Shown here in pieces: positions 1 to 63,628 of a stretch of 63,628 bases of DNA (positions are counted from its first letter, which is position 1; every line of letters starts with the position of its first letter). The notes under the pieces were generated by a model, which was not told the origin of the DNA, made no database searches, and worked only from the letters and a program-made list of their open reading frames with translations. The DNA lies in contig NZ_JAMXFA010000038.1 in NCBI RefSeq assembly GCF_025370785.1, positions 1 through 63,628 on the forward strand, read 5' to 3'. Position numbers and translations under genes: made by a program. Source of the stretch: Laspinema olomoucense D3b (GTDB lineage Bacteria > Cyanobacteriota > Cyanobacteriia > Cyanobacteriales > Laspinemataceae).

Positions 1-156
1 GGGGAGGATGGGGAGGATGGGGAGGATGGGGAGGATGGGGAGGATGGGGAGGATGGGGAGGATGGGGAGGATGGGGGCGATGGGGAGGATGGGGGAGATG
101 GGGAGGATGGGGGAGATGGGGAGGATGGGGAGGATGGGGAGGATGGGGAGGATGGC
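1..156. repeat. G-rich tandem decamer repeat
   Basis: About fifteen head-to-tail copies of a 10-bp unit, GGGGAGGATG, with a few variants (GGGGGCGATG, GGGGGAGATG), fill the first 156 bases and run off the window edge. One strand is almost pure purine with G-runs of four or five every ten bases, so it could form G-quadruplex or triplex DNA. The 10-bp period keeps no reading frame, so it is not coding. The same unit recurs in the aar-accA gap near 12 kb. Confidence 0.9.
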
Positions 157-250
157 AGTCTACCCCTGAAATCCTTAATATTTTCTCTATTCGCAGTCAC
201 TCAAAATTGTGATTAAATCCAACCAGAGCTGTAGCGAAGACTCAGGAAAC

Positions 251-299
251 AAATTTTGTATCAATTGATACAAAATTTCCCCAAGTCAATCCCTAGGAT
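251..299 (+). promoter_or_regulatory. NtcA-activated promoter of glnA
   Basis: A perfect NtcA consensus, GTA-N8-TAC with TCAATTGA as spacer, lies at 258-271 inside a larger palindrome (251-278). Exactly 22 bases after the TAC comes TAGGAT (294-299), a good -10 box. This is the standard class-II NtcA architecture, in which the activator site replaces the -35 box. NtcA with 2-oxoglutarate would switch glnA on under nitrogen limitation. The transcript would start near 306 and carry a leader of about 380 bases. Confidence 0.88.
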
Positions 300-685
300 G
301 ATTCAGGGATAACGCAACTGAATCTTGGAGCCTGACGAGCGATGGTGCTGTGCACCGGCTGACGTGCTGATGCACAAGCTGTTGCGATCGCCAACGCCAT
401 AAAGCAACAGAGGGATGCGCTACCAACTCAAGCAACAGAGGGGAATAATCATTGACCCTGCATTGTTCATGGCGATCGGCACCGACTTCGCCATCGAAAT
501 AGACCGATTGATCTGAATCCTTGAAGTTCGCGGGCGCAGACGAATGCCTCTCTTCCCAAACCTAACCCGGAAAGAGATCCGGCTAGATCTAGGTTCGTAC
601 CCAAACCGCTTTGACCTCCTGCCCCTTGTAAGCACGCTCGTTCCCTGACGTCGATTGACACTAACCTAGAACAGAGGAGATATTA
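300..685 (+). other. Long 5' leader of glnA
   Basis: About 380 bases between the predicted transcription start and the glnA ATG with no supported gene. It holds two near-identical AAGCAACAGAGGG segments (near 403 and 429) and several GC-rich stretches able to fold. The conserved core of the cyanobacterial glutamine (glnA) riboswitch was looked for and not found. A good Shine-Dalgarno, AGAGGAGA, lies about 8 bases before the ATG at 686. Confidence 0.5.
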
Positions 686-2107
686 ATGTTCCAGACTCCA
701 CAAGAAGTTTTAAATTATATCCGCGAGCAAGACATCAAGATCATCGATCTCAAGTTCATCGATACGCCAGGAATCTGGCAGCACTGCTCGTTCTATCGCG
801 ATCTGATTGACGAAAGTGCTTTCGATGAAGGCGTCGCTTTCGATGGTTCCAGCATCCGGGGTTGGAAAGCCATCAATGAATCAGATATGTCGATGGTCCC
901 CGACCCCACAACGGCCTGGATCGACCCCTTCATGGCTGAGAAAACTCTCAGCATGATTTGCAGCATCAAGGAACCCCGCACCGGCGAATGGTACAGCCGC
1001 GACCCCCGCACCATCGCTCAAAAATCCTTGGACTATCTGATTGCCACCGGGTTGGGCGATATGGCCTTTATCGGCCCTGAAGCTGAATTCTTCGTGTTTG
1101 ATGATGTGCGCTTCGATCAAACTGAAAACACTGGCTATTACTACGTCGATTCCGTCGAAGGACGCTGGAACTCTGGTAAGCAAGAACCCGGTGGCAACCT
1201 CGGCTATAAACCCCGTTACAAGGAAGGGTATTTCCCCGTTGCACCAACGGATACTCTCCAAGATATGCGGACCGAAATGCTGCTGACGATGGCGGATTGC
1301 GGTGTTCCCATTGAAAAGCATCACCATGAAGTCGCCACGGGTGGACAAAATGAACTGGGGATTCGCTTTGCTCCCTTAGTCCAAGCGGCTGACTATTTGA
1401 TGACCTACAAGTATGTCATCAAAAACGTTGCCAAGAAATATGGCAAGACCGTTACGTTCATGCCGAAGCCTTTGTTTAACGATAATGGCTCGGGGATGCA
1501 CACCCACCAGTCCATCTGGCAAAATGGTCAACCCACTTTCGCTGGGAATGAGTATGCGAATTTGAGCAAGAGTGCACTGCATTACATTGGCGGTTTGCTC
1601 AAGCACGCACCGGCTTTGTTAGCCATTACGAACCCCACCACTAACTCTTATAAGCGGTTGGTTCCTGGTTTTGAAGCCCCGGTGAACTTGGCTTATTCCC
1701 AAGGTAACCGTTCTGCCTCCATCCGGATTCCCCTTTCTGGACCGAATCCGAAGGCGAAACGCATGGAGTTCCGTTGTCCCGATGCCACCTGTAATCCTTA
1801 TTTGGCATTTGCGGCGATGCTCTGCGCTGGCATTGATGGGATTAAGAATCAAATTGATCCCGGTGATCCTTTAGATGTGGATATCTATGACCTCAGTCCT
1901 GAAGAGTTGGCGAAGGTCCCCTCTACTCCAGGGTCTCTGTTGGATGCACTGAAGGCTTTGGAAGCGGATCACGAGTTCCTGACGGCTGGCGGTGTGTTTA
2001 CGGAAGATTTCATCACTAGCTGGATTGAGTACAAACTTGACAATGAAGTGAACCCGATGCGTCTGCGTCCTCACCCTTATGAGTTTGCGCTCTACTACGA
2101 TTGTTAA
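686..2107 (+). CDS. glnA: Type I glutamine synthetase
   Basis: This enzyme makes glutamine from glutamate, ammonia and ATP, the entry step of nitrogen assimilation with GOGAT, in the cytoplasm. The 473 residues match the length of dodecameric GS-I. Visible motifs are the metal-site GPEAEFFVF (about residue 130), the ATP-site GSGMHTHQS (about 268) and [10 protein letters not shown] (about 340). The tyrosine in DIYDLSPEE (about 400) matches the enterobacterial adenylylation site, but cyanobacteria instead control GS with small inactivating factors (family knowledge). No gif gene is visible here. The ATG follows a strong AGAGGAGA. The gene stands alone between an NtcA promoter and a rho-independent terminator. 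Confidence 0.98.
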
Positions 2108-2145
2108 TCCCTTGGGTCAGATACCCTTTAGGAATTAATTAACTA

Positions 2146-2174
2146 GGGGCCATCCTAAGCGGGTGGCCCTTTTT
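2146..2174 (+). terminator. Rho-independent terminator of glnA
   Basis: GGGCCA and TGGCCC pair around an 11-base loop and are followed directly by five T residues, about 40 bases after the glnA stop. Confidence 0.85.
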
Positions 2175-2266
2175 CGTGAATTCACTGAAAACAAGCGGGT
2201 TAACTGAGGTTTTCGTTACAATTATTTATATAACAACATCATCGATCGCATTGATTTAGCCCTACC

Positions 2267-3334
2267 ATGACGGATCATCTCACTAAAGTAGCCTACAAAA
2301 CGGTTCAAAACAGCAAAACCTATTTTAGTCTGGCTCATAAATCCATCAGCACCCAGTTACTTAAAACCTTTGCACCTACCCGCGAATCTAAGACGAATCC
2401 TATCTCTCCCAAGCTTTTAATGCTGATTCGGGAACGACTCGATCGCCTGATTGAAACGGACTGGAAGGATGCAGAATCCGGTGTCTATCCGACGGATCTG
2501 CTTTTTGATCATCCCTGGGAAGATTTTTTGCGGCACTATCCGTTACTGTGTTTGGATATGCCCCAGGTCTGGATGCGATCGCAACAACACAAGCATCAGG
2601 AATTTGCCTCGGATATCGATACCACCAGCTATCCTGCCTACTACCTGCAAAACTTCCATCACCAAACCGATGGGTATTTAAGTGAAAATTCTGCGAACTT
2701 ATATGATTTACAGGTAGAACTATTATTTAATGGATCTGCCGATGCCATGCGTCGCCGAATTTTAGCACCCTTAAAGCGATCGCTGAACAGTTGGAGTGGC
2801 CTTCCTCAAAATCAAGTCCGCATTTTAGATGTGGCCTGTGGCACTGGGCGCACCCTGAAATTCCTCCGAGGAATGCTCCCGAAAGCCTCGCTTTTTGGCA
2901 TTGATTTATCCCCGGCTTATTTGCGAAAAGCTAATGAAATCCTGTCGCAAATTCCAGGGGAATTACCTCAACTCTCTCAGGCGAATGCAGAAGAAATGCC
3001 CTATCGGGATAATTATTTTCATGGGGTGACGAGCGTTTTCCTGTTTCATGAACTTCCGGCTAACACTCGACAAACTGTGATTAATGAATGTTTTCGCGTG
3101 CTGCAACCGGGGGGGAGTTTAACCCTTTGTGATTCAATTCAAGTGAGTGATTCTCCTGAATTGAAGGAGGTTATGGAGAACTTTCCTCAGATTTTTCATG
3201 AACCCTATTACCGGCATTATATCCAGGATGATTTAGTCCATCGGTTAGAAACAGCCGGGTTCACAGATATTCAAACCGAAACCCATTTCATGAGTAAATA
3301 TTGGACCGCCCGGAAGCCTCACTTGAGTGAATAG
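2267..3334 (+). CDS. Class I SAM-dependent methyltransferase
   Basis: The C-terminal half is a Rossmann methyltransferase domain of the UbiE/Methyltransf_11 type. Motif I is ILDVACGTGRTLKFLR (about residue 186), followed by an acidic strand end (FGIDLSPAYL), the motif-II-like ANAEEMPYRDNYF, and LQPGGSLTLCDS as the post-motif. The first 170 residues form a conserved-looking extension rich in aromatic residues that resembles no domain I know. Substrate unknown. It sits alone between the glnA terminator and a strong terminator of its own, so it is probably monocistronic. Confidence 0.82.
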   Translation: MTDHLTKVAYKTVQNSKTYFSLAHKSISTQLLKTFAPTRESKTNPISPKLLMLIRERLDRLIETDWKDAESGVYPTDLLFDHPWEDFLRHYPLLCLDMPQVWMRSQQHKHQEFASDIDTTSYPAYYLQNFHHQTDGYLSENSANLYDLQVELLFNGSADAMRRRILAPLKRSLNSWSGLPQNQVRILDVACGTGRTLKFLRGMLPKASLFGIDLSPAYLRKANEILSQIPGELPQLSQANAEEMPYRDNYFHGVTSVFLFHELPANTRQTVINECFRVLQPGGSLTLCDSIQVSDSPELKEVMENFPQIFHEPYYRHYIQDDLVHRLETAGFTDIQTETHFMSKYWTARKPHLSE

Positions 3335-3347
3335 ATGGGGCGACTTT

Positions 3348-3390
3348 AACGGGGCGATCGCGTTCTGTAGAGGAGGCGATCGCCCCGTTT
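3348..3390 (+). terminator. Terminator with HIP1-containing stem
   Basis: AACGGGGCGATCGC and GCGATCGCCCCGTT form a 14-bp perfect stem with a 14-base loop, ending in TTT. It lies just after the methyltransferase stop. The stem is built from two HIP1 octamers. Confidence 0.75.
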
Positions 3391-3424
3391 CAATCCCTGG
3401 CAACCCTAACTCATCCTTGAAAAT

Positions 3425-3457
3425 ATAGAAGCCAGCATTTTTGATGCTTCTATTTTG
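3425..3457 (+). repeat. Hairpin AGAAGC/GCTTCT
   Basis: ATAGAAGC and GCTTCTAT pair across a 13-base AT-rich loop and are followed by TTTG. It may be a second terminator or an interspersed repeat: the left arm TAGAAGCCAGCA recurs near 36351, upstream of the pilQ 3' end. Confidence 0.5.
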
Positions 3458-3600
3458 AAGGGGTAGCGGCTCAACTGGCGTTATGAGAATTATCCAGGCA
3501 ACCGTAATATATCAATCCTTCGAGAGTAGACAGAAACGGCATGGATACGCTATACAAGGTTTAAGAAAAACCCAAACGATGCACCAGTAGGAACCTGATA

Positions 3601-4077
3601 ATGACAACCGACTTAGAAACCCAATGCACTCCGATCCCTTCCACGGAAGAGTTATTAGAGGAGTCTTTAGAGACTACCCTCGTAGAGGAACTTGAAACCG
3701 TCATTGGCAGTTTGGCTCAGGACCAAAAGGTGATGTTCGCACTCAACGAATCGGGTCATCTTTGGAAATTCAAATACGGCAGCGTTGAAGTGTTCGTACA
3801 ACTGACTGGAACCAGTGATGAGGATACCTTAACGGTTTGGTCCTTCGTCCTCCAACTTCCCGCGAAGAACGAACCGGAGTTAATGCGGAAGTTATTGGAA
3901 ATGAACTGGTTGACCACTTATGAAGCCCACTTTGGCATTGTGGACGAACGAGTCACGGTCCTCTGTAGCCGCACCGTCATGGATCTCAATCCCAGCGAAA
4001 TTTCGCGGTGTGTCACCATCGTAGCGGCGATCGCTGATGAAAATGATGAAAAACTGCTGGCGGAACACGGACAATAG
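3601..4077 (+). CDS. YbjN domain-containing protein
   Basis: A 158-residue acidic protein of the YbjN / type III secretion chaperone-like fold that is common in cyanobacteria. The first 35 residues are Glu/Thr-rich and probably disordered. The core runs from LWKFKYGSVEVFVQL through LRKLLEMNWLTTYEAHFGIVDERVTVLCSR to the C-terminal DENDEKL helix. No catalytic motif and no signal peptide are seen. YbjN-fold proteins bind peptides or regulators; the role of this one is unknown. It is probably a single-gene unit: the next gene is convergent beyond a long inverted repeat. Confidence 0.75.
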   Translation: MTTDLETQCTPIPSTEELLEESLETTLVEELETVIGSLAQDQKVMFALNESGHLWKFKYGSVEVFVQLTGTSDEDTLTVWSFVLQLPAKNEPELMRKLLEMNWLTTYEAHFGIVDERVTVLCSRTVMDLNPSEISRCVTIVAAIADENDEKLLAEHGQ

Positions 4078-4093
4078 GTGAAGAAGGAGGAAG

Positions 4094-4181
4094 GTCTTAT
4101 GTCATTGGTCATTTGTCGTTTGTGGTTTGTTTGTCCAGAGTCTTCCAAAATCCAAAGGACAAATGACCAATGACATAAGAC
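4094..4181. repeat. 24-bp perfect inverted repeat
   Basis: GTCTTATGTCATTGGTCATT plus TGTC (4094-4117) is exactly complementary to 4158-4181, with a 40-base loop. The arms are built from ATTTGTC/CATTGGTC heptamers, the class of short heptameric repeats abundant in filamentous cyanobacteria. It lies between two convergent genes and could terminate transcription in both directions. Confidence 0.85.
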
Positions 4182-4203
4182 CCCTGACCCTCCCTTGTAT
4201 GAA

Positions 4204-4608
4204 TTACCAAATCGTCTGAATCGTCCTTAATGCCTGAATTTTCCGGTCACGGGTGATTAAGGGAAGATTTAAAGATAAAGCAGTGGCCGCAATAATCCGG
4301 TCTGGCATATCTGGCACGACATCTCGGGAAATCTGTCTTAAAGTTCGTGCCGTGATTAAATCCAGAGAAGCTACGGCTAAACCTGTTCCCGGATCGGATA
4401 GAGCATTAATCAATTGCCCAAATGCCTCCTCGGGTAAGCGATACCTTTCTACTAGATAGCTTACTTCTACCACAGAAATTGCAGACACATAAATTGGATA
4501 CCCTTCGCCTAATGCCTTATCCAAAGCATTTATGGCTGATGGGGATAATAGAGCATTTTCACGCAAATACCAGATAATTGTATGAGTGTCGGCTACAACG
4601 GCTGTCAT
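4204..4608 (-). CDS. PIN-domain toxin, VapC type
   Basis: A small PIN-fold ribonuclease, expected to cleave RNA when its antitoxin is degraded. The acidic active-site residues are visible: VADTHTIIWYL near the N-terminus, the Glu of SVVEVSYL, DRIIAATAL and LITRDRKI near the C-terminus. I start it at the internal ATG (MTAVVADTHT) because that ATG overlaps the antitoxin stop as TAATG, the usual coupling of vapBC pairs. A start ten codons upstream is possible but would overlap the antitoxin further. About 134 residues, normal for VapC. Confidence 0.88.
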   Translation of the reverse strand: MTAVVADTHTIIWYLRENALLSPSAINALDKALGEGYPIYVSAISVVEVSYLVERYRLPEEAFGQLINALSDPGTGLAVASLDLITARTLRQISRDVVPDMPDRIIAATALSLNLPLITRDRKIQALRTIQTIW

Positions 4609-4832
4609 TAAATATCCTCTCTTGGAAAATTTCCCCACATTTCTTTTCGGGCTTGGGCAATGTCTTCTTCGGTAATATCAACTTTTAAATCAGCCCACAA
4701 TCCTTTAACGCTCTTTAACGGTTGTTTAGGCGGGTTCTTTTGATGAAGAAATTCGGCAAAATCTAATACTTCTTGCTGCTTGTCAGGGGTTAATGTCCGA
4801 AACTTTTCTAAAACGGCCTGTTCTAAGTTCAT
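4608..4832 (-). CDS. DUF2281-type antitoxin (VapB-like)
   Basis: A 74-residue partner of the PIN toxin. The N-terminal segment (LEQAVLEKFRTLTPDKQQEV followed by LDFAEFLHQK) is the DUF2281 signature, repeated almost word for word in the antitoxin at 56502. The C-terminal part (DITEEDIAQARKEMWGNF) is the kind of tail that wraps the toxin. Its stop codon shares one base with the toxin start. DNA-binding autoregulation is expected from the family and not seen directly. Confidence 0.85.
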   Translation of the reverse strand: MNLEQAVLEKFRTLTPDKQQEVLDFAEFLHQKNPPKQPLKSVKGLWADLKVDITEEDIAQARKEMWGNFPREDI

Positions 4833-5099
4833 GGGTTCAGTTGCTCCTCAATCCTGATCGGATAATTTTGACTCTTTGCTTAAATTAGTGTAACAAATGT
4901 TCCTTCCTCTGTTCCACTACCCATTCAAGGGGTTTCGGGGAGTTGTTCGCTTCAACAACAATAAGCCGTTAACCTTCACTCTGGAAGGAGTTGGATAAAG
5001 GGAGGTAAGATGTCCATGTTGTCCCAACGATCATGAGCCGGAACTCTCCCCTTTGTCTGTAGGCTCCTACCCTATCTTTGCACCCTTCACTCTTTACTA

Positions 5100-5912
5100 A
5101 TGCACAGTCCCCTTTGGCGGTTGATTCCACCGATTCAGGTGAGCGGTTCCATGCAGATGGCAATCGATTTATGGTTACTAGATCAGTATGTTTCGGGAAA
5201 TTATCCCCCGGTGTTGCGATTTTATACCTGGGACCCTGTGGCGATTTCTCTGGGTTACCATCAACGACGCTGGCCCCAACGGTGGGAGAATTTAATGTGG
5301 CAGGGAATGCCGATTGAGTTGGTCCGGCGTCCGACTGGGGGTCGGGCGGTGCTGCATCAAGGGGATTTGACTTATATGGTGGTGATGTCGGATCCGGATG
5401 CCGGGGGAGTAACAGGCTCGAAACGCTCTCCTGTGCCGGGATATGAGGCGATTTGTGAGTTTTTAATCGCGGGTTGGCGCAGTTTGGGGGTGCAGTTACA
5501 GTATGGTCGGGCGGGACGGGGATACCGTCAAACGGCGAATTGTTTTGCGACGGCAACGGGTGCGGATTTGGTGTTGCCTTCGGGGGAGAAGTTTATTGGC
5601 AGTGCTCAACTCCGGCGTAATGGGGCGGTTTTGCAGCAGGGTTCGATGCAGTTAAATCCCTCGCCGGAGATGTTTGCTGAGGTTTTTGGGACGGAAGGAC
5701 GGTTACATTCGGGGTTGCCGGTTCTGTCTTTGCCGTTGGAGGTGCTCCGGGAACGGGCGATCGCCTCTTTGGTGGAATCTGCTGCCAGTTGTTTCGGGGT
5801 GCAGTTGATTGTTCAACCTCTTTCTGAAGGTGAATGGGAGGAAATCAACTGCTTGAAACACTCTAATCCGGTCTGTGGGGAAGAATTAAAGGAGGGTTAT
5901 GAGGGGGGTTAA
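5100..5912 (+). CDS. Lipoyl/octanoyl transferase family protein (LplA/LipM-like)
   Basis: A member of the biotin/lipoyl protein ligase fold that loads lipoyl or octanoyl groups onto the E2 and GcvH domains of 2-oxoacid dehydrogenases and the glycine cleavage system. RRPTGGRAVLH (about residue 75) is the hallmark substrate-binding loop, and GEKFIGSAQLRRNG (about 162) holds the conserved lysine. A cysteine in TANCFATATGADL (about 147) matches the position of the acyl-accepting Cys of LipM octanoyltransferases, so ligase and transferase activities cannot be separated from sequence. 270 residues. The start is uncertain: no clear Shine-Dalgarno precedes 5100, and an internal ATG exists at about 5154. 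Confidence 0.82.
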   Translation: MHSPLWRLIPPIQVSGSMQMAIDLWLLDQYVSGNYPPVLRFYTWDPVAISLGYHQRRWPQRWENLMWQGMPIELVRRPTGGRAVLHQGDLTYMVVMSDPDAGGVTGSKRSPVPGYEAICEFLIAGWRSLGVQLQYGRAGRGYRQTANCFATATGADLVLPSGEKFIGSAQLRRNGAVLQQGSMQLNPSPEMFAEVFGTEGRLHSGLPVLSLPLEVLRERAIASLVESAASCFGVQLIVQPLSEGEWEEINCLKHSNPVCGEELKEGYEGG

Positions 5913-5979
5913 CGACTAAATTCGTGACTACAAACATCGGATGAATGAGTTAAGTCTTAAGTTTGAATAGTGGAGTGGC

Positions 5980-7218
5980 TCACTTTTTGAGATGGCGTAC
6001 CTCTTTTTCTGTAAAGGAGTTGGCGGTTGCTTTGGCGATCGCAGCAATCCCAAATCCTGCGGGATAACTTCCCTCTTCTTTAATCTGCTGAATTTGTTCG
6101 CGCTGGATTGGCAGATTCAATTTTTTCCCCACGGTTGCTACAATATCGCCGCGATCGATAATTCCGGAGACGGCACCGGCTGGGGAAAGCACGGTAATAT
6201 ACGGTAAATTGTCAATTTCCATCCGATTAATGACCTCGACCAAGGTGCTATTTTCCTGAACGGTAATAATCTCAGACAGGGGATGTACAATTTCTAACAA
6301 GGTTTGAGTTTGCCACTGACTCCGTTCGATTGAGCGTAAATCTTCTAGGGAAATCATGCCTCGATAACGGCCATCAGAGGCGGCAAAATAGGCGGCGTAA
6401 CGCTGCTCTGTTTGCAGGTAGTCTGCGGCAAATTCATTTAAGGTCATTTTGGCATCAACGACCCGGAAGTGACGACTCATGGCATCTTGAGCTTGGAGTT
6501 GGAGTAGAGCCTGTTGTAAGGTAGCGAGGCGATCGTAGGCGTTGGCGTTGCGGACGGCAAACCAGCCCAGTAAGGCCATCCAAATGCCCCCTAAGCCATT
6601 GGCGAGTAACAAGATGGACAGTCCCAGGGCGATCGCCGTAAAACCGAGGGTTTTTCCCGCCTGGGCTGCCCAATGTACAGCTTGAAAGCGGTTCCCACTG
6701 ATTTTCCAGATGATCGCTTTTAAAATTTGCCCACCATCAAGGGGGAGTCCGGGAAGCAGGTTAAATAATGCCAACAGGAGGTTAATGCCGGATAAATCCC
6801 GGGCGACGACGGCAACGGGTGAGGTCCCGGGTACGAGTCCGGCAATGACTCCGAGGAGGGCAAATAAGGTAAAACTCACGGCAGGTCCGGCGATCGCCAC
6901 TTGAAAGGCTTCTTCTGGAGTCTTGGATTCCTGTTCGATGGCAGCTACACCGCCAAAAATAAACAGGGTAATCGAGTTGACCTTGATTCCTTGAGATTGA
7001 GCCACTAAACTGTGACCCAGTTCATGGAGTAATACAGAAGCAAACAATAAAAGGGCTAATCCTAACCCGGTTATCCAGGCGATCGCTGGCTCCCATTGTT
7101 GTTGTTCTGAATACTGCCCCGCATTTAATACCGTGACTAAAGAGAGGATAATCAACCATGAATAATCTATATAAAGCGGAATGCCAAATACCATCCCAAC
7201 TCGCCAACCCGGTTGCAT
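5980..7218 (-). CDS. Site-2 protease family protein with CBS domains
   Basis: An intramembrane zinc metalloprotease of family M50B. HELGHSLVAQ (about residue 65) supplies the zinc ligands and catalytic Glu, and LPGLPLDGGQ (about 155) supplies the third ligand, between about six hydrophobic segments. From about residue 245 a tandem CBS pair follows (DAMSRHFRVVDAKMTLNEF ... GIIDRGDIVATV), the Rip3-like architecture in which CBS domains sense adenine nucleotides. The protein would cut membrane-bound regulators such as anti-sigma factors; its substrate is unknown. It is convergent with the lipoyl transferase gene and has a 720-base upstream gap. Confidence 0.9.
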   Translation of the reverse strand: MQPGWRVGMVFGIPLYIDYSWLIILSLVTVLNAGQYSEQQQWEPAIAWITGLGLALLLFASVLLHELGHSLVAQSQGIKVNSITLFIFGGVAAIEQESKTPEEAFQVAIAGPAVSFTLFALLGVIAGLVPGTSPVAVVARDLSGINLLLALFNLLPGLPLDGGQILKAIIWKISGNRFQAVHWAAQAGKTLGFTAIALGLSILLLANGLGGIWMALLGWFAVRNANAYDRLATLQQALLQLQAQDAMSRHFRVVDAKMTLNEFAADYLQTEQRYAAYFAASDGRYRGMISLEDLRSIERSQWQTQTLLEIVHPLSEIITVQENSTLVEVINRMEIDNLPYITVLSPAGAVSGIIDRGDIVATVGKKLNLPIQREQIQQIKEEGSYPAGFGIAAIAKATANSFTEKEVRHLKK

Positions 7219-7634
7219 AAAATTTTCCTTAATTTTTAGTGATGTGGTTTGCCTTGCTCGGGCACATCGCGATCGAGCTAATCGGAGAATTCCATCCAGC
7301 TTTCTTCTATTCTACTAATTTTCAGGGCGCAACTGACGGGGAGGACGGGGTTACTGTGGAGCGGTTGCAGGGGAGAAGCTGGGAAAAAATCTAGGGCGCG
7401 ATTCTTTTCTAATTTTTTGGAAAAGTATAGGTCAGTTTTTAGGGAGATGAACGATAATTTTTTTTAAGGAAAGCAGAAGCAATCCCAGAGTAGTTATTTC
7501 CTGGAGTTCCAGGGATGTTAGGGCGGTGGATTGCAGAGGAATGGAACCCTGGGGTTCCCCTAACCACTTTTCAGTTGTATTCGATGAAGCTTGCTATAGG
7601 TTTGTCTAAATCATGATGGCCATAAAATTCATCC

Positions 7635-7685
7635 GGGGGAGCATATTGCTCTCTTATCGGAGTACGGGGCACAGGCTGCTCCCCC
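7635..7685. repeat. GC-rich hairpin
   Basis: GGGGGAGCA (7635-7643) and TGCTCCCCC (7677-7685) form a perfect 9-bp stem enclosing about 33 bases that can fold further. There is no T-tract, so it could be a structured RNA element as easily as a terminator. Confidence 0.5.
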
Positions 7686-7833
7686 TCCTTTGCCGAATTA
7701 GAATTGTCCAATTCCTACAGGAGGCGCTATAAATACTGAACTTCTGTCGGTGCGATCGCCTCAATCTGTATCCGAAAAACAAGAAGGACGCCCTAGGACT
7801 GGGTACAGGTTTAGATCAAAAGGATGCGGATTG

Positions 7834-7873
7834 CCCCAGTGCCAATCAGGCGATCGCCTGGTTCACACTGGGG
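7834..7873 (-). terminator. Hairpin downstream of psaK
   Basis: CCCCAGTG (7834-7841) pairs with CACTGGGG (7866-7873). The enclosed AGGCGATCGCCT is itself a 12-bp palindrome, giving one long stacked stem. It lies 65 bases beyond the psaK stop and could end that transcript, although no T-run follows. Confidence 0.5.
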
Positions 7874-7939
7874 CCCTCTCTGAATTTGAGGCACTTCTGG
7901 GCTGCACTGAGTCATCCCAGTTTTACGCATCAATGTTCC

Positions 7940-8215
7940 CTACAGAACTCCGGCATTGCTTAACCCTAAGATTAATCCGGTCCCTATAATGTGACCGAAA
8001 CTGAGGGTAGCCAGCAGTTCAGGAAAACCAAATTTCTTGAGGAGGGGAGGAGTTCCCACGGGCAAACCTGGCCCTTTGCCTGGATTCTGGATGGCTCGGT
8101 AGCCAATGATGATGGCAAATAGATTAGCCAGGATCATCACCAGTCCAACCGATGGAGACCAGTTTGAGGTGGTTGATGCGTTCGTGCCAACTGCGAGTAA
8201 GGTTGTGTAAAGCAA
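7940..8215 (-). CDS. psaK: Photosystem I reaction centre subunit PsaK
   Basis: A small thylakoid membrane subunit at the edge of photosystem I, binding antenna chlorophyll and helping couple phycobilisomes. Two membrane helices are visible (SVGLVMILANLFAIIIG and the C-terminal FGHIIGTGLILGLSNAGVL, the strongly conserved PsaK ending). I place the start at a TTG at 8215, not the upstream ATG at 8248, because AAAGGAG lies 8 bases before the TTG and the resulting N-terminus (LYTTLLAV...) matches the short presequence of PsaK. That gives 91 residues. It is divergent from trpF across a candidate HLR1 site. Confidence 0.9.
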   Translation of the reverse strand: MLYTTLLAVGTNASTTSNWSPSVGLVMILANLFAIIIGYRAIQNPGKGPGLPVGTPPLLKKFGFPELLATLSFGHIIGTGLILGLSNAGVL

Positions 8216-8300
8216 GTTTGTATCTCCTTTGTGGATAAATGACTTCAATGACTGGAATTATAAGAATTTATCGGCAAAAAAGAAAATTTTGTATTAATCC

Positions 8301-8318
8301 TTTACAAAAGCTTACACT
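8301..8318. promoter_or_regulatory. Candidate HLR1 (RpaB) site
   Basis: TTTACAAA-AG-CTTACACT closely follows the high-light regulatory element: two (T/G)TTACA(A/T)(A/T) half-sites with a two-base gap. RpaB binds such sites and controls photosystem I genes with light intensity (established for other psa genes). It lies about 85 bases upstream of the psaK TTG. The second half-site deviates at its first base and at one of the last two. Confidence 0.55.
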
Positions 8319-8359
8319 TTTGAAACAAATTGTAATAATTTGCAGGAGAAGAATCTGGG

Positions 8360-9016
8360 ATGCGCGTTAAAATTTGCGGAATTACGAAACCCGAGCAGGG
8401 AGCGGCGATCGCCGATTTGGGAGCTACGGCGCTGGGTTTTATCTGTGTGCCGACTTCCCCTCGCTATGTCACCGATTTACAGATTCTGCGGGTGGTTCAG
8501 GCTCTTGAGGCTATGCCGGTCGATCGCATTGGTGTATTTGCTAACACCACAATTGAGATAATTTGTCAAACCGTTGAAGTAGGAAGATTAACCGGGGTGC
8601 AACTGCATGGCGGCGAATCCCTGGAATTTTGCGATCGCCTGCGGCAAGCGTTACCCGAAGTGGAAATCCTCAAAGCCATCCGCGTCAAAGCTGCAACGGA
8701 CTTAAGTAAAGCCAGAGATTATCTCCCCGTTGTGGATACATTGCTGCTGGATGCCTACCATCCCGGACTTTTGGGGGGAACCGGGCAAACCTTGGACTGG
8801 AATCTGTTGAAACAGTTTAACCCCGGTTGCCCGTGGCTGTTGGCTGGGGGACTGACCCCGGAGAATATCCAAGGGGCGATCGCCCAAGTCAAACCCCCCG
8901 GTATCGACCTCTCCAGTGGAGTAGAGCGATCGCCGGGGGACAAAGACCTTGCCAAAGTGGCGGAATTGTTCTTCAAGCTCCAATTGACCGGCAGTTACCT
9001 ACCCCAATCCGCTTGA
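8360..9016 (+). CDS. trpF: Phosphoribosylanthranilate isomerase
   Basis: Third step of tryptophan synthesis: conversion of N-(5-phosphoribosyl)anthranilate to the carboxyphenylamino-deoxyribulose phosphate. A single (beta/alpha)8 barrel of 218 residues. The catalytic cysteine is in the opening [11 protein letters not shown], the catalytic aspartate in [20 protein letters not shown], and the phosphate-binding LAGGLTPEN and [15 protein letters not shown] close the barrel. GCAGGAGAAG gives a Shine-Dalgarno about 10 bases before the ATG. It is not clustered with other trp genes, as is usual in cyanobacteria. Confidence 0.97.
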
Positions 9017-9048
9017 CAACTCATCCTTCACCCGGTATAATCCTTTTT

Positions 9049-9825
9049 TTAAAAGAAAGAGGGTTGATGACGAATCAGGTTGAGAAACTCTTCCCGAGTC
9101 TTTTGCTCTTCCTGGAATTGACCCACCATCGCACTCGTTACAGTCCAGGAACCTGGTTTTTGGACACCCCGCATGACCATACACATATGAGTCGCTTCCA
9201 TGACTACTGCCACCCCTTTCGGCTCTAAAATGGTTTGAATGGCTTCGGCAACCTGGCGGGTGAGGCGCTCTTGCACCTGGAGTCGGCGGCTGTACATCTC
9301 GACAATGCGGGCGAGTTTGCTCAATCCCACAACTTTTTGATTAGGGATGTAGGCAACATGGGCGCGGCCCATAAACGGGAGCATATGGTGTTCGCAGAGG
9401 CTGAAGAAATTAATGTCTCGCACGAGTACCATCTCGTTATGCCCTTCGTCAAAGATGGCTCCATTCAACAACTCTTCTAACGATTGATTGTAACCACTCG
9501 TCAGAAAACGCATGGCATCTGCCGCCCGTTTGGGGGTCTTGAGCAACCCTTCCCGTTCTGGATCTTCGCCAACCCCCAGGAGCACTTCGCGGAACGCATC
9601 TTTCATCCGATCGGCGCTTTCTGCTGCGGGTTGATGGATGTTGGCTTGAGCACCATTTAAGGTATTGCGATCAGGCCGCGTCTGGATGTGGGGGGTTTTG
9701 TCTGAGGTTTGGGCGGATTTCATACCATTTCCGGTGTCGGGTGATTGGGATCCGTGGGAAGCAGCAATAGTCATAAAAGATGTATGAGAGTGAGAGAGGT
9801 TTACAGATACTTCAAGTCCAGACAT
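9049..9825 (-). CDS. folE: GTP cyclohydrolase I
   Basis: Makes 7,8-dihydroneopterin triphosphate from GTP, the first step of folate and pterin synthesis. The zinc-site [20 protein letters not shown] (about residue 141 on), the second Cys in [11 protein letters not shown] and the ending [11 protein letters not shown] are all present. The core needs about 190 residues; the first 70 here (rich in Ser, Thr, Gln) are an unstructured extension. The true start may be the ATG at 9774 (MTIAASHG...); neither start has a strong Shine-Dalgarno. The stop lies about 30 bases from that of trpF, so the two genes are convergent with almost no gap. Confidence 0.95.
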
Positions 9826-10985
9826 TTACACTCATTTACACTATTGAGGTCGTCGGACATAGCACCACAAACAGTTAAACTGTTGGCGGAGGCTGTATCT
9901 CGCGGCGTTGATCAAGCGTGAAAATCAGTCCCAAAAGTGCCGGTGTCATCTCTAAGAAATCAACCTCGATGAGGAAGGACCTAGGGTCTGAGATTTCTCA
10001 GGAAATGGCTTGATCCTCTTTGCTGGATTAGTTCTTTCCCCTAGAAAAAACCGATAGGCGCATTTTTTCTTTCCAAGACAGAATCTGAGCGAGGGAATTT
10101 TGATCGCCGTTGGCGATCGCTGTATCGGATTAATCTTTGAATTTCAATCCCTGGCTTGATGTCGAGACGATCGCAGCCGGTTGAGTCGCGGTTTTCGTGA
10201 CTCCCTAGGTTGCCGGAATAGCCAATCGTCCTGGGATAGTGATAAATCAGATAGCTCAAGGGGAGCAAAAAGAGTGAAGGTTAGCAAAGAAACAGGCTGA
10301 AATTTGGTGACTTAATTTCATTATGGATAGAGAACCAACCCCAGGGTTGATCTACATTTCTTGCTGAAAACTTGCCTAAGCAATGGCAGGAACGTCGGGA
10401 TTGCCCGAACGTGGTATTTTCCCCTATAGCTTGGCGGGATTTATAGATGGAATTTCCCCTGAGTTTAGAGGGAAAGTTAAGGGCGTGGTTTGCCCAGGTA
10501 GAAGTAGAGGGAAGCGGTGAGTCCGTCATCTGGCATCTGGGGATGCACTGATGCGGTTAAGAGTCACCCTGATTACTCCTGGGTTAGCCGAGGTTAAAGT
10601 TTGAGAAATCCGCCCGGGTACTCTACCCAGTGAGTAAGGAATCATCGTCCAAGATAATTTGACTCAGAAAACTAACTAAACGTAAACTTTTGTTAGTGAT
10701 GTAAAGTATATCATCCAACGGGATGGTTTGTTGATCACGCCCCAATTCTTTTCCAGTGGAAATTCAGAATTAGCAACCCGTAATGTAGGGGCGATCGCGC
10801 CGGTTCATGGGTGGAGTCAGGGTAACTGAAAAATGAACCAGGGACAAGGATTGACCCTAGTCCCTAGTCCATTGCCTGAGTTCTATAGTGCGATTTTTTT
10901 GAGCAATATAGAGTGAACTGATTGATCCGGCTTAGAAAAACGAATCGTCAATCGCCTCAATCTCCCAGTCCAAAATAGAGTTAAC
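9826..10985. other. 1.16-kb region without supported gene
   Basis: I see no coding sequence with family resemblance here. Short frames on the minus strand at 10041-10268 and 10281-10529 have no ribosome binding site and unnatural composition. Features are scattered HIP1 sites, a 7-bp AGAAATC/GATTTCT inverted repeat near 9954-10000, and the folE promoter region at the left. It may hold a small RNA or a decayed gene. Confidence 0.45.
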
Positions 10986-11966
10986 TTAGGCAGGCACTTC
11001 GGCAAAGACCCCGATCCGGCGAAACTTCTGATAGCGCAGTTCTCTGCGTTGCTGACTGGTCAAAGTGGACAGTGCATCTAAATTGCTTAATAACGCTTCC
11101 TTGAGACTTTCTGCGGCCTTCAGGGGATTGGAATGAGCGCCCCCCAAAGGTTCGGGTAGGATTTCATCGAGAATCCCCAGGTTTTTTAAATCCCAGGAGG
11201 TAATTTTCAGGGCTTCAGCGGCCCGGGGGGCCTTGGAGGCATCTTTCCAGAGAATTGCTGCACAGGCTTCGGGAGTGGCGACGGTGTAAACCGCGTGTTC
11301 AAACATCAAGAGGCGATCGCCCACCCCAATCCCCAACGCGCCACCGGAACCCCCTTCTCCAATCACGGTAGAAATAATGGGCACATCCAGACGGAACATT
11401 TCACGCAGATTGTAGGCGATCGCCTCTCCCTGACCTTGATGTTCTGCCTCTACCCCCGCCCAAGCGCCCGGGGTATCAATAAAGGTAAAAATTGGCATAC
11501 CGAAGCGGTTAGCATGATCCATCAACCGCATCGCCTTGCGATAACCCCCAGGGGAAGCCATCCCAAAATTGCGCGTCACGTTATCTTTGGTATCCCGGCC
11601 TTTCTGATGACCCAGAATTACGACGGGGATGCCGCCAATGCGGGCCATTCCCCCCACTAAGGCTGGGTCATCATACCCCCCGCGATCGCCGTGAAGTTCC
11701 ATCCATTCATCGGTAATTGCTTGAATGTAATCTAACGTACTGGGCCTACGGGGATGACGGGCTAACTGCAACCGCTGATACGGCGTTAACGTGGAAAAAA
11801 TTTCCTGTCGCAGTTGGTTAGCGCGCGCCTCCAACTGGCGGATTTCCTCCGAGACATCCACCCCATTTTCTTCGGCGAGTTCTCGGATTTGTTGAATACG
11901 CCCTTCCAGTTCGGCTAGGGGCTTTTCAAAATCTAAAAGGAAAGTTCTGCGTTCGGGAGTTGCCAT
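10986..11966 (-). CDS. accA: Acetyl-CoA carboxylase carboxyltransferase subunit alpha
   Basis: With AccD it transfers the carboxyl group from carboxybiotin to acetyl-CoA, giving malonyl-CoA for fatty acid synthesis. At 326 residues it has the normal length. The N-terminal coiled region ([20 protein letters not shown]) is followed by the crotonase-like core: HRPSTLDY-type region ([16 protein letters not shown]), [27 protein letters not shown] and [17 protein letters not shown]. It lies downstream of ado and aar on the same strand, a gene order conserved across cyanobacteria that links alkane synthesis to fatty acid supply. A long G/C inverted repeat separates it from aar. Confidence 0.97.
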
Positions 11967-11984
11967 AACAGGTGAAGAGTTAGA

Positions 11985-12261
11985 GAGGTGGGGGAGATGG
12001 GGGAGATGGGGAGGTGGGGGGGATGGGGGAGGTGGGGGAGGTGGGGGGGATGGGGGAGATAGGGGAGATAGGGGAGATAGGGGAGGTGATGGGGGAGATA
12101 GGGGAGGATGGGGAGGTGAGGGATAGACGGGAGGTGAGGGAGATGGGGGAGAGGGAAACGACTTAAGTCGTGACGTTGAACATCCTCCCTATCTCCCCCA
12201 TCCTCCCCATCCCCCCTATCTCCCCTATCCTCCCCATTCCCATCCTCCCCATTCCCATCCT
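11985..12261. repeat. Large G-rich/C-rich imperfect inverted repeat
   Basis: About 11985-12150 is a run of G-rich 9-10-bp units (GGGGGAGAT, GGGGAGGTG, GGGGAGGATG). After a short spacer with the 12-bp palindrome CGACTTAAGTCG (near 12155) the complementary C-rich units (CTCCCCCATC, CTCCCCTATC) fill 12183-12261. A transcript from aar towards accA would fold into a stem of roughly 75 bp. The units are the same type as at 1-156. Confidence 0.88.
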
Positions 12262-12266
12262 AGAAA

Positions 12267-13295
12267 CTAGCGAGGCTGAAGCAGCAGGGGTTGAAAGCCA
12301 TGCTTAATCGACCATTCGCCGATCATTGCCATTTTCTGCACCGAAATTTGATTGCGTCCCCAGGAGAAATTCGTATAGATTTTTTCAAATTCCAGGAGCA
12401 TAGACTCGGCAAAGCAAGCAAAAAGCTGACGTGCGGGGACATCCATACTGACGATTTGCATAATTCGCCAATCAATGTCGAGGGTATGTTCGACAATCCC
12501 GCCTTTGAGGACAGAAACCTCCGGGTGTTGAAACTGAGTTTCCAGGTTTTTCGGATACCCGCCATCAATGAGCAAACAAGGATGCTTTAAGGAATTGGCA
12601 TCAATTTCGACCCCTTTGGGCATACTTGCCACCCAGACGACAATATCGGCTTGGGGGAGTGCTTCTTCCAAAGCCATAATTTTGCCGCGTCCTAAATCTT
12701 CTTGCAATAGCCGCAAGCGTTCGCGATCGCGGGCGATGAGCAGGAGTTCTGCAACATCCGTTCGACTGTTCAACCAGCGACAGACGGCACTCCCGATATC
12801 CCCCGTGGCTCCACAGACTGCCACTGTTGCTTTTGACAAGTTGATGCCAAGCTGTTTTGATGCCTGTTCTACCTGCTGACAGATAATATAGGCGGTGTGG
12901 GTGTTTCCTGTGGTAAAGCGTTCAAACTCTAGCTTGATATTGCGAACTTGCTCAAATTGCTGCAAGTTAAAGTTTTCAAAGATAATTGAGGAAAAACCCC
13001 CAAGTGCCGTGATGTTAATGCCATGTTTTTGGGCGTGAGCCATCGCGTTCAGGATTTTCCGCGTTGCCGCCTTGATCCGCCGGGAGGCGAGCATCTCTGG
13101 CAGAAAGCAGGATTCCACATACCGTCCTTCAATAGTCTGGCCGGTGGCACTGGTAACAGTGATGTTATCGACTATCTGCGGTGGGGCGGAACACCAAAAA
13201 TCCAACCCTTGATCGGCATATTCCGGGTAACCCAGATCTCTAGCAACAGACTGGGCGTGAGCCAAACTGGTAAGGTGACCGATGAGACCAAACAT
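12267..13295 (-). CDS. aar: Long-chain acyl-[acyl-carrier-protein] reductase
   Basis: Reduces acyl-ACP with NADPH to the fatty aldehyde that ADO turns into alkane. 342 residues, the family length. A Rossmann segment, [19 protein letters not shown] (about residue 157 on), binds NADPH, and the cysteine of [10 protein letters not shown] falls at about residue 294, the position of the thioester-forming Cys in characterised AAR. The N-terminus ([20 protein letters not shown]) is very typical. It follows ado on the same strand but a strong terminator lies between them, so it probably has its own promoter, as reported for other cyanobacteria. Confidence 0.97.
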
Positions 13296-13463
13296 TAAGC
13301 GTTTTAGGGTAGCCTTTGAATCAGGCGCAGTAGGGTTAAAGGAAAAGATTCATTAAGAATATCTTTAAATAGTACACCAAGACTGTACGGGAGTCCCCGA
13401 CGGAAGTTGATTCCCTGGGGTTGATTCAGTCCCCCAAAGGAGACAGTTGTACCGGGTTGCGCG

Positions 13464-13521
13464 CAAAAAATAGCGATCGCCCTCAATTGCCGCAAAAACT
13501 TACAGATTCGAGGGCGATCGC
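13464..13521 (-). terminator. Terminator between ado and aar
   Basis: On the minus strand GCGATCGCCCTC and GAGGGCGATCGC form a 12-bp perfect stem, followed by TATTTTTTG. It lies just after the ado stop and before aar, so most ado transcripts should end here. Confidence 0.8.
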
Positions 13522-13542
13522 CAGTGGGTTGAAGGGTTAAAT

Positions 13543-14241
13543 TTAGGCTCCGGCTAGTCCATAAGCGGACATCCGCATGATATCGCGAGTGGTAAATCCA
13601 ATCGTGCTGAGGGCTTCACCGTAAGCAATCATAAAGTCTTCCACGAGGGCTTCTTTTTCCATTTCCAGGACCTTAGCATCATCGGCTACCTGATTGAGCA
13701 TTTTCCAAACGATGGGGAGGTTCTGGCGGTTGGCTTGCTCCAGTTCAGTTTTGGACTCCTCAAAATGGGCTTGCAGCCATTTTTCCCCAAAGTTGAGGTG
13801 GCTGTATTCGTCTTTGACGACGCCTTCGGTAATTTTCCGTGCAAAGGGGTCCGCTACGGGGATATAGATGTTATAGGCAGAGATGGCAAAGCTTTCGATA
13901 ATCAAGGCTTGAATCAACAAACAGGTAACCACCTTACCTTCTGCTGCTGCGGTTTGGAAATTTTGGTGCAACCCGGAAAAAAATTCTCGGGCAAATTCCA
14001 TGTCAGGCTCTACCTCTAAATTCCGCCCACAGGCTTGGAACCCTTTCTTGTGACGGAGCTCCATTTTGGCCAAGCCGAGCAATTCGTCTTTACAATCCGG
14101 CAGCATTTCAGCCAGTTTAATGTAGTTATCATTGGCTTCCTGTTCGCCTTCTATGACGATCGCATTAATTCGGCTGTAAGCGTCTTTATAGGTGGGGCTT
14201 TGGAAGTCAAGGGTTGCGCTGGTGGCCTCAAGCTGGGGCAT
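13543..14241 (-). CDS. ado: Aldehyde deformylating oxygenase
   Basis: A ferritin-like di-iron enzyme that converts Cn fatty aldehydes to Cn-1 alkanes plus formate. The ligands are visible in order: Glu in IEGEQEAND, ExxH in KMELRHKKG, Glu in LIIESFAIS and ExxH in [13 protein letters not shown] choose the ATG at 14241 ([13 protein letters not shown]) because AGGAGAAA lies about 9 bases upstream and the resulting 232 residues equal the family length; the frame extends further but without support. First gene of the ado-aar-accA group. Confidence 0.97.
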
Positions 14242-14348
14242 AGCTCTGTTTTCTCCTGATGATATGGTTGCTGACGATCTTAGAACTGACCTTATTATTT
14301 GAGTTAAGGTAAAGAATAGACGGGTTAACACCATTTAAAGGTCTTTTA

Positions 14349-14390
14349 TTTTACTTTACCGTTCGTCATATAACTTTACCATTTTTTCAG
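14349..14390 (-). promoter_or_regulatory. AT-rich ado upstream region with GGTAAAGT direct repeats
   Basis: Two copies of GGTAAAGT, each preceded by a further partly matching base pair, lie about 20 bases apart on the minus strand in an AT-rich stretch 110-145 bases before the ado ATG. This is the likely promoter zone. No activator consensus that I know fits the repeats. Confidence 0.3.
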
Positions 14391-14486
14391 GGAATCGCCA
14401 ACGAAGACAGACGCTGCTGGGGATCTAGCCCCAAGGGCTACAAAACTGAGGGGATGCTGCTGAAGGGGCGATCGCCACGGTTGCGC

Positions 14487-15530
14487 CTACTGCGGCTGAG
14501 AATCACTCAGAATTTGTAAGCGAATGGTGCGATCGCCCTCATCTCCCAGGGGAACCTCAATGACTTGACCCGCTAATCGGTCTAAACAAGTCAACAGCAT
14601 TCGCAAATGGGGGGTACTTGCACCTGTATCCACATAGAGGCGATCGGTCAGACTCCCCAAACGCCGCCAAGTGGTATAAAGTTTGGCAACGGTTTGCTCA
14701 ATTTGCGAGGCTTGTTTGACCAAATCTGCTGCGGTGTTCAGACAACCCATGCGCAGTGCTTCTTCTAAAGCCATTTCTACATCGATGGAACTGGCGGCGA
14801 TCGCCTGAACCTGCGCCGCTGCATCTAAATATTTTGACAAACTCCGCGCATCGGAGGTCAGTTGCTTGACGGTATCCACATCCGGATTGATGGCTGCTTC
14901 CTCCCGAATCGAAACCTGGTGGGAGGGGGGGAGTTTCTCCATTTCTCGGACCAACGGTGCGAGATAACGCGGCGGCAGGGAACCGGCAGTAGCCTTTTCT
15001 TTCACCTCTTCCGGCAGCAATTCCGACGTCATGGCAGTCCATTCGTCCGAAAGTTGGCGCACTTCCCTGCGGGTGATGCGATCGCCATCTCGGGCCGCTT
15101 GGGTGACCATCTGCTGCACCTCGGGAGCAGATTTAGCCGTTTCCACAAAAGCCCGTTTGCTAAATTTATTAATGGTATCCGGGTCTAAATCCCCTTGTCT
15201 TAAGAGGGTATCGGCACTATTTGCTAGTTCAATGAGGGAATAAGCTTGACTTTTGCTGATTTCCCGGTCCTTGAGCCAGTTGAGAAACCCTCTGCCGCGT
15301 CCTTCTCCGCCAATTTTCTCGCGATCGCGCACGGCACTCAGGATCCGTCCACGCCAAATATCGGTTTGCAAATCAAAATGGTCGCAAACTTTCCAGGCAT
15401 TATCTACCTGATGCTCGAAATCAGGCTCTGAAATGTCTTCATCTTCCGGGTCCGGAAGGTTAAAATTCAGGTCCGTGATGTTTTCTAAAACCGCAGCAAG
15501 TTCTTCCGGGGATTGGGGTCGTTCAGCCAT
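14487..15530 (-). CDS. Conserved cyanobacterial hypothetical protein
   Basis: I cannot name a function. About 347 residues when started at the ATG at 15530 (MAERPQSPEELAAVL); the frame also allows a TTG four codons earlier. It is acidic and helical, with no membrane segment or signal peptide. The stretch FLNWLKDREISKSQAYSLIE (about residue 85-105) looks like a helix-turn-helix of the kind seen in ParB/DUF3102-like proteins, and RITRREVRQLSDEW could be a second helical DNA-contact region. The C-terminal third carries coiled-coil-like helices. It may be a DNA-associated regulator, but that is inference. Confidence 0.7.
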   Translation of the reverse strand: MAERPQSPEELAAVLENITDLNFNLPDPEDEDISEPDFEHQVDNAWKVCDHFDLQTDIWRGRILSAVRDREKIGGEGRGRGFLNWLKDREISKSQAYSLIELANSADTLLRQGDLDPDTINKFSKRAFVETAKSAPEVQQMVTQAARDGDRITRREVRQLSDEWTAMTSELLPEEVKEKATAGSLPPRYLAPLVREMEKLPPSHQVSIREEAAINPDVDTVKQLTSDARSLSKYLDAAAQVQAIAASSIDVEMALEEALRMGCLNTAADLVKQASQIEQTVAKLYTTWRRLGSLTDRLYVDTGASTPHLRMLLTCLDRLAGQVIEVPLGDEGDRTIRLQILSDSQPQ

Positions 15531-16037
15531 TGACAGCAGCAATTTTGTTGGGCGACAGCCGACTTATTATGGCATGAGTTGGCTCTACTCCATGCATTGT
15601 TCTGGCGGAAGAAACCCCTGTGGGACCTTCAGTTGAGGCCCCGCTGAGTTCCGGGTCCCAGGGGCGATCGCCACCCTCTGTCCCTAATTGACGGATACGG
15701 AATCCGGCATTCCAAGGGCTATAAAAACCCGCAGGCTTCAGCCTGCGGGGTTTTTGGAGATTTTATTTTTTGGAGTTCTTTAATAGAAAAAACGGACTTT
15801 TGATACCCGGATTTGGTATGACCAACGTTTAAGAAGGGGCATAGAAGTCAGTTGGGACTTGAAACTCAAGACTATCCCGGTGTTTTTGATAGAGTGAGCG
15901 AGAATCCTTTGGCGGTTCAAGGTCATCAGTCCTGTCAAGGTTAAAAACCGGGTTTTTGGACAAAATCTCGGCCAAGAATGCCACAAAGTTGGATAGAAAC
16001 CCGGTTTCTGGACTATTTGACTTAATCTCCGGGAGTC
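15531..16037. other. Intergenic region with terminator and repeated AAACCCGG motifs
   Basis: About 500 bases between two minus-strand genes with no supported gene. It contains the strong hairpin at 15723-15755 and, at about 15940-16015, two copies in opposite sense of an AAAACCGGGTTTTTGGAC / GAAACCCGGTTTCTGGAC motif. This near-palindrome looks like an interspersed repeat family. Confidence 0.55.
15723..15755. terminator. Bidirectional rho-independent terminator
   Basis: AAAAACCCGCAGGC and GCCTGCGGGGTTTTT pair around a TTCA loop, with A- and T-runs on the two sides. On the minus strand it follows chlD by about 280 bases. Confidence 0.85.
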
Positions 16038-18083
16038 CTAGCGCGATTTCATTTCTGCTAACGCACCTCTGGCCATATCAGCGATCGCCCGGTCTGTGGC
16101 CTTGGGCAAACTATAATATCGACCCCCTGCCGCTTTGGCCAACTCTTTGGCAAATCCGGTGGAAACGAACTTATTCTCTGTATCAATCATCAACAACTGC
16201 ATACCCACCCCGCGAATTTTTCCGGCAATTTCCAGCAATTCAGCCTTAATATCCGGTTTCTCACCTTCGATTTGCGGTTCACCCAAAGACCGAGATAAGG
16301 GAACATTCCCCCGTCCATCGGTAATGGCAACGATCGCCACCTGACCGATATCCCCGGATTGTTGAGCATTTAACCCCACCCGCACTGCGGTGGTTAACCC
16401 ATGTGCTAAGGGAGATCCACCGCCACAGGGCAACCGTTCCAACCGTCTGCGGGCCGAAGTAATCGATCGCGTTGGAGGTAACAATACATCCGCTTGCTCT
16501 CCCCGAAACGGAATCAAAGCGATTTGGTCCCGGTTTTGATACGCTTCGGTCAGCAGTTGTAAGACAGCACCTTTGGCCGATTGCATCCGGTTGAGTGCCA
16601 TCGAACCCGAGGCATCCACCACAAAGATAATTAAAGACCCGGCTTTTCTCGCCAAGCGCTTTGAGCGCAAGTCTCCTTGTTCTACAATCACCTTGCGGTC
16701 TGGTTGCCTTTCCCGACGGGCTTTTTGATAGGGTGCAGCAGCGCGTAATGTAGCATCGACTGCCACACGCTGTACCTTGCCCTTGGGTAACATGGGCTTA
16801 ATATACCGTCCGCGATCGTCAGAAAAAATAATGCTGCGACTGCCGCTTTTGCCTTGCCGCTTCGCCATTTGTGCGAAATACAGCACACTTGGGTCCATGA
16901 TCACCCCTTCAGGATCGAACAAAAACTCCTCGGGAATACTTTGTTCCTGTTCCGGTTGTTCCTGTTCTTCTTGTTCTTCCGGTTCTTCCTCGTCGGGTTC
17001 CTCTTGTTGCTGATCCGAGTTGTCTTGCGGCGGCGGTGGCGGTGGCGGTGGCGGTTGTTGCTCGTCTGGTGGGGTTTGGACAATGGTGGAACGGGGGACA
17101 ATTACCAATTCCACCGCCCGACGCAGGTCCTCTGCATTCACTGTGGTTCGCCCATCCAGGGCCGCTGATGCCTTGGCGACGCGCAGGGCAAATAATTCGG
17201 CGCGATGACCCTGAACGCCGCCTCGAAGGGCTTCATTGACGAGATAGGCAATTTGGTCCGAGTTAATTTCCACATCCTTTAACCATTCTCGGGCGAGGAG
17301 AATTTGGGTTTTGAGGTTGTCGATGTCTTCGGTGTATTGGTGTAAGAACGCTTGGGGAGAGGCGGAGTAAGATAAGGCTTGTTCCACTGCTTCCACGCGC
17401 TGATCTAAGCCGAGGACCCCATCTGCTGAGAGGGTAATAGCAATGCGATCGAGCAGATGTTCGCGCAGGGACCCTTCCTCGGGGTTATAGGTGGCGATAA
17501 ACAGGGGTTTGCAAGGATGTTGGAAGCTAATCCCTTCCCGTTCGATTTGGTTGCGTCCATCGGTGAGGACGCTTAAGAGCAGGTTGGCAATTTGGTCATC
17601 GAGGAGGTTGATTTCATCGATATAGAGCACTCCGCGATGGGCTTGGGCGAGTAAACCGGGTTGAAATATGGTGTCCCCTTGCTTGACCGACTGTTCCACA
17701 TCCACGGACCCTAAAAGACGGTCTTCGGTGACTCCGAGGGGGATTTGGACGAAGGGGGCGGGAATGATTTGGGTGGGAACGCTGTCTGCAGTGGTGCCGT
17801 TGGTCCCGGAGTGGGGGTAGGCGTCTCGGGTGAGGTCGTCCCATTCATCGGGATTGGTGGGATTGCAGTTGGCGATCGAGTCTTTGACGACTTCAATGGG
17901 GGGCAACAGGGCGTGGATGGCACGCGCCATCACGGATTTGGCGGTTCCCCGACGACCGGCGATCGCCAGTCCTCCCAATCCGGGGTCTACTGCGGTTAAC
18001 AGTAGGGCGAGTTTAATCGCCTCCTGACCGACAACCGCCGTCAGGGGAAATGCAGTGAGGGTAGAGGTGCTGGGCGCGGGCAT
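16038..18083 (-). CDS. chlD: Magnesium chelatase subunit D
   Basis: With ChlI and ChlH it inserts magnesium into protoporphyrin IX, the first committed step of chlorophyll synthesis. The AAA+ domain (residues about 10-330) has a degenerate Walker A ([13 protein letters not shown], about 43). A proline run and an acidic Glu/Gln linker at about 345-385 are followed by the integrin-I (vWA) domain with an intact MIDAS motif, [16 protein letters not shown] (about 488). At 681 residues it has the usual cyanobacterial length. Divergent from the downstream membrane-protein gene. Confidence 0.97.
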
Positions 18084-18259
18084 GGTTTGAATAATTGCTA
18101 GTCCAATGGTTCAGAATATCAAAAAAGCGGGCGGGTCCGGGGATTTTTTACCGGGCAGGGGCAGTCACCTACCCTGAAATAGAGGCTCCTCTCGCCAATT
18201 GGAAGAGGTCATGGGCTATATTCCTAAAGGAAAGTCTATTATCTCCACGAGCAACACCT

Positions 18260-19291
18260 GTGAAATTTGGTCAATGGCTGGGGTTTGTTGCCATTCTGAT
18301 TTCCCTTTATATTCTGTGGGAAATTCGGCAATTGTTGTTACTGTTATTTGTTGCAGTCGTTTTTGCCACTGCTCTCAATAGTATTGCCAAGCAGTTCCAG
18401 AAGCGATTACCTCTGAACCGCACGGTTGCTATTCTCATCACCCTGTGTCTGACAGTCTTGTTCAATGTGCTGTTTATTTGGCTGGTGGTTCCTCAGTTTC
18501 TGGAACAATCCCAACGGATGATTGAGCTATTGCCGCAAGTGTTTGTAGCGTTGCGGGTTTGGCTGCGATCGCTGGAAACTTGGTTGCCCCTTTGGTTACC
18601 TCAACCGCCGAGTCTGGCTGAGTTGATTGTGCAATTGCAGCCGTTCGTTCTGCAATCGGTGACGAATTTTTTAGATTTTTTCTCTAATTCCTTTAGAATT
18701 GCCCTTCAGCTTCTGTTTGTCCTGGTTCTGACTTTGATGCTGTTAGCCAATCCCCGGGAATATCAGGAGGCGTTTGTGCGGCTATTTCCCTCTTTTTATC
18801 GCCGCCGCGCCAAGGAGATTTTAGCCGAGTGCGAAATTGGGTTAGGGAACTGGTTTGCTGGAATTGCGATTAATTGTATTTTTATTGGGAGTTTGAGTGG
18901 AATCGGACTCTGGATATTACAAGTTGATTTGGTTTTAGTTCATGCGTTAATGGCTGGATTATTTAATTTTATTCCTAATATTGGTCCGACCATAAGCGCT
19001 GTGTTTCCGTTGATGATTGCGTTATTAGATGCACCTTGGAAAGCCTTGGCTGTGTTGATTTGGTATATCCTAATTCAACAGATTGAAAGTTATTGGTTAA
19101 CGCCAACGGTGATGGCAAAACAAGTATCTCTGTTACCGGCGGTCACTTTAGTGGCCCAAATTTTCTTTGCTAGTGTTTTTGGGGTTTTGGGATTATTGTT
19201 AGCTCTCCCCCTGACCGTGGTAGCTCAGATTTGGATTCAAGAGTTATATTTTAAGGATATTATGGATAAATGGAAAAATCACCCCTATTAA
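18260..19291 (+). CDS. AI-2E family transporter (PerM-like membrane protein)
   Basis: A polytopic membrane protein with about seven hydrophobic segments (for example WLGFVAILISLYILW, LLLLLFVAVVFATALN) and the family signature FNFIPNIGPTISAVFPLMIALL. Members have been linked to autoinducer-2 export or sodium/proton exchange; the substrate here is unknown. The frame is open back to a TTG at 18095, only 11 bases from the chlD start, which would leave no promoter room. I therefore favour the GTG at 18260 (VKFGQWLGF), giving about 343 residues, though no good Shine-Dalgarno is seen there. Confidence 0.82.
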   Translation: MKFGQWLGFVAILISLYILWEIRQLLLLLFVAVVFATALNSIAKQFQKRLPLNRTVAILITLCLTVLFNVLFIWLVVPQFLEQSQRMIELLPQVFVALRVWLRSLETWLPLWLPQPPSLAELIVQLQPFVLQSVTNFLDFFSNSFRIALQLLFVLVLTLMLLANPREYQEAFVRLFPSFYRRRAKEILAECEIGLGNWFAGIAINCIFIGSLSGIGLWILQVDLVLVHALMAGLFNFIPNIGPTISAVFPLMIALLDAPWKALAVLIWYILIQQIESYWLTPTVMAKQVSLLPAVTLVAQIFFASVFGVLGLLLALPLTVVAQIWIQELYFKDIMDKWKNHPY

Positions 19292-19466
19292 TATGAAATG
19301 GAGGGGGGCGATCGCCAGGGGGAAAGGGCTACAGAGTTTGTATGAGATCAGACTGACTGATCAACAACAAACCTCTGGCTTTCATTGGGCGATCGCTCCC
19401 CCAACCCCCCTGACCAACACCAATCGGCTTTTTAAAATTCTGCAACCCGTATCAAGCTGGTTGGGG

Positions 19467-21548
19467 TTAACTCTGGGGCGGAAAATGAGCCACAATCGTT
19501 GCTGCATCAGGATGTGCACGCACGATCGCTTCTGGTTCTACTAATCCCCCAGATAATCCAAACGCTTGATATTGATGGGAACCGGAGGTTAAAACTAACA
19601 AATCATCGGTTTGTAGCATTCTGGAGACTTTTTTAACAAAGTTTCCCCGTAAGCGTTGAACCGGAGTCGTTTCAATCAATCCAAAGGCGCTGAGGTCAAA
19701 CTCACTCTCTTTAGATTTAGACCCCCCAGTGACAATCAATAATAACTGTAAGTTGGCCTTGAGTTCCGTGGCGATCGTGTTGGCAATTTCTAGGGTTTGT
19801 TTAAATTCCCAAGAGGTGGTTTCCTCTTCTGTTGCTGCAACAAAGATGCGGGCCGTATTCTCAATAGGCTGAGGAAATCGAGTAATCAAAACCGGCACCG
19901 GCGATTGTCGCACAATCCGATCAATTACGTTGCCAAAGAAATTTTCCCGATAGCTAGAGAATCCTTTCCACCCACAAATAATTAAGGTGGCATTGCGTTC
20001 CGCCGCGCTACGAACGATGCCCCCGGCAATCTCTGCATCAATTCGACCAATGGGTTCCACGGCTACAGTTGCCGCATGAGCAATGGTCTCTGCTGTGGCT
20101 AGTAACTGGTTCTGTTGAATTTTTTGATCCGAAGAGATTTTGACATTTTTATCAGAAAGAACGTGCAAGGGAAGCAAAGTTCCTTTAGATTTTTTGGCTA
20201 GTAAAATCGCCAAATTCAATAAATTATCTTCTGTACTGGGGTTAGCAACGGGAACTAAAACGCGAGCAGTCAACCCTATGGTTTCACTGGTGGTTATTTT
20301 TTCCTCGGGTTTCACCCCTTTCCCCCACTTGGCAGTAATCCAGGGAGAGGCTATACAACTCACCAGAATCATCGCAATAATGCCATTGACGGTGACTTCA
20401 TCCACCAGCTCTATCTCATAAGCAACGGTAATCGCTGCTAAGGTAGAAGCAGCTTGGGCAACGGACAACCCAAAGGTGACCATCGTACTAGGGAAGGGCC
20501 AGCCAAATATCTTCCCTGAACCCCAAGCGGCTAGATATTTAGAAAGAAATTCAGCCCCAATCATCACTGCAGCCACGACGAGCGATCGCGGTTCACTAAT
20601 GAGAATCTTTGGATCAATTAACATCCCCACGGAAAGGAGAAAAAATGGCACAAAGAGCGTATTTCCAATAAACTGAATTCGATTCATTAAAGGGCTCAAA
20701 GCCGGAATCAGTTGAGTAATCGCTACCCCCGCTAAAAATGCCCCAATAATTGCTTCGATTTCAATCAATTGAGCCACATAAGAAACCACCAGTAAAGTGG
20801 CCACAACAAAGGTAAATTCTGCTCCTTCATCATGGCCAAATTTCCGAAAAAACCATCGCCCGATTTTGGGAACTCCCCATAAGGTAGCTACGGTATAAAT
20901 TACCAAAGCAGGGATAAGAAAGAGCCAAAATTGTAGGGTTAATTCACCCCCATAAGCTTTGACAACTACGGCTAAAACTAACAACGCCAGGACATTCGTG
21001 ATTAAGGTTCCCCCCAAAGTTGCCGTCACCGCTTGAGCTCGCATGATTCCCAGGCGGGTCAAAACCGGCAATGCCAGTAGGGTATGAGAGGCAAAGCAAG
21101 AGGCAACCAGAATTGCGCCTAACCAACTATATCCCAACAACAACATCGCCACAGTTCCCAACCCCATCGGAATGGCGAAGGTTAACAACCCAAAAACAAT
21201 GGCTTTATCTGCATTGAGTTTTAGGTCATCTAAACTGGTCTCTAACCCCGCCATAAACATTAAAAATAACAATCCCACTGTGCCTAACAGCACAATTGTT
21301 TCATCTCGGGCTAATAATCCTAAACCGTAGGGTCCGATGACGACTCCAGCCAGAATTAGACCCACAATTCCCGGCAGTTTTAATCGTTCAAAAACCAAAG
21401 GCGCGATGAGCATCATCGCCATGATAATCAAAAAAATAGCAACGGGGTCTTTAATTGGACCGCTTAAAACTTGAGCCAAGGGAGTTCCCATCAACAACTG
21501 GGTGATGTCTCCCCCATGTGTTTCAATCAACGGCCAAAGATTTGCCAT
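19467..21548 (-). CDS. CPA2-family cation:proton antiporter with universal stress domains
   Basis: A large monovalent cation/proton antiporter. Residues about 30-420 form some twelve membrane helices of the Na_H_Exchanger type, with FLMFMAGLETSLDDLK, VASCFASHTLLALPVL and IGAFLAGVAITQLIP typical of the KefB/NapA group. From about residue 435 two universal stress protein (UspA-like) domains follow in tandem (ARVLVPVANPSTEDNL... and TARIFVAATEEETTSW...), which probably bind nucleotides and gate transport. 693 residues. It is convergent with the AI-2E-family gene. Confidence 0.92.
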   Translation of the reverse strand: MANLWPLIETHGGDITQLLMGTPLAQVLSGPIKDPVAIFLIIMAMMLIAPLVFERLKLPGIVGLILAGVVIGPYGLGLLARDETIVLLGTVGLLFLMFMAGLETSLDDLKLNADKAIVFGLLTFAIPMGLGTVAMLLLGYSWLGAILVASCFASHTLLALPVLTRLGIMRAQAVTATLGGTLITNVLALLVLAVVVKAYGGELTLQFWLFLIPALVIYTVATLWGVPKIGRWFFRKFGHDEGAEFTFVVATLLVVSYVAQLIEIEAIIGAFLAGVAITQLIPALSPLMNRIQFIGNTLFVPFFLLSVGMLIDPKILISEPRSLVVAAVMIGAEFLSKYLAAWGSGKIFGWPFPSTMVTFGLSVAQAASTLAAITVAYEIELVDEVTVNGIIAMILVSCIASPWITAKWGKGVKPEEKITTSETIGLTARVLVPVANPSTEDNLLNLAILLAKKSKGTLLPLHVLSDKNVKISSDQKIQQNQLLATAETIAHAATVAVEPIGRIDAEIAGGIVRSAAERNATLIICGWKGFSSYRENFFGNVIDRIVRQSPVPVLITRFPQPIENTARIFVAATEEETTSWEFKQTLEIANTIATELKANLQLLLIVTGGSKSKESEFDLSAFGLIETTPVQRLRGNFVKKVSRMLQTDDLLVLTSGSHQYQAFGLSGGLVEPEAIVRAHPDAATIVAHFPPQS

Positions 21549-22571
21549 AAAATAGCTCCTGTAATGGTATTGGTAAGAGGTAATTTTGTATCCGTCAGTT
21601 TATAACAGATTTTTTGTGATTTTGCCCTTTTGTAAAATTTAGGGTGTCTGCCGTAAAAATCAGGGATTATTTCTACGGATATATTTACCCTAATATTCGG
21701 CAGGATATAGCGAGCCTTAATACATTTAGCAAGGGCTCCTAACCTGATATTTTTGGAGTGCTGCACATCTTTCGCTATGCCAAGCGTCTTGGCATCAGGC
21801 GGCGCATTCCTTAATAACAAAGGACAGGCGAGGCTAACTTTAGCCTAATCAATAAGTATTTTATTGATTAGGCTAAAGTTAGCTGTTTGGCACTTAAATT
21901 GGATGAGGTTAGCCAGCAAGATTGGATGCATCCGGCACGCTGTGCTTTCTTCAGTCCAAGGGATTGATAATTTTTTAATCTCTCCTTCAAACAGGCAAAA
22001 GCTTAAAGGGGAGAATAAACTTTTATAGTTATAAAGTTAAAATACCCAAATTAACTCTCCCTAGAGGAAGATTTACAAAGTTTAGGTCTTAATCCCAATC
22101 TTTAACAGAGCAGGAAAGGTCCGGGAGAAGTAATCGAATCAACGGGAGTAAAATTGTTTCTTAAATGATGATGAGGCGACTGGGGTAAGCTAGAAAGCGA
22201 GCTGGTTGCCTGGGGTAAGCCAGATTCAGGTGCGATCGCCCCTGACTTCATCCCGGGTGGAGTACCCTGGGCTGAAATGTACAAGTTAGAGGAGCGATCG
22301 CCCCTAAGTTGGATCAGCTTTGTTAAACTGAAACTTAGGACTTCGATAGAGGATGCGAGCAAGGGGACAAGACAGCGGGTTTCTGACGCAGATTGGCTGC
22401 TAATTCCTACAGATTTTGTAAACAAATCCAGTTGGTGTTGCCGATACGATACCGATGCTCTAAATACCCCAATGTCCTAGGGGAAGCGATCGCCTCCAAT
22501 GGCATCCAGTCAAAGTTGATCGCCTCCGAACCTCTACGAATGGCAGTACAAAGGGATGACTGAGTAGGAAC
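21549..22571. other. 1-kb intergenic region between divergent genes
   Basis: No supported coding sequence. The region holds the promoters of the antiporter gene (left) and the Nif3-like gene (right), the long hairpin at 21833-21883 and several HIP1 sites. Small minus-strand frames at 21527-21820, 22102-22425 and 22460-22744 lack ribosome binding sites and resemble nothing known. Confidence 0.5.
21833..21883. repeat. 23-bp perfect inverted repeat hairpin
   Basis: GCTAACTTTAGCCTAATCAA plus TAA (21833-21855) is exactly complementary to 21861-21883 with a five-base loop GTATT. The stem is AT-rich and has no T-tract. It lies far from the ends of both neighbouring genes, so it looks more like an interspersed hairpin element than a gene terminator. 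Confidence 0.88.
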
Positions 22572-23375
22572 ATGAAGATTTCCGAGCTAATACAATGGTT
22601 TGAAGGCTGGGTGAACCCAGCATGGCAAGAAAAGTGGGATAATTGTGGTTGGCAAATCGAACCGGGAATCTTAACGGAACCGGCGGGGGTTTTAGTTTGT
22701 TTAACCCCTACCTTAGCCGTCATGCAAGAGGCGATCGCCCTCAAAGAAACAGGTGAACCTGTTAATTTAATCTTTGCTCACCATCCTCTAATTTTTGGCG
22801 GAGTTGATCGCCTCTGTAGCGGTGAGGCAATTGGCGAAATGGCAAAACTCGCCTTTACCCATCGCATCGGTATTTACAGCGCTCACACTAACTTTGACCA
22901 AGTGAATCATGGAACCGCTGATGTCCTCGCGCAACTGTTAAAACTCAAACAAGTCAAGGCAATAGTTCCTACCCAAACTGGACTCGGCTATGGACGAATC
23001 GGACAACTGGAACCGGCTCTACCCCTGATGGATTTGTTAACGTTAATTCAAGAAAAATTGCAACCTCCCGAACTGATTTTTTCTCCGGCAAAACCCCAGC
23101 AGCGCATTCGCAGGTTAGCCGTTTTAGGCGGTTCGGGAGCCAGTTATATCGATGCGGTTGTCCAAGCCGGTGCCGAGGCTTATCTCACCTCTGACTGCAA
23201 ATTTCATCAATTCCAGGAAGCGCGCGATCGCGGCTTAGTCCTGATCGATGCGGGTCATTATGCGACGGAACGCCCCGCCTGCGATCGGCTGGTTGAAAAA
23301 TTAAGAAAAGCGGGAGCAGACTGGGTAAAATTGAGTAACCAAGATGAAGATTTCCGCCAGTTTTTTCGCGGATAG
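22572..23375 (+). CDS. Nif3-like dinuclear metal centre hexameric protein
   Basis: A member of the NIF3/YbgI (DUF34) family, toroid-forming proteins with two metals per subunit; proposed roles include GTP cyclohydrolase-like or metal-trafficking activity, unproven. Metal ligands are visible in LIFAHHPLIFGG, YSAHTNFDQVNHG, TSDCKFHQF and IDAGHYATERPACD. 267 residues, normal for the family. AGGAACATG gives a short Shine-Dalgarno. Convergent with mfd. Confidence 0.92.
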   Translation: MKISELIQWFEGWVNPAWQEKWDNCGWQIEPGILTEPAGVLVCLTPTLAVMQEAIALKETGEPVNLIFAHHPLIFGGVDRLCSGEAIGEMAKLAFTHRIGIYSAHTNFDQVNHGTADVLAQLLKLKQVKAIVPTQTGLGYGRIGQLEPALPLMDLLTLIQEKLQPPELIFSPAKPQQRIRRLAVLGGSGASYIDAVVQAGAEAYLTSDCKFHQFQEARDRGLVLIDAGHYATERPACDRLVEKLRKAGADWVKLSNQDEDFRQFFRG

Positions 23376-23467
23376 AGCAGGCAAATTGAAAATCCTTCTA
23401 AAATTTTCCTTACCCCGTAAGCGTTACAAGCCAAGGGTTTTCGGCTTGATTTCCTCAGTTGAAACGA

Positions 23468-23512
23468 AGGACCACCCCGCCCCTGCGGGACACCCCTCCA
23501 AGGGAGGGGAAT
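23468..23512. repeat. CCACCCCGCCCCTGCGGG interspersed repeat
   Basis: A GC-rich segment with two small hairpins (CCCTGCGGG, and CCCCTCC paired with GGAGGGG at 23493-23509) in the convergent gap between the Nif3-like gene and mfd. The wording resembles a repeat found near genes of many cyanobacteria. It could end transcription in both directions. Confidence 0.5.
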
Positions 23513-23617
23513 GAGGCTGTATTCCCCGGGAGATAAAAGGACTGAACAATGCAAAAATGAATTGAGCCAGGAGAATGAAACAGCCCTAGGTTTAAACCAC
23601 TGCCTGTTCTGAACAGG

Positions 23618-26600
23618 TTACCCGTGAGAAATTGCTGCTTCGGGTAGCGCACCTTTCATGCGTCCTAACCAATCAATCAGGGTCTCTAATTGATACTCTG
23701 GACGCATAATTCCAATGCCGCGAACGGTAACTTTACCCGGTCTGTAGACAAACTTTTCTTGGATATTGGCAGGCAAATTTTCGGCGAGTAAGTTCCAGGC
23801 GGGTTCCTCCATTGGGGTTTCTAAAACGATGTTTTGGGTTCCTTCCGGTTTGATTCGGGAGAATCCTAAAGGTTTGGCAATTTGTTTGAGTTTCATGACT
23901 TGCATGAGTTGAGTGACGGGTTTGGGAATGGGTCCGTAGCGATCGCGCCAATCGGCTTCGATTTCTGCCAGTTCTTTCTCCGAGGTTGCCAAGGCTACTG
24001 ACCGATATGCACTCATCTTTTGGTCCAAATCCACGATATAATCCCCAGGAATAAAGGCGGTTAAGGTGAGGTCGATTTGTGTCTCTTCTACGGTGGGAAT
24101 TTCTTGGCCGCGAATCTCTCGAATCGCTTCCTCTAACATTTCCATATAGAGGTCAAACCCGATCGCATCCAGTTGTCCTGACTGTTCCGCCCCTAACAAA
24201 TTGCCGACGCCTCGGATTTCCATATCTCGCATGGCGAGTTGATATCCTGAACCTAATTGAGCAAACTCTTTAATAGCCCTTAACCGTTTCCTGGCTTCAT
24301 CGGTTAATCGGCCACTTTTGGGGTAAAATAACCATGCATGAGCTTGAATTCCAGACCGTCCCACTCGTCCCCGTAATTGATACAATTGGGACAATCCGAA
24401 GCGGTGGGCATCTTCAATTAAAATCGTATTCACCCGAGGAATATCTAACCCCGATTCGATAATTGTAGTACAGACTAAAATATCTGCTTCTCCCGAACTA
24501 AAAGCAATGGTAATCGCTTCTAATTCTGATGGGTTCATTTGACCATGAGCGATCGCCACTCTTGCACTGGGAACCATTTGTTGCAATGCCGCGCCCACTT
24601 CCTCAATCCCTTCTACCCGAGGCACAACGTAAAACACCTGTCCCCCTCGGTCCAACTCTTGGCGAATCGCCGATCGCGCGGTTTCTAGGTCGTAGGGTGC
24701 CAAGTGAGTCTGAATTGGGCGACGAGAGGGCGGGGGTGTCGCAATCAAGCTCATTTCTCGCACACCGGATAAAGACATATATAATGTGCGGGGAATAGGT
24801 GTCGCTGTTAAAGTTAGCACATCCACTTGGGTTTTTAATGCTTTGATTTTTTCCTTCTGATTCACCCCAAACCGTTGTTCTTCATCCACTACTAATAGTC
24901 CCAAATCTCGGAACTGAATCGATTTACTCAGAACTGAGTGAGTTCCCACAACTAAATCTAATTCCCCTGTAGCAAGGCGATTTTGAATATCTTGGCGTTC
25001 TGCTTGACTGCGGAAGCGATTGAGCAATCCAATTTGAATCGGATAGGGAGCAAATCGTTCTTTAATGGTATGATAATGTTGTTGGGTTAAAATCGTAGTC
25101 GGGGCCAACAAGGCTACCTGTTTTCCTGCGGTAATCGCTTTAAAAATTGCACGAATTGCCACTTCTGTTTTGCCAAATCCCACATCCCCACAGACTAAGC
25201 GATCCATTGGTCTCTCGCTCTCCATATCCCGCTTCACATCGTGAGTTGCCTTCAACTGATCCGGCGTCGGTTGATAGGAAAAAGAATCTTCTAACTCTTG
25301 CTGCCAAGGCATATCTGGGGGATAGGCAAATCCTTGTTGATCTGATCGCTTGGCATATAAATTCAACAAATCCACCGCCAGTTTTTTCACCGCTTTGCGG
25401 ACTTTGTTGCGGGTTGTTTCCCAGGATTTACTGGTGAGTTTATTGAGTTCTGGCCTTTTCCCTCCAGTGGTCCGGAAGCGGGAGAGGGATTCGAGTTGGT
25501 CTACGGGAACTCGCAGAATTCCATCGCTATATTTAACAACTAAATATTCCCTGTTTTGGAGTTTTTCCAGTTTAATAAATTGGCCGATGCCATGATGGCG
25601 ATGAACGACAAAATCTCCTTGACGTAGTTTATTGGGGTCTACCTGTTTAGAAGCGGCGCGACGACGTTTGCGGACGTAGGTAGGGGTGGCGAGGGTATGT
25701 TGTCCATAAAATTCGCGATCGGTGATAATCACAATTCTAAAGGCGGACAAAATAAACCCTTCGAGTTCGGCAAGTCCGCTATATTTCAAGGCAACGGGAA
25801 TATGTTGGACTTGCAGTTTCTCGATCGCCCGATAGTCCCGATGATTGGGAATAAATTGGGCGGGACAGTCATGTTCTTGCAACAAGGAAACTGATCGACT
25901 CGGTTGGGCGGAAATTAGAAAGACATTAAACCGGCGATCGCGTTCTTCTCGTAACAGTTCGGCCAGTTTGGCAAACTGGTGAGGCAAGACGGGAACGGGA
26001 CGACTATCCAAGTCAAAACTAATCTTAGGACCCTCTGTTTTGCTATGAATCACCAATTCCGAGAGGGAAATGCGGTCAAAGGATTCAGCAGTGGCGAGGG
26101 ATTCGCTAAAGTTGCGGTGTACCCGAGACAGGGGAATGGGTTTAGACGGGAGGGTTCGGAAATGTTCTTCTACTTGTTCCGCCCAGCGATCGCCATGTGC
26201 ACTACAGCGATCGGGTTCATCAATGGCAACAATGGTATCTGGGGAAAGATAGTCCAACAAGGAAGCGGGTTGCTCAAATGCCACCCCCAGAAACCGATGC
26301 AGGGACGGCAACTCGGGGGAGTCTTCCAGTTCTAAATCATTCGAGATAGCTGTGCCTGCATTTCTCAATGCCTCCGGTAAATGGGCCTGAATCAGGGGAC
26401 TGAAGGAGGTGGGAGTCAGGACCAGTTGCTCGATTTTATCCAGGGAACGCTGGGTAGAGGGGTCAAATTCCCGAATATTCTCCAGTTCGTCCCCAAACCA
26501 GTCCAGGCGGACGGGAAGTTCAGCAGAAACGGGAAAAATATCCACAATATCCCCCCGGCGACTCCATTGCCCTTCGGTTTCCACAAGGGCCACGCGCTCA

Positions 26601-27088
26601 TATCCCATGCGGGCGAGTTGTTCGTCCAGGGTTTTGGAGTTCCACTCGCTTTTGGCAGTGAGGGTGAGGCAGTAGGGTTTAAACTGATTTACCGGGGGTA
26701 AATGGGGTTGTAAGGCCCGTTCCGTGGTGACAATGGCGAGATTGTTTTCTCCTCGGACTAAATCGGCAAGGACTTGCATTTGCCCCCAGGTGGTTTCTTC
26801 TTCCGGGTCAAAGAGTTCGTAGGGAGATGCTTCGGAGGTTGGGTAAAAATGCACTGTAGGCCATCCCATTGCTTCGAGTTGGGCGGCCCATCGCCCTGCT
26901 TCTTCCAGGGTGGCGGTGACCACCAATAAACTCTGGTCTCGTTTTTGAGCGATCGCCGAGGCGACCAATCCTTTCGGGAAGCGGGAGATGCCGTTGAGTT
27001 CGATATGGTGATGCCGATCGAGTTTCGTGAGGAGTTCGGTCGCTAACGGCGATCGCCCCAGGGTGCGGATGATGGAAGAACAGGCCAT
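23618..27088 (-). CDS. mfd: Transcription-repair coupling factor
   Basis: A DNA translocase that pushes stalled RNA polymerase off damage and recruits UvrA. In order: a UvrB-like N-terminal part (to about 330), the RNA-polymerase-binding CarD-type domain ([20 protein letters not shown], about 485-505), helicase motor motifs [16 protein letters not shown] (Walker A), [10 protein letters not shown] (DEEQ) and [20 protein letters not shown], the second motor lobe ([15 protein letters not shown]), and the C-terminal TRCF domain. 1156 residues, full length. Convergent with the Nif3-like gene. Confidence 0.98.
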
Positions 27089-27358
27089 GACTTGTCACAA
27101 ATGCGATAGCTTGGGTTGAAAAAAATCCCCGGATCTTTTCTTGTATTTATTTTAGAAGCCTGGGGACCAACTGTGCAGCCGCCCCAGACAGAGAAAGTTA
27201 GGATCACAATTTCTAGGGTGGGGATGATTCTGCTATTGCCGAGAAATGTTAAGTTAGCTAGAATCTGGCACTAAATGCTTATGTCCACTGTGGCGATCGC
27301 ACCCAATCACCCGGGCGATCGCCATATTCGCCGAAACCCGAGGCAAATTCCACACAAC

Positions 27359-28687
27359 ATGAATTCTTTTTCCCTCGAAATTCTGCTCATCTTACTCCTG
27401 ATTCTCCTGAATGGGATATTTGCCATGTCTGAAATGGCCCTCGTTTCGGCAAGGAAGGCAAGACTGCAACAATGGGCGAATCAGGGAGACGTCAAAGCAA
27501 GGGTCGCCTTAGAATTGGCTAATTCCCCCAATCGCTTCCTCTCGACGGTACAAATTGGGATCACTTTAGTGGGGATCTTCGCCGGGGCCTTTGGCGGTGC
27601 CACCATCGCCGAAAAAGTGGTGGTTCAGTTGGATCGTCTTCCGGTGGTAGTTCCTTATAAAGGGGCTATTGCACTGTTAATTGTGGTCGTTAGCATTACT
27701 TACCTGTCTCTGATTCTCGGGGAACTGGTCCCAAAACGCCTCGCCTTAAACAATCCCGAACGAATTGCCACCCGGATTGCGGTTCCTATGCGCTTGCTGG
27801 CAAGCATTGGGTCACCCGTGGTTCATCTGTTGAGTGCTTCTACGGACTTGGTGTTAAAAATATTGAGAACCCAACCCTCTAATGAACCCCAAGTCATCGA
27901 AGAAGAAATTAAAATTTTACTCGAACAAGGTACGGAAACCGGCGCATTTGAGCAAGAAGAACAGGCGATGGTTGAGCGAGTTTTTCGCTTAGATGAACGC
28001 CGTCTGAGTTCCCTAATGACCCCGCGACCGGATGTAATTTGGCTGAATTTAGATGATGCGGTTGAAGAGAACCTCAATAAGATTATTAGCAGTACCCACA
28101 CCCGGTTCCCGGTCTGTCAAGATGTGCTGGATAATGTCTTGGGGGTGATTCAGATTAATGATTTATTAACTCGTTCTCTCCTCTCCCAACCCATCGATCT
28201 CACCGCTGCTTTGCGTCAGCCCTTGTTTGTTCCAGAACATACCAAAGCCCTCAAAGTCTTAGAGCTATTTAAACAAACCGGCACTCATATTGCCTTAGCC
28301 GTCGATGAATATGGCGTCATTCAGGGATTGGTGACCTTGAATGATATTTTAGAGGCGATCGTGGGAGATTTACCCTCCATGAATCAACCGGATGATTTGC
28401 AAATTCTCCAGCGCGAGGACGGTTCCTGGTTATTAGATGGTATGGTCTCTATTGAAAAATTCCGGGAAGTTTTTAATTTGGAAGAGTTACCCGGTGAACC
28501 CGAAGGGAACTATCACACCTTGGGAGGATTTGTCATCACTCATCTGGGACGGATTCCCATTGCTGCGGACCATTTTGAATGGGCGGGATTCCGATTTGAA
28601 GTCATGGACATGGATGGGAATCGTGTTGATAAAATATTGGTAATGCCCATCCAGGGGAATTCCCAAACTTCTTTTCCAATGAGCTAA
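27359..28687 (+). CDS. Hemolysin family protein (DUF21-CBS-CorC/HlyC)
   Basis: A membrane protein of the CNNM/CorC type, linked to magnesium or other divalent cation transport. It has a DUF21 domain with three or four membrane segments (LEILLILLLILLNGIFAMSE, SITYLSLILGELVPKRLAL), a tandem CBS pair (about 205-330; LMTPRPDVIWLNLDD, FVPEHTKALKVLELF) and a C-terminal CorC/HlyC domain (DGSWLLDGMVSIEKF...GGFVITHLGRIP). I favour the ATG at 27359 (MNSFSLEILL), about 442 residues; the frame opens at 27275, but those 28 codons look untranslated (HIP1-rich, Arg/Pro-rich). Confidence 0.9.
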   Translation: MNSFSLEILLILLLILLNGIFAMSEMALVSARKARLQQWANQGDVKARVALELANSPNRFLSTVQIGITLVGIFAGAFGGATIAEKVVVQLDRLPVVVPYKGAIALLIVVVSITYLSLILGELVPKRLALNNPERIATRIAVPMRLLASIGSPVVHLLSASTDLVLKILRTQPSNEPQVIEEEIKILLEQGTETGAFEQEEQAMVERVFRLDERRLSSLMTPRPDVIWLNLDDAVEENLNKIISSTHTRFPVCQDVLDNVLGVIQINDLLTRSLLSQPIDLTAALRQPLFVPEHTKALKVLELFKQTGTHIALAVDEYGVIQGLVTLNDILEAIVGDLPSMNQPDDLQILQREDGSWLLDGMVSIEKFREVFNLEELPGEPEGNYHTLGGFVITHLGRIPIAADHFEWAGFRFEVMDMDGNRVDKILVMPIQGNSQTSFPMS

Positions 28688-28734
28688 AATTGACCGGGAT
28701 TAAAAAAGCGAGTATCTTGCTTCTGATGAACAGT

Positions 28735-28754
28735 AGGGAGCCTTTCGCTCCCTC
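28735..28754 (+). terminator. Hairpin after the CorC-type gene
   Basis: AGGGAGC and GCTCCCT pair around CTTTC about 50 bases after the stop. No T-run follows, so termination is only likely. Confidence 0.5.
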
Positions 28755-28876
28755 TCCTGAACCAATTAATTAGCAAGGGAATAGCCCACCCAACTTGCTT
28801 TAAAAATCAGGTAACTAAACCGTAAATTTTTTAGAATTAACAAGTCTAAGCCCGGTTGAACCATCGGTATAGCAAA

Positions 28877-30247
28877 TTATTTCCAGCGATTTTTTAATTC
28901 CGGATTTTGATTTAAAACCCCCACAATTGAATCGGCAATATAAGTTGTAAATACTTGATTGCCCGTTTGGTTATAATGACAACAACTATCAATGTAAACA
29001 ATTTCATTCACATTGTCGAAGATTTTTGTCGCATTAAAAATCGGGATATTTTCGGTTTTTAACTGTTCTATCGTTTGGAGTAAAGCCGGATATCCCTTCT
29101 GCACCCCACCTTGATATGGATGATTTTCAATAATGGCTAATTTTCGCTCATCCTCACTAAACGATCGCCCGGTGGGATAATACTGATTGGGCTGAATAAA
29201 ATGGAAATACAGACTATTTTGATTTTCCAAAGATTGCTTCATCAACCGCGATGAATTTCCCCATAACTCTGCCATTTTCTTAAATGCTGTGTCTACATCC
29301 ACCACTTCCTGGGGATTTTCAATTTTGAGGATAAAATCTTGTTCGGGATTTTGTTGTTTTTGCCCTCGAATTTTCTCAAATGCCATTAAATTTTCTTGAT
29401 ATTTCCTCGCCGCTGCCTGAGTGGAAACAACTCGGAATAAATAAGTAGAAGCTAATTTACTTTCTTGTAAACTTTCCTGCCTTTGTATTAACTCTTCTCG
29501 ATTTTCCACAATTTTGGCGATCGCACTCAGTTCATCCACCCCTAAATTATTACTGGCAACATCCCGCAGCGGCAACAAATGCTGAACACTCGGCATAGAA
29601 AGCGCAATATTTTCCTGATAATTCAGATGAGATAAGGCGACTTCATTAAATCCATCAATATTAATGACAAAATCAAATTCTTGTCCCAAAGACAAGATAT
29701 AATTTAAAATAAGTAGTTGTTGCGGTTGCTTATATCCCCCCAAAGCAAAGGGCAGAATAATAATTTCTTTATTGGCTAACTCGGGAATTTTCTCTTTCAG
29801 GGTTTTAGTCAGCACTTGATTTTCACTTTCATACATCGCAAAGTTACTCGCAACCGAACCCCCGAAGACCCCGATAATCACTTGATTCGGGTTTTGCCGG
29901 ATAAAGGGATAGTCATAATCCGAAGGAAACCCCCAATTATTAGCCGGGAAAACCCGGGTAGAAAACTCTAAATTTACAGGCTGGTTTGGTTTTAGAACAT
30001 ATCCAAAAAAGGGATGAAGTCTTTCCAGGATCGTTTCATCCGTGGCAGTTTGATTCAGCGGTAATCCCAACTGGGCGATCGCCTCATTCGTTGAGCGATC
30101 GCTGCGAGTATAAAACAGTTGTTTATATTTACTCCAATATAAAGCCGCCGCCCCTAACTCGATAAAAATAGCCAAAAAAACCAGATTAATTAAAGTAATT
30201 TTAACAATTTCTGGTAATTTTTTTGGTAATTCAGTCAATTTTTTCAT
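28877..30247 (-). CDS. Membrane-anchored SGNH/GDSL-like hydrolase of the carbamoyltransferase cassette
   Basis: Last gene of the sxtI-J-K-like cassette. After one N-terminal membrane helix (LINLVFLAIFIELGAAALYW), the protein has an SGNH-type layout: GVFGGSVASNFAMYE holds the nucleophile Ser and oxyanion Gly, VINIDGFNEVAL the Asn block, and YIDSCCHYNQTGNQVF the terminal Asp-x-x-His. It probably works on the periplasmic side, adding or removing acyl groups from a glycan or metabolite; substrate unknown. I start at the ATG at 30247 (MKKLTELPKKLPEIV), giving 456 residues; the frame is open 32 codons further, to 30343. Confidence 0.8.
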   Translation of the reverse strand: MKKLTELPKKLPEIVKITLINLVFLAIFIELGAAALYWSKYKQLFYTRSDRSTNEAIAQLGLPLNQTATDETILERLHPFFGYVLKPNQPVNLEFSTRVFPANNWGFPSDYDYPFIRQNPNQVIIGVFGGSVASNFAMYESENQVLTKTLKEKIPELANKEIIILPFALGGYKQPQQLLILNYILSLGQEFDFVINIDGFNEVALSHLNYQENIALSMPSVQHLLPLRDVASNNLGVDELSAIAKIVENREELIQRQESLQESKLASTYLFRVVSTQAAARKYQENLMAFEKIRGQKQQNPEQDFILKIENPQEVVDVDTAFKKMAELWGNSSRLMKQSLENQNSLYFHFIQPNQYYPTGRSFSEDERKLAIIENHPYQGGVQKGYPALLQTIEQLKTENIPIFNATKIFDNVNEIVYIDSCCHYNQTGNQVFTTYIADSIVGVLNQNPELKNRWK

Positions 30248-30346
30248 AAATTTATCAGCTAATTTCACTGGATAGGATAAAGGTTCTCCCCAGGAGTGGG
30301 AGAATCTTGCTCCCAATCTCCTGGAGTAATCCCAGACAGGCAACCG

Positions 30347-30511
30347 TTAAAACAACGTGTAAATAAAGGGGGCGATCGCCGATGCCTGAGTCAACACAAT
30401 CACCCCGCCCAGTAACACCAAAGTAATAATTAAAGGAGCCATCCAGTATTTTTTACGCTCCCTTAAAAATCCCCATAAATCCTTGATAAAATCCCAAATT
30501 GATTCAAACAT
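30347..30511 (-). CDS. DUF5989 / SxtK-like small membrane protein
   Basis: A 54-residue protein too short for a standard ORF list. It begins MFESIWDFIKDLWGFLRERK, then a membrane helix (WMAPLIITLVLLGGVIVL), and ends IAPFIYTLF. Its ATG overlaps the stop of the SxtJ-like gene as TAATG, showing translational coupling. The 165-bp length equals, as I recall it, that of sxtK in saxitoxin clusters, where the gene also follows sxtI and sxtJ. Function unknown; the conserved neighbourhood suggests it assists the carbamoyltransferase at the membrane. Confidence 0.85.
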   Translation of the reverse strand: MFESIWDFIKDLWGFLRERKKYWMAPLIITLVLLGGVIVLTQASAIAPFIYTLF

Positions 30512-30942
30512 TAAAACGGTTTCTCCATACTTTCGCGATTTCTCCGGGTGCTAGAAACCCGGTAACTCTCTAGCTTCGCATCCAAGCGGCGTGCCATCGG
30601 GTCTTTTTTAAACACTCCCCGCATGACTAATCCCATCGGCATCAACAACAAATAGTAAATAATCCCTAAAATAATCCGGCTATTAATCGCCCCTAGAAAC
30701 AGTCCAACTTTCATCCAACCGTGATAAACCGGGTCTAAAGTTTTGGGAGCAATTAACGCCCAAGCCCACAACACCCCCGCCACAATCCAAGGCCAAATTG
30801 GCAGAGAATGAGCGCGAATCCAAGGAATTAATAACCCAAATAACCCTACAAAAATTGCTCCAGTAACCAGTCCAAATTCACGCAATCCTTTTTTATCCAG
30901 CTTCGGAATCGTATGAGTCATAACCAAGGCATCAGCCATCAA
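30511..30942 (-). CDS. SxtJ family membrane protein
   Basis: A 143-residue protein with three or four membrane segments (FGLVTGAIFVGLFGLLIPWI, WPWIVAGVLWAWALI, IILGIIYYLLLMPMGLVMRG) and a basic C-terminal tail (RRLDAKLESYRVSSTRRN). The segment PMGLVMRG followed by KKDPMARRLD is typical of SxtJ. The start could be either of the first Met codons. It lies between the carbamoyltransferase and the SxtK-like gene and overlaps the latter. Biochemical role unknown in any organism to my knowledge. Confidence 0.85.
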   Translation of the reverse strand: MMADALVMTHTIPKLDKKGLREFGLVTGAIFVGLFGLLIPWIRAHSLPIWPWIVAGVLWAWALIAPKTLDPVYHGWMKVGLFLGAINSRIILGIIYYLLLMPMGLVMRGVFKKDPMARRLDAKLESYRVSSTRRNRESMEKPF

Positions 30943-30968
30943 AAATAACAGAGCTTTTTCTCAAAATA

Positions 30969-31084
30969 AGCCCGCGCAGGCGGGCTTCGTCCGGATAGCC
31001 CCACCCTTGAGGGTGCGGGCTTTTCCCAAATAGCCCGCGCAGGCGGGCTTCGTCCGGATAGCCCCACCCTTGAGGGTGCGGGCT
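30969..31084. repeat. Two tandem copies of a 53-bp double-hairpin repeat
   Basis: Positions 30969-31021 and 31032-31084 are identical. Each unit has two stems: AGCCCGCGCAGGCGGGCT, then a TCGTCCGGAT linker, then AGCCCCACCCTTGAGGG continuing TGCGGGCT. It lies between the carbamoyltransferase and the SxtJ-like gene, so it could attenuate transcription within the cassette. The layout resembles REP/BIME-type elements. Confidence 0.92.
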
Positions 31085-31094
31085 AATTCCTAAC

Positions 31095-32969
31095 TTAATC
31101 TAATTCAAATTCTTGCTTCCAAGACTCATCCTTTTTCCAAGGTATTTGCTCACTCTTCGGTAACAAGAAATTCTCAATCACCAAATAATCCATCTCGGTC
31201 CGCATAAAACAGCGATAGGCATCTTCTGGGGTACAAACAATCGGTTCACCGCGCACATTAAACGAGGTATTTACCAATACCCCACAGCCAGTTTTTGCTT
31301 CAAATTGACGGATTAACTCATAGTACCGAGGATTGGTTTCTTTGTGCACCGTTTGGATCCGGGCGGAATAATCCACATGAGTCACCGCTGGGATTTGCGA
31401 TCGCGGCACGTTCAGTTTCTCAATCCCAAATAATAACTCCTGTTCCGCCGTCATGGGAATCCGTAACCCCTCTTTCACTGCTGCCACCAGCAACATATAA
31501 GGACTCGCCGAATCTATCTCAAAATAATCAGAAACGCGATCGCTTAATACCGAAGGGGCAAAGGGTCGAAATGACTCCCGATACTTAATTTTTAGGTTCA
31601 TCACAGACTGCATTTTAGCACTGCGCGGGTCACCAATAATCGATCGCCCACCTAACGCCCTGGGACCAAATTCCATCCGTCCTTGGAACCATCCCACCAC
31701 ATTTTCATCGGCTAAAATTTCCCCTAATCGAGGCAACAATTCCTCATCATCCAACCGATAATATTTTGCCTGGACTGCATCCAAATAGGACCGGATTTCC
31801 TCATCCCCAAACTTCGGCCCTAAATAAGACCCTTTCATGCGATCGCCCACGGTCAAATTCTGCTTAGGCGAGTCTTCAATCTCCGAATTGACTACCCGAG
31901 GTTGCTCACCATACTGATACCAACCCGCTAATGCCGCCCCTAATGCGCCTCCGGCATCTCCTGCCGCTGGTTGAATCCAAATTCCCTTAAAAGCGCTTTC
32001 CCGCAATAGTCTACCATTAGCAACACAATTTAACGCCACTCCTCCAGCTAAACACAAATAATCCGCTTCTAACTCTTTATGCACCGTTTTCGCCAGACGC
32101 AATACCACCTCTTCCGTGACATATTGAATCGAACTGGCGATATCCATTTCTTTCTGAGTTAACTTCCCTTCTGGAGGGCGCGGCGGTCCTCCAAATAACT
32201 CATCAAACTTGCGATTAGTCATAGTTAAACCCGTCGCATAGTTGAAATAATCCATATTTAAACGGAACGTGCCATCATCCCTTAAATCAATTAAATGATT
32301 CAGGATTTTATCAATATATTTGGGTTCCCCATAAGGCGCTAACCCCATCAATTTATACTCCCCCGAATTTACCTTAAATCCGGTGTAGTAAGTAAACGCA
32401 GAATAGAGCAATCCTAAAGAGTGGGGAAAATCAATTTCCCATTGGGGAATCAGTTGATTGCCATCCCCTAACCAAACCGAAGTCGTTGCCCATTCCCCCA
32501 CCCCGTCCAAACACATCACTGCCGCCCGTTGAAACGGGCTCGGAAAAAAGGCACTCGCCGCATGAGCTTGATGATGTTCAGTAAATAAAAGCTGAGGCAA
32601 TTGGGAGGTTTTACATCCGGCAAACTTCGCCAATTCTTGTTTTAAAATAGTTTTTAAATAGAGTTTTTCTTTTAACCAAACAGGCATAGCAGTAATAAAG
32701 GAACGAAACCCTTTCGGCGCATAAGACAAATAGGTTTCTAACAGCCGCTCAAATTTAACCAGCGGTTTATCATAAAATATAATTTGGTCTAACTCATTGA
32801 GGGAGAGATTGGCCTCTTGAAGACAATAAGAAATTGCACTTTGAGGAAATCGAGCATCATGCTTTTTCCGCGAAAATCTTTCTTCCTGTGCCGCCGCAAT
32901 AATATCGCCCTCAATCACTAAAGCCGCTGCGCTATCGTGATAGTAACCGGAAATTCCCAGAATTTTCAT
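31095..32969 (-). CDS. Carbamoyltransferase (NodU/CmcH/SxtI family)
   Basis: Transfers a carbamoyl group from carbamoyl phosphate through carbamoyl-AMP to a hydroxyl of a sugar or secondary metabolite. The N-terminal Kae1-like domain has MKILGISGYYHDSAAALV and the metal-binding LLFTEHHQAHAASAFFPSPF (about residue 130 on). The C-terminal TobZ/YrdC-like domain has GWFQGRMEFGPRALGGRSII and a terminal TGCGVLVNTSFNVRGEPIV. 624 residues, full length. It is the first gene of a minus-strand cassette with SxtJ- and SxtK-like genes and an SGNH hydrolase. Its acceptor is unknown. Confidence 0.94.
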   Translation of the reverse strand: MKILGISGYYHDSAAALVIEGDIIAAAQEERFSRKKHDARFPQSAISYCLQEANLSLNELDQIIFYDKPLVKFERLLETYLSYAPKGFRSFITAMPVWLKEKLYLKTILKQELAKFAGCKTSQLPQLLFTEHHQAHAASAFFPSPFQRAAVMCLDGVGEWATTSVWLGDGNQLIPQWEIDFPHSLGLLYSAFTYYTGFKVNSGEYKLMGLAPYGEPKYIDKILNHLIDLRDDGTFRLNMDYFNYATGLTMTNRKFDELFGGPPRPPEGKLTQKEMDIASSIQYVTEEVVLRLAKTVHKELEADYLCLAGGVALNCVANGRLLRESAFKGIWIQPAAGDAGGALGAALAGWYQYGEQPRVVNSEIEDSPKQNLTVGDRMKGSYLGPKFGDEEIRSYLDAVQAKYYRLDDEELLPRLGEILADENVVGWFQGRMEFGPRALGGRSIIGDPRSAKMQSVMNLKIKYRESFRPFAPSVLSDRVSDYFEIDSASPYMLLVAAVKEGLRIPMTAEQELLFGIEKLNVPRSQIPAVTHVDYSARIQTVHKETNPRYYELIRQFEAKTGCGVLVNTSFNVRGEPIVCTPEDAYRCFMRTEMDYLVIENFLLPKSEQIPWKKDESWKQEFELD

Positions 32970-33086
32970 AGATCGTCTTTTTGCCCTTTTTGAAAGATGA
33001 GATAGAGATGAGATTCAGTCAACTCGCACCCTCGATTCTGCACTCCAAGTCCCTGGTTTCTATCGGTTTATACCTTGGTCAGGGAA

Positions 33087-34514
33087 TTATCGCCGCCAAT
33101 TAAACCAAATGTCAAGCAGGGTCTGCCACCCTGTATTTTGCTTGAACCGTCCCTCCTGCCAGAGTTGGGCCGTTTGTTGATTAATCTCCGACAGACTGGG
33201 CCAAATATGGGGTAAAGTGGCGATCGCCTCAACCTTCAATTTGTTTTGCATCCCTAACGCAAAACTGTGAATTAGTTCCGATGCGCCCGGTCCCAAAATA
33301 TGAGCGCCCAAAATTTCTCCCTTTTTCCGGACCAAGACCTTACAAAAACCCGTTGTTTCCTCCTGCAATCGACCCCCAGCAATCCCTTTAAAATATTGCC
33401 TCAAAACAACCACATCATCATATTGATGTTTTGCTTGGGGTTCAGTCAGTCCGACTCGGGCAATTTCCGGATAGGTCTGGAAGGCCCAGGGAATGCCCCA
33501 ATAATTAACCCGATGACGGGGTAAAAACAAGGCATTTTTTACGGCGATTTTAGCTTCATGTCGGGCTACATTAACGAGGGGATAGCCCCCTGCTAGGTTC
33601 CCACAGCCATAGATACGCCGGTTTGTTGTTTGTAATTTAGAGTTAAGTTGCACTCTTTGACCTAGGGGGGTCCGGTAGAATTTCACGCCCACGCTTTCTA
33701 AGTTTAATCCGTGAATATTGGATTGGAAACCACAGGCGAGGAAAATTTCATCGCAGGCGATCGCCCGGTTTTCCGTCTGGACAATCTTTTTCCCTTGCCT
33801 CGATTCCACCGCCCTTACTGGGGTATCGGTCAAGACAAGAATCCCATCTGCTTCGAGTTGTGCCTGAATTAATTGCGCCGCTTCAGGGTCTTCTTTCGGC
33901 AAAATCTGGGGTGCAGAAGTAATCAGGGTCACGGCAATTCCCAACCGGACGAGGACTTGTGCCAGTTCAATCCCATTCGGATCGCTGCCAATAATTGCAA
34001 TCGTATTCGGGAGAGCTCCTTCGGTGAGGTGATGGAAGGTTTCCCGGGTGAGGTATCTCGTGGTTGCCAGTCCCGGGATGTCAGGAATCGCTGACTGAAA
34101 ACTGGGGGCTAATAAATAATGGCGAGAAATTAGGCGTCTACTCTTAATATCTAGCGCTAGTTGTGGTGTAGAGCAAAACTCTCCGGCCTCCGCAATCACA
34201 TCAATGCCCTGAGAAGCGAGAACTGCCGGGGACCATTCCTCCCCTAGGGATGCGAGGGCCTGGGTCGAGCGGTCTAGGGCGCGGGCCAGTTCCGGAACGT
34301 CCTTGGGAAATGGCGCACCCCAGAGAATCGAAGGGGAATCAAATAACTCCGCTGTTTGTACAGGTCCGGTCCCCTCAAAGAATGGAGGGGCATTCACTGC
34401 CTGTTGAGGCGGTTGGACCAGGGCCACTCGCGCTTGCAGTTTGGCGGCTGCGATCGCCGCTTCTATTCCCGGGCGAGTGCCGCCAATAACGACTAAATCG
34501 TAATCCAAGGTCAC
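33087..34514 (-). CDS. Flavin disulfide-reductase homologue lacking redox cysteines
   Basis: A 475-residue pyridine-nucleotide oxidoreductase with an FAD motif (DYDLVVIGGTRPGIEAAIAA), an NAD(P) motif (TIAIIGSDPNGIELAQVLVR, about residue 170), the second FAD motif (RRIYGCGNLAGGYPLVN) and the dimerisation domain with GAHILGPGASELIH and LPHIWPSLSE, which keeps the catalytic His. The redox-active CxxxxC expected near residue 45 is absent: that stretch reads PPFFEGTGPVQTAELF. It is therefore not an ordinary lipoamide or mercuric reductase. It lies 18 bases after the CobD-like gene on the same strand. Confidence 0.85.
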   Translation of the reverse strand: MTLDYDLVVIGGTRPGIEAAIAAAKLQARVALVQPPQQAVNAPPFFEGTGPVQTAELFDSPSILWGAPFPKDVPELARALDRSTQALASLGEEWSPAVLASQGIDVIAEAGEFCSTPQLALDIKSRRLISRHYLLAPSFQSAIPDIPGLATTRYLTRETFHHLTEGALPNTIAIIGSDPNGIELAQVLVRLGIAVTLITSAPQILPKEDPEAAQLIQAQLEADGILVLTDTPVRAVESRQGKKIVQTENRAIACDEIFLACGFQSNIHGLNLESVGVKFYRTPLGQRVQLNSKLQTTNRRIYGCGNLAGGYPLVNVARHEAKIAVKNALFLPRHRVNYWGIPWAFQTYPEIARVGLTEPQAKHQYDDVVVLRQYFKGIAGGRLQEETTGFCKVLVRKKGEILGAHILGPGASELIHSFALGMQNKLKVEAIATLPHIWPSLSEINQQTAQLWQEGRFKQNTGWQTLLDIWFNWRR

Positions 34515-34532
34515 GGTGTTCGATTCCCCAAT

Positions 34533-35645
34533 CTAGGACAAAATATCGGTTAAGGCGGCAATCAGGCGCTGGTTTTCTTCCGGGAGACGCACCGCCACTC
34601 GAAAATAGGCGTCGCCGAGTTCGGGAAAACTCAGACAGTCCCGGATCAGGATGCGGTGACGGGTGAGTAGGTCCCGTTGCAGTTGGGAACAGGAGGTCCG
34701 CGATCGCACCAGTAAGAAATTCGCCGCTGAGGGCAGGGGCTGCAATCCGGCTATTCCGGCTAACCCGTCAAACAACTGCGATCGCGCCGGAGGCAACCAG
34801 GCCCAAGTTTGTTCCTGAAAGGCCGTATCCTGCACCACCGCTTCCCCTGCTGCTGCTGCTAGGATATTGACCGGCCAGGGGTCGCGCCACTGTTGCCAGC
34901 GTTGCAGGCGATCGGGATGGGCGATCGCATAGCCCAAGCGGAGTCCAGGCATAGAGTAAAACTTCGTCAGCGATCGCAGAATCACTAAACTAGGATAATC
35001 CTGGACCACCGTCACCAAACTTTCCTGGTCCCCTGGGGGGAGAAAATCCATAAAGGCTTCATCCACCACCACCAGAGCAAAATGCTCCAAATAGGGCAGA
35101 ATTGCGGTTTTTGAAAACAGTTGACCCGTCGGATTGTGCGGATTATTCAGCAACAAACCCCCCGGGGCTTTCTGTTGCTGCAATTTAGGAATGAGGCAGT
35201 CCAGTCCCGGGGGGGTTTTAGCAGTCGCTTCACCCACCCCCAGGAATCCCCCTTCCTCATCTCCCAAAAGGGGACAATCCACCACCGTTGCACCAAAAGT
35301 TTGCAGACAGCGACGGTAATCGCCAAAGGCGGGGGTTAACAGAAACGTGGTAGGGAGGGTGGATAATTCCCATCCGGCCCAGGTTAACAACTCTGCCGCC
35401 CCATTACCGGGCAGGATCCACTCCAGAGGAAGACTGCAAGCCTGACCCAACTGCGATCGCAAGGAAGAGTAGCTGGGGTCAGGGTAGTTTCGCAGTTCGC
35501 CCAAGTGGCTGTGAATCGCTGTATTGACCGATGGGGGCGGCCCCAACGGACTGATACTGGCCGAGAAATCCAGGATAGAGGAAGGGGGACAGCCTGCCAG
35601 AGTTGCGGCCCAGGCTAAATTCCCCCCATGCTTTGGCTGATTCAA
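34533..35645 (-). CDS. cobD: Threonine-phosphate decarboxylase-like aminotransferase (CobD family)
   Basis: A PLP enzyme of aminotransferase fold type I. The opening KHGGNLAWAATLAGCPPSSI, the ILDFSASISPLGPP and YPDPSYSSLRSQL segments and the PLP lysine in LRSLTKFYSMPGLRLGYAIA are typical of CobD, which makes (R)-1-amino-2-propanol phosphate for the nucleotide loop of cobamides. Histidinol-phosphate aminotransferase is the nearest alternative, but the KHGG N-terminus favours CobD. 370 residues. The oxidoreductase gene follows within 20 bases; HU lies just upstream on the same strand. Confidence 0.82.
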   Translation of the reverse strand: MNQPKHGGNLAWAATLAGCPPSSILDFSASISPLGPPPSVNTAIHSHLGELRNYPDPSYSSLRSQLGQACSLPLEWILPGNGAAELLTWAGWELSTLPTTFLLTPAFGDYRRCLQTFGATVVDCPLLGDEEGGFLGVGEATAKTPPGLDCLIPKLQQQKAPGGLLLNNPHNPTGQLFSKTAILPYLEHFALVVVDEAFMDFLPPGDQESLVTVVQDYPSLVILRSLTKFYSMPGLRLGYAIAHPDRLQRWQQWRDPWPVNILAAAAGEAVVQDTAFQEQTWAWLPPARSQLFDGLAGIAGLQPLPSAANFLLVRSRTSCSQLQRDLLTRHRILIRDCLSFPELGDAYFRVAVRLPEENQRLIAALTDILS

Positions 35646-35668
35646 AGGGCAGTCGGGATGTGACTCCC

Positions 35669-35947
35669 TTATTTAGGAGCCACTTTTTCTTTAAAGAACT
35701 TACCAGCAGAGAAGGCAGGGACCTTGGTTGCCGGAATTTCCATTTTGTCGCCGGTTTTGGGGTTGCGACCTTCACGCGCTTTGCGCTCACGAGCTTCAAA
35801 CGAGCCAAATCCCACCAGGGTCACTTTATCCCCAGAGGAGACCGCTTCGATAATGGCATCGAGGGCCGCAGTCAGGACCGCATCCGCTTGTTTTTTGGTG
35901 ACGTTAGCCTTCTCAGCTACAACATCGACGAGTTCACCTTTGTTCAT
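35669..35947 (-). CDS. hup: HU family DNA-binding protein
   Basis: A 92-residue nucleoid protein that bends DNA as a dimer. Typical features are MNKGELVDVVAEKANVTKKQ at the N-terminus, the VTLVGFGSFEARERKAREGR core and the DNA-wrapping arm NPKTGDKMEIPATKVPAFSA. It sits 23 bases upstream of the CobD-like gene on the same strand and has its own 430-base upstream region. Confidence 0.96.
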   Translation of the reverse strand: MNKGELVDVVAEKANVTKKQADAVLTAALDAIIEAVSSGDKVTLVGFGSFEARERKAREGRNPKTGDKMEIPATKVPAFSAGKFFKEKVAPK

Positions 35948-36384
35948 TTTGTTACTCCGTACAGGTTAATTTGAGTGAATCTAAGGGACCTGAATTGCCA
36001 CGGCAATTTGGTAGGTCTCTTAGGTAGTTTAAGGGAGGAATCAGAAATAAATCGCTGAAACTCCCACTGATTCGACTTTTCACTGCATTATTCTAAAGGG
36101 TGTCAACCCAATATGGATCGGTGAAACCTTTAATTTATATAGATTTGAGGATTTTTTTTTCATTTTTCCCCCGGTGGGGTCAATGGATCCATCAAAGAGT
36201 TGTCACGGCTCCTAGAACAATTGTAGCTACAGGTGATTTCCGGAAACTGCTTAAAACAATAAAACCACCTGTTTTTTAGGGAACAGGAGGTTTTATTTTG
36301 TCTCCATTCTAGTCTGGGAAGTCACCCCAAAAAATAAATCTAAAGGAATAGAAGCCAGCAGTGGGGTCAGATCAACCTACAAAA
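35948..36384. other. Intergenic region between pilQ and hup
   Basis: About 440 bases: the AT-rich hup promoter zone on the right-hand gene's 5' side and the pilQ terminator at 36254-36300. No coding sequence seen. Confidence 0.55.
36254..36300 (-). terminator. Rho-independent terminator downstream of pilQ
   Basis: AAAACCACCTGTT (36261-36273) pairs with AACAGGAGGTTTT (36282-36294) with one mismatch. On the minus strand it is followed by ATTGTTTT. It lies about 90 bases after the pilQ stop and closes the pil operon. Confidence 0.75.
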
Positions 36385-38706
36385 TTACTGATTTTGATTC
36401 AGCATTTGCTGGACCTCCTGCCCAGGGGAATACCCATAACCGAAGTTGCCATTTTCCGAATCATCCAGAATCTGAGGCGTCACCAGGACAATCACCTCTT
36501 GTCGCCGATTCTCCCGTTGAGTGCTTCGGAACAAAGAGCCAATGATAGGCAGGTCCCCTAAAATCGGGATTTTACTGACGAAAGAGCGATCGATATCTTG
36601 AATAATCCCTGATAAAATCAAGGTTTGTCCGTCCCGAATCCGAATAGTGCCTGATTGCAGAGTTCTCGTGGACAATAAAGTCCCACCTGTATTCGATCTT
36701 CCCGTTGGTGCCGAGACACTCGGAATGATGTTGATCGTAACAAATCCATTGTCATCAATTCTTTGGACGTTTACGGATAATGTTAAACCCGCATCTCCAA
36801 TCCGCCCCGGTTGAGAAAACAATTCTACGACTCCAGTGTCTTCATTGACTTGCTGATAAACACCAGGCTGATCTATTTCCTGAGTTAAAGATAACCGGGC
36901 AGTCTCCCCTTCTTGAACGACCATTGTGGGGTCAGTAAGGATTTTAGCATTGCCGCTAACAACCTGAGCTTGTAGAAGCGCCAAAAACTTCTGGGGGTAT
37001 TGGAATAAAGTGGGCAAACTGAAATCCGCTGTACCAGGTGTAATGACTCCGGTTGTCGGATTGACTTCAAACACCGTATATTCTGAAACGCGAACCTCTC
37101 TAGGATTCGAGCTAATCCCTGGAACCGGACGAAGAAAGAGCGCCCCTGCTCCAGGACCCGTAAGCGGAACTTGAGTGGTTTGGTTGGGATCAAACTGGAG
37201 TCCGGCCCCTCCCAATGGATTAGCCAAGACCGGGGGAACGAGGGTACTCTCAGTGATTGTATTAGCGGAAGGAGGATTGATCCCTCCAAAGTTAGCAACT
37301 GCTGCACCTCCATCATTGACAAAGAAACTGTCATTAATTCCGAAAGAAAAGCTGGTGCTAAAGTTTTCCGTTGCCAATAGGTCTACATCAACAATTTTGA
37401 CGTTGACGGCCACTTGCCGACGGCGTAAATCTAACTGACTCAAGAATGATGTAGCAATTTCAACTTTGTTCGGGGGACCTACTAAGGTAATCCCATTGAT
37501 TCTTTCATTAGTTAGTACGGATAAACCACTCAGCAATAAAGGACCGTTTCCTTGGGTAGCTCGCAGTGCTAAAATCTCCGGGGTTCTCGATTCAATGGTT
37601 CGAGCGGCTGGCCCTTCACCAATGGTAATAATGTCTAACCGTTCCCTAGAAATTTGAGTTTCCGCACCTTGTGCCGTTAAAAAACCTGCTGCATCGGTGG
37701 CTGGAACTTGATTCATCCTGAGAGTCCGAACGACTACATTTCGGGCCTCGTCTGGAAGTCGAGTTCCGACAAAAATTGTGTCTCCAACACGGTTGGCCTC
37801 TAAAGCACTCAGACGAATAATGTAATTAAAAATGTCTTGAACTGACTCATTTTCAATATCTAGAGAAATTTTGGGACTCGCATCAGCTACTTCCGCCCCA
37901 GGTTGTGGAGTCTGACCATCTGCAGCCGGTGCGACACCCGGTGTATAGGCCAAATTCAGTCCAGCAGTTCGGGCCAAAAGGGACAGTACATCTCGCACCG
38001 ATGCGTCGCGTAACACTAAACGGGGAATAATTTCTGTGGATCCCGTTCCCAGATCGATCGCAGCGGTAGCAGGTGGAATGTTAGAGACTGCAATATCTCC
38101 CACCGGGGGGGCAACGGCTCGCGGCTGAAATGGGGGGGCTGATGCCTGGTTCGGTCTGGCAATAGGAGGAGGGCCACCCTCAATGGTGATTTCTGGATTG
38201 GGCACGAGTACGTTTGGACTCGATGGAATGCCAGGGGGTGGCGTCATGCCAGGGGGTGGGGGTGGTGCGGAAGGGCTGACATTCGGTAAGCTGGCAACGC
38301 CTCCTCCTGTATTGAATCCCAGATTAATTCCAGAGGCGTCAGCTTGGTTGATGGCTACTTCTGGGGCGCTGCTGCTACCACTGACGATCACCCGGACGCT
38401 ATTGGCATCGAGGGGGGTGACAACAATGGAGGCAATCCCTGGGGCGGGGTTAATTTGACGGAAGCTCTGCCCCCCGGGTAAGCTGAGCTGAGTATTGATA
38501 ATATCTGCAATAACGTCTGTACCTCGGTTGACGGTAAAGACTTGGGGCCGATCGCCCCCCTGGGTATCCAAAATCACCTGGACTCCGCCACCGCTGGTAT
38601 TGACGTTCACTCCTGTGATTTGCGTGACTGCCATTGCCGGTGCGCTGGCCATGATCACGATCGCACTAGCTCCGAATAAGCACCCGAGTGCATGAGGCTG
38701 TTTCAC
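36385..38706 (-). CDS. pilQ: Type IV pilus secretin PilQ
   Basis: Outer-membrane secretin through which the pilus passes. A signal peptide (CLFGASAIVIMASAPAMA) is followed by an AMIN domain (about 28-120; peptidoglycan binding), a Pro-rich linker (about 140-200), secretin N-domains (SVRDVLSLLARTAGLNLAYT, SVQDIFNYIIRLSALEANRV) and the secretin barrel with QTLILSGIIQDIDRSFVSKI and IPILGDLPIIGSLFRSTQRE. 773 residues. Last gene of pilM-N-O-Q, but an IscB element separates it from pilO, so it may depend on read-through or a new promoter. Confidence 0.95.
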   Translation of the reverse strand: MKQPHALGCLFGASAIVIMASAPAMAVTQITGVNVNTSGGGVQVILDTQGGDRPQVFTVNRGTDVIADIINTQLSLPGGQSFRQINPAPGIASIVVTPLDANSVRVIVSGSSSAPEVAINQADASGINLGFNTGGGVASLPNVSPSAPPPPPGMTPPPGIPSSPNVLVPNPEITIEGGPPPIARPNQASAPPFQPRAVAPPVGDIAVSNIPPATAAIDLGTGSTEIIPRLVLRDASVRDVLSLLARTAGLNLAYTPGVAPAADGQTPQPGAEVADASPKISLDIENESVQDIFNYIIRLSALEANRVGDTIFVGTRLPDEARNVVVRTLRMNQVPATDAAGFLTAQGAETQISRERLDIITIGEGPAARTIESRTPEILALRATQGNGPLLLSGLSVLTNERINGITLVGPPNKVEIATSFLSQLDLRRRQVAVNVKIVDVDLLATENFSTSFSFGINDSFFVNDGGAAVANFGGINPPSANTITESTLVPPVLANPLGGAGLQFDPNQTTQVPLTGPGAGALFLRPVPGISSNPREVRVSEYTVFEVNPTTGVITPGTADFSLPTLFQYPQKFLALLQAQVVSGNAKILTDPTMVVQEGETARLSLTQEIDQPGVYQQVNEDTGVVELFSQPGRIGDAGLTLSVNVQRIDDNGFVTINIIPSVSAPTGRSNTGGTLLSTRTLQSGTIRIRDGQTLILSGIIQDIDRSFVSKIPILGDLPIIGSLFRSTQRENRRQEVIVLVTPQILDDSENGNFGYGYSPGQEVQQMLNQNQ

Positions 38707-38833
38707 CGTTCCCTCCTCCCTTAAAAAAAGTCCACTCTGATTAAACTGCGATTAAAGTCTTATATAGCCCTTCAATCCCTAACTGTCAAAAAACGGATAG
38801 GTTTGATTCATCTTTCTTCCCCCTTGGAGACCC

Positions 38834-38860
38834 CCACCATATCTGTACCCAGATTGGTGA
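38834..38860. repeat. Subterminal hairpin at the iscB 3' end
   Basis: CCACCA-T-ATCTG-TACC-CAGAT-TGGTGA folds into a 10-bp stem with one bulged T and a TACC loop. It lies 24 bases beyond the iscB stop. The hairpin at 40376 has the same frame in the same orientation, with compensatory changes in the inner stem (ATCTG/CAGAT versus AGCTG/CAGCT). Confidence 0.75.
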
Positions 38861-38883
38861 TGGGAGTCCAAGGGGGGCGGGGT

Positions 38884-40170
38884 CTAAGCAACATAAGCGT
38901 AGCCATCTTTTTTATGAATGTGTTTGCAGTATTTGTGGCTAATTCCTTGAACTAGCCCATCGGTTGTTGAGATGTTGAAATGACCAGTGGCACGAGTAGC
39001 TACTCGACCCCAGTGCGTCCCAACCTTCTTACCAGAGGTGACAACGGCTTTAACAATGTCACCTGTTTGAAAACCTTTGTGAAACTTGCTTCGGGAACAG
39101 TAGCGAACAGGGAAACCAAACTTGTTAGTGCGGCATTGCTGACGAGTTCCATGCCCTTTAGCCGTAATCAGCAAGGGTTTTATTCTAGTAGTGATTAGCT
39201 GCTCCGGAGTCGATTCTCCAACGCAGGCCGCGTCCCAGTAATGAGTCTTTTCCAATCCTCGGATGGTGCGGTTGTACTTGGTCCTCCCTCCCGTGCCAAC
39301 CTCAACAGGTAAGCCCAATTTTTTAAGGTTGAAGTACAAATTCCACCGAGTGACGTTGACTGCTGCTGCATCAGCTAACGGTCTTTTAGCTTGCCCCAAA
39401 ATTTGCTTCATCAGGTCAGGCTTGCCTTTGAGAAAGTCTTTGATGTCCTGGTTGCCCTTTTCTCGATTGCAAGGGACACAAGCTAAACATAGGTTACTGA
39501 CTCTGTTCGAGCCTCCTTTTGAGCGAGATTGGATATGCTCAACCTCAAGTTTAGTGTCCTTCGCACCACAGTAGGCACAAGTTCTATTCCACTTGGACAG
39601 CAAGAACTCACGAATCTCGTAACCTACTAGAGTTCCTTGCTGGTAGGTAATCCCACTAATTTCGGGATTCTCCATCTTTTGTGTGTCAAACCGGACCAGT
39701 TCTTGAGAAATAGCATTGATTTGGCATAGCAAGGACAGTCGTTTGACCCAAGTCAGAATGTTCGCAACTCGACTATTTAAAGATGGTGGCAACCATCCTG
39801 TAGGGCGGGTGCGGTTCAGTCCGCGAGGTTTTCGATAACGGGTTTTACGGTTACGGCGTGACCTCCTTAACTGGCGACGTGAAGTTAATGCGTCCCGAAT
39901 TTGGAAACCACGATGTTGCAGTTCAGCAACCCAAACAACTTCACCAGTTTTGTCATTGACCAGAGCTAATCCAGTTGTTTTGGCCCCTGGGTCAATCTTA
40001 ATACGAAGTGGCTCTACGTCAGGATTTAATACCTCCTCTTTCAGAATCAACGTGAAAGGATAGCGTCTAAAAACCGCAGCTTTTCTTTGGGACAGCAGCA
40101 TTCTGGCCCTACCTGGATGGATGGGGTTAAGAGGCTGCGATTTTGTGTCTAGAACGAAAACTTTACTCAA
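38884..40170 (-). CDS. iscB: RNA-guided endonuclease IscB
   Basis: An OMEGA nuclease related to the ancestor of Cas9, guided by an omega-RNA to cut DNA. At 428 residues it has a normal length. In order: PLMP-like N-terminus (VFVLDTKSQPLNPIHPGRAR), RuvC-I (RIKIDPGAKTTGLALVND, about 57), an Arg-rich bridge helix (RRQLRRSRRNRKTRYRKPR), RuvC-II region, an HNH domain with two Cys pairs (TCAYCGAKDTKLEVEHIQSR ... CVPCNREKGNQ, about 197-240), RuvC-III (THYWDAACVG, about 310) and a C-terminal guide/PAM-side region. All catalytic residues appear intact. The start is TTG at 40170, supported by AAGGAGA 8 bases upstream. Confidence 0.93.
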   Translation of the reverse strand: MSKVFVLDTKSQPLNPIHPGRARMLLSQRKAAVFRRYPFTLILKEEVLNPDVEPLRIKIDPGAKTTGLALVNDKTGEVVWVAELQHRGFQIRDALTSRRQLRRSRRNRKTRYRKPRGLNRTRPTGWLPPSLNSRVANILTWVKRLSLLCQINAISQELVRFDTQKMENPEISGITYQQGTLVGYEIREFLLSKWNRTCAYCGAKDTKLEVEHIQSRSKGGSNRVSNLCLACVPCNREKGNQDIKDFLKGKPDLMKQILGQAKRPLADAAAVNVTRWNLYFNLKKLGLPVEVGTGGRTKYNRTIRGLEKTHYWDAACVGESTPEQLITTRIKPLLITAKGHGTRQQCRTNKFGFPVRYCSRSKFHKGFQTGDIVKAVVTSGKKVGTHWGRVATRATGHFNISTTDGLVQGISHKYCKHIHKKDGYAYVA

Positions 40171-40405
40171 CGGGTGAGTCTCCTTGCGGGTAATGTTAGC
40201 CTTGACAAGGTTTTAGAAGTTTGTCGCGTTAACGACACTGGCTTCGACCCGATATGCCTGTTTAATCGTTAACCACAGAGCTACAGACTGGCTTCGTATC
40301 TGTAGGTGTGATGACTTCCAAAACGTAGTACACGAGGTACTTAGTCGGGTAAACTCTAGGCTTCTTTAAAAGTCCCCACCATAGCTGTACTCAGCTTGGT
40401 GGCAG
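40171..40405 (-). ncRNA. Putative omega-RNA (HEARO RNA) of IscB
   Basis: The 230 bases directly upstream of iscB are non-coding and highly structured, where omega-RNA is expected. Stems seen (plus-strand coordinates): GTTAACGA 40228-40235 with TCGTTAAC 40266-40273; CTACAGA 40281-40287 with TCTGTAG 40299-40305; AGTAC 40327-40331 with GTACT 40337-40341; and the terminal hairpin 40376-40402. The 10-mer ACTGGCTTCG occurs in two of the loops (about 40237 and 40287). The guide should lie at the 5' end, beyond about 40403. Exact ends unknown. Confidence 0.7.
40376..40402. repeat. Subterminal hairpin at the iscB 5' end
   Basis: CCACCA-T-AGCTG-TACT-CAGCT-TGGTGG: an 11-bp stem with one bulged T and a TACT loop, in the same orientation as the hairpin at 38834. 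Both the outer CCACCA/TGGTG and the bulge are conserved between the two; the inner stem differs by compensating bases. Confidence 0.75.
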
Positions 40406-40565
40406 GTAGTTTACACTCCCCTATCCGGATTTTGACTTTAAATTTTTGTAAAGGGACACGGCTGTAGGGAAATGGGTTGCGATCGCCCTCCCCAGTTTTC
40501 CGGTGCCGTGACCTTTATGTTCTGAAACTCCTGCAACTGCGATCGCCATTCTTAGGCTTATTCCC
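40403..40565. other. Spacer between pilO and the IscB element
   Basis: The likely ancestral pilO-pilQ intergenic sequence, containing two HIP1 sites. The stretch next to 40403 should supply the natural guide of the omega-RNA. Confidence 0.4.
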
Positions 40566-41453
40566 TTATGGTGGTGGGGCTGCCGCCGGTGGAGCCGCTG
40601 GGGGCGGCGGTGGAGCTGCTAAATTTTTAAGCTGCTCCGGTGGTAACGGCATCACCGCTATCAAATTAAAATTAGTTTCGAGACTGGCGGGTGCCTGTTC
40701 GGTAATTTTACCATCAGGATTGACAAAAATCGTCTGAGTTCCTTCACCCAATTGACTACTCAATTCACCGAACACAACCATTTGTTGCAGCCGTTCAAGC
40801 CGTCGCAAGGTATCTAGGGTTTGCTGATAGCTTCCGGCCATTTCCAGGGCCATTGTCTTCCCTTCCACCGCTTGGGACAGGGTTAACGAAGGTGTAGGCG
40901 GGGGGGGAGCAGCGGCGGGGTCAGTTGGGGGAGTAGTAGCGGCTGGGGGAGCAGCGGCTGGGGCCGCTGGGGGAGGAGCTGCTGCGCCTCCAGCGGCTGC
41001 GGGAGCTTCGGTAAAAATCCACTCGTTCGGACTGGGTTCTATGGGCTTGAAGGATTCTAACTTTCCGCCACTTTGCCGGACAATTTGGTTAACATCCAAA
41101 AGCAAGGTTTCTAAGGTAGCCCCCTGAGCAAATAAGGCTAAGACATTTTCCTTTCGCTCTTGGGTTGTGGCTAAATTCGCTTTAGCCTCTTCCATTTGCC
41201 TGATTTTCGATTGTTGATTGGCGATTTCGGCTTCTTTTGCAGCAATTTGCGTCTTTAAGTTCGTCTGCTCTTCCATCGCAGGCAATAGCATTTTAAAGGC
41301 TGCAAAACCCGCGAGTCCCAACCCGAGAACGGCAATTAAAATCCCTTGAATTTGCGGGGTGAGGACAAAGCTACCAATTTTATAACTTCCTGGTGGTGCA
41401 GCCGCCTCAGCCCGGGCTGCCTCCATTGCCATAAACTGTTCGCTGACGGTCAT
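40566..41453 (-). CDS. pilO: Type IV pilus inner-membrane protein PilO
   Basis: Part of the PilM-N-O-P alignment complex that connects the pilus motor to the secretin. One membrane helix near residue 35-55 (GILIAVLGLGLAGFAAFKML), a coiled coil (about 60-105), then a ferredoxin-like domain interrupted by a long Ala/Pro-rich insert (about 150-195) and closed by another Ala/Pro-rich tail. Its ATG overlaps the pilN stop by four bases (ATGA). Low-complexity inserts of this kind are common in cyanobacterial PilO. Confidence 0.88.
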   Translation of the reverse strand: MTVSEQFMAMEAARAEAAAPPGSYKIGSFVLTPQIQGILIAVLGLGLAGFAAFKMLLPAMEEQTNLKTQIAAKEAEIANQQSKIRQMEEAKANLATTQERKENVLALFAQGATLETLLLDVNQIVRQSGGKLESFKPIEPSPNEWIFTEAPAAAGGAAAPPPAAPAAAPPAATTPPTDPAAAPPPPTPSLTLSQAVEGKTMALEMAGSYQQTLDTLRRLERLQQMVVFGELSSQLGEGTQTIFVNPDGKITEQAPASLETNFNLIAVMPLPPEQLKNLAAPPPPPAAPPAAAPPP

Positions 41454-42256
41454 CGTTGAATTACCCCCTGTTGTTCGAGTGAATTGATGCGAGTGGTCAG
41501 TCCTTCAGCCCTAGTTCGCTGGAGATCAGCGAGAATTTCTGAAGCCAGAACGTTGCTCACCGTGGCATTAATGTTATATTCCACAACTTTTGGCAGTTGA
41601 AACTCTTCTGGGGGACAGGTGACTTGTTGACCCTGGAAGCTGGGGTCGCATTCCACCGTCACCGGATTGTCTACCAGGGTGGCGTCAACTAACTGGGTTT
41701 GGCTCTCGTTAAAGAAGGGCGATCGCTTCAGGGTCAGTACAAAATCATTAACATCATCAAAGGTTTTGGCATATCCCTGAATCGCAATCTTTTGTTTAAC
41801 TTTCGTCCAGGGTGAGGAGGCTTGAATTTCTTCTGGAGGCGCTTGTTCAATCTGATGATTCAGATTAGCTACTTGTACCCCGGGCGGTAGGCGATCGCGC
41901 AGTTCTTGTAACAGCGCTGACATCGGCTTGACTGAAGTATTGAAAATATTGGCAAAAAATGTAATTTGGGTGTCTAACTGCTGAATTTCAGCATTGATGG
42001 CTTCAACCTCTTGAACTTGCGCCCCTAAACTCCCGGATTGAGTCTCCAGGTTAGCCAACTGTGCCTTCAGTTCGGTATTTTGGTTATTCACCACAAACCA
42101 GCCCCCCATCACCACGGCGATCGCCGAGACTCCTGCCGCCAGTCCCCCAATCAACATCGTCGTTTGTTGCCTGGAAGTTGCACCGGGCGCTTTTTTCACA
42201 ACTGGGGGCTTATAATCAGCGCGATCGTTGAGAAAATTAATTTCTAGACTATACAT
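41450..42256 (-). CDS. pilN: Type IV pilus assembly protein PilN
   Basis: A bitopic membrane protein that pairs with PilO and binds PilM through its short cytoplasmic N-terminus, here MYSLEINFLNDRADYKPP, which carries the INFLN PilM-binding motif. One membrane helix (TMLIGGLAAGVSAIAVVMGG, about 33-52), a coiled coil (about 60-100) and a periplasmic domain follow. 268 residues. The gene starts one base after pilM ends and overlaps pilO. Confidence 0.93.
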   Translation of the reverse strand: MYSLEINFLNDRADYKPPVVKKAPGATSRQQTTMLIGGLAAGVSAIAVVMGGWFVVNNQNTELKAQLANLETQSGSLGAQVQEVEAINAEIQQLDTQITFFANIFNTSVKPMSALLQELRDRLPPGVQVANLNHQIEQAPPEEIQASSPWTKVKQKIAIQGYAKTFDDVNDFVLTLKRSPFFNESQTQLVDATLVDNPVTVECDPSFQGQQVTCPPEEFQLPKVVEYNINATVSNVLASEILADLQRTRAEGLTTRINSLEQQGVIQR

Positions 42257-42257
42257 T

Positions 42258-43373
42258 TCACTTGGCCTCCCGCATGGCTAACCCCAGCACAACTCCCAAT
42301 CCTGGGCGCTGCATTAGGGGCATTTTTTCTTCATCTACTTCCAGGGCTAAATTCTCCACTGGATCCACTACTATGCTTAATAAACTTAATCGCTGATTGA
42401 AAAAGTCATCCAACCCTCCAATCGATGCACCCGGTCCTGCCAGCAGGAGCTGTCCGACCTCCAATCCTTCGCTCTGATTCATATAAAAATCGATTGAGCG
42501 CCGCAGTTCGTCCCCTAGCTCGGAAAACACTTTAATAATAGCCTGAGTTCCGGGGCTATTTCCCCCTCCCATTGTACCTGACCCTGTACTTTCTGTTGGG
42601 TTAGCCGGAATCGTCATCCCCTGTAACATATCCGTATTGCGAGAGGGGGGTAAATTCATCGCTTGGGACAGGGCCGTTTGCACCTGATAGGTCCCGATCG
42701 GGATAGTTCGGGAAAATTGCGGAATCCCATCCACCACGATCGCAATTTCGGTACTATCAAACTGAATATCTGTCAGCACCACCGCCTCTTCTGGCGGTAA
42801 CTGTAGCAGTTGTTCGCGAATGGTCCGTAACAGGGCAAAACTAGAAATTTCCAAAATTTCTATCCCTAAACCGGCTTCTTGAAAGGTACTAATATAAGTA
42901 TCCGTGACTTCCTTGCGCGTCGCCACCAGCAGCACCTGGACCTTTTCGATGCCATCCTCATCCATGAACTCCCCTAATTTTTGGAAGTCCACATCCGCCT
43001 CTTCTCGGGGAAACGGCAAATAGAGTCCCGCCTCTTGGTTCATGTACTCTCGCAATTCCAAATCATTCAGTTCTTTAGGAACTGGAATAATCCGAATCAC
43101 CCCTTCCCGCGCCGGTACAGCCGTTGCCACACGCTTGATATTCGTTAAATTGTGTTCGGCGAGGGTTTCTTGGATCAGTTGAGCCATTTCCGGGGGGTCC
43201 GCAATCAACCCTTCTTCCACAATGCCTTCGGGGACTTCCGCCGTAGCATAAGTTTCTAGCTGATAGGAGGAACCCTGTTGACGCAGTTGCACGATATTGA
43301 GTCGTTCTGGAGCAATTTCCAGTCCAATTCCATTGGATCCTTTAGACAGGAATTTTTTAAAGAAATTAACCAC
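42258..43373 (-). CDS. pilM: Type IV pilus assembly protein PilM
   Basis: An actin-like cytoplasmic ATP-binding protein that caps the PilN-PilO complex. Signs are SNGIGLEIAPERLNIVQLRQ at the N-terminus, VATAVPAREGVIRIIPVPKE, the VVLTDIQFDSTEIAIVVDG phosphate region and LLLAGPGASIGGLDDFFNQR near the C-terminus. 371 residues. First gene of the minus-strand pil operon; the 270 bases upstream, shared with the divergent solute-binding gene, should hold its promoter. Confidence 0.93.
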   Translation of the reverse strand: MVNFFKKFLSKGSNGIGLEIAPERLNIVQLRQQGSSYQLETYATAEVPEGIVEEGLIADPPEMAQLIQETLAEHNLTNIKRVATAVPAREGVIRIIPVPKELNDLELREYMNQEAGLYLPFPREEADVDFQKLGEFMDEDGIEKVQVLLVATRKEVTDTYISTFQEAGLGIEILEISSFALLRTIREQLLQLPPEEAVVLTDIQFDSTEIAIVVDGIPQFSRTIPIGTYQVQTALSQAMNLPPSRNTDMLQGMTIPANPTESTGSGTMGGGNSPGTQAIIKVFSELGDELRRSIDFYMNQSEGLEVGQLLLAGPGASIGGLDDFFNQRLSLLSIVVDPVENLALEVDEEKMPLMQRPGLGVVLGLAMREAK

Positions 43374-43647
43374 GGTTTTGTCCCATAGTGAATGAAAGGG
43401 TGTGAGTTTGAAGTCATCAAAACCAGTGTAGACAGAAGGCGGTGCTTCTCCCTAATCTTAGCAAGCAAGCCCAGACTGGCATCGCCCAAGGCGTTCCCAA
43501 ACTGGGAGTCCAAAGAACAGTCCCCTAGGGGGATAGAGTATTCATAATCTAACCAATTTAAGTTACGATCAGCACGCTTTGCCTGGGTCAAATTCCCTTC
43601 ATGCGCGTTATCTCACCAGACCCTATGGGTCCTATCCTAATTAGGCT

Positions 43648-44949
43648 ATGAGAGTAAGAATCAACCGTTGGAAACGCTTTGGACTATTTGTCTTGTCGGG
43701 GTTGTTACTGAGTTGGGCGATCGCCTGCACTCCCGGTACTGGCTCCAATTCGGGAGAACCCGCATCGGGGACCTCGGAAGTTGAATTTTGGACGATGCAA
43801 CTCCAGCCTCAGTTTACGGACTATTTCAACAGCTTAATCGCCACATTTGAATCGGAAAATCCTGACATCAAAGTGCGTTGGGTTGACGTCCCTTGGTCCG
43901 CAATGGAAAGCAAGATTTTGGCCGCAGTTTCCGCCAAAACTGCCCCAGATGTGGTCAACCTGAATCCTAATTTTGCCACGCTTCTTGCCAGTCGCAATGC
44001 GTGGCTCACTCTGGATGATCAGGTCCCGGCTGAAATTCGCCAGCAGTATCTTCCCAATATCTGGAAAGCAAGTACCTTAAATGGCACAAGCTTTGGTATT
44101 CCTTGGTATTTGACCACGCGAATTTCTATTTATAATACCCAACTCTTCAAGGAAGCTGGCATTGAAAAGCCTCCCAGCACTTATGCTGAATTAGCACAGG
44201 TGGCCCAACAAATTCGCGACAAAACAGGCAAATATGCTCTATTCGTGACATTTGTTCCCGGGGATTCCTCGGAGGTCCTCGAATCGATGGTCCAGATGGG
44301 AATGCAACTGGTAGATGAGCAAGGCAAAGCCGCTTTTAACACCCCAGAAGGGCGCGCCGCCTTTCAATATTGGGTAGACCTTTATAAAAAGGGTCTGTTG
44401 CCTCGGGAAGTGCTCACCCAAGGGCATCGCCAAGCGGTCCAACTGTATCAAGCGGGAGAAATAGCTATCCTAGGTTCCGGACCCCAATTTTTCAAGACGA
44501 TCGCCGAAAATGCCCCCAGTATTGCCGAAGTCTCTGCGGCGGCCCCCCAAATTACCGGCCAAACCGGGAAGAAAACGGCGGCAGTGATGAATTTGGTGGT
44601 ACCTCGGGATACGGATGTTCCAGAGGCAGCGGTTAAGTTTGCTTTATTTGTTACTAATGATCAGAATCAGTTGAGCTTTGCCAAGGATGCAAATGTCTTG
44701 CCTTCTACCCTGCAAGCCCTCCAGGATAGTCATTTCCAAGCATTACCCGCTGATGCTTCCGAAATTGATCGCGCCCGAATTATTAGTGCTGACGAGCTCA
44801 AGAATGCAGAGGCCCTCATCCCGGCGATGGAAGATATCCAGCAACTGCAACGGATTATTTACGACAATTTGCAAGGGGCTATGTTGGGGGAACAGTCGGT
44901 GGATCAAGCGGTTACCAATGCGGCGCAGCAGTGGGAGGCCCGCAATTAG
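43648..44949 (+). CDS. Extracellular solute-binding lipoprotein (family 1, sugar type)
   Basis: Periplasmic receptor of an ABC importer, probably for a sugar or sugar derivative. The signal peptide ends in a lipobox, LLSWAIAC (Cys about residue 27), so the mature protein is lipid-anchored. Family signs are SEVEFWTMQLQPQFTDYFN, FESENPDIKVRWVDVPWSAM, TAPDVVNLNPNFA and GTSFGIPWYLTTRISIYNTQ. 433 residues. No permease or ATPase lies nearby, so it is an orphan receptor that must use a transporter encoded elsewhere. Confidence 0.9.
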   Translation: MRVRINRWKRFGLFVLSGLLLSWAIACTPGTGSNSGEPASGTSEVEFWTMQLQPQFTDYFNSLIATFESENPDIKVRWVDVPWSAMESKILAAVSAKTAPDVVNLNPNFATLLASRNAWLTLDDQVPAEIRQQYLPNIWKASTLNGTSFGIPWYLTTRISIYNTQLFKEAGIEKPPSTYAELAQVAQQIRDKTGKYALFVTFVPGDSSEVLESMVQMGMQLVDEQGKAAFNTPEGRAAFQYWVDLYKKGLLPREVLTQGHRQAVQLYQAGEIAILGSGPQFFKTIAENAPSIAEVSAAAPQITGQTGKKTAAVMNLVVPRDTDVPEAAVKFALFVTNDQNQLSFAKDANVLPSTLQALQDSHFQALPADASEIDRARIISADELKNAEALIPAMEDIQQLQRIIYDNLQGAMLGEQSVDQAVTNAAQQWEARN

Positions 44950-44975
44950 ACGGTTGAGGGGATGAGATGGCGATG

Positions 44976-45021
44976 AAAACCTCAATGGGTCTCCCCAGTT
45001 TTAGGCTGGGGAAGAGGTTTT
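44976..45021. terminator. Bidirectional terminator between the lipoprotein gene and folC
   Basis: AAAACCTC and GAGGTTTT flank an inner stem CTCCCCAG/CTGGGGAAG, and the outer A and T runs serve both strands. The two genes are convergent. Confidence 0.85.
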
Positions 45022-45036
45022 CTCACACCTCCCAAT

Positions 45037-46344
45037 TCATCCTTTTTCCTTCTGGGTATCAGCCAAAAAATAGCCGAGCAAATAAAGAGACCCACATAAG
45101 ACGGTGAGGTTACTCTCTAGTTGTAAGGCTTCGGTTAACGCGGGAAAGAGGTCAGAATAACAGCGAATGTCCTCTACCTCGGGACAGATATTTCGGGCAA
45201 GGGTGGCTAACTCTTGCGGTTTAGCCGAGTCATGGTCAGGGACGGGAACTAAGTATAAGTTGTCTCCGGGTTGCAGTAAGGCGCTGAATATACCGGCATG
45301 ATCTTTTGTAGAGAGCATTCCCATCACCCAGGTTACCCTCGGTCGGGAAGCCCCTTCGGGAATGTTGGGAGGGGTCTCAGGGGCCTTGAGACTTTCAACA
45401 TAATTACTGAGGATTTGGGCCGCCGCCGCATTGTGAGCACCATCAATCAACAGGGGACGATGGTCTCGAATCACCCACTGAAGGCGTCCCGGCCATTGGG
45501 TTTTAGCCATTCCCTGGGCGATCGCCTCGTCAGAAATTTGCCACCCCTGCTGTCGGAGGGTTTGCACCGTGGCGATAGCTAGGGCAGAATTAATCAATTG
45601 CGCTTCACCGGGGAGGGTCTGAGGATAGGAGAGTCCTTGACTCTGGACCCATCCTGCTTGCATTGTGAGAGGGGTGGCGGGTTCCGGAAATAGCGTAGGA
45701 CAGTTGAGTTCAGCAATCCGGCGATCGACTACAGTTTTTGCGTCTGGGGGTAAGGGTCCGACGACTGCGGGACATCCCGGTTTGAGAATTCCCGCTTTTT
45801 CCCGGGCAATATCGGCCAAGGTAGGGCCAAGGCGTTGCCAATGTTCCCAACTAATTGAGGTAATCACAGTCACCAGAGGGCGATCGCACACATTGGTCGC
45901 ATCCAATCGACCCCCGAGTCCAACTTCCATCACTACCACATCTAGCTGTTGTTGGGCAAAATATAGCCATGCTGCGGCGGTAATCACTTCAAACTGGGTA
46001 GGAGAAGGCGCTGCGGGGTCGATCGCCTCGGTGACTTGGATGAGGACTTCCTGCAACCCTTGTTCAGAAATTGGACTGTCATTGACACAGATTCGTTCTG
46101 TCCAATCCACCAGATGCGGCGAGGTATAGCGCCCGACTCGATACCCCGCTTCCATGAGAATGGCCGAAAGATAGGCACAGACAGACCCTTTCCCATTGGT
46201 TCCGGCGACATGAATCAAGGGAATGCTGTTGTGCGGATTGCCTAAATCATTTAAAAGTCGTTTGATGCGATCGAGGCCGAGTTCGACGCCAAAGCGTCCA
46301 AAGGAGGACAAGAGAGAATCCACAGTTGCCAGTGCCATTACCAC
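45037..46344 (-). CDS. folC: Folylpolyglutamate synthase / dihydrofolate synthase
   Basis: A Mur-ligase-fold enzyme that adds glutamate to dihydropteroate and lengthens folate glutamate tails. Motifs: the P-loop LIHVAGTNGKGSVCAYLSAI (about residue 43), YTSPHLVDWTERI, VVMEVGLGGRLDATNV, VTVITSISWEHWQRLGPTL with the carbamylated-lysine region REKAGILKPG, and LLIDGAHNAAAAQIL. 435 residues; it may start at the second Met (residue 3). Transcribed alone. Confidence 0.96.
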   Translation of the reverse strand: MVMALATVDSLLSSFGRFGVELGLDRIKRLLNDLGNPHNSIPLIHVAGTNGKGSVCAYLSAILMEAGYRVGRYTSPHLVDWTERICVNDSPISEQGLQEVLIQVTEAIDPAAPSPTQFEVITAAAWLYFAQQQLDVVVMEVGLGGRLDATNVCDRPLVTVITSISWEHWQRLGPTLADIAREKAGILKPGCPAVVGPLPPDAKTVVDRRIAELNCPTLFPEPATPLTMQAGWVQSQGLSYPQTLPGEAQLINSALAIATVQTLRQQGWQISDEAIAQGMAKTQWPGRLQWVIRDHRPLLIDGAHNAAAAQILSNYVESLKAPETPPNIPEGASRPRVTWVMGMLSTKDHAGIFSALLQPGDNLYLVPVPDHDSAKPQELATLARNICPEVEDIRCYSDLFPALTEALQLESNLTVLCGSLYLLGYFLADTQKEKG

Positions 46345-46552
46345 CCAATCTCGTGAAAGTTACACCCATTTTGGTTAAGAAATTCCACTATATCAAGCAA
46401 GAGGGCTGCCGAAACCAGATATTTTTACTTAGCTTGTTCCCGAGTAATCAGGTCCCCCTGTAGCGATTTCTGAAACACTACTGACGATCGCCCTCAAGAG
46501 AGGTTACGGTAGCAGATAAGTCACCCTTTAACGATCTCAACGTCCAGCACTT

Positions 46553-47503
46553 ATGGCAACAGAACTGGCAATCGATACTCGTGGACTCACTAAGCAATTT
46601 GACCGGCATATCGCCGTTAATGATGTTCATTTACAAGTCGGTCCCGGGGAAGTTTATGGACTCATAGGACCAAACGGTGCCGGGAAAACGACCTTAATCC
46701 GAATGCTGGCGACGGCAGAGGAACCCACAATTGGGGAAATTTATATCAATGGGGAACGCTTACTCCGGGATAGTCATAACCCCACTCTGAAGCGTCGTCT
46801 GGGGTATTTGCCTGATGATTTTCCCCTGTATGATGATTTAACGGTTTGGGACTATTTGGACTATTTTGCCCGACTTTATTATCTGCGGGAACCCCGGCGC
46901 AGTCAGCGTCTTTATGAAGTCTTAGAATTAGTTCAGTTAGAGAATAAACGTCTGAGTTCCATTGCTACCTTATCCCGAGGCATGAAACAGCGGCTTTCTC
47001 TGGCGCGAACCATTGTCCATGAACCCATTTTACTGCTACTGGATGAGCCAGTTTCGGGGTTAGATCCCATCGCCCGAATGCAGTTCCGGGAAATTATCAA
47101 AACCTTGCGTGAAGCGGGGATGACCATTTTGATTTCCTCTCATGTGTTGAGTGACTTGGCGGAATTGTGCACCTCCGTGGGAATTATGGAACTTGGGTAT
47201 TTGGTGGAAAGTGCGCCTTTAAAAGAACTTTACCAACGCTTGAGTCGCCAGCAAATTTTAATCTCGACTTTGGGTAAGTTAGAGGCATTGGAAGGGGAAC
47301 TGAAACAGTATCCCCAAGTCGAGGGATGGGAGGTAAATCCCGATGGCAAAACTTTACGGGTGCATTTTGCCGGAACACCGGAAGATACAGCAACTTTGCT
47401 GCGATCGCTTGTGGATGCTGGGATTCCCTTGCATGAATTTCACTCGACCCAGGAAGATTTGGAAACTATTTTCCTGAAGTTAGGCCATAAACAGGCATCT
47501 TAA
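46553..47503 (+). CDS. ABC transporter ATP-binding protein
   Basis: Nucleotide-binding subunit of an ABC-2-type exporter. Walker A GLIGPNGAGKTTLIR (about residue 37), signature LSRGMKQRLSLART (about 140), Walker B ILLLLDEPVSGLDPIARM (about 160) and the switch histidine in ILISSHVLSDLAE. A C-terminal regulatory domain of about 90 residues follows. 316 residues. It is followed 100-odd bases later by two membrane-protein genes on the same strand that are the likely permease partners. Confidence 0.95.
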   Translation: MATELAIDTRGLTKQFDRHIAVNDVHLQVGPGEVYGLIGPNGAGKTTLIRMLATAEEPTIGEIYINGERLLRDSHNPTLKRRLGYLPDDFPLYDDLTVWDYLDYFARLYYLREPRRSQRLYEVLELVQLENKRLSSIATLSRGMKQRLSLARTIVHEPILLLLDEPVSGLDPIARMQFREIIKTLREAGMTILISSHVLSDLAELCTSVGIMELGYLVESAPLKELYQRLSRQQILISTLGKLEALEGELKQYPQVEGWEVNPDGKTLRVHFAGTPEDTATLLRSLVDAGIPLHEFHSTQEDLETIFLKLGHKQAS

Positions 47504-47599
47504 ACCCTAGCCAGCGGTTTGGTTGAGTCTGACTCAACTTTTAACCGAAAGCTAGGACTTCGATGTCTAAGTTTTAATAATTCTCAAAGAAGGTCGCCA

Positions 47600-49177
47600 A
47601 TGTTGACACAATTATTAGATAAAGTGGGGGAAATAAATCCCCAACTTCTTCGCGAATTAAAAGGACGATTAAATCGCCGTTCGGTGGGAATTATTTTGTT
47701 TCTATCGGCCATTAGTCAATGCGTCCTTGTGGGGGTTTCTTCTCAGAGAAATTGTCTCGGTTGGTCCGAGGAAATTGTTGGCGGATACTGTCAACAGTAT
47801 GAAACAGTGATTCAGTGGGAATTTGCCTTTCATACCCTCAGCTTTATGCTGCCGTTACTGTTATTCGCCGGAGGCGTCTATTTATTAAGTAGCGATTTGG
47901 TGAAAGAACAACGGCGCGGAACCCTCAATTTCCTGCGGTTGAGTCCCCGAACCAGCCAAAACGTTTTACTCGGTAAATTGCTAGGGGTTCCGGTTCTCTT
48001 GTACCTGGGAGTTGGGTTGGCAATTCCCTTACATTTGAGCTGTGCGATCGCCGCAGGTGTTCCCCTGGATTGGATTTTTGGGTTTTATGCCGTCATCGCT
48101 GCCTCGGCTACTTTTCTATATACGGCATCTCTTCTAAATGCCTTATTTGTGGGTGAAGTGCAATATCAAGCGATCGTCAGTAGTGCTTTAGCCGGTTGGT
48201 TAGGTTCCAGTTTTGTTTCCTTTATTTTGTACTTTTTGAAGTGGAAAGAAAGCCCATTTAACGAGTTTGTATTTAAGTGGTTTTTCTGGGACTATCAAAA
48301 AACCAATTATGGCTTAGTATTTGGCTGGCTATTTGTCAGCTTACTTATGGGAAATTACTGGATTTGGCAAGGGCTGAATCGCCAGTTCAAAAACCCGAAG
48401 GGGACGTTATTAAGTAAGACTCAAAGTTATGGGTTAGCAGCCAGCCTTCAAATCTGGATGCTGGGGTTGTTCTATCCCTGGATTTCTCCGATGGCTATCA
48501 AAGAGGATTTGATGCCGATGATGTTAATTATGTCCATCTTAACGGTAATCATGTTTTTGTTGATTATTCCGGCGATTTCTCCCCAAGGCCAAACCCTGTT
48601 CGATTGGGCGCGGTATGCTCATGAAAAGCGGGGGCGAGGGCTTAAATATCCCTCCTCTAAAGGGCAGGATTGGATTTGGGGAGAAAAAAGTCCGTCTGTA
48701 GTGGCGATCGCCATTAATTTGGGCATTGTAGCCGTAATTTGGATACCTTGGATTCTCCTCTGGCATGGCAGTTTAGAGGCTACCTTAAAAGCTGGATTAG
48801 GGCTGGTGATGACGTTAAATTTAATCTGGATTTACAGTGCGATCGCCCAGTCTTTGTACTTTATCAAATTTCCCAAACCCGGACTCCTTTCAATGGGAAT
48901 GGTGATGGTTACCCTGAGTTTACCGGCCCTGGCGTTCACCTTATTCTTCAAGACTGTTTCTGTCAACACCACGTTATGGATGCTGCTCGTTTTCGGTTCA
49001 CCCTGGTTTGCTCTCACCGAAGCATCGGCAATGGCGATATTTCTGAGTTTGTTAGGTCAGTTTGTGGCGATCGCCGCCTTAACCCTCACCCTAAACCATC
49101 AAATCCATAGAGCCGGTGCATCCCATTCTAAATTGCTTTTTGCTGCCCATCAAAGCAATTTAGCTCCCAAAGTTTAA
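47600..49177 (+). CDS. ABC-transporter-associated membrane protein, copy 1
   Basis: A polytopic protein with about 12 hydrophobic stretches and no signal peptide, starting MLTQLLDKVGEINPQLLREL. It shares with the next gene the opening INPQLLRELKGRLNRR, the block KEQRRGTLNFLRLSPRTSQN (about residue 115), LLGKLLGVPVLLYLG, and DWARYAHEKRG near residue 340. The EQRRGTLNFLRLSP block is the kind seen in ABC-2 permeases. I choose the ATG at 47600 because it matches the start of the paralogue; the frame opens 27 codons earlier. Confidence 0.8.
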   Translation: MLTQLLDKVGEINPQLLRELKGRLNRRSVGIILFLSAISQCVLVGVSSQRNCLGWSEEIVGGYCQQYETVIQWEFAFHTLSFMLPLLLFAGGVYLLSSDLVKEQRRGTLNFLRLSPRTSQNVLLGKLLGVPVLLYLGVGLAIPLHLSCAIAAGVPLDWIFGFYAVIAASATFLYTASLLNALFVGEVQYQAIVSSALAGWLGSSFVSFILYFLKWKESPFNEFVFKWFFWDYQKTNYGLVFGWLFVSLLMGNYWIWQGLNRQFKNPKGTLLSKTQSYGLAASLQIWMLGLFYPWISPMAIKEDLMPMMLIMSILTVIMFLLIIPAISPQGQTLFDWARYAHEKRGRGLKYPSSKGQDWIWGEKSPSVVAIAINLGIVAVIWIPWILLWHGSLEATLKAGLGLVMTLNLIWIYSAIAQSLYFIKFPKPGLLSMGMVMVTLSLPALAFTLFFKTVSVNTTLWMLLVFGSPWFALTEASAMAIFLSLLGQFVAIAALTLTLNHQIHRAGASHSKLLFAAHQSNLAPKV

Positions 49178-49246
49178 GCCCGGAGTCAACCTCCCTTTAT
49201 CCTCCCTTTTTTCAATAATGTTGTTGTTCCTTAAGGAAATACTTCA

Positions 49247-50791
49247 ATGACCAGTCGTTTAATGGATTATCTTGGGGAATGGAATCCCCAATTTGTTCGC
49301 GAATTAAAAGGTCGATTGATAAGCCGTAACGTTACCTTAGCAGTAGGGCTTTCCCTCCTGGCTCAACTGGTGATTTTTCTCGCTTTCATTAGCCAAATTC
49401 CTTCCCCTGACGCCCCCTATGGCTCTTATTGTATATACCAAGACACTAACCCTTGCGTCATCAATTGGACTCAGTGGAAGGAAGACTTACATCAGGTGTT
49501 TTATTGGGTTTTGCCCCTGGTGCTAGTCTGCGGGGGAGTCTATATGCTGATTGCCGATTTGGCACGAGAAGAACAACGGGGCACTTTGAATTTTATTCGC
49601 GTCAGTCCCCAGTCGAGTCAGAGCATTTTAATCGGGAAATTGCTCGGGGTTCCGGTGTTACTTTATCTGGCCGTGGCGATCGCCTTACCGAGTTATGCAG
49701 CCACCGCAATTGTTGCTCAAATTCCCCTCTTAGAAGTGTGGAGTTTCTATGTCATCCTAGCCGCCCTTTGCGCTGTATTTTACAGTGCGGCGGCGCTTTT
49801 TACCTTGATGGGAGGTCATCAAGCCTTGGTGGGGGCCGGGATTACCCTCATGATGCTGTTCTGGTTAATGCATCAGGAATGGTATTCCTATGGAAAAAAT
49901 TGGGTTTCACACCAATGGTTTGGCTTGAGCTTAAATGGAGATAATCTCTTCAACGTTCGGCTATTTGCTTTAGTCAATGGTGCCATTTGGACCTACTGGA
50001 TTTGGCAAGGATTGCATCGACGATTTCGCAATCCTGCCGCGACTGTGATCAGCAAAAAACAAAGTTACGCCTTGGTTTTTTGTGTGAATGTTTTATTCTT
50101 AGGATTAGTGACATCCTATTTGGGTTCAGAGTATGACCCCAAATTATCGGGGGCTTATCTCTGGTTTGACAGCCTGCGTTTTATCGCCAACCTGAATTTA
50201 TTCTTATTTTTGGGTTTAATTGCCGCCCTCTCCCCGCCGCGACAAACCCTCTTGGATTGGGCTCGTTATGCTCACCAAGCGCGCCCTCAAGCCGTGTTAC
50301 AAGATTTAATTTGGGGAGAAAAAAGTCCCGCACCTGTGGCGATCGCCACAGGTGCCACCATCACCGCCCTCGTCTTCATCCCCTGGGTCCTCTTATGGCC
50401 CGTGGGAATGCTCTCCAAATTGCAGGCGATCGCCGCGATCGGCTTCTACATCATTTTGGCGAGCATTTATGCAGTCCTAGCCCAGATCATGCTGTTAATC
50501 AAATCCAAAAAGCGCGCATTGTGGGCCACGGGCGTTGTTGCAGCAGCGATCGGCCTCCCCCTGCTCACCCTAGCCCTATTAGGAGGACAAGCCGAAACCA
50601 TCCCCGAGCTCTATCTGCTCTCCATCCTCTCCTTATCCGGCCTAGAATACGTCACTACCACCCCCATCTTCATGGCATTCCTAGGGCATCTCGCCATGTT
50701 AGCTGGACTCTCTCTCAAGTTACGTCAGCAACTCAACCGCGCTGGAGAGTCAGCCACCAAAGCCCTCCTCATGGGTAGAAAAGTTAGTTAA
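49247..50791 (+). CDS. ABC-transporter-associated membrane protein, copy 2
   Basis: Tandem paralogue of the preceding gene (514 residues): WNPQFVRELKGRLISR at the N-terminus, REEQRGTLNFIRVSPQSSQS, LIGKLLGVPVLLYLAVAIAL, DWARYAHQARPQ and the ending LNRAGESATKALL line up in the same order. About 12 membrane segments. A heterodimeric permease formed with copy 1 and the upstream ATPase is likely; cargo unknown. CTTAAGGAAAT provides a Shine-Dalgarno about 10 bases before the ATG. Confidence 0.8.
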   Translation: MTSRLMDYLGEWNPQFVRELKGRLISRNVTLAVGLSLLAQLVIFLAFISQIPSPDAPYGSYCIYQDTNPCVINWTQWKEDLHQVFYWVLPLVLVCGGVYMLIADLAREEQRGTLNFIRVSPQSSQSILIGKLLGVPVLLYLAVAIALPSYAATAIVAQIPLLEVWSFYVILAALCAVFYSAAALFTLMGGHQALVGAGITLMMLFWLMHQEWYSYGKNWVSHQWFGLSLNGDNLFNVRLFALVNGAIWTYWIWQGLHRRFRNPAATVISKKQSYALVFCVNVLFLGLVTSYLGSEYDPKLSGAYLWFDSLRFIANLNLFLFLGLIAALSPPRQTLLDWARYAHQARPQAVLQDLIWGEKSPAPVAIATGATITALVFIPWVLLWPVGMLSKLQAIAAIGFYIILASIYAVLAQIMLLIKSKKRALWATGVVAAAIGLPLLTLALLGGQAETIPELYLLSILSLSGLEYVTTTPIFMAFLGHLAMLAGLSLKLRQQLNRAGESATKALLMGRKVS

Positions 50792-51033
50792 CCCCACAGG
50801 AAGATAGCGAGTAGTTTGGACGTCCAAGCTACTCCCTTGGCTCATTCCGCTGTCCGTCAGGGTTCAATTGGATGAACTCCTGCCGGTGCGTTAAGAATGT
50901 AACATTTTATTGCTAGGGCCGATCGCCCAGGCACAGACTGGGTAATAATAAGAGTTTTGCTTAACAGACGTCACCGGAAACTATCGTCATTCAAACCAGC
51001 CTCAACCGTCATATCATCGATCCCCCCCAAAGC

Positions 51034-52113
51034 GTGAATCCGGTTTTTGCCCGTCATGAAACCTTTCACCCTCGGTTTGGCTGGCTGAAAAAGGGTTTTG
51101 ATAAAGCTAAGGAAGATCCTGGGGTATTTCTAGTCGAGGATGCACCGGTGCGTCTCGGGGTGGGAAAAAATATGGTGCGATCGATTCGCTACTGGTGCAA
51201 GGTGTTTAAGCTGTTGGCAGACGATCGCCCCACGGAATTCGGCTACAACCTTTTAGAAGATGATGGCTGGGATCCGTTTTTGGAGGATCCGGCATCCTTG
51301 TGGTTGCTGCACTGGAATTTGCTCAAACCCACCTGCGACGCGGCAGCATGGCATTACACCTTTAATCAGTTTCGGCGGGTGGAATTTTCCCAAAATGATT
51401 TGTTCTTGGCGGTGTCCGACTATGGACAAACCCTGAAAAAGAATATTGCGGAATCTTCAATTAATAAGGATGTGAGCTGCATTCTTCGGATGTATGTCAA
51501 ACAGCGATCGCAGACGAAAGTCAGTGAAGATTCAATTGACCAAACGCGCTTATACGAAGCGTTTGGCATCAGAAGTCCCGAAACCAAACTGCGGGAAGAC
51601 TTGCGAGTCCGTGCCAGTTATATTGGCGGTCAATCTCTGGAACGCCGCCTGACCAGTTTTGCTCAGGCGGCGGCGGATGAGAGTAAGAGCGATAAGCAGT
51701 GGTTAGAAGCACTGGTGATGATAGTTGCCGATAAACCTGGCGAATCCTGGACCGATGAAGATGCCACCGGGTTCGAGATTAAACTCAGCGACATCGCCAG
51801 ACGGTTCAAGAACCTGGAAGCCTTGCAGAAAGAAGTGGCTGCCAAAGGAGAGGGATTTGATGCGCGCCGGATTACCGTCACCCGTCCCGACGGCGAAGAA
51901 ACCCACCTCATGGTCTGAGTTGAGCGCGAATCCGAAGGGAAAATCGAGGCGTTAGTTGAAGAAATATTGCAAAACTCGATTTTGCGAGATAATCCTCAAC
52001 TCCAGCAAGCCTTTGTTGCTAAACTAACCGAAAGAGTTTTGGGAGCAACATCCCTGGAGAATATTGCTCAAATGCAGAAAACCCGTCACCATCGGAACAA
52101 TGAGCGTGCGTAA
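51034..52113 (+). pseudogene. DUF4007-type defence gene broken by an in-frame TGA
   Basis: The frame reads from GTG at 51034 through 294 codons to TGA at 51916-51918, then continues in the same frame for another 65 codons to TAA at 52111-52113. The continuation (VERESEGKIEALVEEILQNS ...) reads as natural protein sequence, and TGA for TGG is a one-base change. The N-terminal 150 or so residues (VFARHETFHPRFGWLKKGFD, VRLGVGKNMVRSIRYWCKVF) match DUF4007, a protein of DNA phosphorothioation and related defence loci. The C-terminal half looks like the tail of a different, larger protein, so an internal deletion may have fused two genes. Confidence 0.65.
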
Positions 52114-52179
52114 GGCAAAGCATCTGCTTTTATCTTCTAAAAGCCGTGGCAATTAATAACAAAAAACACGAGATTTTCC

Positions 52180-52785
52180 ATGAATCTAACGAAAATTTCA
52201 AATATTGAAAATCATCCCTTGGTGCTGCATATTCATCCGGCAATAGAGCTAACCCCAGAGCAATTTTTTGAAATTTGTCAACTCAATCGAGACTTACGCC
52301 TCGAACGGACGGCAACAGGAGAATTAGTGATTATGCCCCCGACTGGCAGCGAAACGGGTGGACGAAATTTTAGACTGGTCGGTCAGCTTTATAACTGGAC
52401 TGAACAAGACGAGACAGGAATTGGGTTTGATTCGAGTACGGGTTTTACCTTACCGAATGGAGCGCAAATTTCTCCCGATGCTGCTTGGGTGAAGTGGGAA
52501 CGATGGAACGCCCTTACACCAGAACAACAGGAAAAATTTGCGCCCATTGCTCCTGATTTTGTGGTGGAACTGCGATCGCTATCTGACCCATTAAAACTAC
52601 TCCAAGACAAAATGCAACAGTACCTCGATAATGGAGTGCAACTTGGATGGCTGATAGACCGCAAACAACGTCGAGTTTACATCTATCGTCCTGTAAATGC
52701 CGTAGAATGCCTCAATAATCCGGCTACGGTTACCGGCGATCCAATCTTGCCCGGGTTTGTTCTGGATTTAAGCAAAATTTGGTAA
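52180..52785 (+). CDS. Uma2 family endonuclease
   Basis: A restriction-endonuclease-fold protein (DUF820/Uma2) of the kind greatly expanded in cyanobacteria. Seen: LRLERTATGELVIMPPTGSE, STGFTLPNGAQISPDAAWVK with the conserved Asp, APDFVVELRSLSDPLKLLQD with the Glu of the PD-(D/E)xK-like site, KMQQYLDNGVQLGWLIDRKQ and RVYIYRP. 201 residues, complete. Cellular role unknown; many lie in repeat- and toxin-rich regions, as here. Confidence 0.92.
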   Translation: MNLTKISNIENHPLVLHIHPAIELTPEQFFEICQLNRDLRLERTATGELVIMPPTGSETGGRNFRLVGQLYNWTEQDETGIGFDSSTGFTLPNGAQISPDAAWVKWERWNALTPEQQEKFAPIAPDFVVELRSLSDPLKLLQDKMQQYLDNGVQLGWLIDRKQRRVYIYRPVNAVECLNNPATVTGDPILPGFVLDLSKIW

Positions 52786-52916
52786 AAAACCGCTCTAACA
52801 ACTTGCTAGAGTAGGGCAATCGGGGCGAAGTCGGGCACAATTAGAAGAGGTCGGTCACAAAATCATGCCACAGCTTCTAGGTCGTTGCTACAGTTCCGTT
52901 TATCCCTTGTAATTAT

Positions 52917-53588
52917 ATGACCTCACTTCCTCCCTGTGAAACGCTAGATATTTCTGCCGTTGGTAAATTTTTCCAAAATACAACAAATTCCTACAAATAC
53001 TTACTGTTTTTATCCTTGTTAAAAATTATAAATTCAAGAAAATTTGAAGTGTCATGCCCGATTGAGTTTCGAGAATTAACCATTGAAATGCTGGTGAATG
53101 CGTGGTATCCTTATGCTTATTATAAATTATCTTTAGGTTCCCAAGACACCATTGGGGAACAGTTAGAGGCGATCGGGTTAGGGAGAAGCCGACTCTCGGC
53201 AACATTGCCCAAGATAAATCCAACAGAAATTCGGAAAACTATTGCAACTAAGGCATTAGAAGAACAGATTAAAACGCTGATGAGATTTGTTCCGTATCGT
53301 CTCATCCGACCCTTTTTTGAATCGGAATTAAGAGAAAAAAAGGATGTAAAGATAAATCCGTTAATTGTAGAACTAGCACAAGCCGAATTTGAAAGTCGAA
53401 AACCACTTTACTGGATCGATACGGACGGCAAAGCTATTTTCGTACATCCAGAATGGGCTAATTATATAAACCTCCACTACAATACCCTAAAAAATTGGAC
53501 ATTTTGGGAATGGGTGGATTATATGCAGCGTCGCAATCCGAAAATTTCCGATGTAGGGAGTAAATTATTGCCGCCACAGACGGAATAG
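52917..53588 (+). pseudogene. Truncated HNH-endonuclease-like gene
   Basis: A 223-residue frame starting TSLPPCETLDISAVGKFFQN. The segment TTNSYKYLLFLSLLKIIN and the AWYPYAYYKLSLGSQDTIGE block recall the N-terminal part of a family annotated as HNH endonuclease domain-containing proteins, but no HNH motif is present. The frame ends just where the downstream 565-bp repeat begins (53586), with the repeat supplying the TAG stop. The 3' half, including the nuclease domain, has probably been lost to insertion or recombination. The family assignment is from memory of the pattern and is moderate. Confidence 0.5.
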
Positions 53589-53621
53589 TCATTACCCACT
53601 ACCCAGGAAGGAGGTCGCGAT

Positions 53622-53819
53622 ATGAAACCGATTAGATATAGTCCAGATGTGGATGCTTTGCTGATTGAACTATCAGACGCACCCATTGCCTATGCTGAAG
53701 ATGAAGGCTCGCTGATCGTTCACTATTCTCCTAGTGGAGAGGTAGTGACAATCGGGGTTTTAGATGTCAAAGAATTTATTGCCAAAGACTCCATGATTGA
53801 AGTTAGTTTCGAGACTTGA
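53622..53819 (+). CDS. DUF2283 domain-containing protein, copy A
   Basis: A 65-residue protein (IRYSPDVDALLIELSDAPIA ... GSLIVHYSPSGEVVTIGVLD) of the DUF2283 family, usually an antitoxin-like partner of a DUF4258 protein. Here its DUF4258 partner is missing: only its last 50 bases remain upstream, fused to the truncated HNH-like gene. AGGAAGGAGG precedes the ATG by about 8 bases. Differs by a handful of residues from the copy at 55436. Confidence 0.85.
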   Translation: MKPIRYSPDVDALLIELSDAPIAYAEDEGSLIVHYSPSGEVVTIGVLDVKEFIAKDSMIEVSFET

Positions 53820-53845
53820 CGTTTAGCTTGATGTCAAAATTTTAA

Positions 53846-54082
53846 ATGCGTGAGTTCAATGTAATCATTCCCGATTCCTTGTACCAACAAGTGGCAGAAT
53901 TGGTAGAACAAGAAAGTATCTGTCTTGACCAATGGGTTGCGATCGCCCTTTCGGCTCAAGTTTCCGCTTGGATGACTCAAGATTATGTGGTGGAGCGAGC
54001 AAAACGGGGGAATTGGGAACAATTTAAACAGGTTTTGATGAAGGTTCCCGATGTAGAACCGGAGGAATTTGATAAGCTGTAG
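53846..54082 (+). CDS. Small ribbon-helix-helix-like antitoxin, copy A
   Basis: A 78-residue protein beginning with a short strand (MREFNVIIPDSLYQQVAELV) followed by helices, the layout of CopG/HicB-type DNA-binding antitoxins. It follows the DUF2283 gene by 26 bases. No toxin gene directly follows; the next gene pair starts about 130 bases later. About 80% identical to the copy at 55660. Confidence 0.75.
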   Translation: MREFNVIIPDSLYQQVAELVEQESICLDQWVAIALSAQVSAWMTQDYVVERAKRGNWEQFKQVLMKVPDVEPEEFDKL

Positions 54083-54207
54083 TTGTCAGATTGCTGAAGT
54101 TGCGATCGCGGACTCTAGGGAGTATAAGGCAGACCTCTAGAAAGGCGATCGCAGCTTTCCCCATTCACCAAGAGAGAAACAAAGGACAAAGGACAAAGGA
54201 CAAACCC

Positions 54208-54531
54208 ATGACTTTTTCAATTACCCTCGAACCCGTTCCCTTAGAATTGCATCCTGATGGAGTGGTGCGCGTTGGCGGAACGCGAGTCACGCTAGATACG
54301 GTTGTTGCTGCTTTTAACCAAGGCGCAACGGCAGAGGAAATCACCTCTCAATATCCGTCGTTACAACTCGCTGATGTGTATAGCGCGATCGCTTTTTACT
54401 TACGGCGACAGGAGGAGGTTGAGCAGTATTTGCAGCAACGACAACACCATGCCCAAGAAATTCGTCACCAAAATGAGCATCGATTTGACCCCGAAGGAGT
54501 GCGCGATCGCTTGTTAGCGCGTCGGAGGTGA
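54208..54531 (+). CDS. DUF433 antitoxin
   Basis: A 107-residue protein with the DUF433 helix-turn-helix core (VVRVGGTRVTLDTVVAAFNQ, EEITSQYPSLQLADVYSAIA). DUF433 proteins are the antitoxin partners of DUF5615 PIN-like toxins (VapB45/VapC45 type). I start at the ATG at 54208 (MTFSITLEPVPLEL); the frame is open earlier but that part is the repeat tail and three heptamers CAAAGGA. The toxin follows 9 bases after its stop. Confidence 0.88.
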   Translation: MTFSITLEPVPLELHPDGVVRVGGTRVTLDTVVAAFNQGATAEEITSQYPSLQLADVYSAIAFYLRRQEEVEQYLQQRQHHAQEIRHQNEHRFDPEGVRDRLLARRR

Positions 54532-54540
54532 TAGTCACGG

Positions 54541-54891
54541 ATGCTAAAATTTGTTGCTGATGAAAATTTCAATAACAATATTGTTCGGGGTTTATTGCGT
54601 AGGCAACCCGATCTGGATATTGTCCGAATTCAAGATATAGGTTTATCTGGGGCAGACGATCCAACCGTTTTAGAATGGGCAGCACAAGAAGAGCGAATAT
54701 TACTAACCCATGATGTCGCAACTATTACGCTATATGCCTATCAACGAATTCAAGCAGAGCAACGAATGCCTGGAGTTTTTGAAGTTAGCCCAACTTTGGG
54801 AATAGGTCGTGCTATTGAAGACATTTTGTTACTAGCCGAATTAAGTTTAGACAACGAATGGGAAGGGCAAATTCGTTACCTCCCCTTGTAA
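54541..54891 (+). CDS. DUF5615 PIN-like toxin
   Basis: A 116-residue PIN-fold protein. The acidic pocket shows in LKFVADENFNNNIVRGLL at the N-terminus, GADDPTVLEWAAQEERILLT in the middle and the Asp of LTHDVATITLYAY. Expected to act as an RNase held in check by the DUF433 protein directly upstream. Complete and with no visible defect. Confidence 0.9.
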   Translation: MLKFVADENFNNNIVRGLLRRQPDLDIVRIQDIGLSGADDPTVLEWAAQEERILLTHDVATITLYAYQRIQAEQRMPGVFEVSPTLGIGRAIEDILLLAELSLDNEWEGQIRYLPL

Positions 54892-54896
54892 CATCA

Positions 54897-55020
54897 ACAG
54901 ATTTTGATGAAACTGCCCGATTTAAAACCGGAGGAATTTGATAAGCTGCAGTTGTAGATTGCTGAAGTTGCGATCGCCCACTCTAGGACGGATCAGGCAG
55001 ACTTCTAGAAAGGCGATCGC
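54897..55020 (+). repeat. Third, partial copy of the repeated unit
   Basis: Right after the DUF5615 stop, the 3' end of the small antitoxin gene reappears (in frame QQILMKLPDLKPEEFDKLQL then TAG, 54904-54957), followed by the same non-coding tail (GATTGCTGAAGTTGCGATCG ... CTTCTAGAAAGGCGATCGC). The 5' part of the gene is missing, so the DUF433-DUF5615 pair appears to have replaced it. Confidence 0.8.
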
Positions 55021-55076
55021 AAGACTCCCCTCCAAATTTGCTATAATCGAGGCACTATTTTCTTAGAAGTTCTCCA

Positions 55077-55163
55077 ATGTCTATCATTCCCATTGAAGTT
55101 CCCGACGAACTTTGAGCACAACTGACACAAATGGACTCTCGCCTTTCATTCCTGTCAATCTAA
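55077..55163 (+). pseudogene. Remnant of a small antitoxin gene
   Basis: ATG at 55077 opens MSIIPIEVPDEL, then TGA at 55113-55115, then AQLTQMDSRLSFLSI in the same frame before TAA. The opening is typical of small CopG/RHH-type antitoxins. Too short and interrupted to be functional. Confidence 0.45.
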
Positions 55164-55179
55164 ACCGGAGGCGATCACT

Positions 55180-55449
55180 TTGACTGCGGAGAAAAGTATA
55201 GAACTAAGTCAACACGCCCTACTAAAAATTGAAGTCTTAGCAACTCACGGAATTACGATTGCTCCCGAAATAATTATAGAGACAATCCGATCGCCAGACA
55301 AAGTAGAGTTTAGCGGAGGAGAAAAATACATCGCTCAAAAAAGATTAAATGAGACTTTAGTTCTCAGAGTCGTCTACAGAGAATATGCCGATCGCATTTT
55401 AGTCATTACCCACTACCCAGGAAGGAGGTCGCGATATGAAACGGATTAG
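55180..55449 (+). CDS. DUF4258 domain-containing protein
   Basis: An 89-residue protein (SIELSQHALLKIEVLATHGI ... VLRVVYREYADRILVITHYP) with the DUF4258 layout of an N-terminal S/T-x-H-A helix and a C-terminal strand pair, resembling RelE/BrnT-like toxins. It starts at a TTG, supported by CCGGAGG 8 bases upstream. Its 3' end overlaps the DUF2283 start by 14 bases, so the two are translationally coupled, probably a toxin-antitoxin pair. Confidence 0.82.
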   Translation: MTAEKSIELSQHALLKIEVLATHGITIAPEIIIETIRSPDKVEFSGGEKYIAQKRLNETLVLRVVYREYADRILVITHYPGRRSRYETD

Positions 55450-55633
55450 ATATAGTCCAGATGTGGATGCTTTGCTGATTGAACTATCAGACGAACCCAT
55501 TGCCTATGCTGAAGATGAAGGCTCCCTAATTATTCACTATTCTCCCAGTGGAGAGGTGGTGACAATCGAGGTTTTAGATGTCCAAGAATTTGTTGCCAAA
55601 GGCTCCCCGATTGAAGTCGGTTTCGAGACTTGA
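55436..55633 (+). CDS. DUF2283 domain-containing protein, copy B
   Basis: 65 residues (IRYSPDVDALLIELSDEPIA ...), paired with the overlapping DUF4258 gene just upstream. It is the presumed antitoxin of that pair and the paralogue of 53622-53819. Confidence 0.85.
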   Translation: MKRIRYSPDVDALLIELSDEPIAYAEDEGSLIIHYSPSGEVVTIEVLDVQEFVAKGSPIEVGFET

Positions 55634-55659
55634 CGTTTAGCTTCATGTCCAAACTTTAA

Positions 55660-55896
55660 ATGCGTGAGTTAAATGTAAACATTCCCGATTTTTTGTACAA
55701 CCAGGTGACAGAATTGCCAGGGAGAGAAAATATCTCCCTTGACCAATTAGTTGCGATCGCCCTTTCGGCTCAAGTTTCCGCTTGGATGACTCAAGATTAT
55801 TTAGTAGAGCGAGCAAAACGGGGGAGTTGGGAACAATTTCAAGAGGTTTTAATGAAAGTACCCGATGTAGAACCGGAGGAACTTGATAAGCTGTAG
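55660..55896 (+). CDS. Small ribbon-helix-helix-like antitoxin, copy B
   Basis: 78 residues (MRELNVNIPDFLYNQVTELP ...), 26 bases after the DUF2283 gene. Paralogue of 53846-54082. No toxin is adjacent. Part of the duplicated unit. Confidence 0.75.
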   Translation: MRELNVNIPDFLYNQVTELPGRENISLDQLVAIALSAQVSAWMTQDYLVERAKRGSWEQFQEVLMKVPDVEPEELDKL

Positions 55897-56009
55897 TTTT
55901 AGATTGCTGAAGTTGCGATCGCGGACTCTTAGGAGTATAAGGCAGACCTCTAGAAAGGCGATCGCCGGTTTTCCGTTTCTCTGATAAAATATTAACCCCC
56001 CTTTAAAAT

Positions 56010-56336
56010 ATGACCCTAAAAGAACTAGAACCCCAACTCCTAGCCTTAACGCCAGAAGAAAAAGCCCAAGCGATTCAACTTCTCGCCCAAAGTTTAAGTA
56101 ACACTTGGAAAGGGATTGAAAAAAACCCCGGAGTTTGTGGCGGCGATGCTAGAATCGCCAATACGCGCATCCCCCTTTGGTCTCTCGTCAACTATCGTCG
56201 ATTAGGCGCGTCTGATGGTCGTATTTTACAGGATTTTCCTCAACTCAGTGCCGAAGATTTAGTCAATGCTTGGAACTATTCCCAGGCACACCCAGAGGAA
56301 ATGGAAGCGGCAATTCAAAGAAATGAGGAAGACTGA
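56010..56336 (+). CDS. DUF433 antitoxin without intact toxin
   Basis: A 108-residue protein: an N-terminal helix pair (LKELEPQLLALTPEEKAQAI) and a DUF433 core (GVCGGDARIANTRIPLWSLV, DFPQLSAEDLVNAWNYSQAH). It should pair with a DUF5615 toxin, but only a fragment of such a gene follows (56337-56444). Confidence 0.87.
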   Translation: MTLKELEPQLLALTPEEKAQAIQLLAQSLSNTWKGIEKNPGVCGGDARIANTRIPLWSLVNYRRLGASDGRILQDFPQLSAEDLVNAWNYSQAHPEEMEAAIQRNEED

Positions 56337-56444
56337 AACAGGGCGCGTCTTGATGCCGATGAAAATTTCCCTCTTCCTATTGTCGAATTCCTGCGTTTAG
56401 CGGGTCACGATGTCCTCCCAGGGCACGATTCTATTCCTGGATGA
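56337..56444 (+). pseudogene. Decayed DUF5615 toxin gene
   Basis: Directly after the DUF433 stop, the same frame reads ARLDADENFPLPIVEFLRLA then GHDVLPGHDSIPG and TGA. The DADENFPLP(I/V)V segment and GHDVL are the recognisable first third of DUF5615 PIN-like toxins. It has no start codon and lacks the remainder. Confidence 0.65.
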
Positions 56445-56501
56445 GTCACAATCACTTTCACCCTGATATAATAATGAATAAACCAAAAATGGAGAGACTC
56501 C

Positions 56502-56741
56502 ATGAGCATTGTTCAGACCATTGTGAAAAAATTGGAAAATTTACCTCTTGAAAAACAGCAGGAAGTGCTTAACTTTGTAGAATTATTACACTTAAACAGT
56601 GGAGCCGATACAGATGTCTCTGAAGAAGATGAAACTCCGGAATCAGTTCTCACCAAAGCGGCACAATTTATTGGCTGTCTGGAAGGTCCTGCGGATCTCT
56701 CAACCAACAAAAATTATCTGGAGGGATACGGCAGGTCATGA
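56502..56741 (+). CDS. DUF2281-type antitoxin (VapB-like)
   Basis: 79 residues; the N-terminus (SIVQTIVKKLENLPLEKQQE followed by VLNFVELLHL) is a close relative of the antitoxin at 4608. Its stop overlaps the start of the PIN toxin by four bases (ATGA). The C-terminal part (LEGPADLSTNKNYLEGYG) is the toxin-wrapping tail typical of this group. Confidence 0.87.
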   Translation: MSIVQTIVKKLENLPLEKQQEVLNFVELLHLNSGADTDVSEEDETPESVLTKAAQFIGCLEGPADLSTNKNYLEGYGRS

Positions 56742-57157
56742 GACGGCGAATCATCCTTGATACGGGGCCATTGGCTGCATTACTTAATAAACGCGATACT
56801 TGGCATGAGTGGGTAAAACAGGAGTTGGCTCAAGTTAAACCGCCTTTATTGACTTGTGAATCGGTAATTTCAGAGGCTTGTTTTCTTTTAAAAAACCTCC
56901 ATAACGGTCAAGAGTCAGTTATTTTTTTACTGAATAACGGCACGATTCAAATCCCTTTTCGCTTGAATGAAGAAGCGGCTTCCATACAAGAACTGTCGAG
57001 GCGATACCAGTCGATACCGATGTCTCTTGCAGATGCTTGTATTGTTCGGATGGCTGAGTTATATCCTGACAGTGTGGTGTTAACGCTCGACAGCGATTTT
57101 ACGATTTACCGCAAAAACAGAAATCAAGAAATTCCTGTCATTATGCCTCCCAGCTAG
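56738..57157 (+). CDS. PIN-domain toxin, VapC type
   Basis: 139 residues with all PIN acidic positions: IILDTGPLAALLNKRDTWHE (Asp 1), TCESVISEACFLL (Glu), SLADACIVRMAELYPDSVVL (Asp) and LTLDSDFTIYRKNR (Asp). Coupled to the DUF2281 antitoxin upstream. Distinct in sequence from the PIN toxin at 4204. Confidence 0.92.
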   Translation: MRRRIILDTGPLAALLNKRDTWHEWVKQELAQVKPPLLTCESVISEACFLLKNLHNGQESVIFLLNNGTIQIPFRLNEEAASIQELSRRYQSIPMSLADACIVRMAELYPDSVVLTLDSDFTIYRKNRNQEIPVIMPPS

Positions 57158-57368
57158 TCCTGACTGTGTGTAGGGAGTGTTCGCAGGAAAGTTCCTCTTC
57201 TATTTCTCTTAATGTATTGGATGAGTATGAACCATTGAACATCTAATTATTATCCTGAAAGCTGGCAATCTTCATGATTTAACCCGGGTAAATGAGTGAA
57301 CAATATATCAGCGCATCACTTCGCCGTTTGATGGTGCAATAGTTCAGACTTGATTTGATGGATATCCG

Positions 57369-58538
57369 ATGACTGACTCTTATCCCATCTATCTCGACTA
57401 CCATGCTACCACTCCAGTTGACCCGAGAGTGGCCGAGAAAATGCTGCATTATATGACGACAGAATTCGGTAATGCCAGCAGTATCGACCATTGTTATGGC
57501 GATCGCGCTCAAAAAGCAGTTTCTCAAGCAGCAACTCAGGTGGCAGAATTAATCGGCGCATCTCGCAAAGAAATCGTTTTCACCTCCGGCGCAACGGAAA
57601 GCATTAATCTGGCCATTCAAGGGACCATTTTCGCCCATACCCCCGCTACAGGTAAACCACGAATTGCCGTTTCTCCCGTAGAACATAAGGCAGTATTAGA
57701 TACCTGCAATGCTTTGGCAAAAAAAGGGCTTGCCGAACTCGTTTACCTGCGGATAGACTCCCAAGGGAGACTGGATTTAGATGAGTTGCAACAAGTCTGT
57801 GCCACTGGGGTTGCTTTGCTTTGCGTTATGGCAGCTAATAACGAAATTGGCACGATTTATCCCGTTGAAACGATTGGCAATCTTACTAAAACTTATAATA
57901 TCCCCTTTCTTTGTGACGCTTCTCAAGCGATAGGAAAGATTCCCATCAAGTTTCAGGAATGGGGAATAACTTATTTGACGATTTCCGCCCATAAATTGTA
58001 TGGTCCGAAAGGAGTCGGCGCGTTAGTGATGCGCCAAGGCTATCGTCTGGAACCGATTTTATTTGGCGGGGGACATCAGCAGGGAATTCGTTCGGGGACC
58101 TTGAATGTTCCGGGAATTGTGGGGTTAGGTGAAGCCTGTCGGTTGCGGCAATTAGAAATGGCGGAAGATGAGCGGAAAATTGCAGCATTGCGGGATAAGT
58201 TGCAAGGGTTGCTACTTAAAGAAATTCCCGGTTTAGTGATTAATGGGGATATGAGCGATCGCCTATCGGGAAATTTGCATATTTCGGTTCCGGATATTCC
58301 GAACAGTGCAGTAATTTCTCGGGTGCGCGATCGCCTCGCCATCTCGACAGGTGCCGCTTGCTCCTCCGGCGTAGAAACCCCCTCTCACGTTTTGCAAGGG
58401 TTAGGGTTATCTTCCCAGGTCATTGATGGCGCATTGCGAATTGGTATCGGTAAATTTACCACCGAGTCAGATATCGATCGCGCGGCTGAAATTCTAGGGA
58501 GTGAAGTCCGTGCCATTCGGGCGCTGATGGAAGCCTAA
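57369..58538 (+). CDS. Cysteine desulfurase (NifS/DndA-like)
   Basis: A PLP enzyme that removes sulfur from cysteine and carries it as a persulfide. Motifs: PIYLDYHATTPVDPRV, FTSGATESINLAIQGTIF, the PLP lysine in TISAHKLYGPKGVGALVM (about residue 205), and the reactive cysteine in ISTGAACSSGVETPSHVL (about 328). The FGNASSIDHCYGDRAQKAVS segment resembles the desulfurases of DNA phosphorothioation loci (DndA) more than housekeeping IscS. No Fe-S scaffold gene is adjacent. 389 residues, complete. Alternative: a general NifS-type desulfurase. Confidence 0.88.
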   Translation: MTDSYPIYLDYHATTPVDPRVAEKMLHYMTTEFGNASSIDHCYGDRAQKAVSQAATQVAELIGASRKEIVFTSGATESINLAIQGTIFAHTPATGKPRIAVSPVEHKAVLDTCNALAKKGLAELVYLRIDSQGRLDLDELQQVCATGVALLCVMAANNEIGTIYPVETIGNLTKTYNIPFLCDASQAIGKIPIKFQEWGITYLTISAHKLYGPKGVGALVMRQGYRLEPILFGGGHQQGIRSGTLNVPGIVGLGEACRLRQLEMAEDERKIAALRDKLQGLLLKEIPGLVINGDMSDRLSGNLHISVPDIPNSAVISRVRDRLAISTGAACSSGVETPSHVLQGLGLSSQVIDGALRIGIGKFTTESDIDRAAEILGSEVRAIRALMEA

Positions 58539-58680
58539 ACCTTTAGAATAGCCTTCTAAACTGAAAAGGAAAAAAACTACAGTTTTTAACTGCAACTCGC
58601 TATCACTTGTAGGAGGGAAAACTGCTCTGTGCTGTGAAAATCAGCTCCAATTTTTATGAACTCTTGAAACATCTGGGGTT

Positions 58681-58713
58681 GCTAACTCACGGGAGCTTAA
58701 TTCGTGAGTTAGC
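58681..58713. terminator. Hairpin between convergent genes
   Basis: GCTAACTCACG and CGTGAGTTAGC form an 11-bp perfect stem around an 11-base loop, between the desulfurase gene and the convergent MBL-fold gene. No long T-run, so termination is likely but not certain. Confidence 0.6.
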
Positions 58714-58724
58714 GACAGATTAGT

Positions 58725-59528
58725 TCAACCCGTTACGGTTTGATAACTCATGATTTTAATCACGGGACCTGTTTCGGGCAAACTACCCGTACTCAGTTCA
58801 ATCGAATTGGCATTGACCTGTTCGACCACCCGATTATCCAGAACCGATAAAAACTCATCCACCTCAACTAAATCGCAAACTTGAGCATCCGCTGCGGTGG
58901 TGCGATAGTGCATGGGAATCACCACCTTGGGATTCAATTTGACCATCGCTTCCTTGGCTTCCGAAGGGGTATAAGCTTTTGGACCTCCCCCTACGGGCAG
59001 TAACAGCAAATCGGGGCGTCCCATGAGGATTTGCTGTTCTGAATTAATCGGTGCCGCTGCGCCGCCGAGGTGGAGGATTTTCACTCCTGCTTGGGTCCAA
59101 CTCCAGGCGACATTGATGCCGAAGCGTCGTCCGCCATAGCGATCGTGGTCGGTGCGAATTCCTTGGATTTGCTTGTTGCGAAACTGGTAGGACCCGGGTT
59201 CAAACAATAATCGGGGTTCTCCTGGCAGTCCTTCGGTATTTCCTTCGTCCAATAACCGGGAACTAATTAAGACTAAATCTGCGGAAACCAACGGGGGGGG
59301 ATATCCTGCGGTACATCCGACAGTCCGGAAGGGATTGACGAGGACCCGCTGGCCTTCCCCTTCAAATAAAAAGCAAGTATGGCCTAACCATTGCACAGAG
59401 AGGGAAGTGTTGGCAGAATTGGGGGGCGTTTGAGCTGCCCAATGTTGCCATGCCGAAGGAAGTGTGGTGGCAATCCCTGCCAAAGCTGCTACTTTCCCAT
59501 AATGGAAAAACTGTCGCCGATTAATCAT
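58725..59528 (-). CDS. MBL fold metallo-hydrolase with Tat-type signal
   Basis: A metallo-beta-lactamase-fold protein of the UlaG/YtnP-like group. The N-terminus MINRRQFFHYGKVAALAGIA has a twin arginine followed by a hydrophobic stretch, suggesting Tat export. The fold is seen in QWLGHTCFLFEGEGQRVLVN and the metal-binding KVVIPMHYRTTAAD, but the classic HxHxDH is not present in full, as is common in this group. About 267 residues from the ATG at 59528; the frame opens six codons earlier. Substrate unknown. Confidence 0.82.
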   Translation of the reverse strand: MINRRQFFHYGKVAALAGIATTLPSAWQHWAAQTPPNSANTSLSVQWLGHTCFLFEGEGQRVLVNPFRTVGCTAGYPPPLVSADLVLISSRLLDEGNTEGLPGEPRLLFEPGSYQFRNKQIQGIRTDHDRYGGRRFGINVAWSWTQAGVKILHLGGAAAPINSEQQILMGRPDLLLLPVGGGPKAYTPSEAKEAMVKLNPKVVIPMHYRTTAADAQVCDLVEVDEFLSVLDNRVVEQVNANSIELSTGSLPETGPVIKIMSYQTVTG

Positions 59529-59588
59529 GATCGAAATCGCTACCAACAGCGGAATTTAAAGGTCAACGGTCGAGGATGAAAGGTTGGA

Positions 59589-60188
59589 TTATACGGGGGA
59601 TTTCAACTGATTAAGAAAGTTTTTCAGCAGTTGTTTTCCCGGGGTGGTGAGGATGCTTTCGGGGTGAAATTGCACGCCTTCTAGGGTGGGATACTTCCGA
59701 TGTCGCACGCCCATGATTGTGCCATCTTCAACCCACGCGGTAATTTCGAGTTCAGGAGGACAGGTGTCTCGGTCAATGACGAGACTATGATACCGCGTGG
59801 CGGTAAAGGGATTCTCTAGGTTTTGAAAGACGCCAACTCCGTTGTGATGAACTTCGGAGGTCTTGCCGTGCATCAGTTCCGGTGCGCCGACGATTTGACC
59901 GCCAAAGACTTGGCCGATACATTGATGGCCGAGGCAAACGCCGAGAATGGGCAGGGTGGGGGCTAGTTCGGTAATTAACTCCAGGGAAATGCCTGCATCT
60001 TCTGGGCGTCCGGGTCCGGGGGAGATGACGATCGCATCCGGTCCTAATTTACGAATTTGGTCGATGGTGATTTGGTCATTCCGGTAAACGCGGATATCTG
60101 AGGCGATCGCCGTTTCTTTGCCCAGTTCTCCGAGATACTGGACGAGGTTGTAAGTAAAACTATCGTAGTTATCGATAACGACAATCAA
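59589..60188 (-). CDS. trpG: Anthranilate/aminodeoxychorismate synthase glutamine amidotransferase
   Basis: Supplies ammonia from glutamine for anthranilate (tryptophan) or aminodeoxychorismate (folate) synthesis. A class I glutamine amidotransferase: MIVVIDNYDSFTYNLVQYLG at the start, the nucleophile Cys in LGVCLGHQCIGQVFGG (about residue 79), and the His-Glu pair in GVQFHPESILTTPG near the end. 199 residues. One protein often serves both pathways, so trpG and pabA are equally valid names. No TrpE/PabB gene is adjacent. Confidence 0.95.
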   Translation of the reverse strand: MIVVIDNYDSFTYNLVQYLGELGKETAIASDIRVYRNDQITIDQIRKLGPDAIVISPGPGRPEDAGISLELITELAPTLPILGVCLGHQCIGQVFGGQIVGAPELMHGKTSEVHHNGVGVFQNLENPFTATRYHSLVIDRDTCPPELEITAWVEDGTIMGVRHRKYPTLEGVQFHPESILTTPGKQLLKNFLNQLKSPV

Positions 60189-60544
60189 GATAAAGACTCC
60201 TGTTTAGGCGAACAATCATTATAATAATGGGGGATTTTAGAGTTTAGAGTTTAAAGCTTAAAGTTAGCAGTTTAGGCCCATCCTGTTAAATTAATCTCTG
60301 GACATTCTCTGATACAATAAGAGGTTTTTGAACCCGAGTTGAGCGGGTCAGATTCAGGAGATTGAAAGGGATGCCGGTTGAGGGCCAGGGGATTCGGGGG
60401 AGGGGTGGATGAGTTCCACCCTTCCCGATCGCGATTGAGACTTGTAGCCTTGGCAATTCATAACCCGAGGAGTTTAGGCGGGGACCGTACAGGGTGTAAA
60501 CGGAACCGGGGACTGTCTCCACTTGGGAGGGTAAAGATGCTGAG
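60189..60544. other. Hairpin-rich intergenic region, possible small RNA
   Basis: About 350 GC-rich bases with no supported coding frame between two minus-strand genes. GGGAGGGGTGG (60398-60408) pairs with CCACCCTTCCC (60416-60426) with one wobble, and several weaker stems lie on the right. Near 60240 the sequence repeats GAGTTTAGAGTTTA-like units. I recognise no known RNA family. Confidence 0.4.
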
Positions 60545-61081
60545 TTAACGAATATTTTGCACCCAGGTGAATAAGGGGGGTAACAGCAGGCATCCAGCCA
60601 CGGCGATCGCCACGATCGCCGAGATTAAAACCGCACCGGCGGCACAGTCTTTAGCGATTTTAGCCAAGTCGTGATAACTTTGCTGAACGGTTAAATCCAC
60701 TACAGATTCTAAAGCAGTATTTAGGAGTTCCATTGTTAAAACGGCCCCAATTGTTAACGTAATGATGGAAATTTCTACAAAGCCGACTTGTAAAAAAATC
60801 CCCAAGGCGATCGCCACCGAACCGATGACGACATGAATCCGAAAGTTGCGTTGGGTTTGAAAGGCGTAGTTGATTCCCGTTGCCGCATATTTAAAACTAA
60901 TGAATAAGTTAGTAGCAACCTGCCAGGACAAATCACGATTGAATCGGGTAGGCTGATGCGATGATCGCTTGGGTGGTGGGGTCGATCCCTCGGAAGACAT
61001 AGGCAGGACAGTAGACAAATTTAAGGGTGGGGCAACGGATTGAGTCGGTTGGCCGGTTATTTCCGAACGGTCTATTTTCAT
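60545..61081 (-). CDS. Diacylglycerol kinase family protein
   Basis: A small integral-membrane lipid kinase of the DgkA/undecaprenol kinase type. After a 50-residue polar N-terminus come the family signs NLFISFKYAATGINYAFQTQ, then RNFRIHVVIG, and the active-site EN-helix TMELLNTALESVVDLTVQ, with three membrane segments. 178 residues. It lies about 90 bases downstream of ybeY on the same strand, a pairing seen in many bacteria. Confidence 0.93.
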   Translation of the reverse strand: MKIDRSEITGQPTQSVAPPLNLSTVLPMSSEGSTPPPKRSSHQPTRFNRDLSWQVATNLFISFKYAATGINYAFQTQRNFRIHVVIGSVAIALGIFLQVGFVEISIITLTIGAVLTMELLNTALESVVDLTVQQSYHDLAKIAKDCAAGAVLISAIVAIAVAGCLLLPPLFTWVQNIR

Positions 61082-61169
61082 AGCAGGTATTGCTTCCGTG
61101 CGCTAGTTTGTTCAGATACTGACCCCATACTACAACCTCACTTGAGGAGAAGTTGTGTTGTCTGTATCC

Positions 61170-61715
61170 TTACAAGGCAAGACCCACGGCGGCGAGTAAG
61201 GTTTCTTGTTGACCTAGCATCCGAGTCAAACTCTCTTCATCCGGATGATCCCACCCCAAGAGATGAAGGAGTCCGTGAGCCGCTAACCAAGCGAGTTCTA
61301 CGGTGACGGAATGCTCCTGCTGTTGGGCTTGTCGAGCTGCTGTGTCCACGGAAATAATAATGTCCCCTAAATACAGAGGAATCTCTGCGGGGATAGACTC
61401 TATCTGTGGATACTCTACCTCTAAAGCGGCAAAGGATAACACATCGGTGGGTTTATCTTGATGGCGATATTGGGCATTGAGTTGTTGGATTTCCCCATCG
61501 TCACTCAGGCGGATGCTCAGTTCATAGCCGATCGCCGCTGGGAGTTCGCTTTCAAGCTGTTGCAACCAAGTTTGGAACCACTGGTCCCAGGTTTCCTCGG
61601 CGATCGCCTCAAACTGCACTCTCCCCGGGACATCAGATTCCCAATAGGCATTTTGCACACTCAGATCAAGCGGAATCGTTTGACACTGCACTCTATTTTT
61701 TGTCCTCTGCATCAA
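61170..61715 (-). CDS. ybeY: Endoribonuclease YbeY (rRNA maturation)
   Basis: A zinc-dependent single-strand RNase that trims the 3' end of 16S rRNA and takes part in ribosome quality control. The zinc site AAHGLLHLLGWDHPDEE (His-Gly-x-x-His-x5-His, about residue 150) and the substrate-groove segment LNAQYRHQDKPTDVLSFAAL are typical. 181 residues. Its ATG overlaps the stop of the DUF3285 gene by four bases. Confidence 0.96.
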   Translation of the reverse strand: MMQRTKNRVQCQTIPLDLSVQNAYWESDVPGRVQFEAIAEETWDQWFQTWLQQLESELPAAIGYELSIRLSDDGEIQQLNAQYRHQDKPTDVLSFAALEVEYPQIESIPAEIPLYLGDIIISVDTAARQAQQQEHSVTVELAWLAAHGLLHLLGWDHPDEESLTRMLGQQETLLAAVGLAL

Positions 61716-61939
61716 CGGGTTAGATACGCCAATCCCACCAGCAGCCCCAACAATCCTGCCGTGGTGAGGAAGAAGTGCTTCAAAGAGGTCCCCCGCTTGC
61801 GAACCATATTTCGCATCGCCAGTTTCACATAGCTATCTTGGGGGCTTTTTGGGGCTTCACCGGGATCAGATTCAGTCAAGGGGGCCGTTTCAGGTTCGGG
61901 CCGATCGGACAACTCAGAGGGGGTGGATGGGTGACTCAT
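61712..61939 (-). CDS. DUF3285 family small membrane protein
   Basis: A 75-residue cyanobacterial protein: a Pro/Glu/Ser-rich N-terminal half, the conserved SYVKLAMRNMVRKRGTSLKH, and a single C-terminal membrane helix (FFLTTAGLLGLLVGLAYLTR). Function unknown; the fixed position just before ybeY and the ATGA overlap indicate one operon. Confidence 0.9.
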   Translation of the reverse strand: MSHPSTPSELSDRPEPETAPLTESDPGEAPKSPQDSYVKLAMRNMVRKRGTSLKHFFLTTAGLLGLLVGLAYLTR

Positions 61940-62248
61940 CGCAGTTAATAAAATTATGAGTTCTGAACAAAATTGATAGGATTTTTTTCAATTCTACCAC
62001 TTTTTGGGGGTTGAATTCTCTAAGCTTTAAAAAAATCGGACAGAATTTACCCTTACCCTGAAGTCACTCCGATGAGGACAACAGTCCCCGTAGCAATCCT
62101 ATCCGCTTACGTCGGGAAAATTTTATCAATCCTGGAGGATAAAGTCAGTCAAAATCAAAAAAAAGCCTATTAAAAATTCAGAAAATTGAAACCTGTCTTC
62201 TGAATTTTTAATAGGTTGGACTCCGGGAAAATCAATCACTCTTGATTT
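61940..62248. other. Gap between prfB and the DUF3285 gene
   Basis: About 310 bases: AT-rich promoter zone for the DUF3285-ybeY-dgkA group on the left, and the long hairpin at 62166-62215 on the right. No gene seen. Confidence 0.5.
62166..62215 (-). terminator. 18-bp perfect inverted repeat downstream of prfB
   Basis: CCTATTAAAAATTCAGAA (62166-62183) is exactly complementary to 62198-62215, with a 14-base loop. It lies 35 bases after the prfB stop and, read on the minus strand, ends in GGCTTTTTTT, so it should be a strong terminator. Confidence 0.8.
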
Positions 62249-63371
62249 TTACAGAGAATTGCTATCCCCCAGTTGAGTTTCCTGACGAAGATAGGCTTCG
62301 ATGAAGGCGTCAAATTCGCCATTCATAATATCGGTAATATTGGTCGTTTCCACGCCAGTGCGGAGGTCTTTGACCATTTGATAAGGGTGAAAGACATAAT
62401 TGCGAATCTGGTTCCCCCAGGCGGCTTCTACCATATCCCCCCGGATTTCGGCAATTTCTTGGGCGCGTTGCTCTTGAGCGATTACGAGCAATCTGGCTTT
62501 GAGTAAAGCGAGGGCCTTTTCTTTGTTTTGAAGTTGCGATCGCTCCTGGGTACAGCGCACCGCGAGTCCTGTTGGCAAATGCACCACCCGCACGGCAGTT
62601 TCCACTTTATTCACGTTTTGACCGCCTTTCCCCCCGGAACGGGAGGTCGTGATTTCTAAATCTTTCTCGGGAATCTCTAACTTCACCGATTCATCCAACA
62701 TCGGCATGACTTCGACTCCGGCAAAGCTGGTTTGCCGCTTGCCGTTGGCATTAAAGGGCGAAATTCTCACCAGTCGGTGGGTTCCTTTTTCGCCTTTCAA
62801 GTAACCATAGGCATAACGTCCCTCAATTTCCAGGGTGGCTGACTTAATCCCTGCTTCGTCGCCCTCGGAGATTTCGCTACATTGAACTTTATACCCGTGA
62901 CTTTCGCCCCAGCGGGTGTACATTCGCACTAACATTTCTGTCCAATCTTGGGCGTCGGTGCCACCGGCACCGGCATTGATGCTCAAAACCGCACCGCTTT
63001 TGTCGTAGGGTCCACAGAGCAATTGTTCTAATTCCCAGCGATCCAGTTCTTCGTCGAGTTGGGTGAGGGTGGATTCCGCTTCTTGACAAAGTGCCTCATC
63101 CGGTTCCATTTCCAGCAGTTCTAAGATGGCCTTGGTATCTTCTAGGCTATTTTTCCACTGATGATATTGATCTAAATGAGATTTGAGGTCGTTGAGTTCT
63201 TGCAGGGTAGAAGAGGCAGTGCTCTGGTCCTCCCAAAACTCGGGTTGAGCGGCTAATTGCTCTAAGTCGTGGATTTTGGCAGTGAGGGCGGGAATGTCAA
63301 AGATAGTCCTGGGTTTTACCCAGGCGATCGTACAACTGTTCAACTTCCCGTTTGATTTCTAAAACTTCCAT
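62249..63371 (-). CDS. prfB: Peptide chain release factor 2, programmed +1 frameshift
   Basis: Releases polypeptides at UGA and UAA. The main frame alone would lack a proper N-terminus: the real start is ATG at 63371, which reads [20 protein letters not shown] then QDYL and stops at TGA (63299-63297). The slip site is TAT-CTT-TGA-C, the classic prfB shift, where ribosomes skip one base and continue [18 protein letters not shown]. Downstream are the RF2 tripeptide SPF ([12 protein letters not shown]) and the GGQ motif in [14 protein letters not shown]. About 373 residues in total. The weak AGGA before the slip site stands in for the internal Shine-Dalgarno. Confidence 0.95.
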
Positions 63372-63628
63372 GTTGGCTGTCGCGGATTTCCTTTCTCAAT
63401 CAAGCAGATAACTAATTGTTATTGTAGCGAAACTTGACCCAAGCAGACTGTTTTCCTTGGGGTGAGGATGCCCCGTACTCCACCCTTACAAAAGTAGCTT
63501 TTTTACGCTCATAGTGATTTGCTCTACTTCCGGTCCCCTCCCCTGTGTCTTGGCTATGCGTTACTCGCATCTTTCTTAACAATTGATGAGCGTTCGCTCA
63601 CCCCTTATGCGTCCCTCGTTACCTCTTG
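63372..63628. other. Upstream region of prfB to window end
   Basis: 257 bases with the likely prfB promoter and no supported gene. Confidence 0.4.

Follow-up and report, generated by a model that had tools for sequence, protein, structure and literature searches.

The locus analysed here has its closest described counterparts among the HEARO/IscB nucleases, the ISC transposons and the IS200/IS605 elements with TnpB. ISC transposons, said to have been described by Kapitonov in 2016, reportedly hold iscB between IS200/IS605-like ends. The guide of the omega RNA is a flanking stretch of about 16 nt, elements of the TnpB family carry their target motif on the left and their guide on the right, and an unpaired T in the stem of the terminal hairpins has a known role in IS608. 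A model of retention by homing is said to have been extended to IscB by Meers in 2023. For TnpB, such a model is described in excerpts of three papers (PMC8612924, PMC11870625, and PMC12477157), and the excerpted part of PMC9755519 places only a few HEARO nucleases near TnpA.

The window (the whole stretch of 63,628 nt that was analysed, a contig of Laspinema olomoucense D3b) holds a locus of this kind (Table 1). It is best explained as a non-autonomous IscB (OMEGA/HEARO) element, which a Y1 transposase would have mobilised in trans and which would be retained through the RNA-guided cutting of empty sites, a reading to which a probability of about 0.86 is assigned. A sequence-only reading of the same DNA had already proposed an IscB OMEGA element, and the guided_IscB protein, the full HEARO RNA and the intact ends agree with it.

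Table 1. Features of the IscB element and its surroundings (positions in the window)
Feature	Position	Strand	Evidence or remark
Whole element, 1603 bp	38812..40414	-	Between pilO and pilQ; 7/7 same-genus empty-site alignments and end of the HEARO match
iscB, RuvC-HNH nuclease, 428 aa, TTG start	38884..40170	-	Open ORF; Pfam, NCBIfam, PDB relatives
Omega RNA (HEARO, RF02033)	40190..40414	-	Full-length match, 1-211 of 211; 129.9 bits, gathering score 83
Flank at the omega RNA 5' end, expected 16-nt guide	40415..40430	-	Matches the empty site of relatives
ATGA adjoining the element 3' end, expected target-adjacent motif	38808..38811	-	TCAT on the + strand
Subterminal hairpin, omega RNA end	40376..40402		Inner stem AGCTG/CAGCT; unpaired A mid-stem (T on the + strand)
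Subterminal hairpin, other end	38834..38860		Inner stem ATCTG/CAGAT; same unpaired base
pilQ (secretin), downstream neighbour, outside the element	36385..38706	-	PF00263, 117.2 bits
pilO, upstream neighbour, outside the element	40566..41453	-	PF04350, 22.6 bits, only just above the cut-off of 22
IscB relatives with 53-62% identity	L101-L106, L108, L110-L112, L118, L119		

The nuclease, its RNA and the borders of the element

The product of iscB is, by its sequence, a candidate RNA-guided DNA nuclease. It matches the NCBIfam model guided_IscB (NF040563) with 459.5 bits (cut-off 175) and holds full-length Pfam matches to PF14239 (RRXRR, 243.9 bits) and PF01844 (HNH), that is, the split RuvC with an inserted HNH and the arginine-rich bridge of IscB proteins. 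Its relatives of solved structure are TbaIscB and OgeuIscB (9k30 and 7xht). Residues D60, E157, H212, N226, N235, H310, and D313, which we take to be catalytic from alignment to the solved IscBs, are invariant in 41 aligned rows of at least 415 aa, taken from 50 elements with an iscB match (nine shorter or broken ones were left out, and one locus enters twice, as L088 and as G003d). Together with the open frame of 428 aa, these seven residues bear out the earlier claim of an intact iscB with its RuvC and HNH residues in place. The omega RNA lies directly upstream of the gene, as in other IscB/OMEGA loci.

The borders were obtained from empty sites, located with the N-terminus of PilQ as a query in 79 genomes, the own genome included. 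The gap between pilO and pilQ is empty in the alignments of all seven other same-genus genomes, the element thus occupying this site in one of the eight. Alignment of the junctions places the ends at 38812 and 40414, the latter being position 1 of the HEARO model. The borders proposed from sequence alone, 38834..40402, are the outer edges of the two hairpins; these hairpins are real, but the borders were drawn too narrowly because the hairpins are subterminal, the true ends lying 22 and 12 nt further out. Compared with the seven empty sites, the insertion shows no target duplication, and the element sits beside a short fixed motif, as IS200/IS605 ends do. In G003 and G006, the closest relatives over this stretch, ATGAATGA is found in place of the single ATGA of the window. 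Either the recipient would have had one unit, or one unit would have been lost, and the insertion would be exact only if the recipient had one ATGA unit.

The expected guide corresponds to the left half of the empty site and matches it in all seven same-genus relatives. Four of these (G002, G003, G004, and G006) hold an exact CCGGATAGGGGAGT followed by ATGA, while the motif after CCGGATAGGGGAGT is ATTA, not ATGA, in the remaining three; by sequence, the flank would provide the guide and the opposite junction the motif. A search of the own genome for CCGGATAGGGGAGT plus ATGA at up to two mismatches returned only the junction itself, where the motif reads GTAA. Eight other matches to guide and motif have three mismatches each (reversed control pattern, 0), and some relatives hold extra matches elsewhere with two mismatches. 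By eye, ATGA follows the conserved 3' end in 21 of the 23 loci, out of 26, for which the 3' end was printed; the 190 nt available for L097 fell short of the end, and that of L101 is not recognisable.

Between the element and pilQ, a TTGACA and a TATATA spaced by 17 nt can be seen by eye on the - strand at 38750-38800, a stretch retained in most relatives aligned at the empty site, which the promoter scan did not accept. Since the element lies upstream of this stretch, pilQ may keep its own promoter. The promoter scan itself returned no site where 1.8 were expected by chance, and the scan for terminator-like sites found one, with 2.4 expected. Elsewhere in the window, two tandem copies of a 63-nt, hairpin-rich repeat occupy 30958-31083. 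An Rfam match to CRISPR-DR28 at 31031-31054, which covers part of one copy, was rejected, as no array is present in the region examined (30000-32200).

Terminal hairpins and the search for a transposase

The two hairpins have the same architecture, an outer and an inner stem separated by a single unpaired base, and the one at 38834-38860 is nested within a longer stem (38819-38876). Their subterminal location, identical orientation at both ends and unpaired base are those of IS200/IS605 ends. The two same-orientation hairpins of the sequence-only reading were recovered at 38834-38860 and 40376-40402; the compensating changes proposed for their inner stems hold as to compensation but not as to number, as a single pair differs (G-C vs T-A).

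This pair was followed in two sets. Among 14 hairpins of related copies picked for the same length, 11 of them distinct, it is G-C in seven, T-A in two, A-T in one and unpaired in one. In this set, 93.4% of the cells pair, four of the 11 pairs change on both sides, and the covariation score is 0.238, compared with 0.109 after shuffling, with none of 500 shuffles as high; further pair types did not exceed the shuffles (336/500 as high). The second set derives from a search of 194 genomes with two pairs left free and up to two mismatches allowed. The pattern recurs in 39 of them, the own genome included, and the reversed control pattern in two. In 55 distinct strings copied by hand from the resulting listing, the pair that differs in the window is Watson-Crick in 51 (21 GC, 14 CG, 9 TA, and 7 AT), and the second free pair in 49, nearly all AT. 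The single compensating change thus belongs to a strongly covarying structure, given pairing at the free position in 51 of 55 strings.

Thirty hairpin loci, the window being one, were fetched. An iscB is found in eight, a TnpB gene in seven and a whole Y1 gene in two (the TnpB and whole-Y1 calls come from Pfam on nine ORFs picked by eye), and neither IscB nor Y1 was found in the other 13 in a scan covering these two families. A Y1 fragment is also present in L193 and L208. A scan of 20 of the hairpin loci with Rfam returned no HEARO match. Relative to the hairpin, the gene runs in the same sense for iscB (8/8) and Y1 (2/2) and in the opposite sense for TnpB (7/7); the contrast between IscB and TnpB has a Fisher p of 1.6e-4, which is descriptive, as some loci are close relatives. 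Two of the TnpB loci (L184 and L187) hold the hairpin twice in one orientation, as does the IscB element. Read on one strand, elements of both types would therefore carry their target motif on the left and their guide on the right.

The hairpins had been read as Y1-type ends, a view supported by the occurrence of the same class both with TnpB elements and next to tnpA genes of the Y1 type. L181 and L182, the loci in which the Y1 gene is whole, hardly differ from one another, and their tips are unlike those of the IscB element, so that we can only infer a shared transposase. A more general proposal would be that, in this cyanobacterial group, one hairpin class serves IscB, TnpB, and Y1 TnpA elements, with iscB reversed with respect to tnpB such that, on the strand on which the transposase acts, the same end supplies both guides, and that in the genome of the window homing is now the only means by which the nucleases persist or spread; this proposal, taken as a whole, is tentative and rather improbable. 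That genome holds three full-length IscBs, 13 TnpB-domain matches and no detectable Y1 transposase. The comparison of hairpin sense among IscB, TnpB, and Y1 was not found in a literature search over partial texts, and may have been published earlier.

Inspection of the ORFs revealed no tnpA within the element, which consequently does not qualify as an autonomous IS200/IS605 element, and neither PF01797 nor NF033573 (at E-values up to 10) detected a Y1 transposase in the own genome. The earlier statement that tnpA is lacking is upheld to this extent, in a draft assembly with gaps. Y1 genes are present in 70 of the 79 genomes of the relatives set, including six of the seven other same-genus genomes. 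Among the 13 TnpB-domain matches of the own genome, 12 of them above the cut-off, four are fragments at or near contig ends adjoining an assembly-breaking repeat, and a tnpA could therefore possibly be hidden in the assembly gaps. These fragments, on C62, C31, C28, and C66 (L218-L221), are joined to a common repeat with 92-94% identity, which by eye resembles a group II intron at its 3' end. Eight Y1 queries, taken from eight of ten Y1 loci, matched none of the 38 IscB loci, several of which were shorter than requested; likewise, in a partial inspection by eye, no Y1 gene was seen within 5 kb of the HEARO copies of relatives among the matches listed.

Related copies, selection and alternative explanations

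The own genome (7.02 Mb, 104 contigs) holds four HEARO matches. The IscB of copy B (contig C98, 36627) is 89% identical to that of the window and that of copy C about 60% (60-61%), while copy D is a HEARO match without iscB. No empty site was obtainable for copy B, whose flank is present in only two of eight genomes, the own one included. About 150 nt beyond one omega RNA without iscB (L004, G000:C98:168444-168673, - strand), a hairpin end similar to that of copy C can be seen by eye; this locus looks like a guide-only derivative that might use an IscB in trans. In the relatives set, HEARO matches occur in 45 of the 79 genomes, above the family cut-off in 36. The nearest copies elsewhere are full elements inserted at different sites, G004a (91.7% identity over 1608 bases) and G005b (90.1%), with the same ends followed by ATGA; the iscB of both is frameshifted, that of the window being the only intact one of the three. 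IscB relatives with 53-62% identity were observed in Marinobacter, Vreelandella, Anaerolineae, and a Desulfonema genome, which suggests horizontal spread.

In the preferred reading, a Y1 transposase (TnpA) from another element would once have mobilised the IscB element, reading its hairpins single-stranded on the + strand of the window and, acting in trans, excising and inserting one strand. From their features, we infer that the ends of the IscB element may be the substrate of a TnpA; any present helper is hypothetical, as no Y1 was found in the own genome. After insertion, the flank adjoining the omega RNA would become the guide, the complex of IscB and omega RNA would cut alleles in which the empty site is still joined (the guide directly before ATGA), and the ensuing repair would restore the element or place a copy in a new strain. 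The own copy would be spared because its guide-like flank is followed by GTAA rather than by ATGA.

Entry without any transposase, only through cutting by IscB and recombination with incoming element-bearing DNA, is very unlikely. It would account for the fact that no Y1 gene was found, and the empty alleles with a guide match and ATGA in four of the seven relatives would be suitable targets, but it requires a donor occupied at the same site, of which there is none among the seven other same-genus genomes. Copies at unrelated sites would need another route, and the conserved hairpins would be left unexplained.

Selection bears on whether IscB serves the element or the host. The iscB of the window is under purifying selection: dN/dS is 0.069 against copy B and 0.03-0.05 against L089, L090, and L091, in four comparisons with dS of 1.0-3.0, near or past saturation, and a count restricted to the first 300 codons gives 0.087 for G004a and 0.137 for G005b (no dS was obtained against L092 or copy C). 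With copy B as the outgroup, the branch of the window since its split from G004a has 16 nonsynonymous and 49 synonymous changes, and that of G004a 14 and 32, with 10 ambiguous changes. On the other hand, the left arm of one terminal hairpin is missing from copy B as well as from G003d, its partner at the same site. Seven codons differ between them, in about five events that each alter the protein; six codons change the amino acid, and the synonymous one sits inside a cluster. By hand calculation, five altering events out of five have a chance of about 0.001 at the rate of the window branch (16/65) and of about 0.26 under neutrality (0.763). A first count of 10 nonsynonymous and 1 synonymous changes (Fisher p 4.8e-5) was discarded as overstated, since the changes are clustered multi-base ones. 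Such a pattern would be expected once selection on a gene has ceased, and it fits an IscB selected through the spread of its own element rather than for the host, although the numbers are small and assembly errors are possible. The same-site pair of copy C and G003c, which differ in two bases, both nonsynonymous, was left out of this argument, and the Moorena pair L096/L098, at different sites with nine differences, three of them synonymous, does not separate selection for the element from selection for the host.

These data weigh against a domesticated nuclease, that is, an immobile element whose IscB is kept by the host, for example, for defence or pil regulation. The lack of tnpA in the element and the failure to find one in the genome would be in line with domestication, as would the intact ORF next to two frameshifted nearest copies and an element lying in the direction of the pil genes. 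Nevertheless, the site is occupied in only one of eight same-genus genomes and hence not conserved, both element ends are intact, the expected guide points to the element's own empty site, and the end-damaged copy B shows about five events between two genomes, small as the number is, each altering the protein. Domestication is thus highly improbable. The sequence-only reading had suggested that, with no tnpA, something else might explain why the nuclease was kept. This suggestion finds no support: going by PMC9755519 and by the 38 IscB loci without a Y1 hit, the lack of tnpA is usual for IscB/HEARO loci, the expected guide matches the element's own empty site, and the purifying selection on the iscB of the window (16 nonsynonymous and 49 synonymous changes) stands against the roughly five protein-altering events of the end-damaged copy. 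A recently inserted dead relic in which decay has not yet begun is hardly credible: the two nearest copies are already frameshifted and no helper transposase was found, but the conserved residues, omega RNA and both ends are intact, and synonymous changes predominate on the window's own branch.

Comparison with known systems

The element of the window, with its parts intact, its ends placed at base resolution (one ATGA unit excepted), seven empty sites and a predicted guide and motif, makes cleavage, homing and trans-mobilisation directly testable. The common hairpin ties IscB elements without tnpA to TnpB and TnpA elements of related bacteria, and the comparison of an end-damaged with an intact copy is relevant to whether selection maintains IscB on behalf of the element or of the host. 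The contrast in orientation and the end-damaged copy are the parts that specialists might follow up.

As regards known systems, the full RNA, the RuvC-HNH protein of about 430 aa and the RNA upstream of the gene are those of HEARO/IscB nucleases (RF02033, NF040563, and the excerpted PMC9755519). The absence of an adjoining tnpA is shared with these as well, as far as the excerpts of PMC9755519 go, and nothing sets the element apart from them, except that its ends and empty sites are resolved. OgeuIscB (7xht) and TbaIscB (9k30) have the same domain order by sequence match, each matched in two stretches, and come from other hosts. The likeness to ISC transposons consists in an iscB between IS200/IS605-like ends, whereas the element of the window holds no tnpA. 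Similarly, it shares with IS200/IS605 elements with TnpB, such as ISDra2 (excerpts of PMC8612924), subterminal palindromes at both ends, a flank-derived guide and motif-adjacent insertion; unlike them, its nuclease is IscB, its gene is reversed relative to the hairpin when compared with TnpB loci, and it lacks tnpA. The element of the window is an ordinary representative of a known kind, though one that is resolved unusually well.
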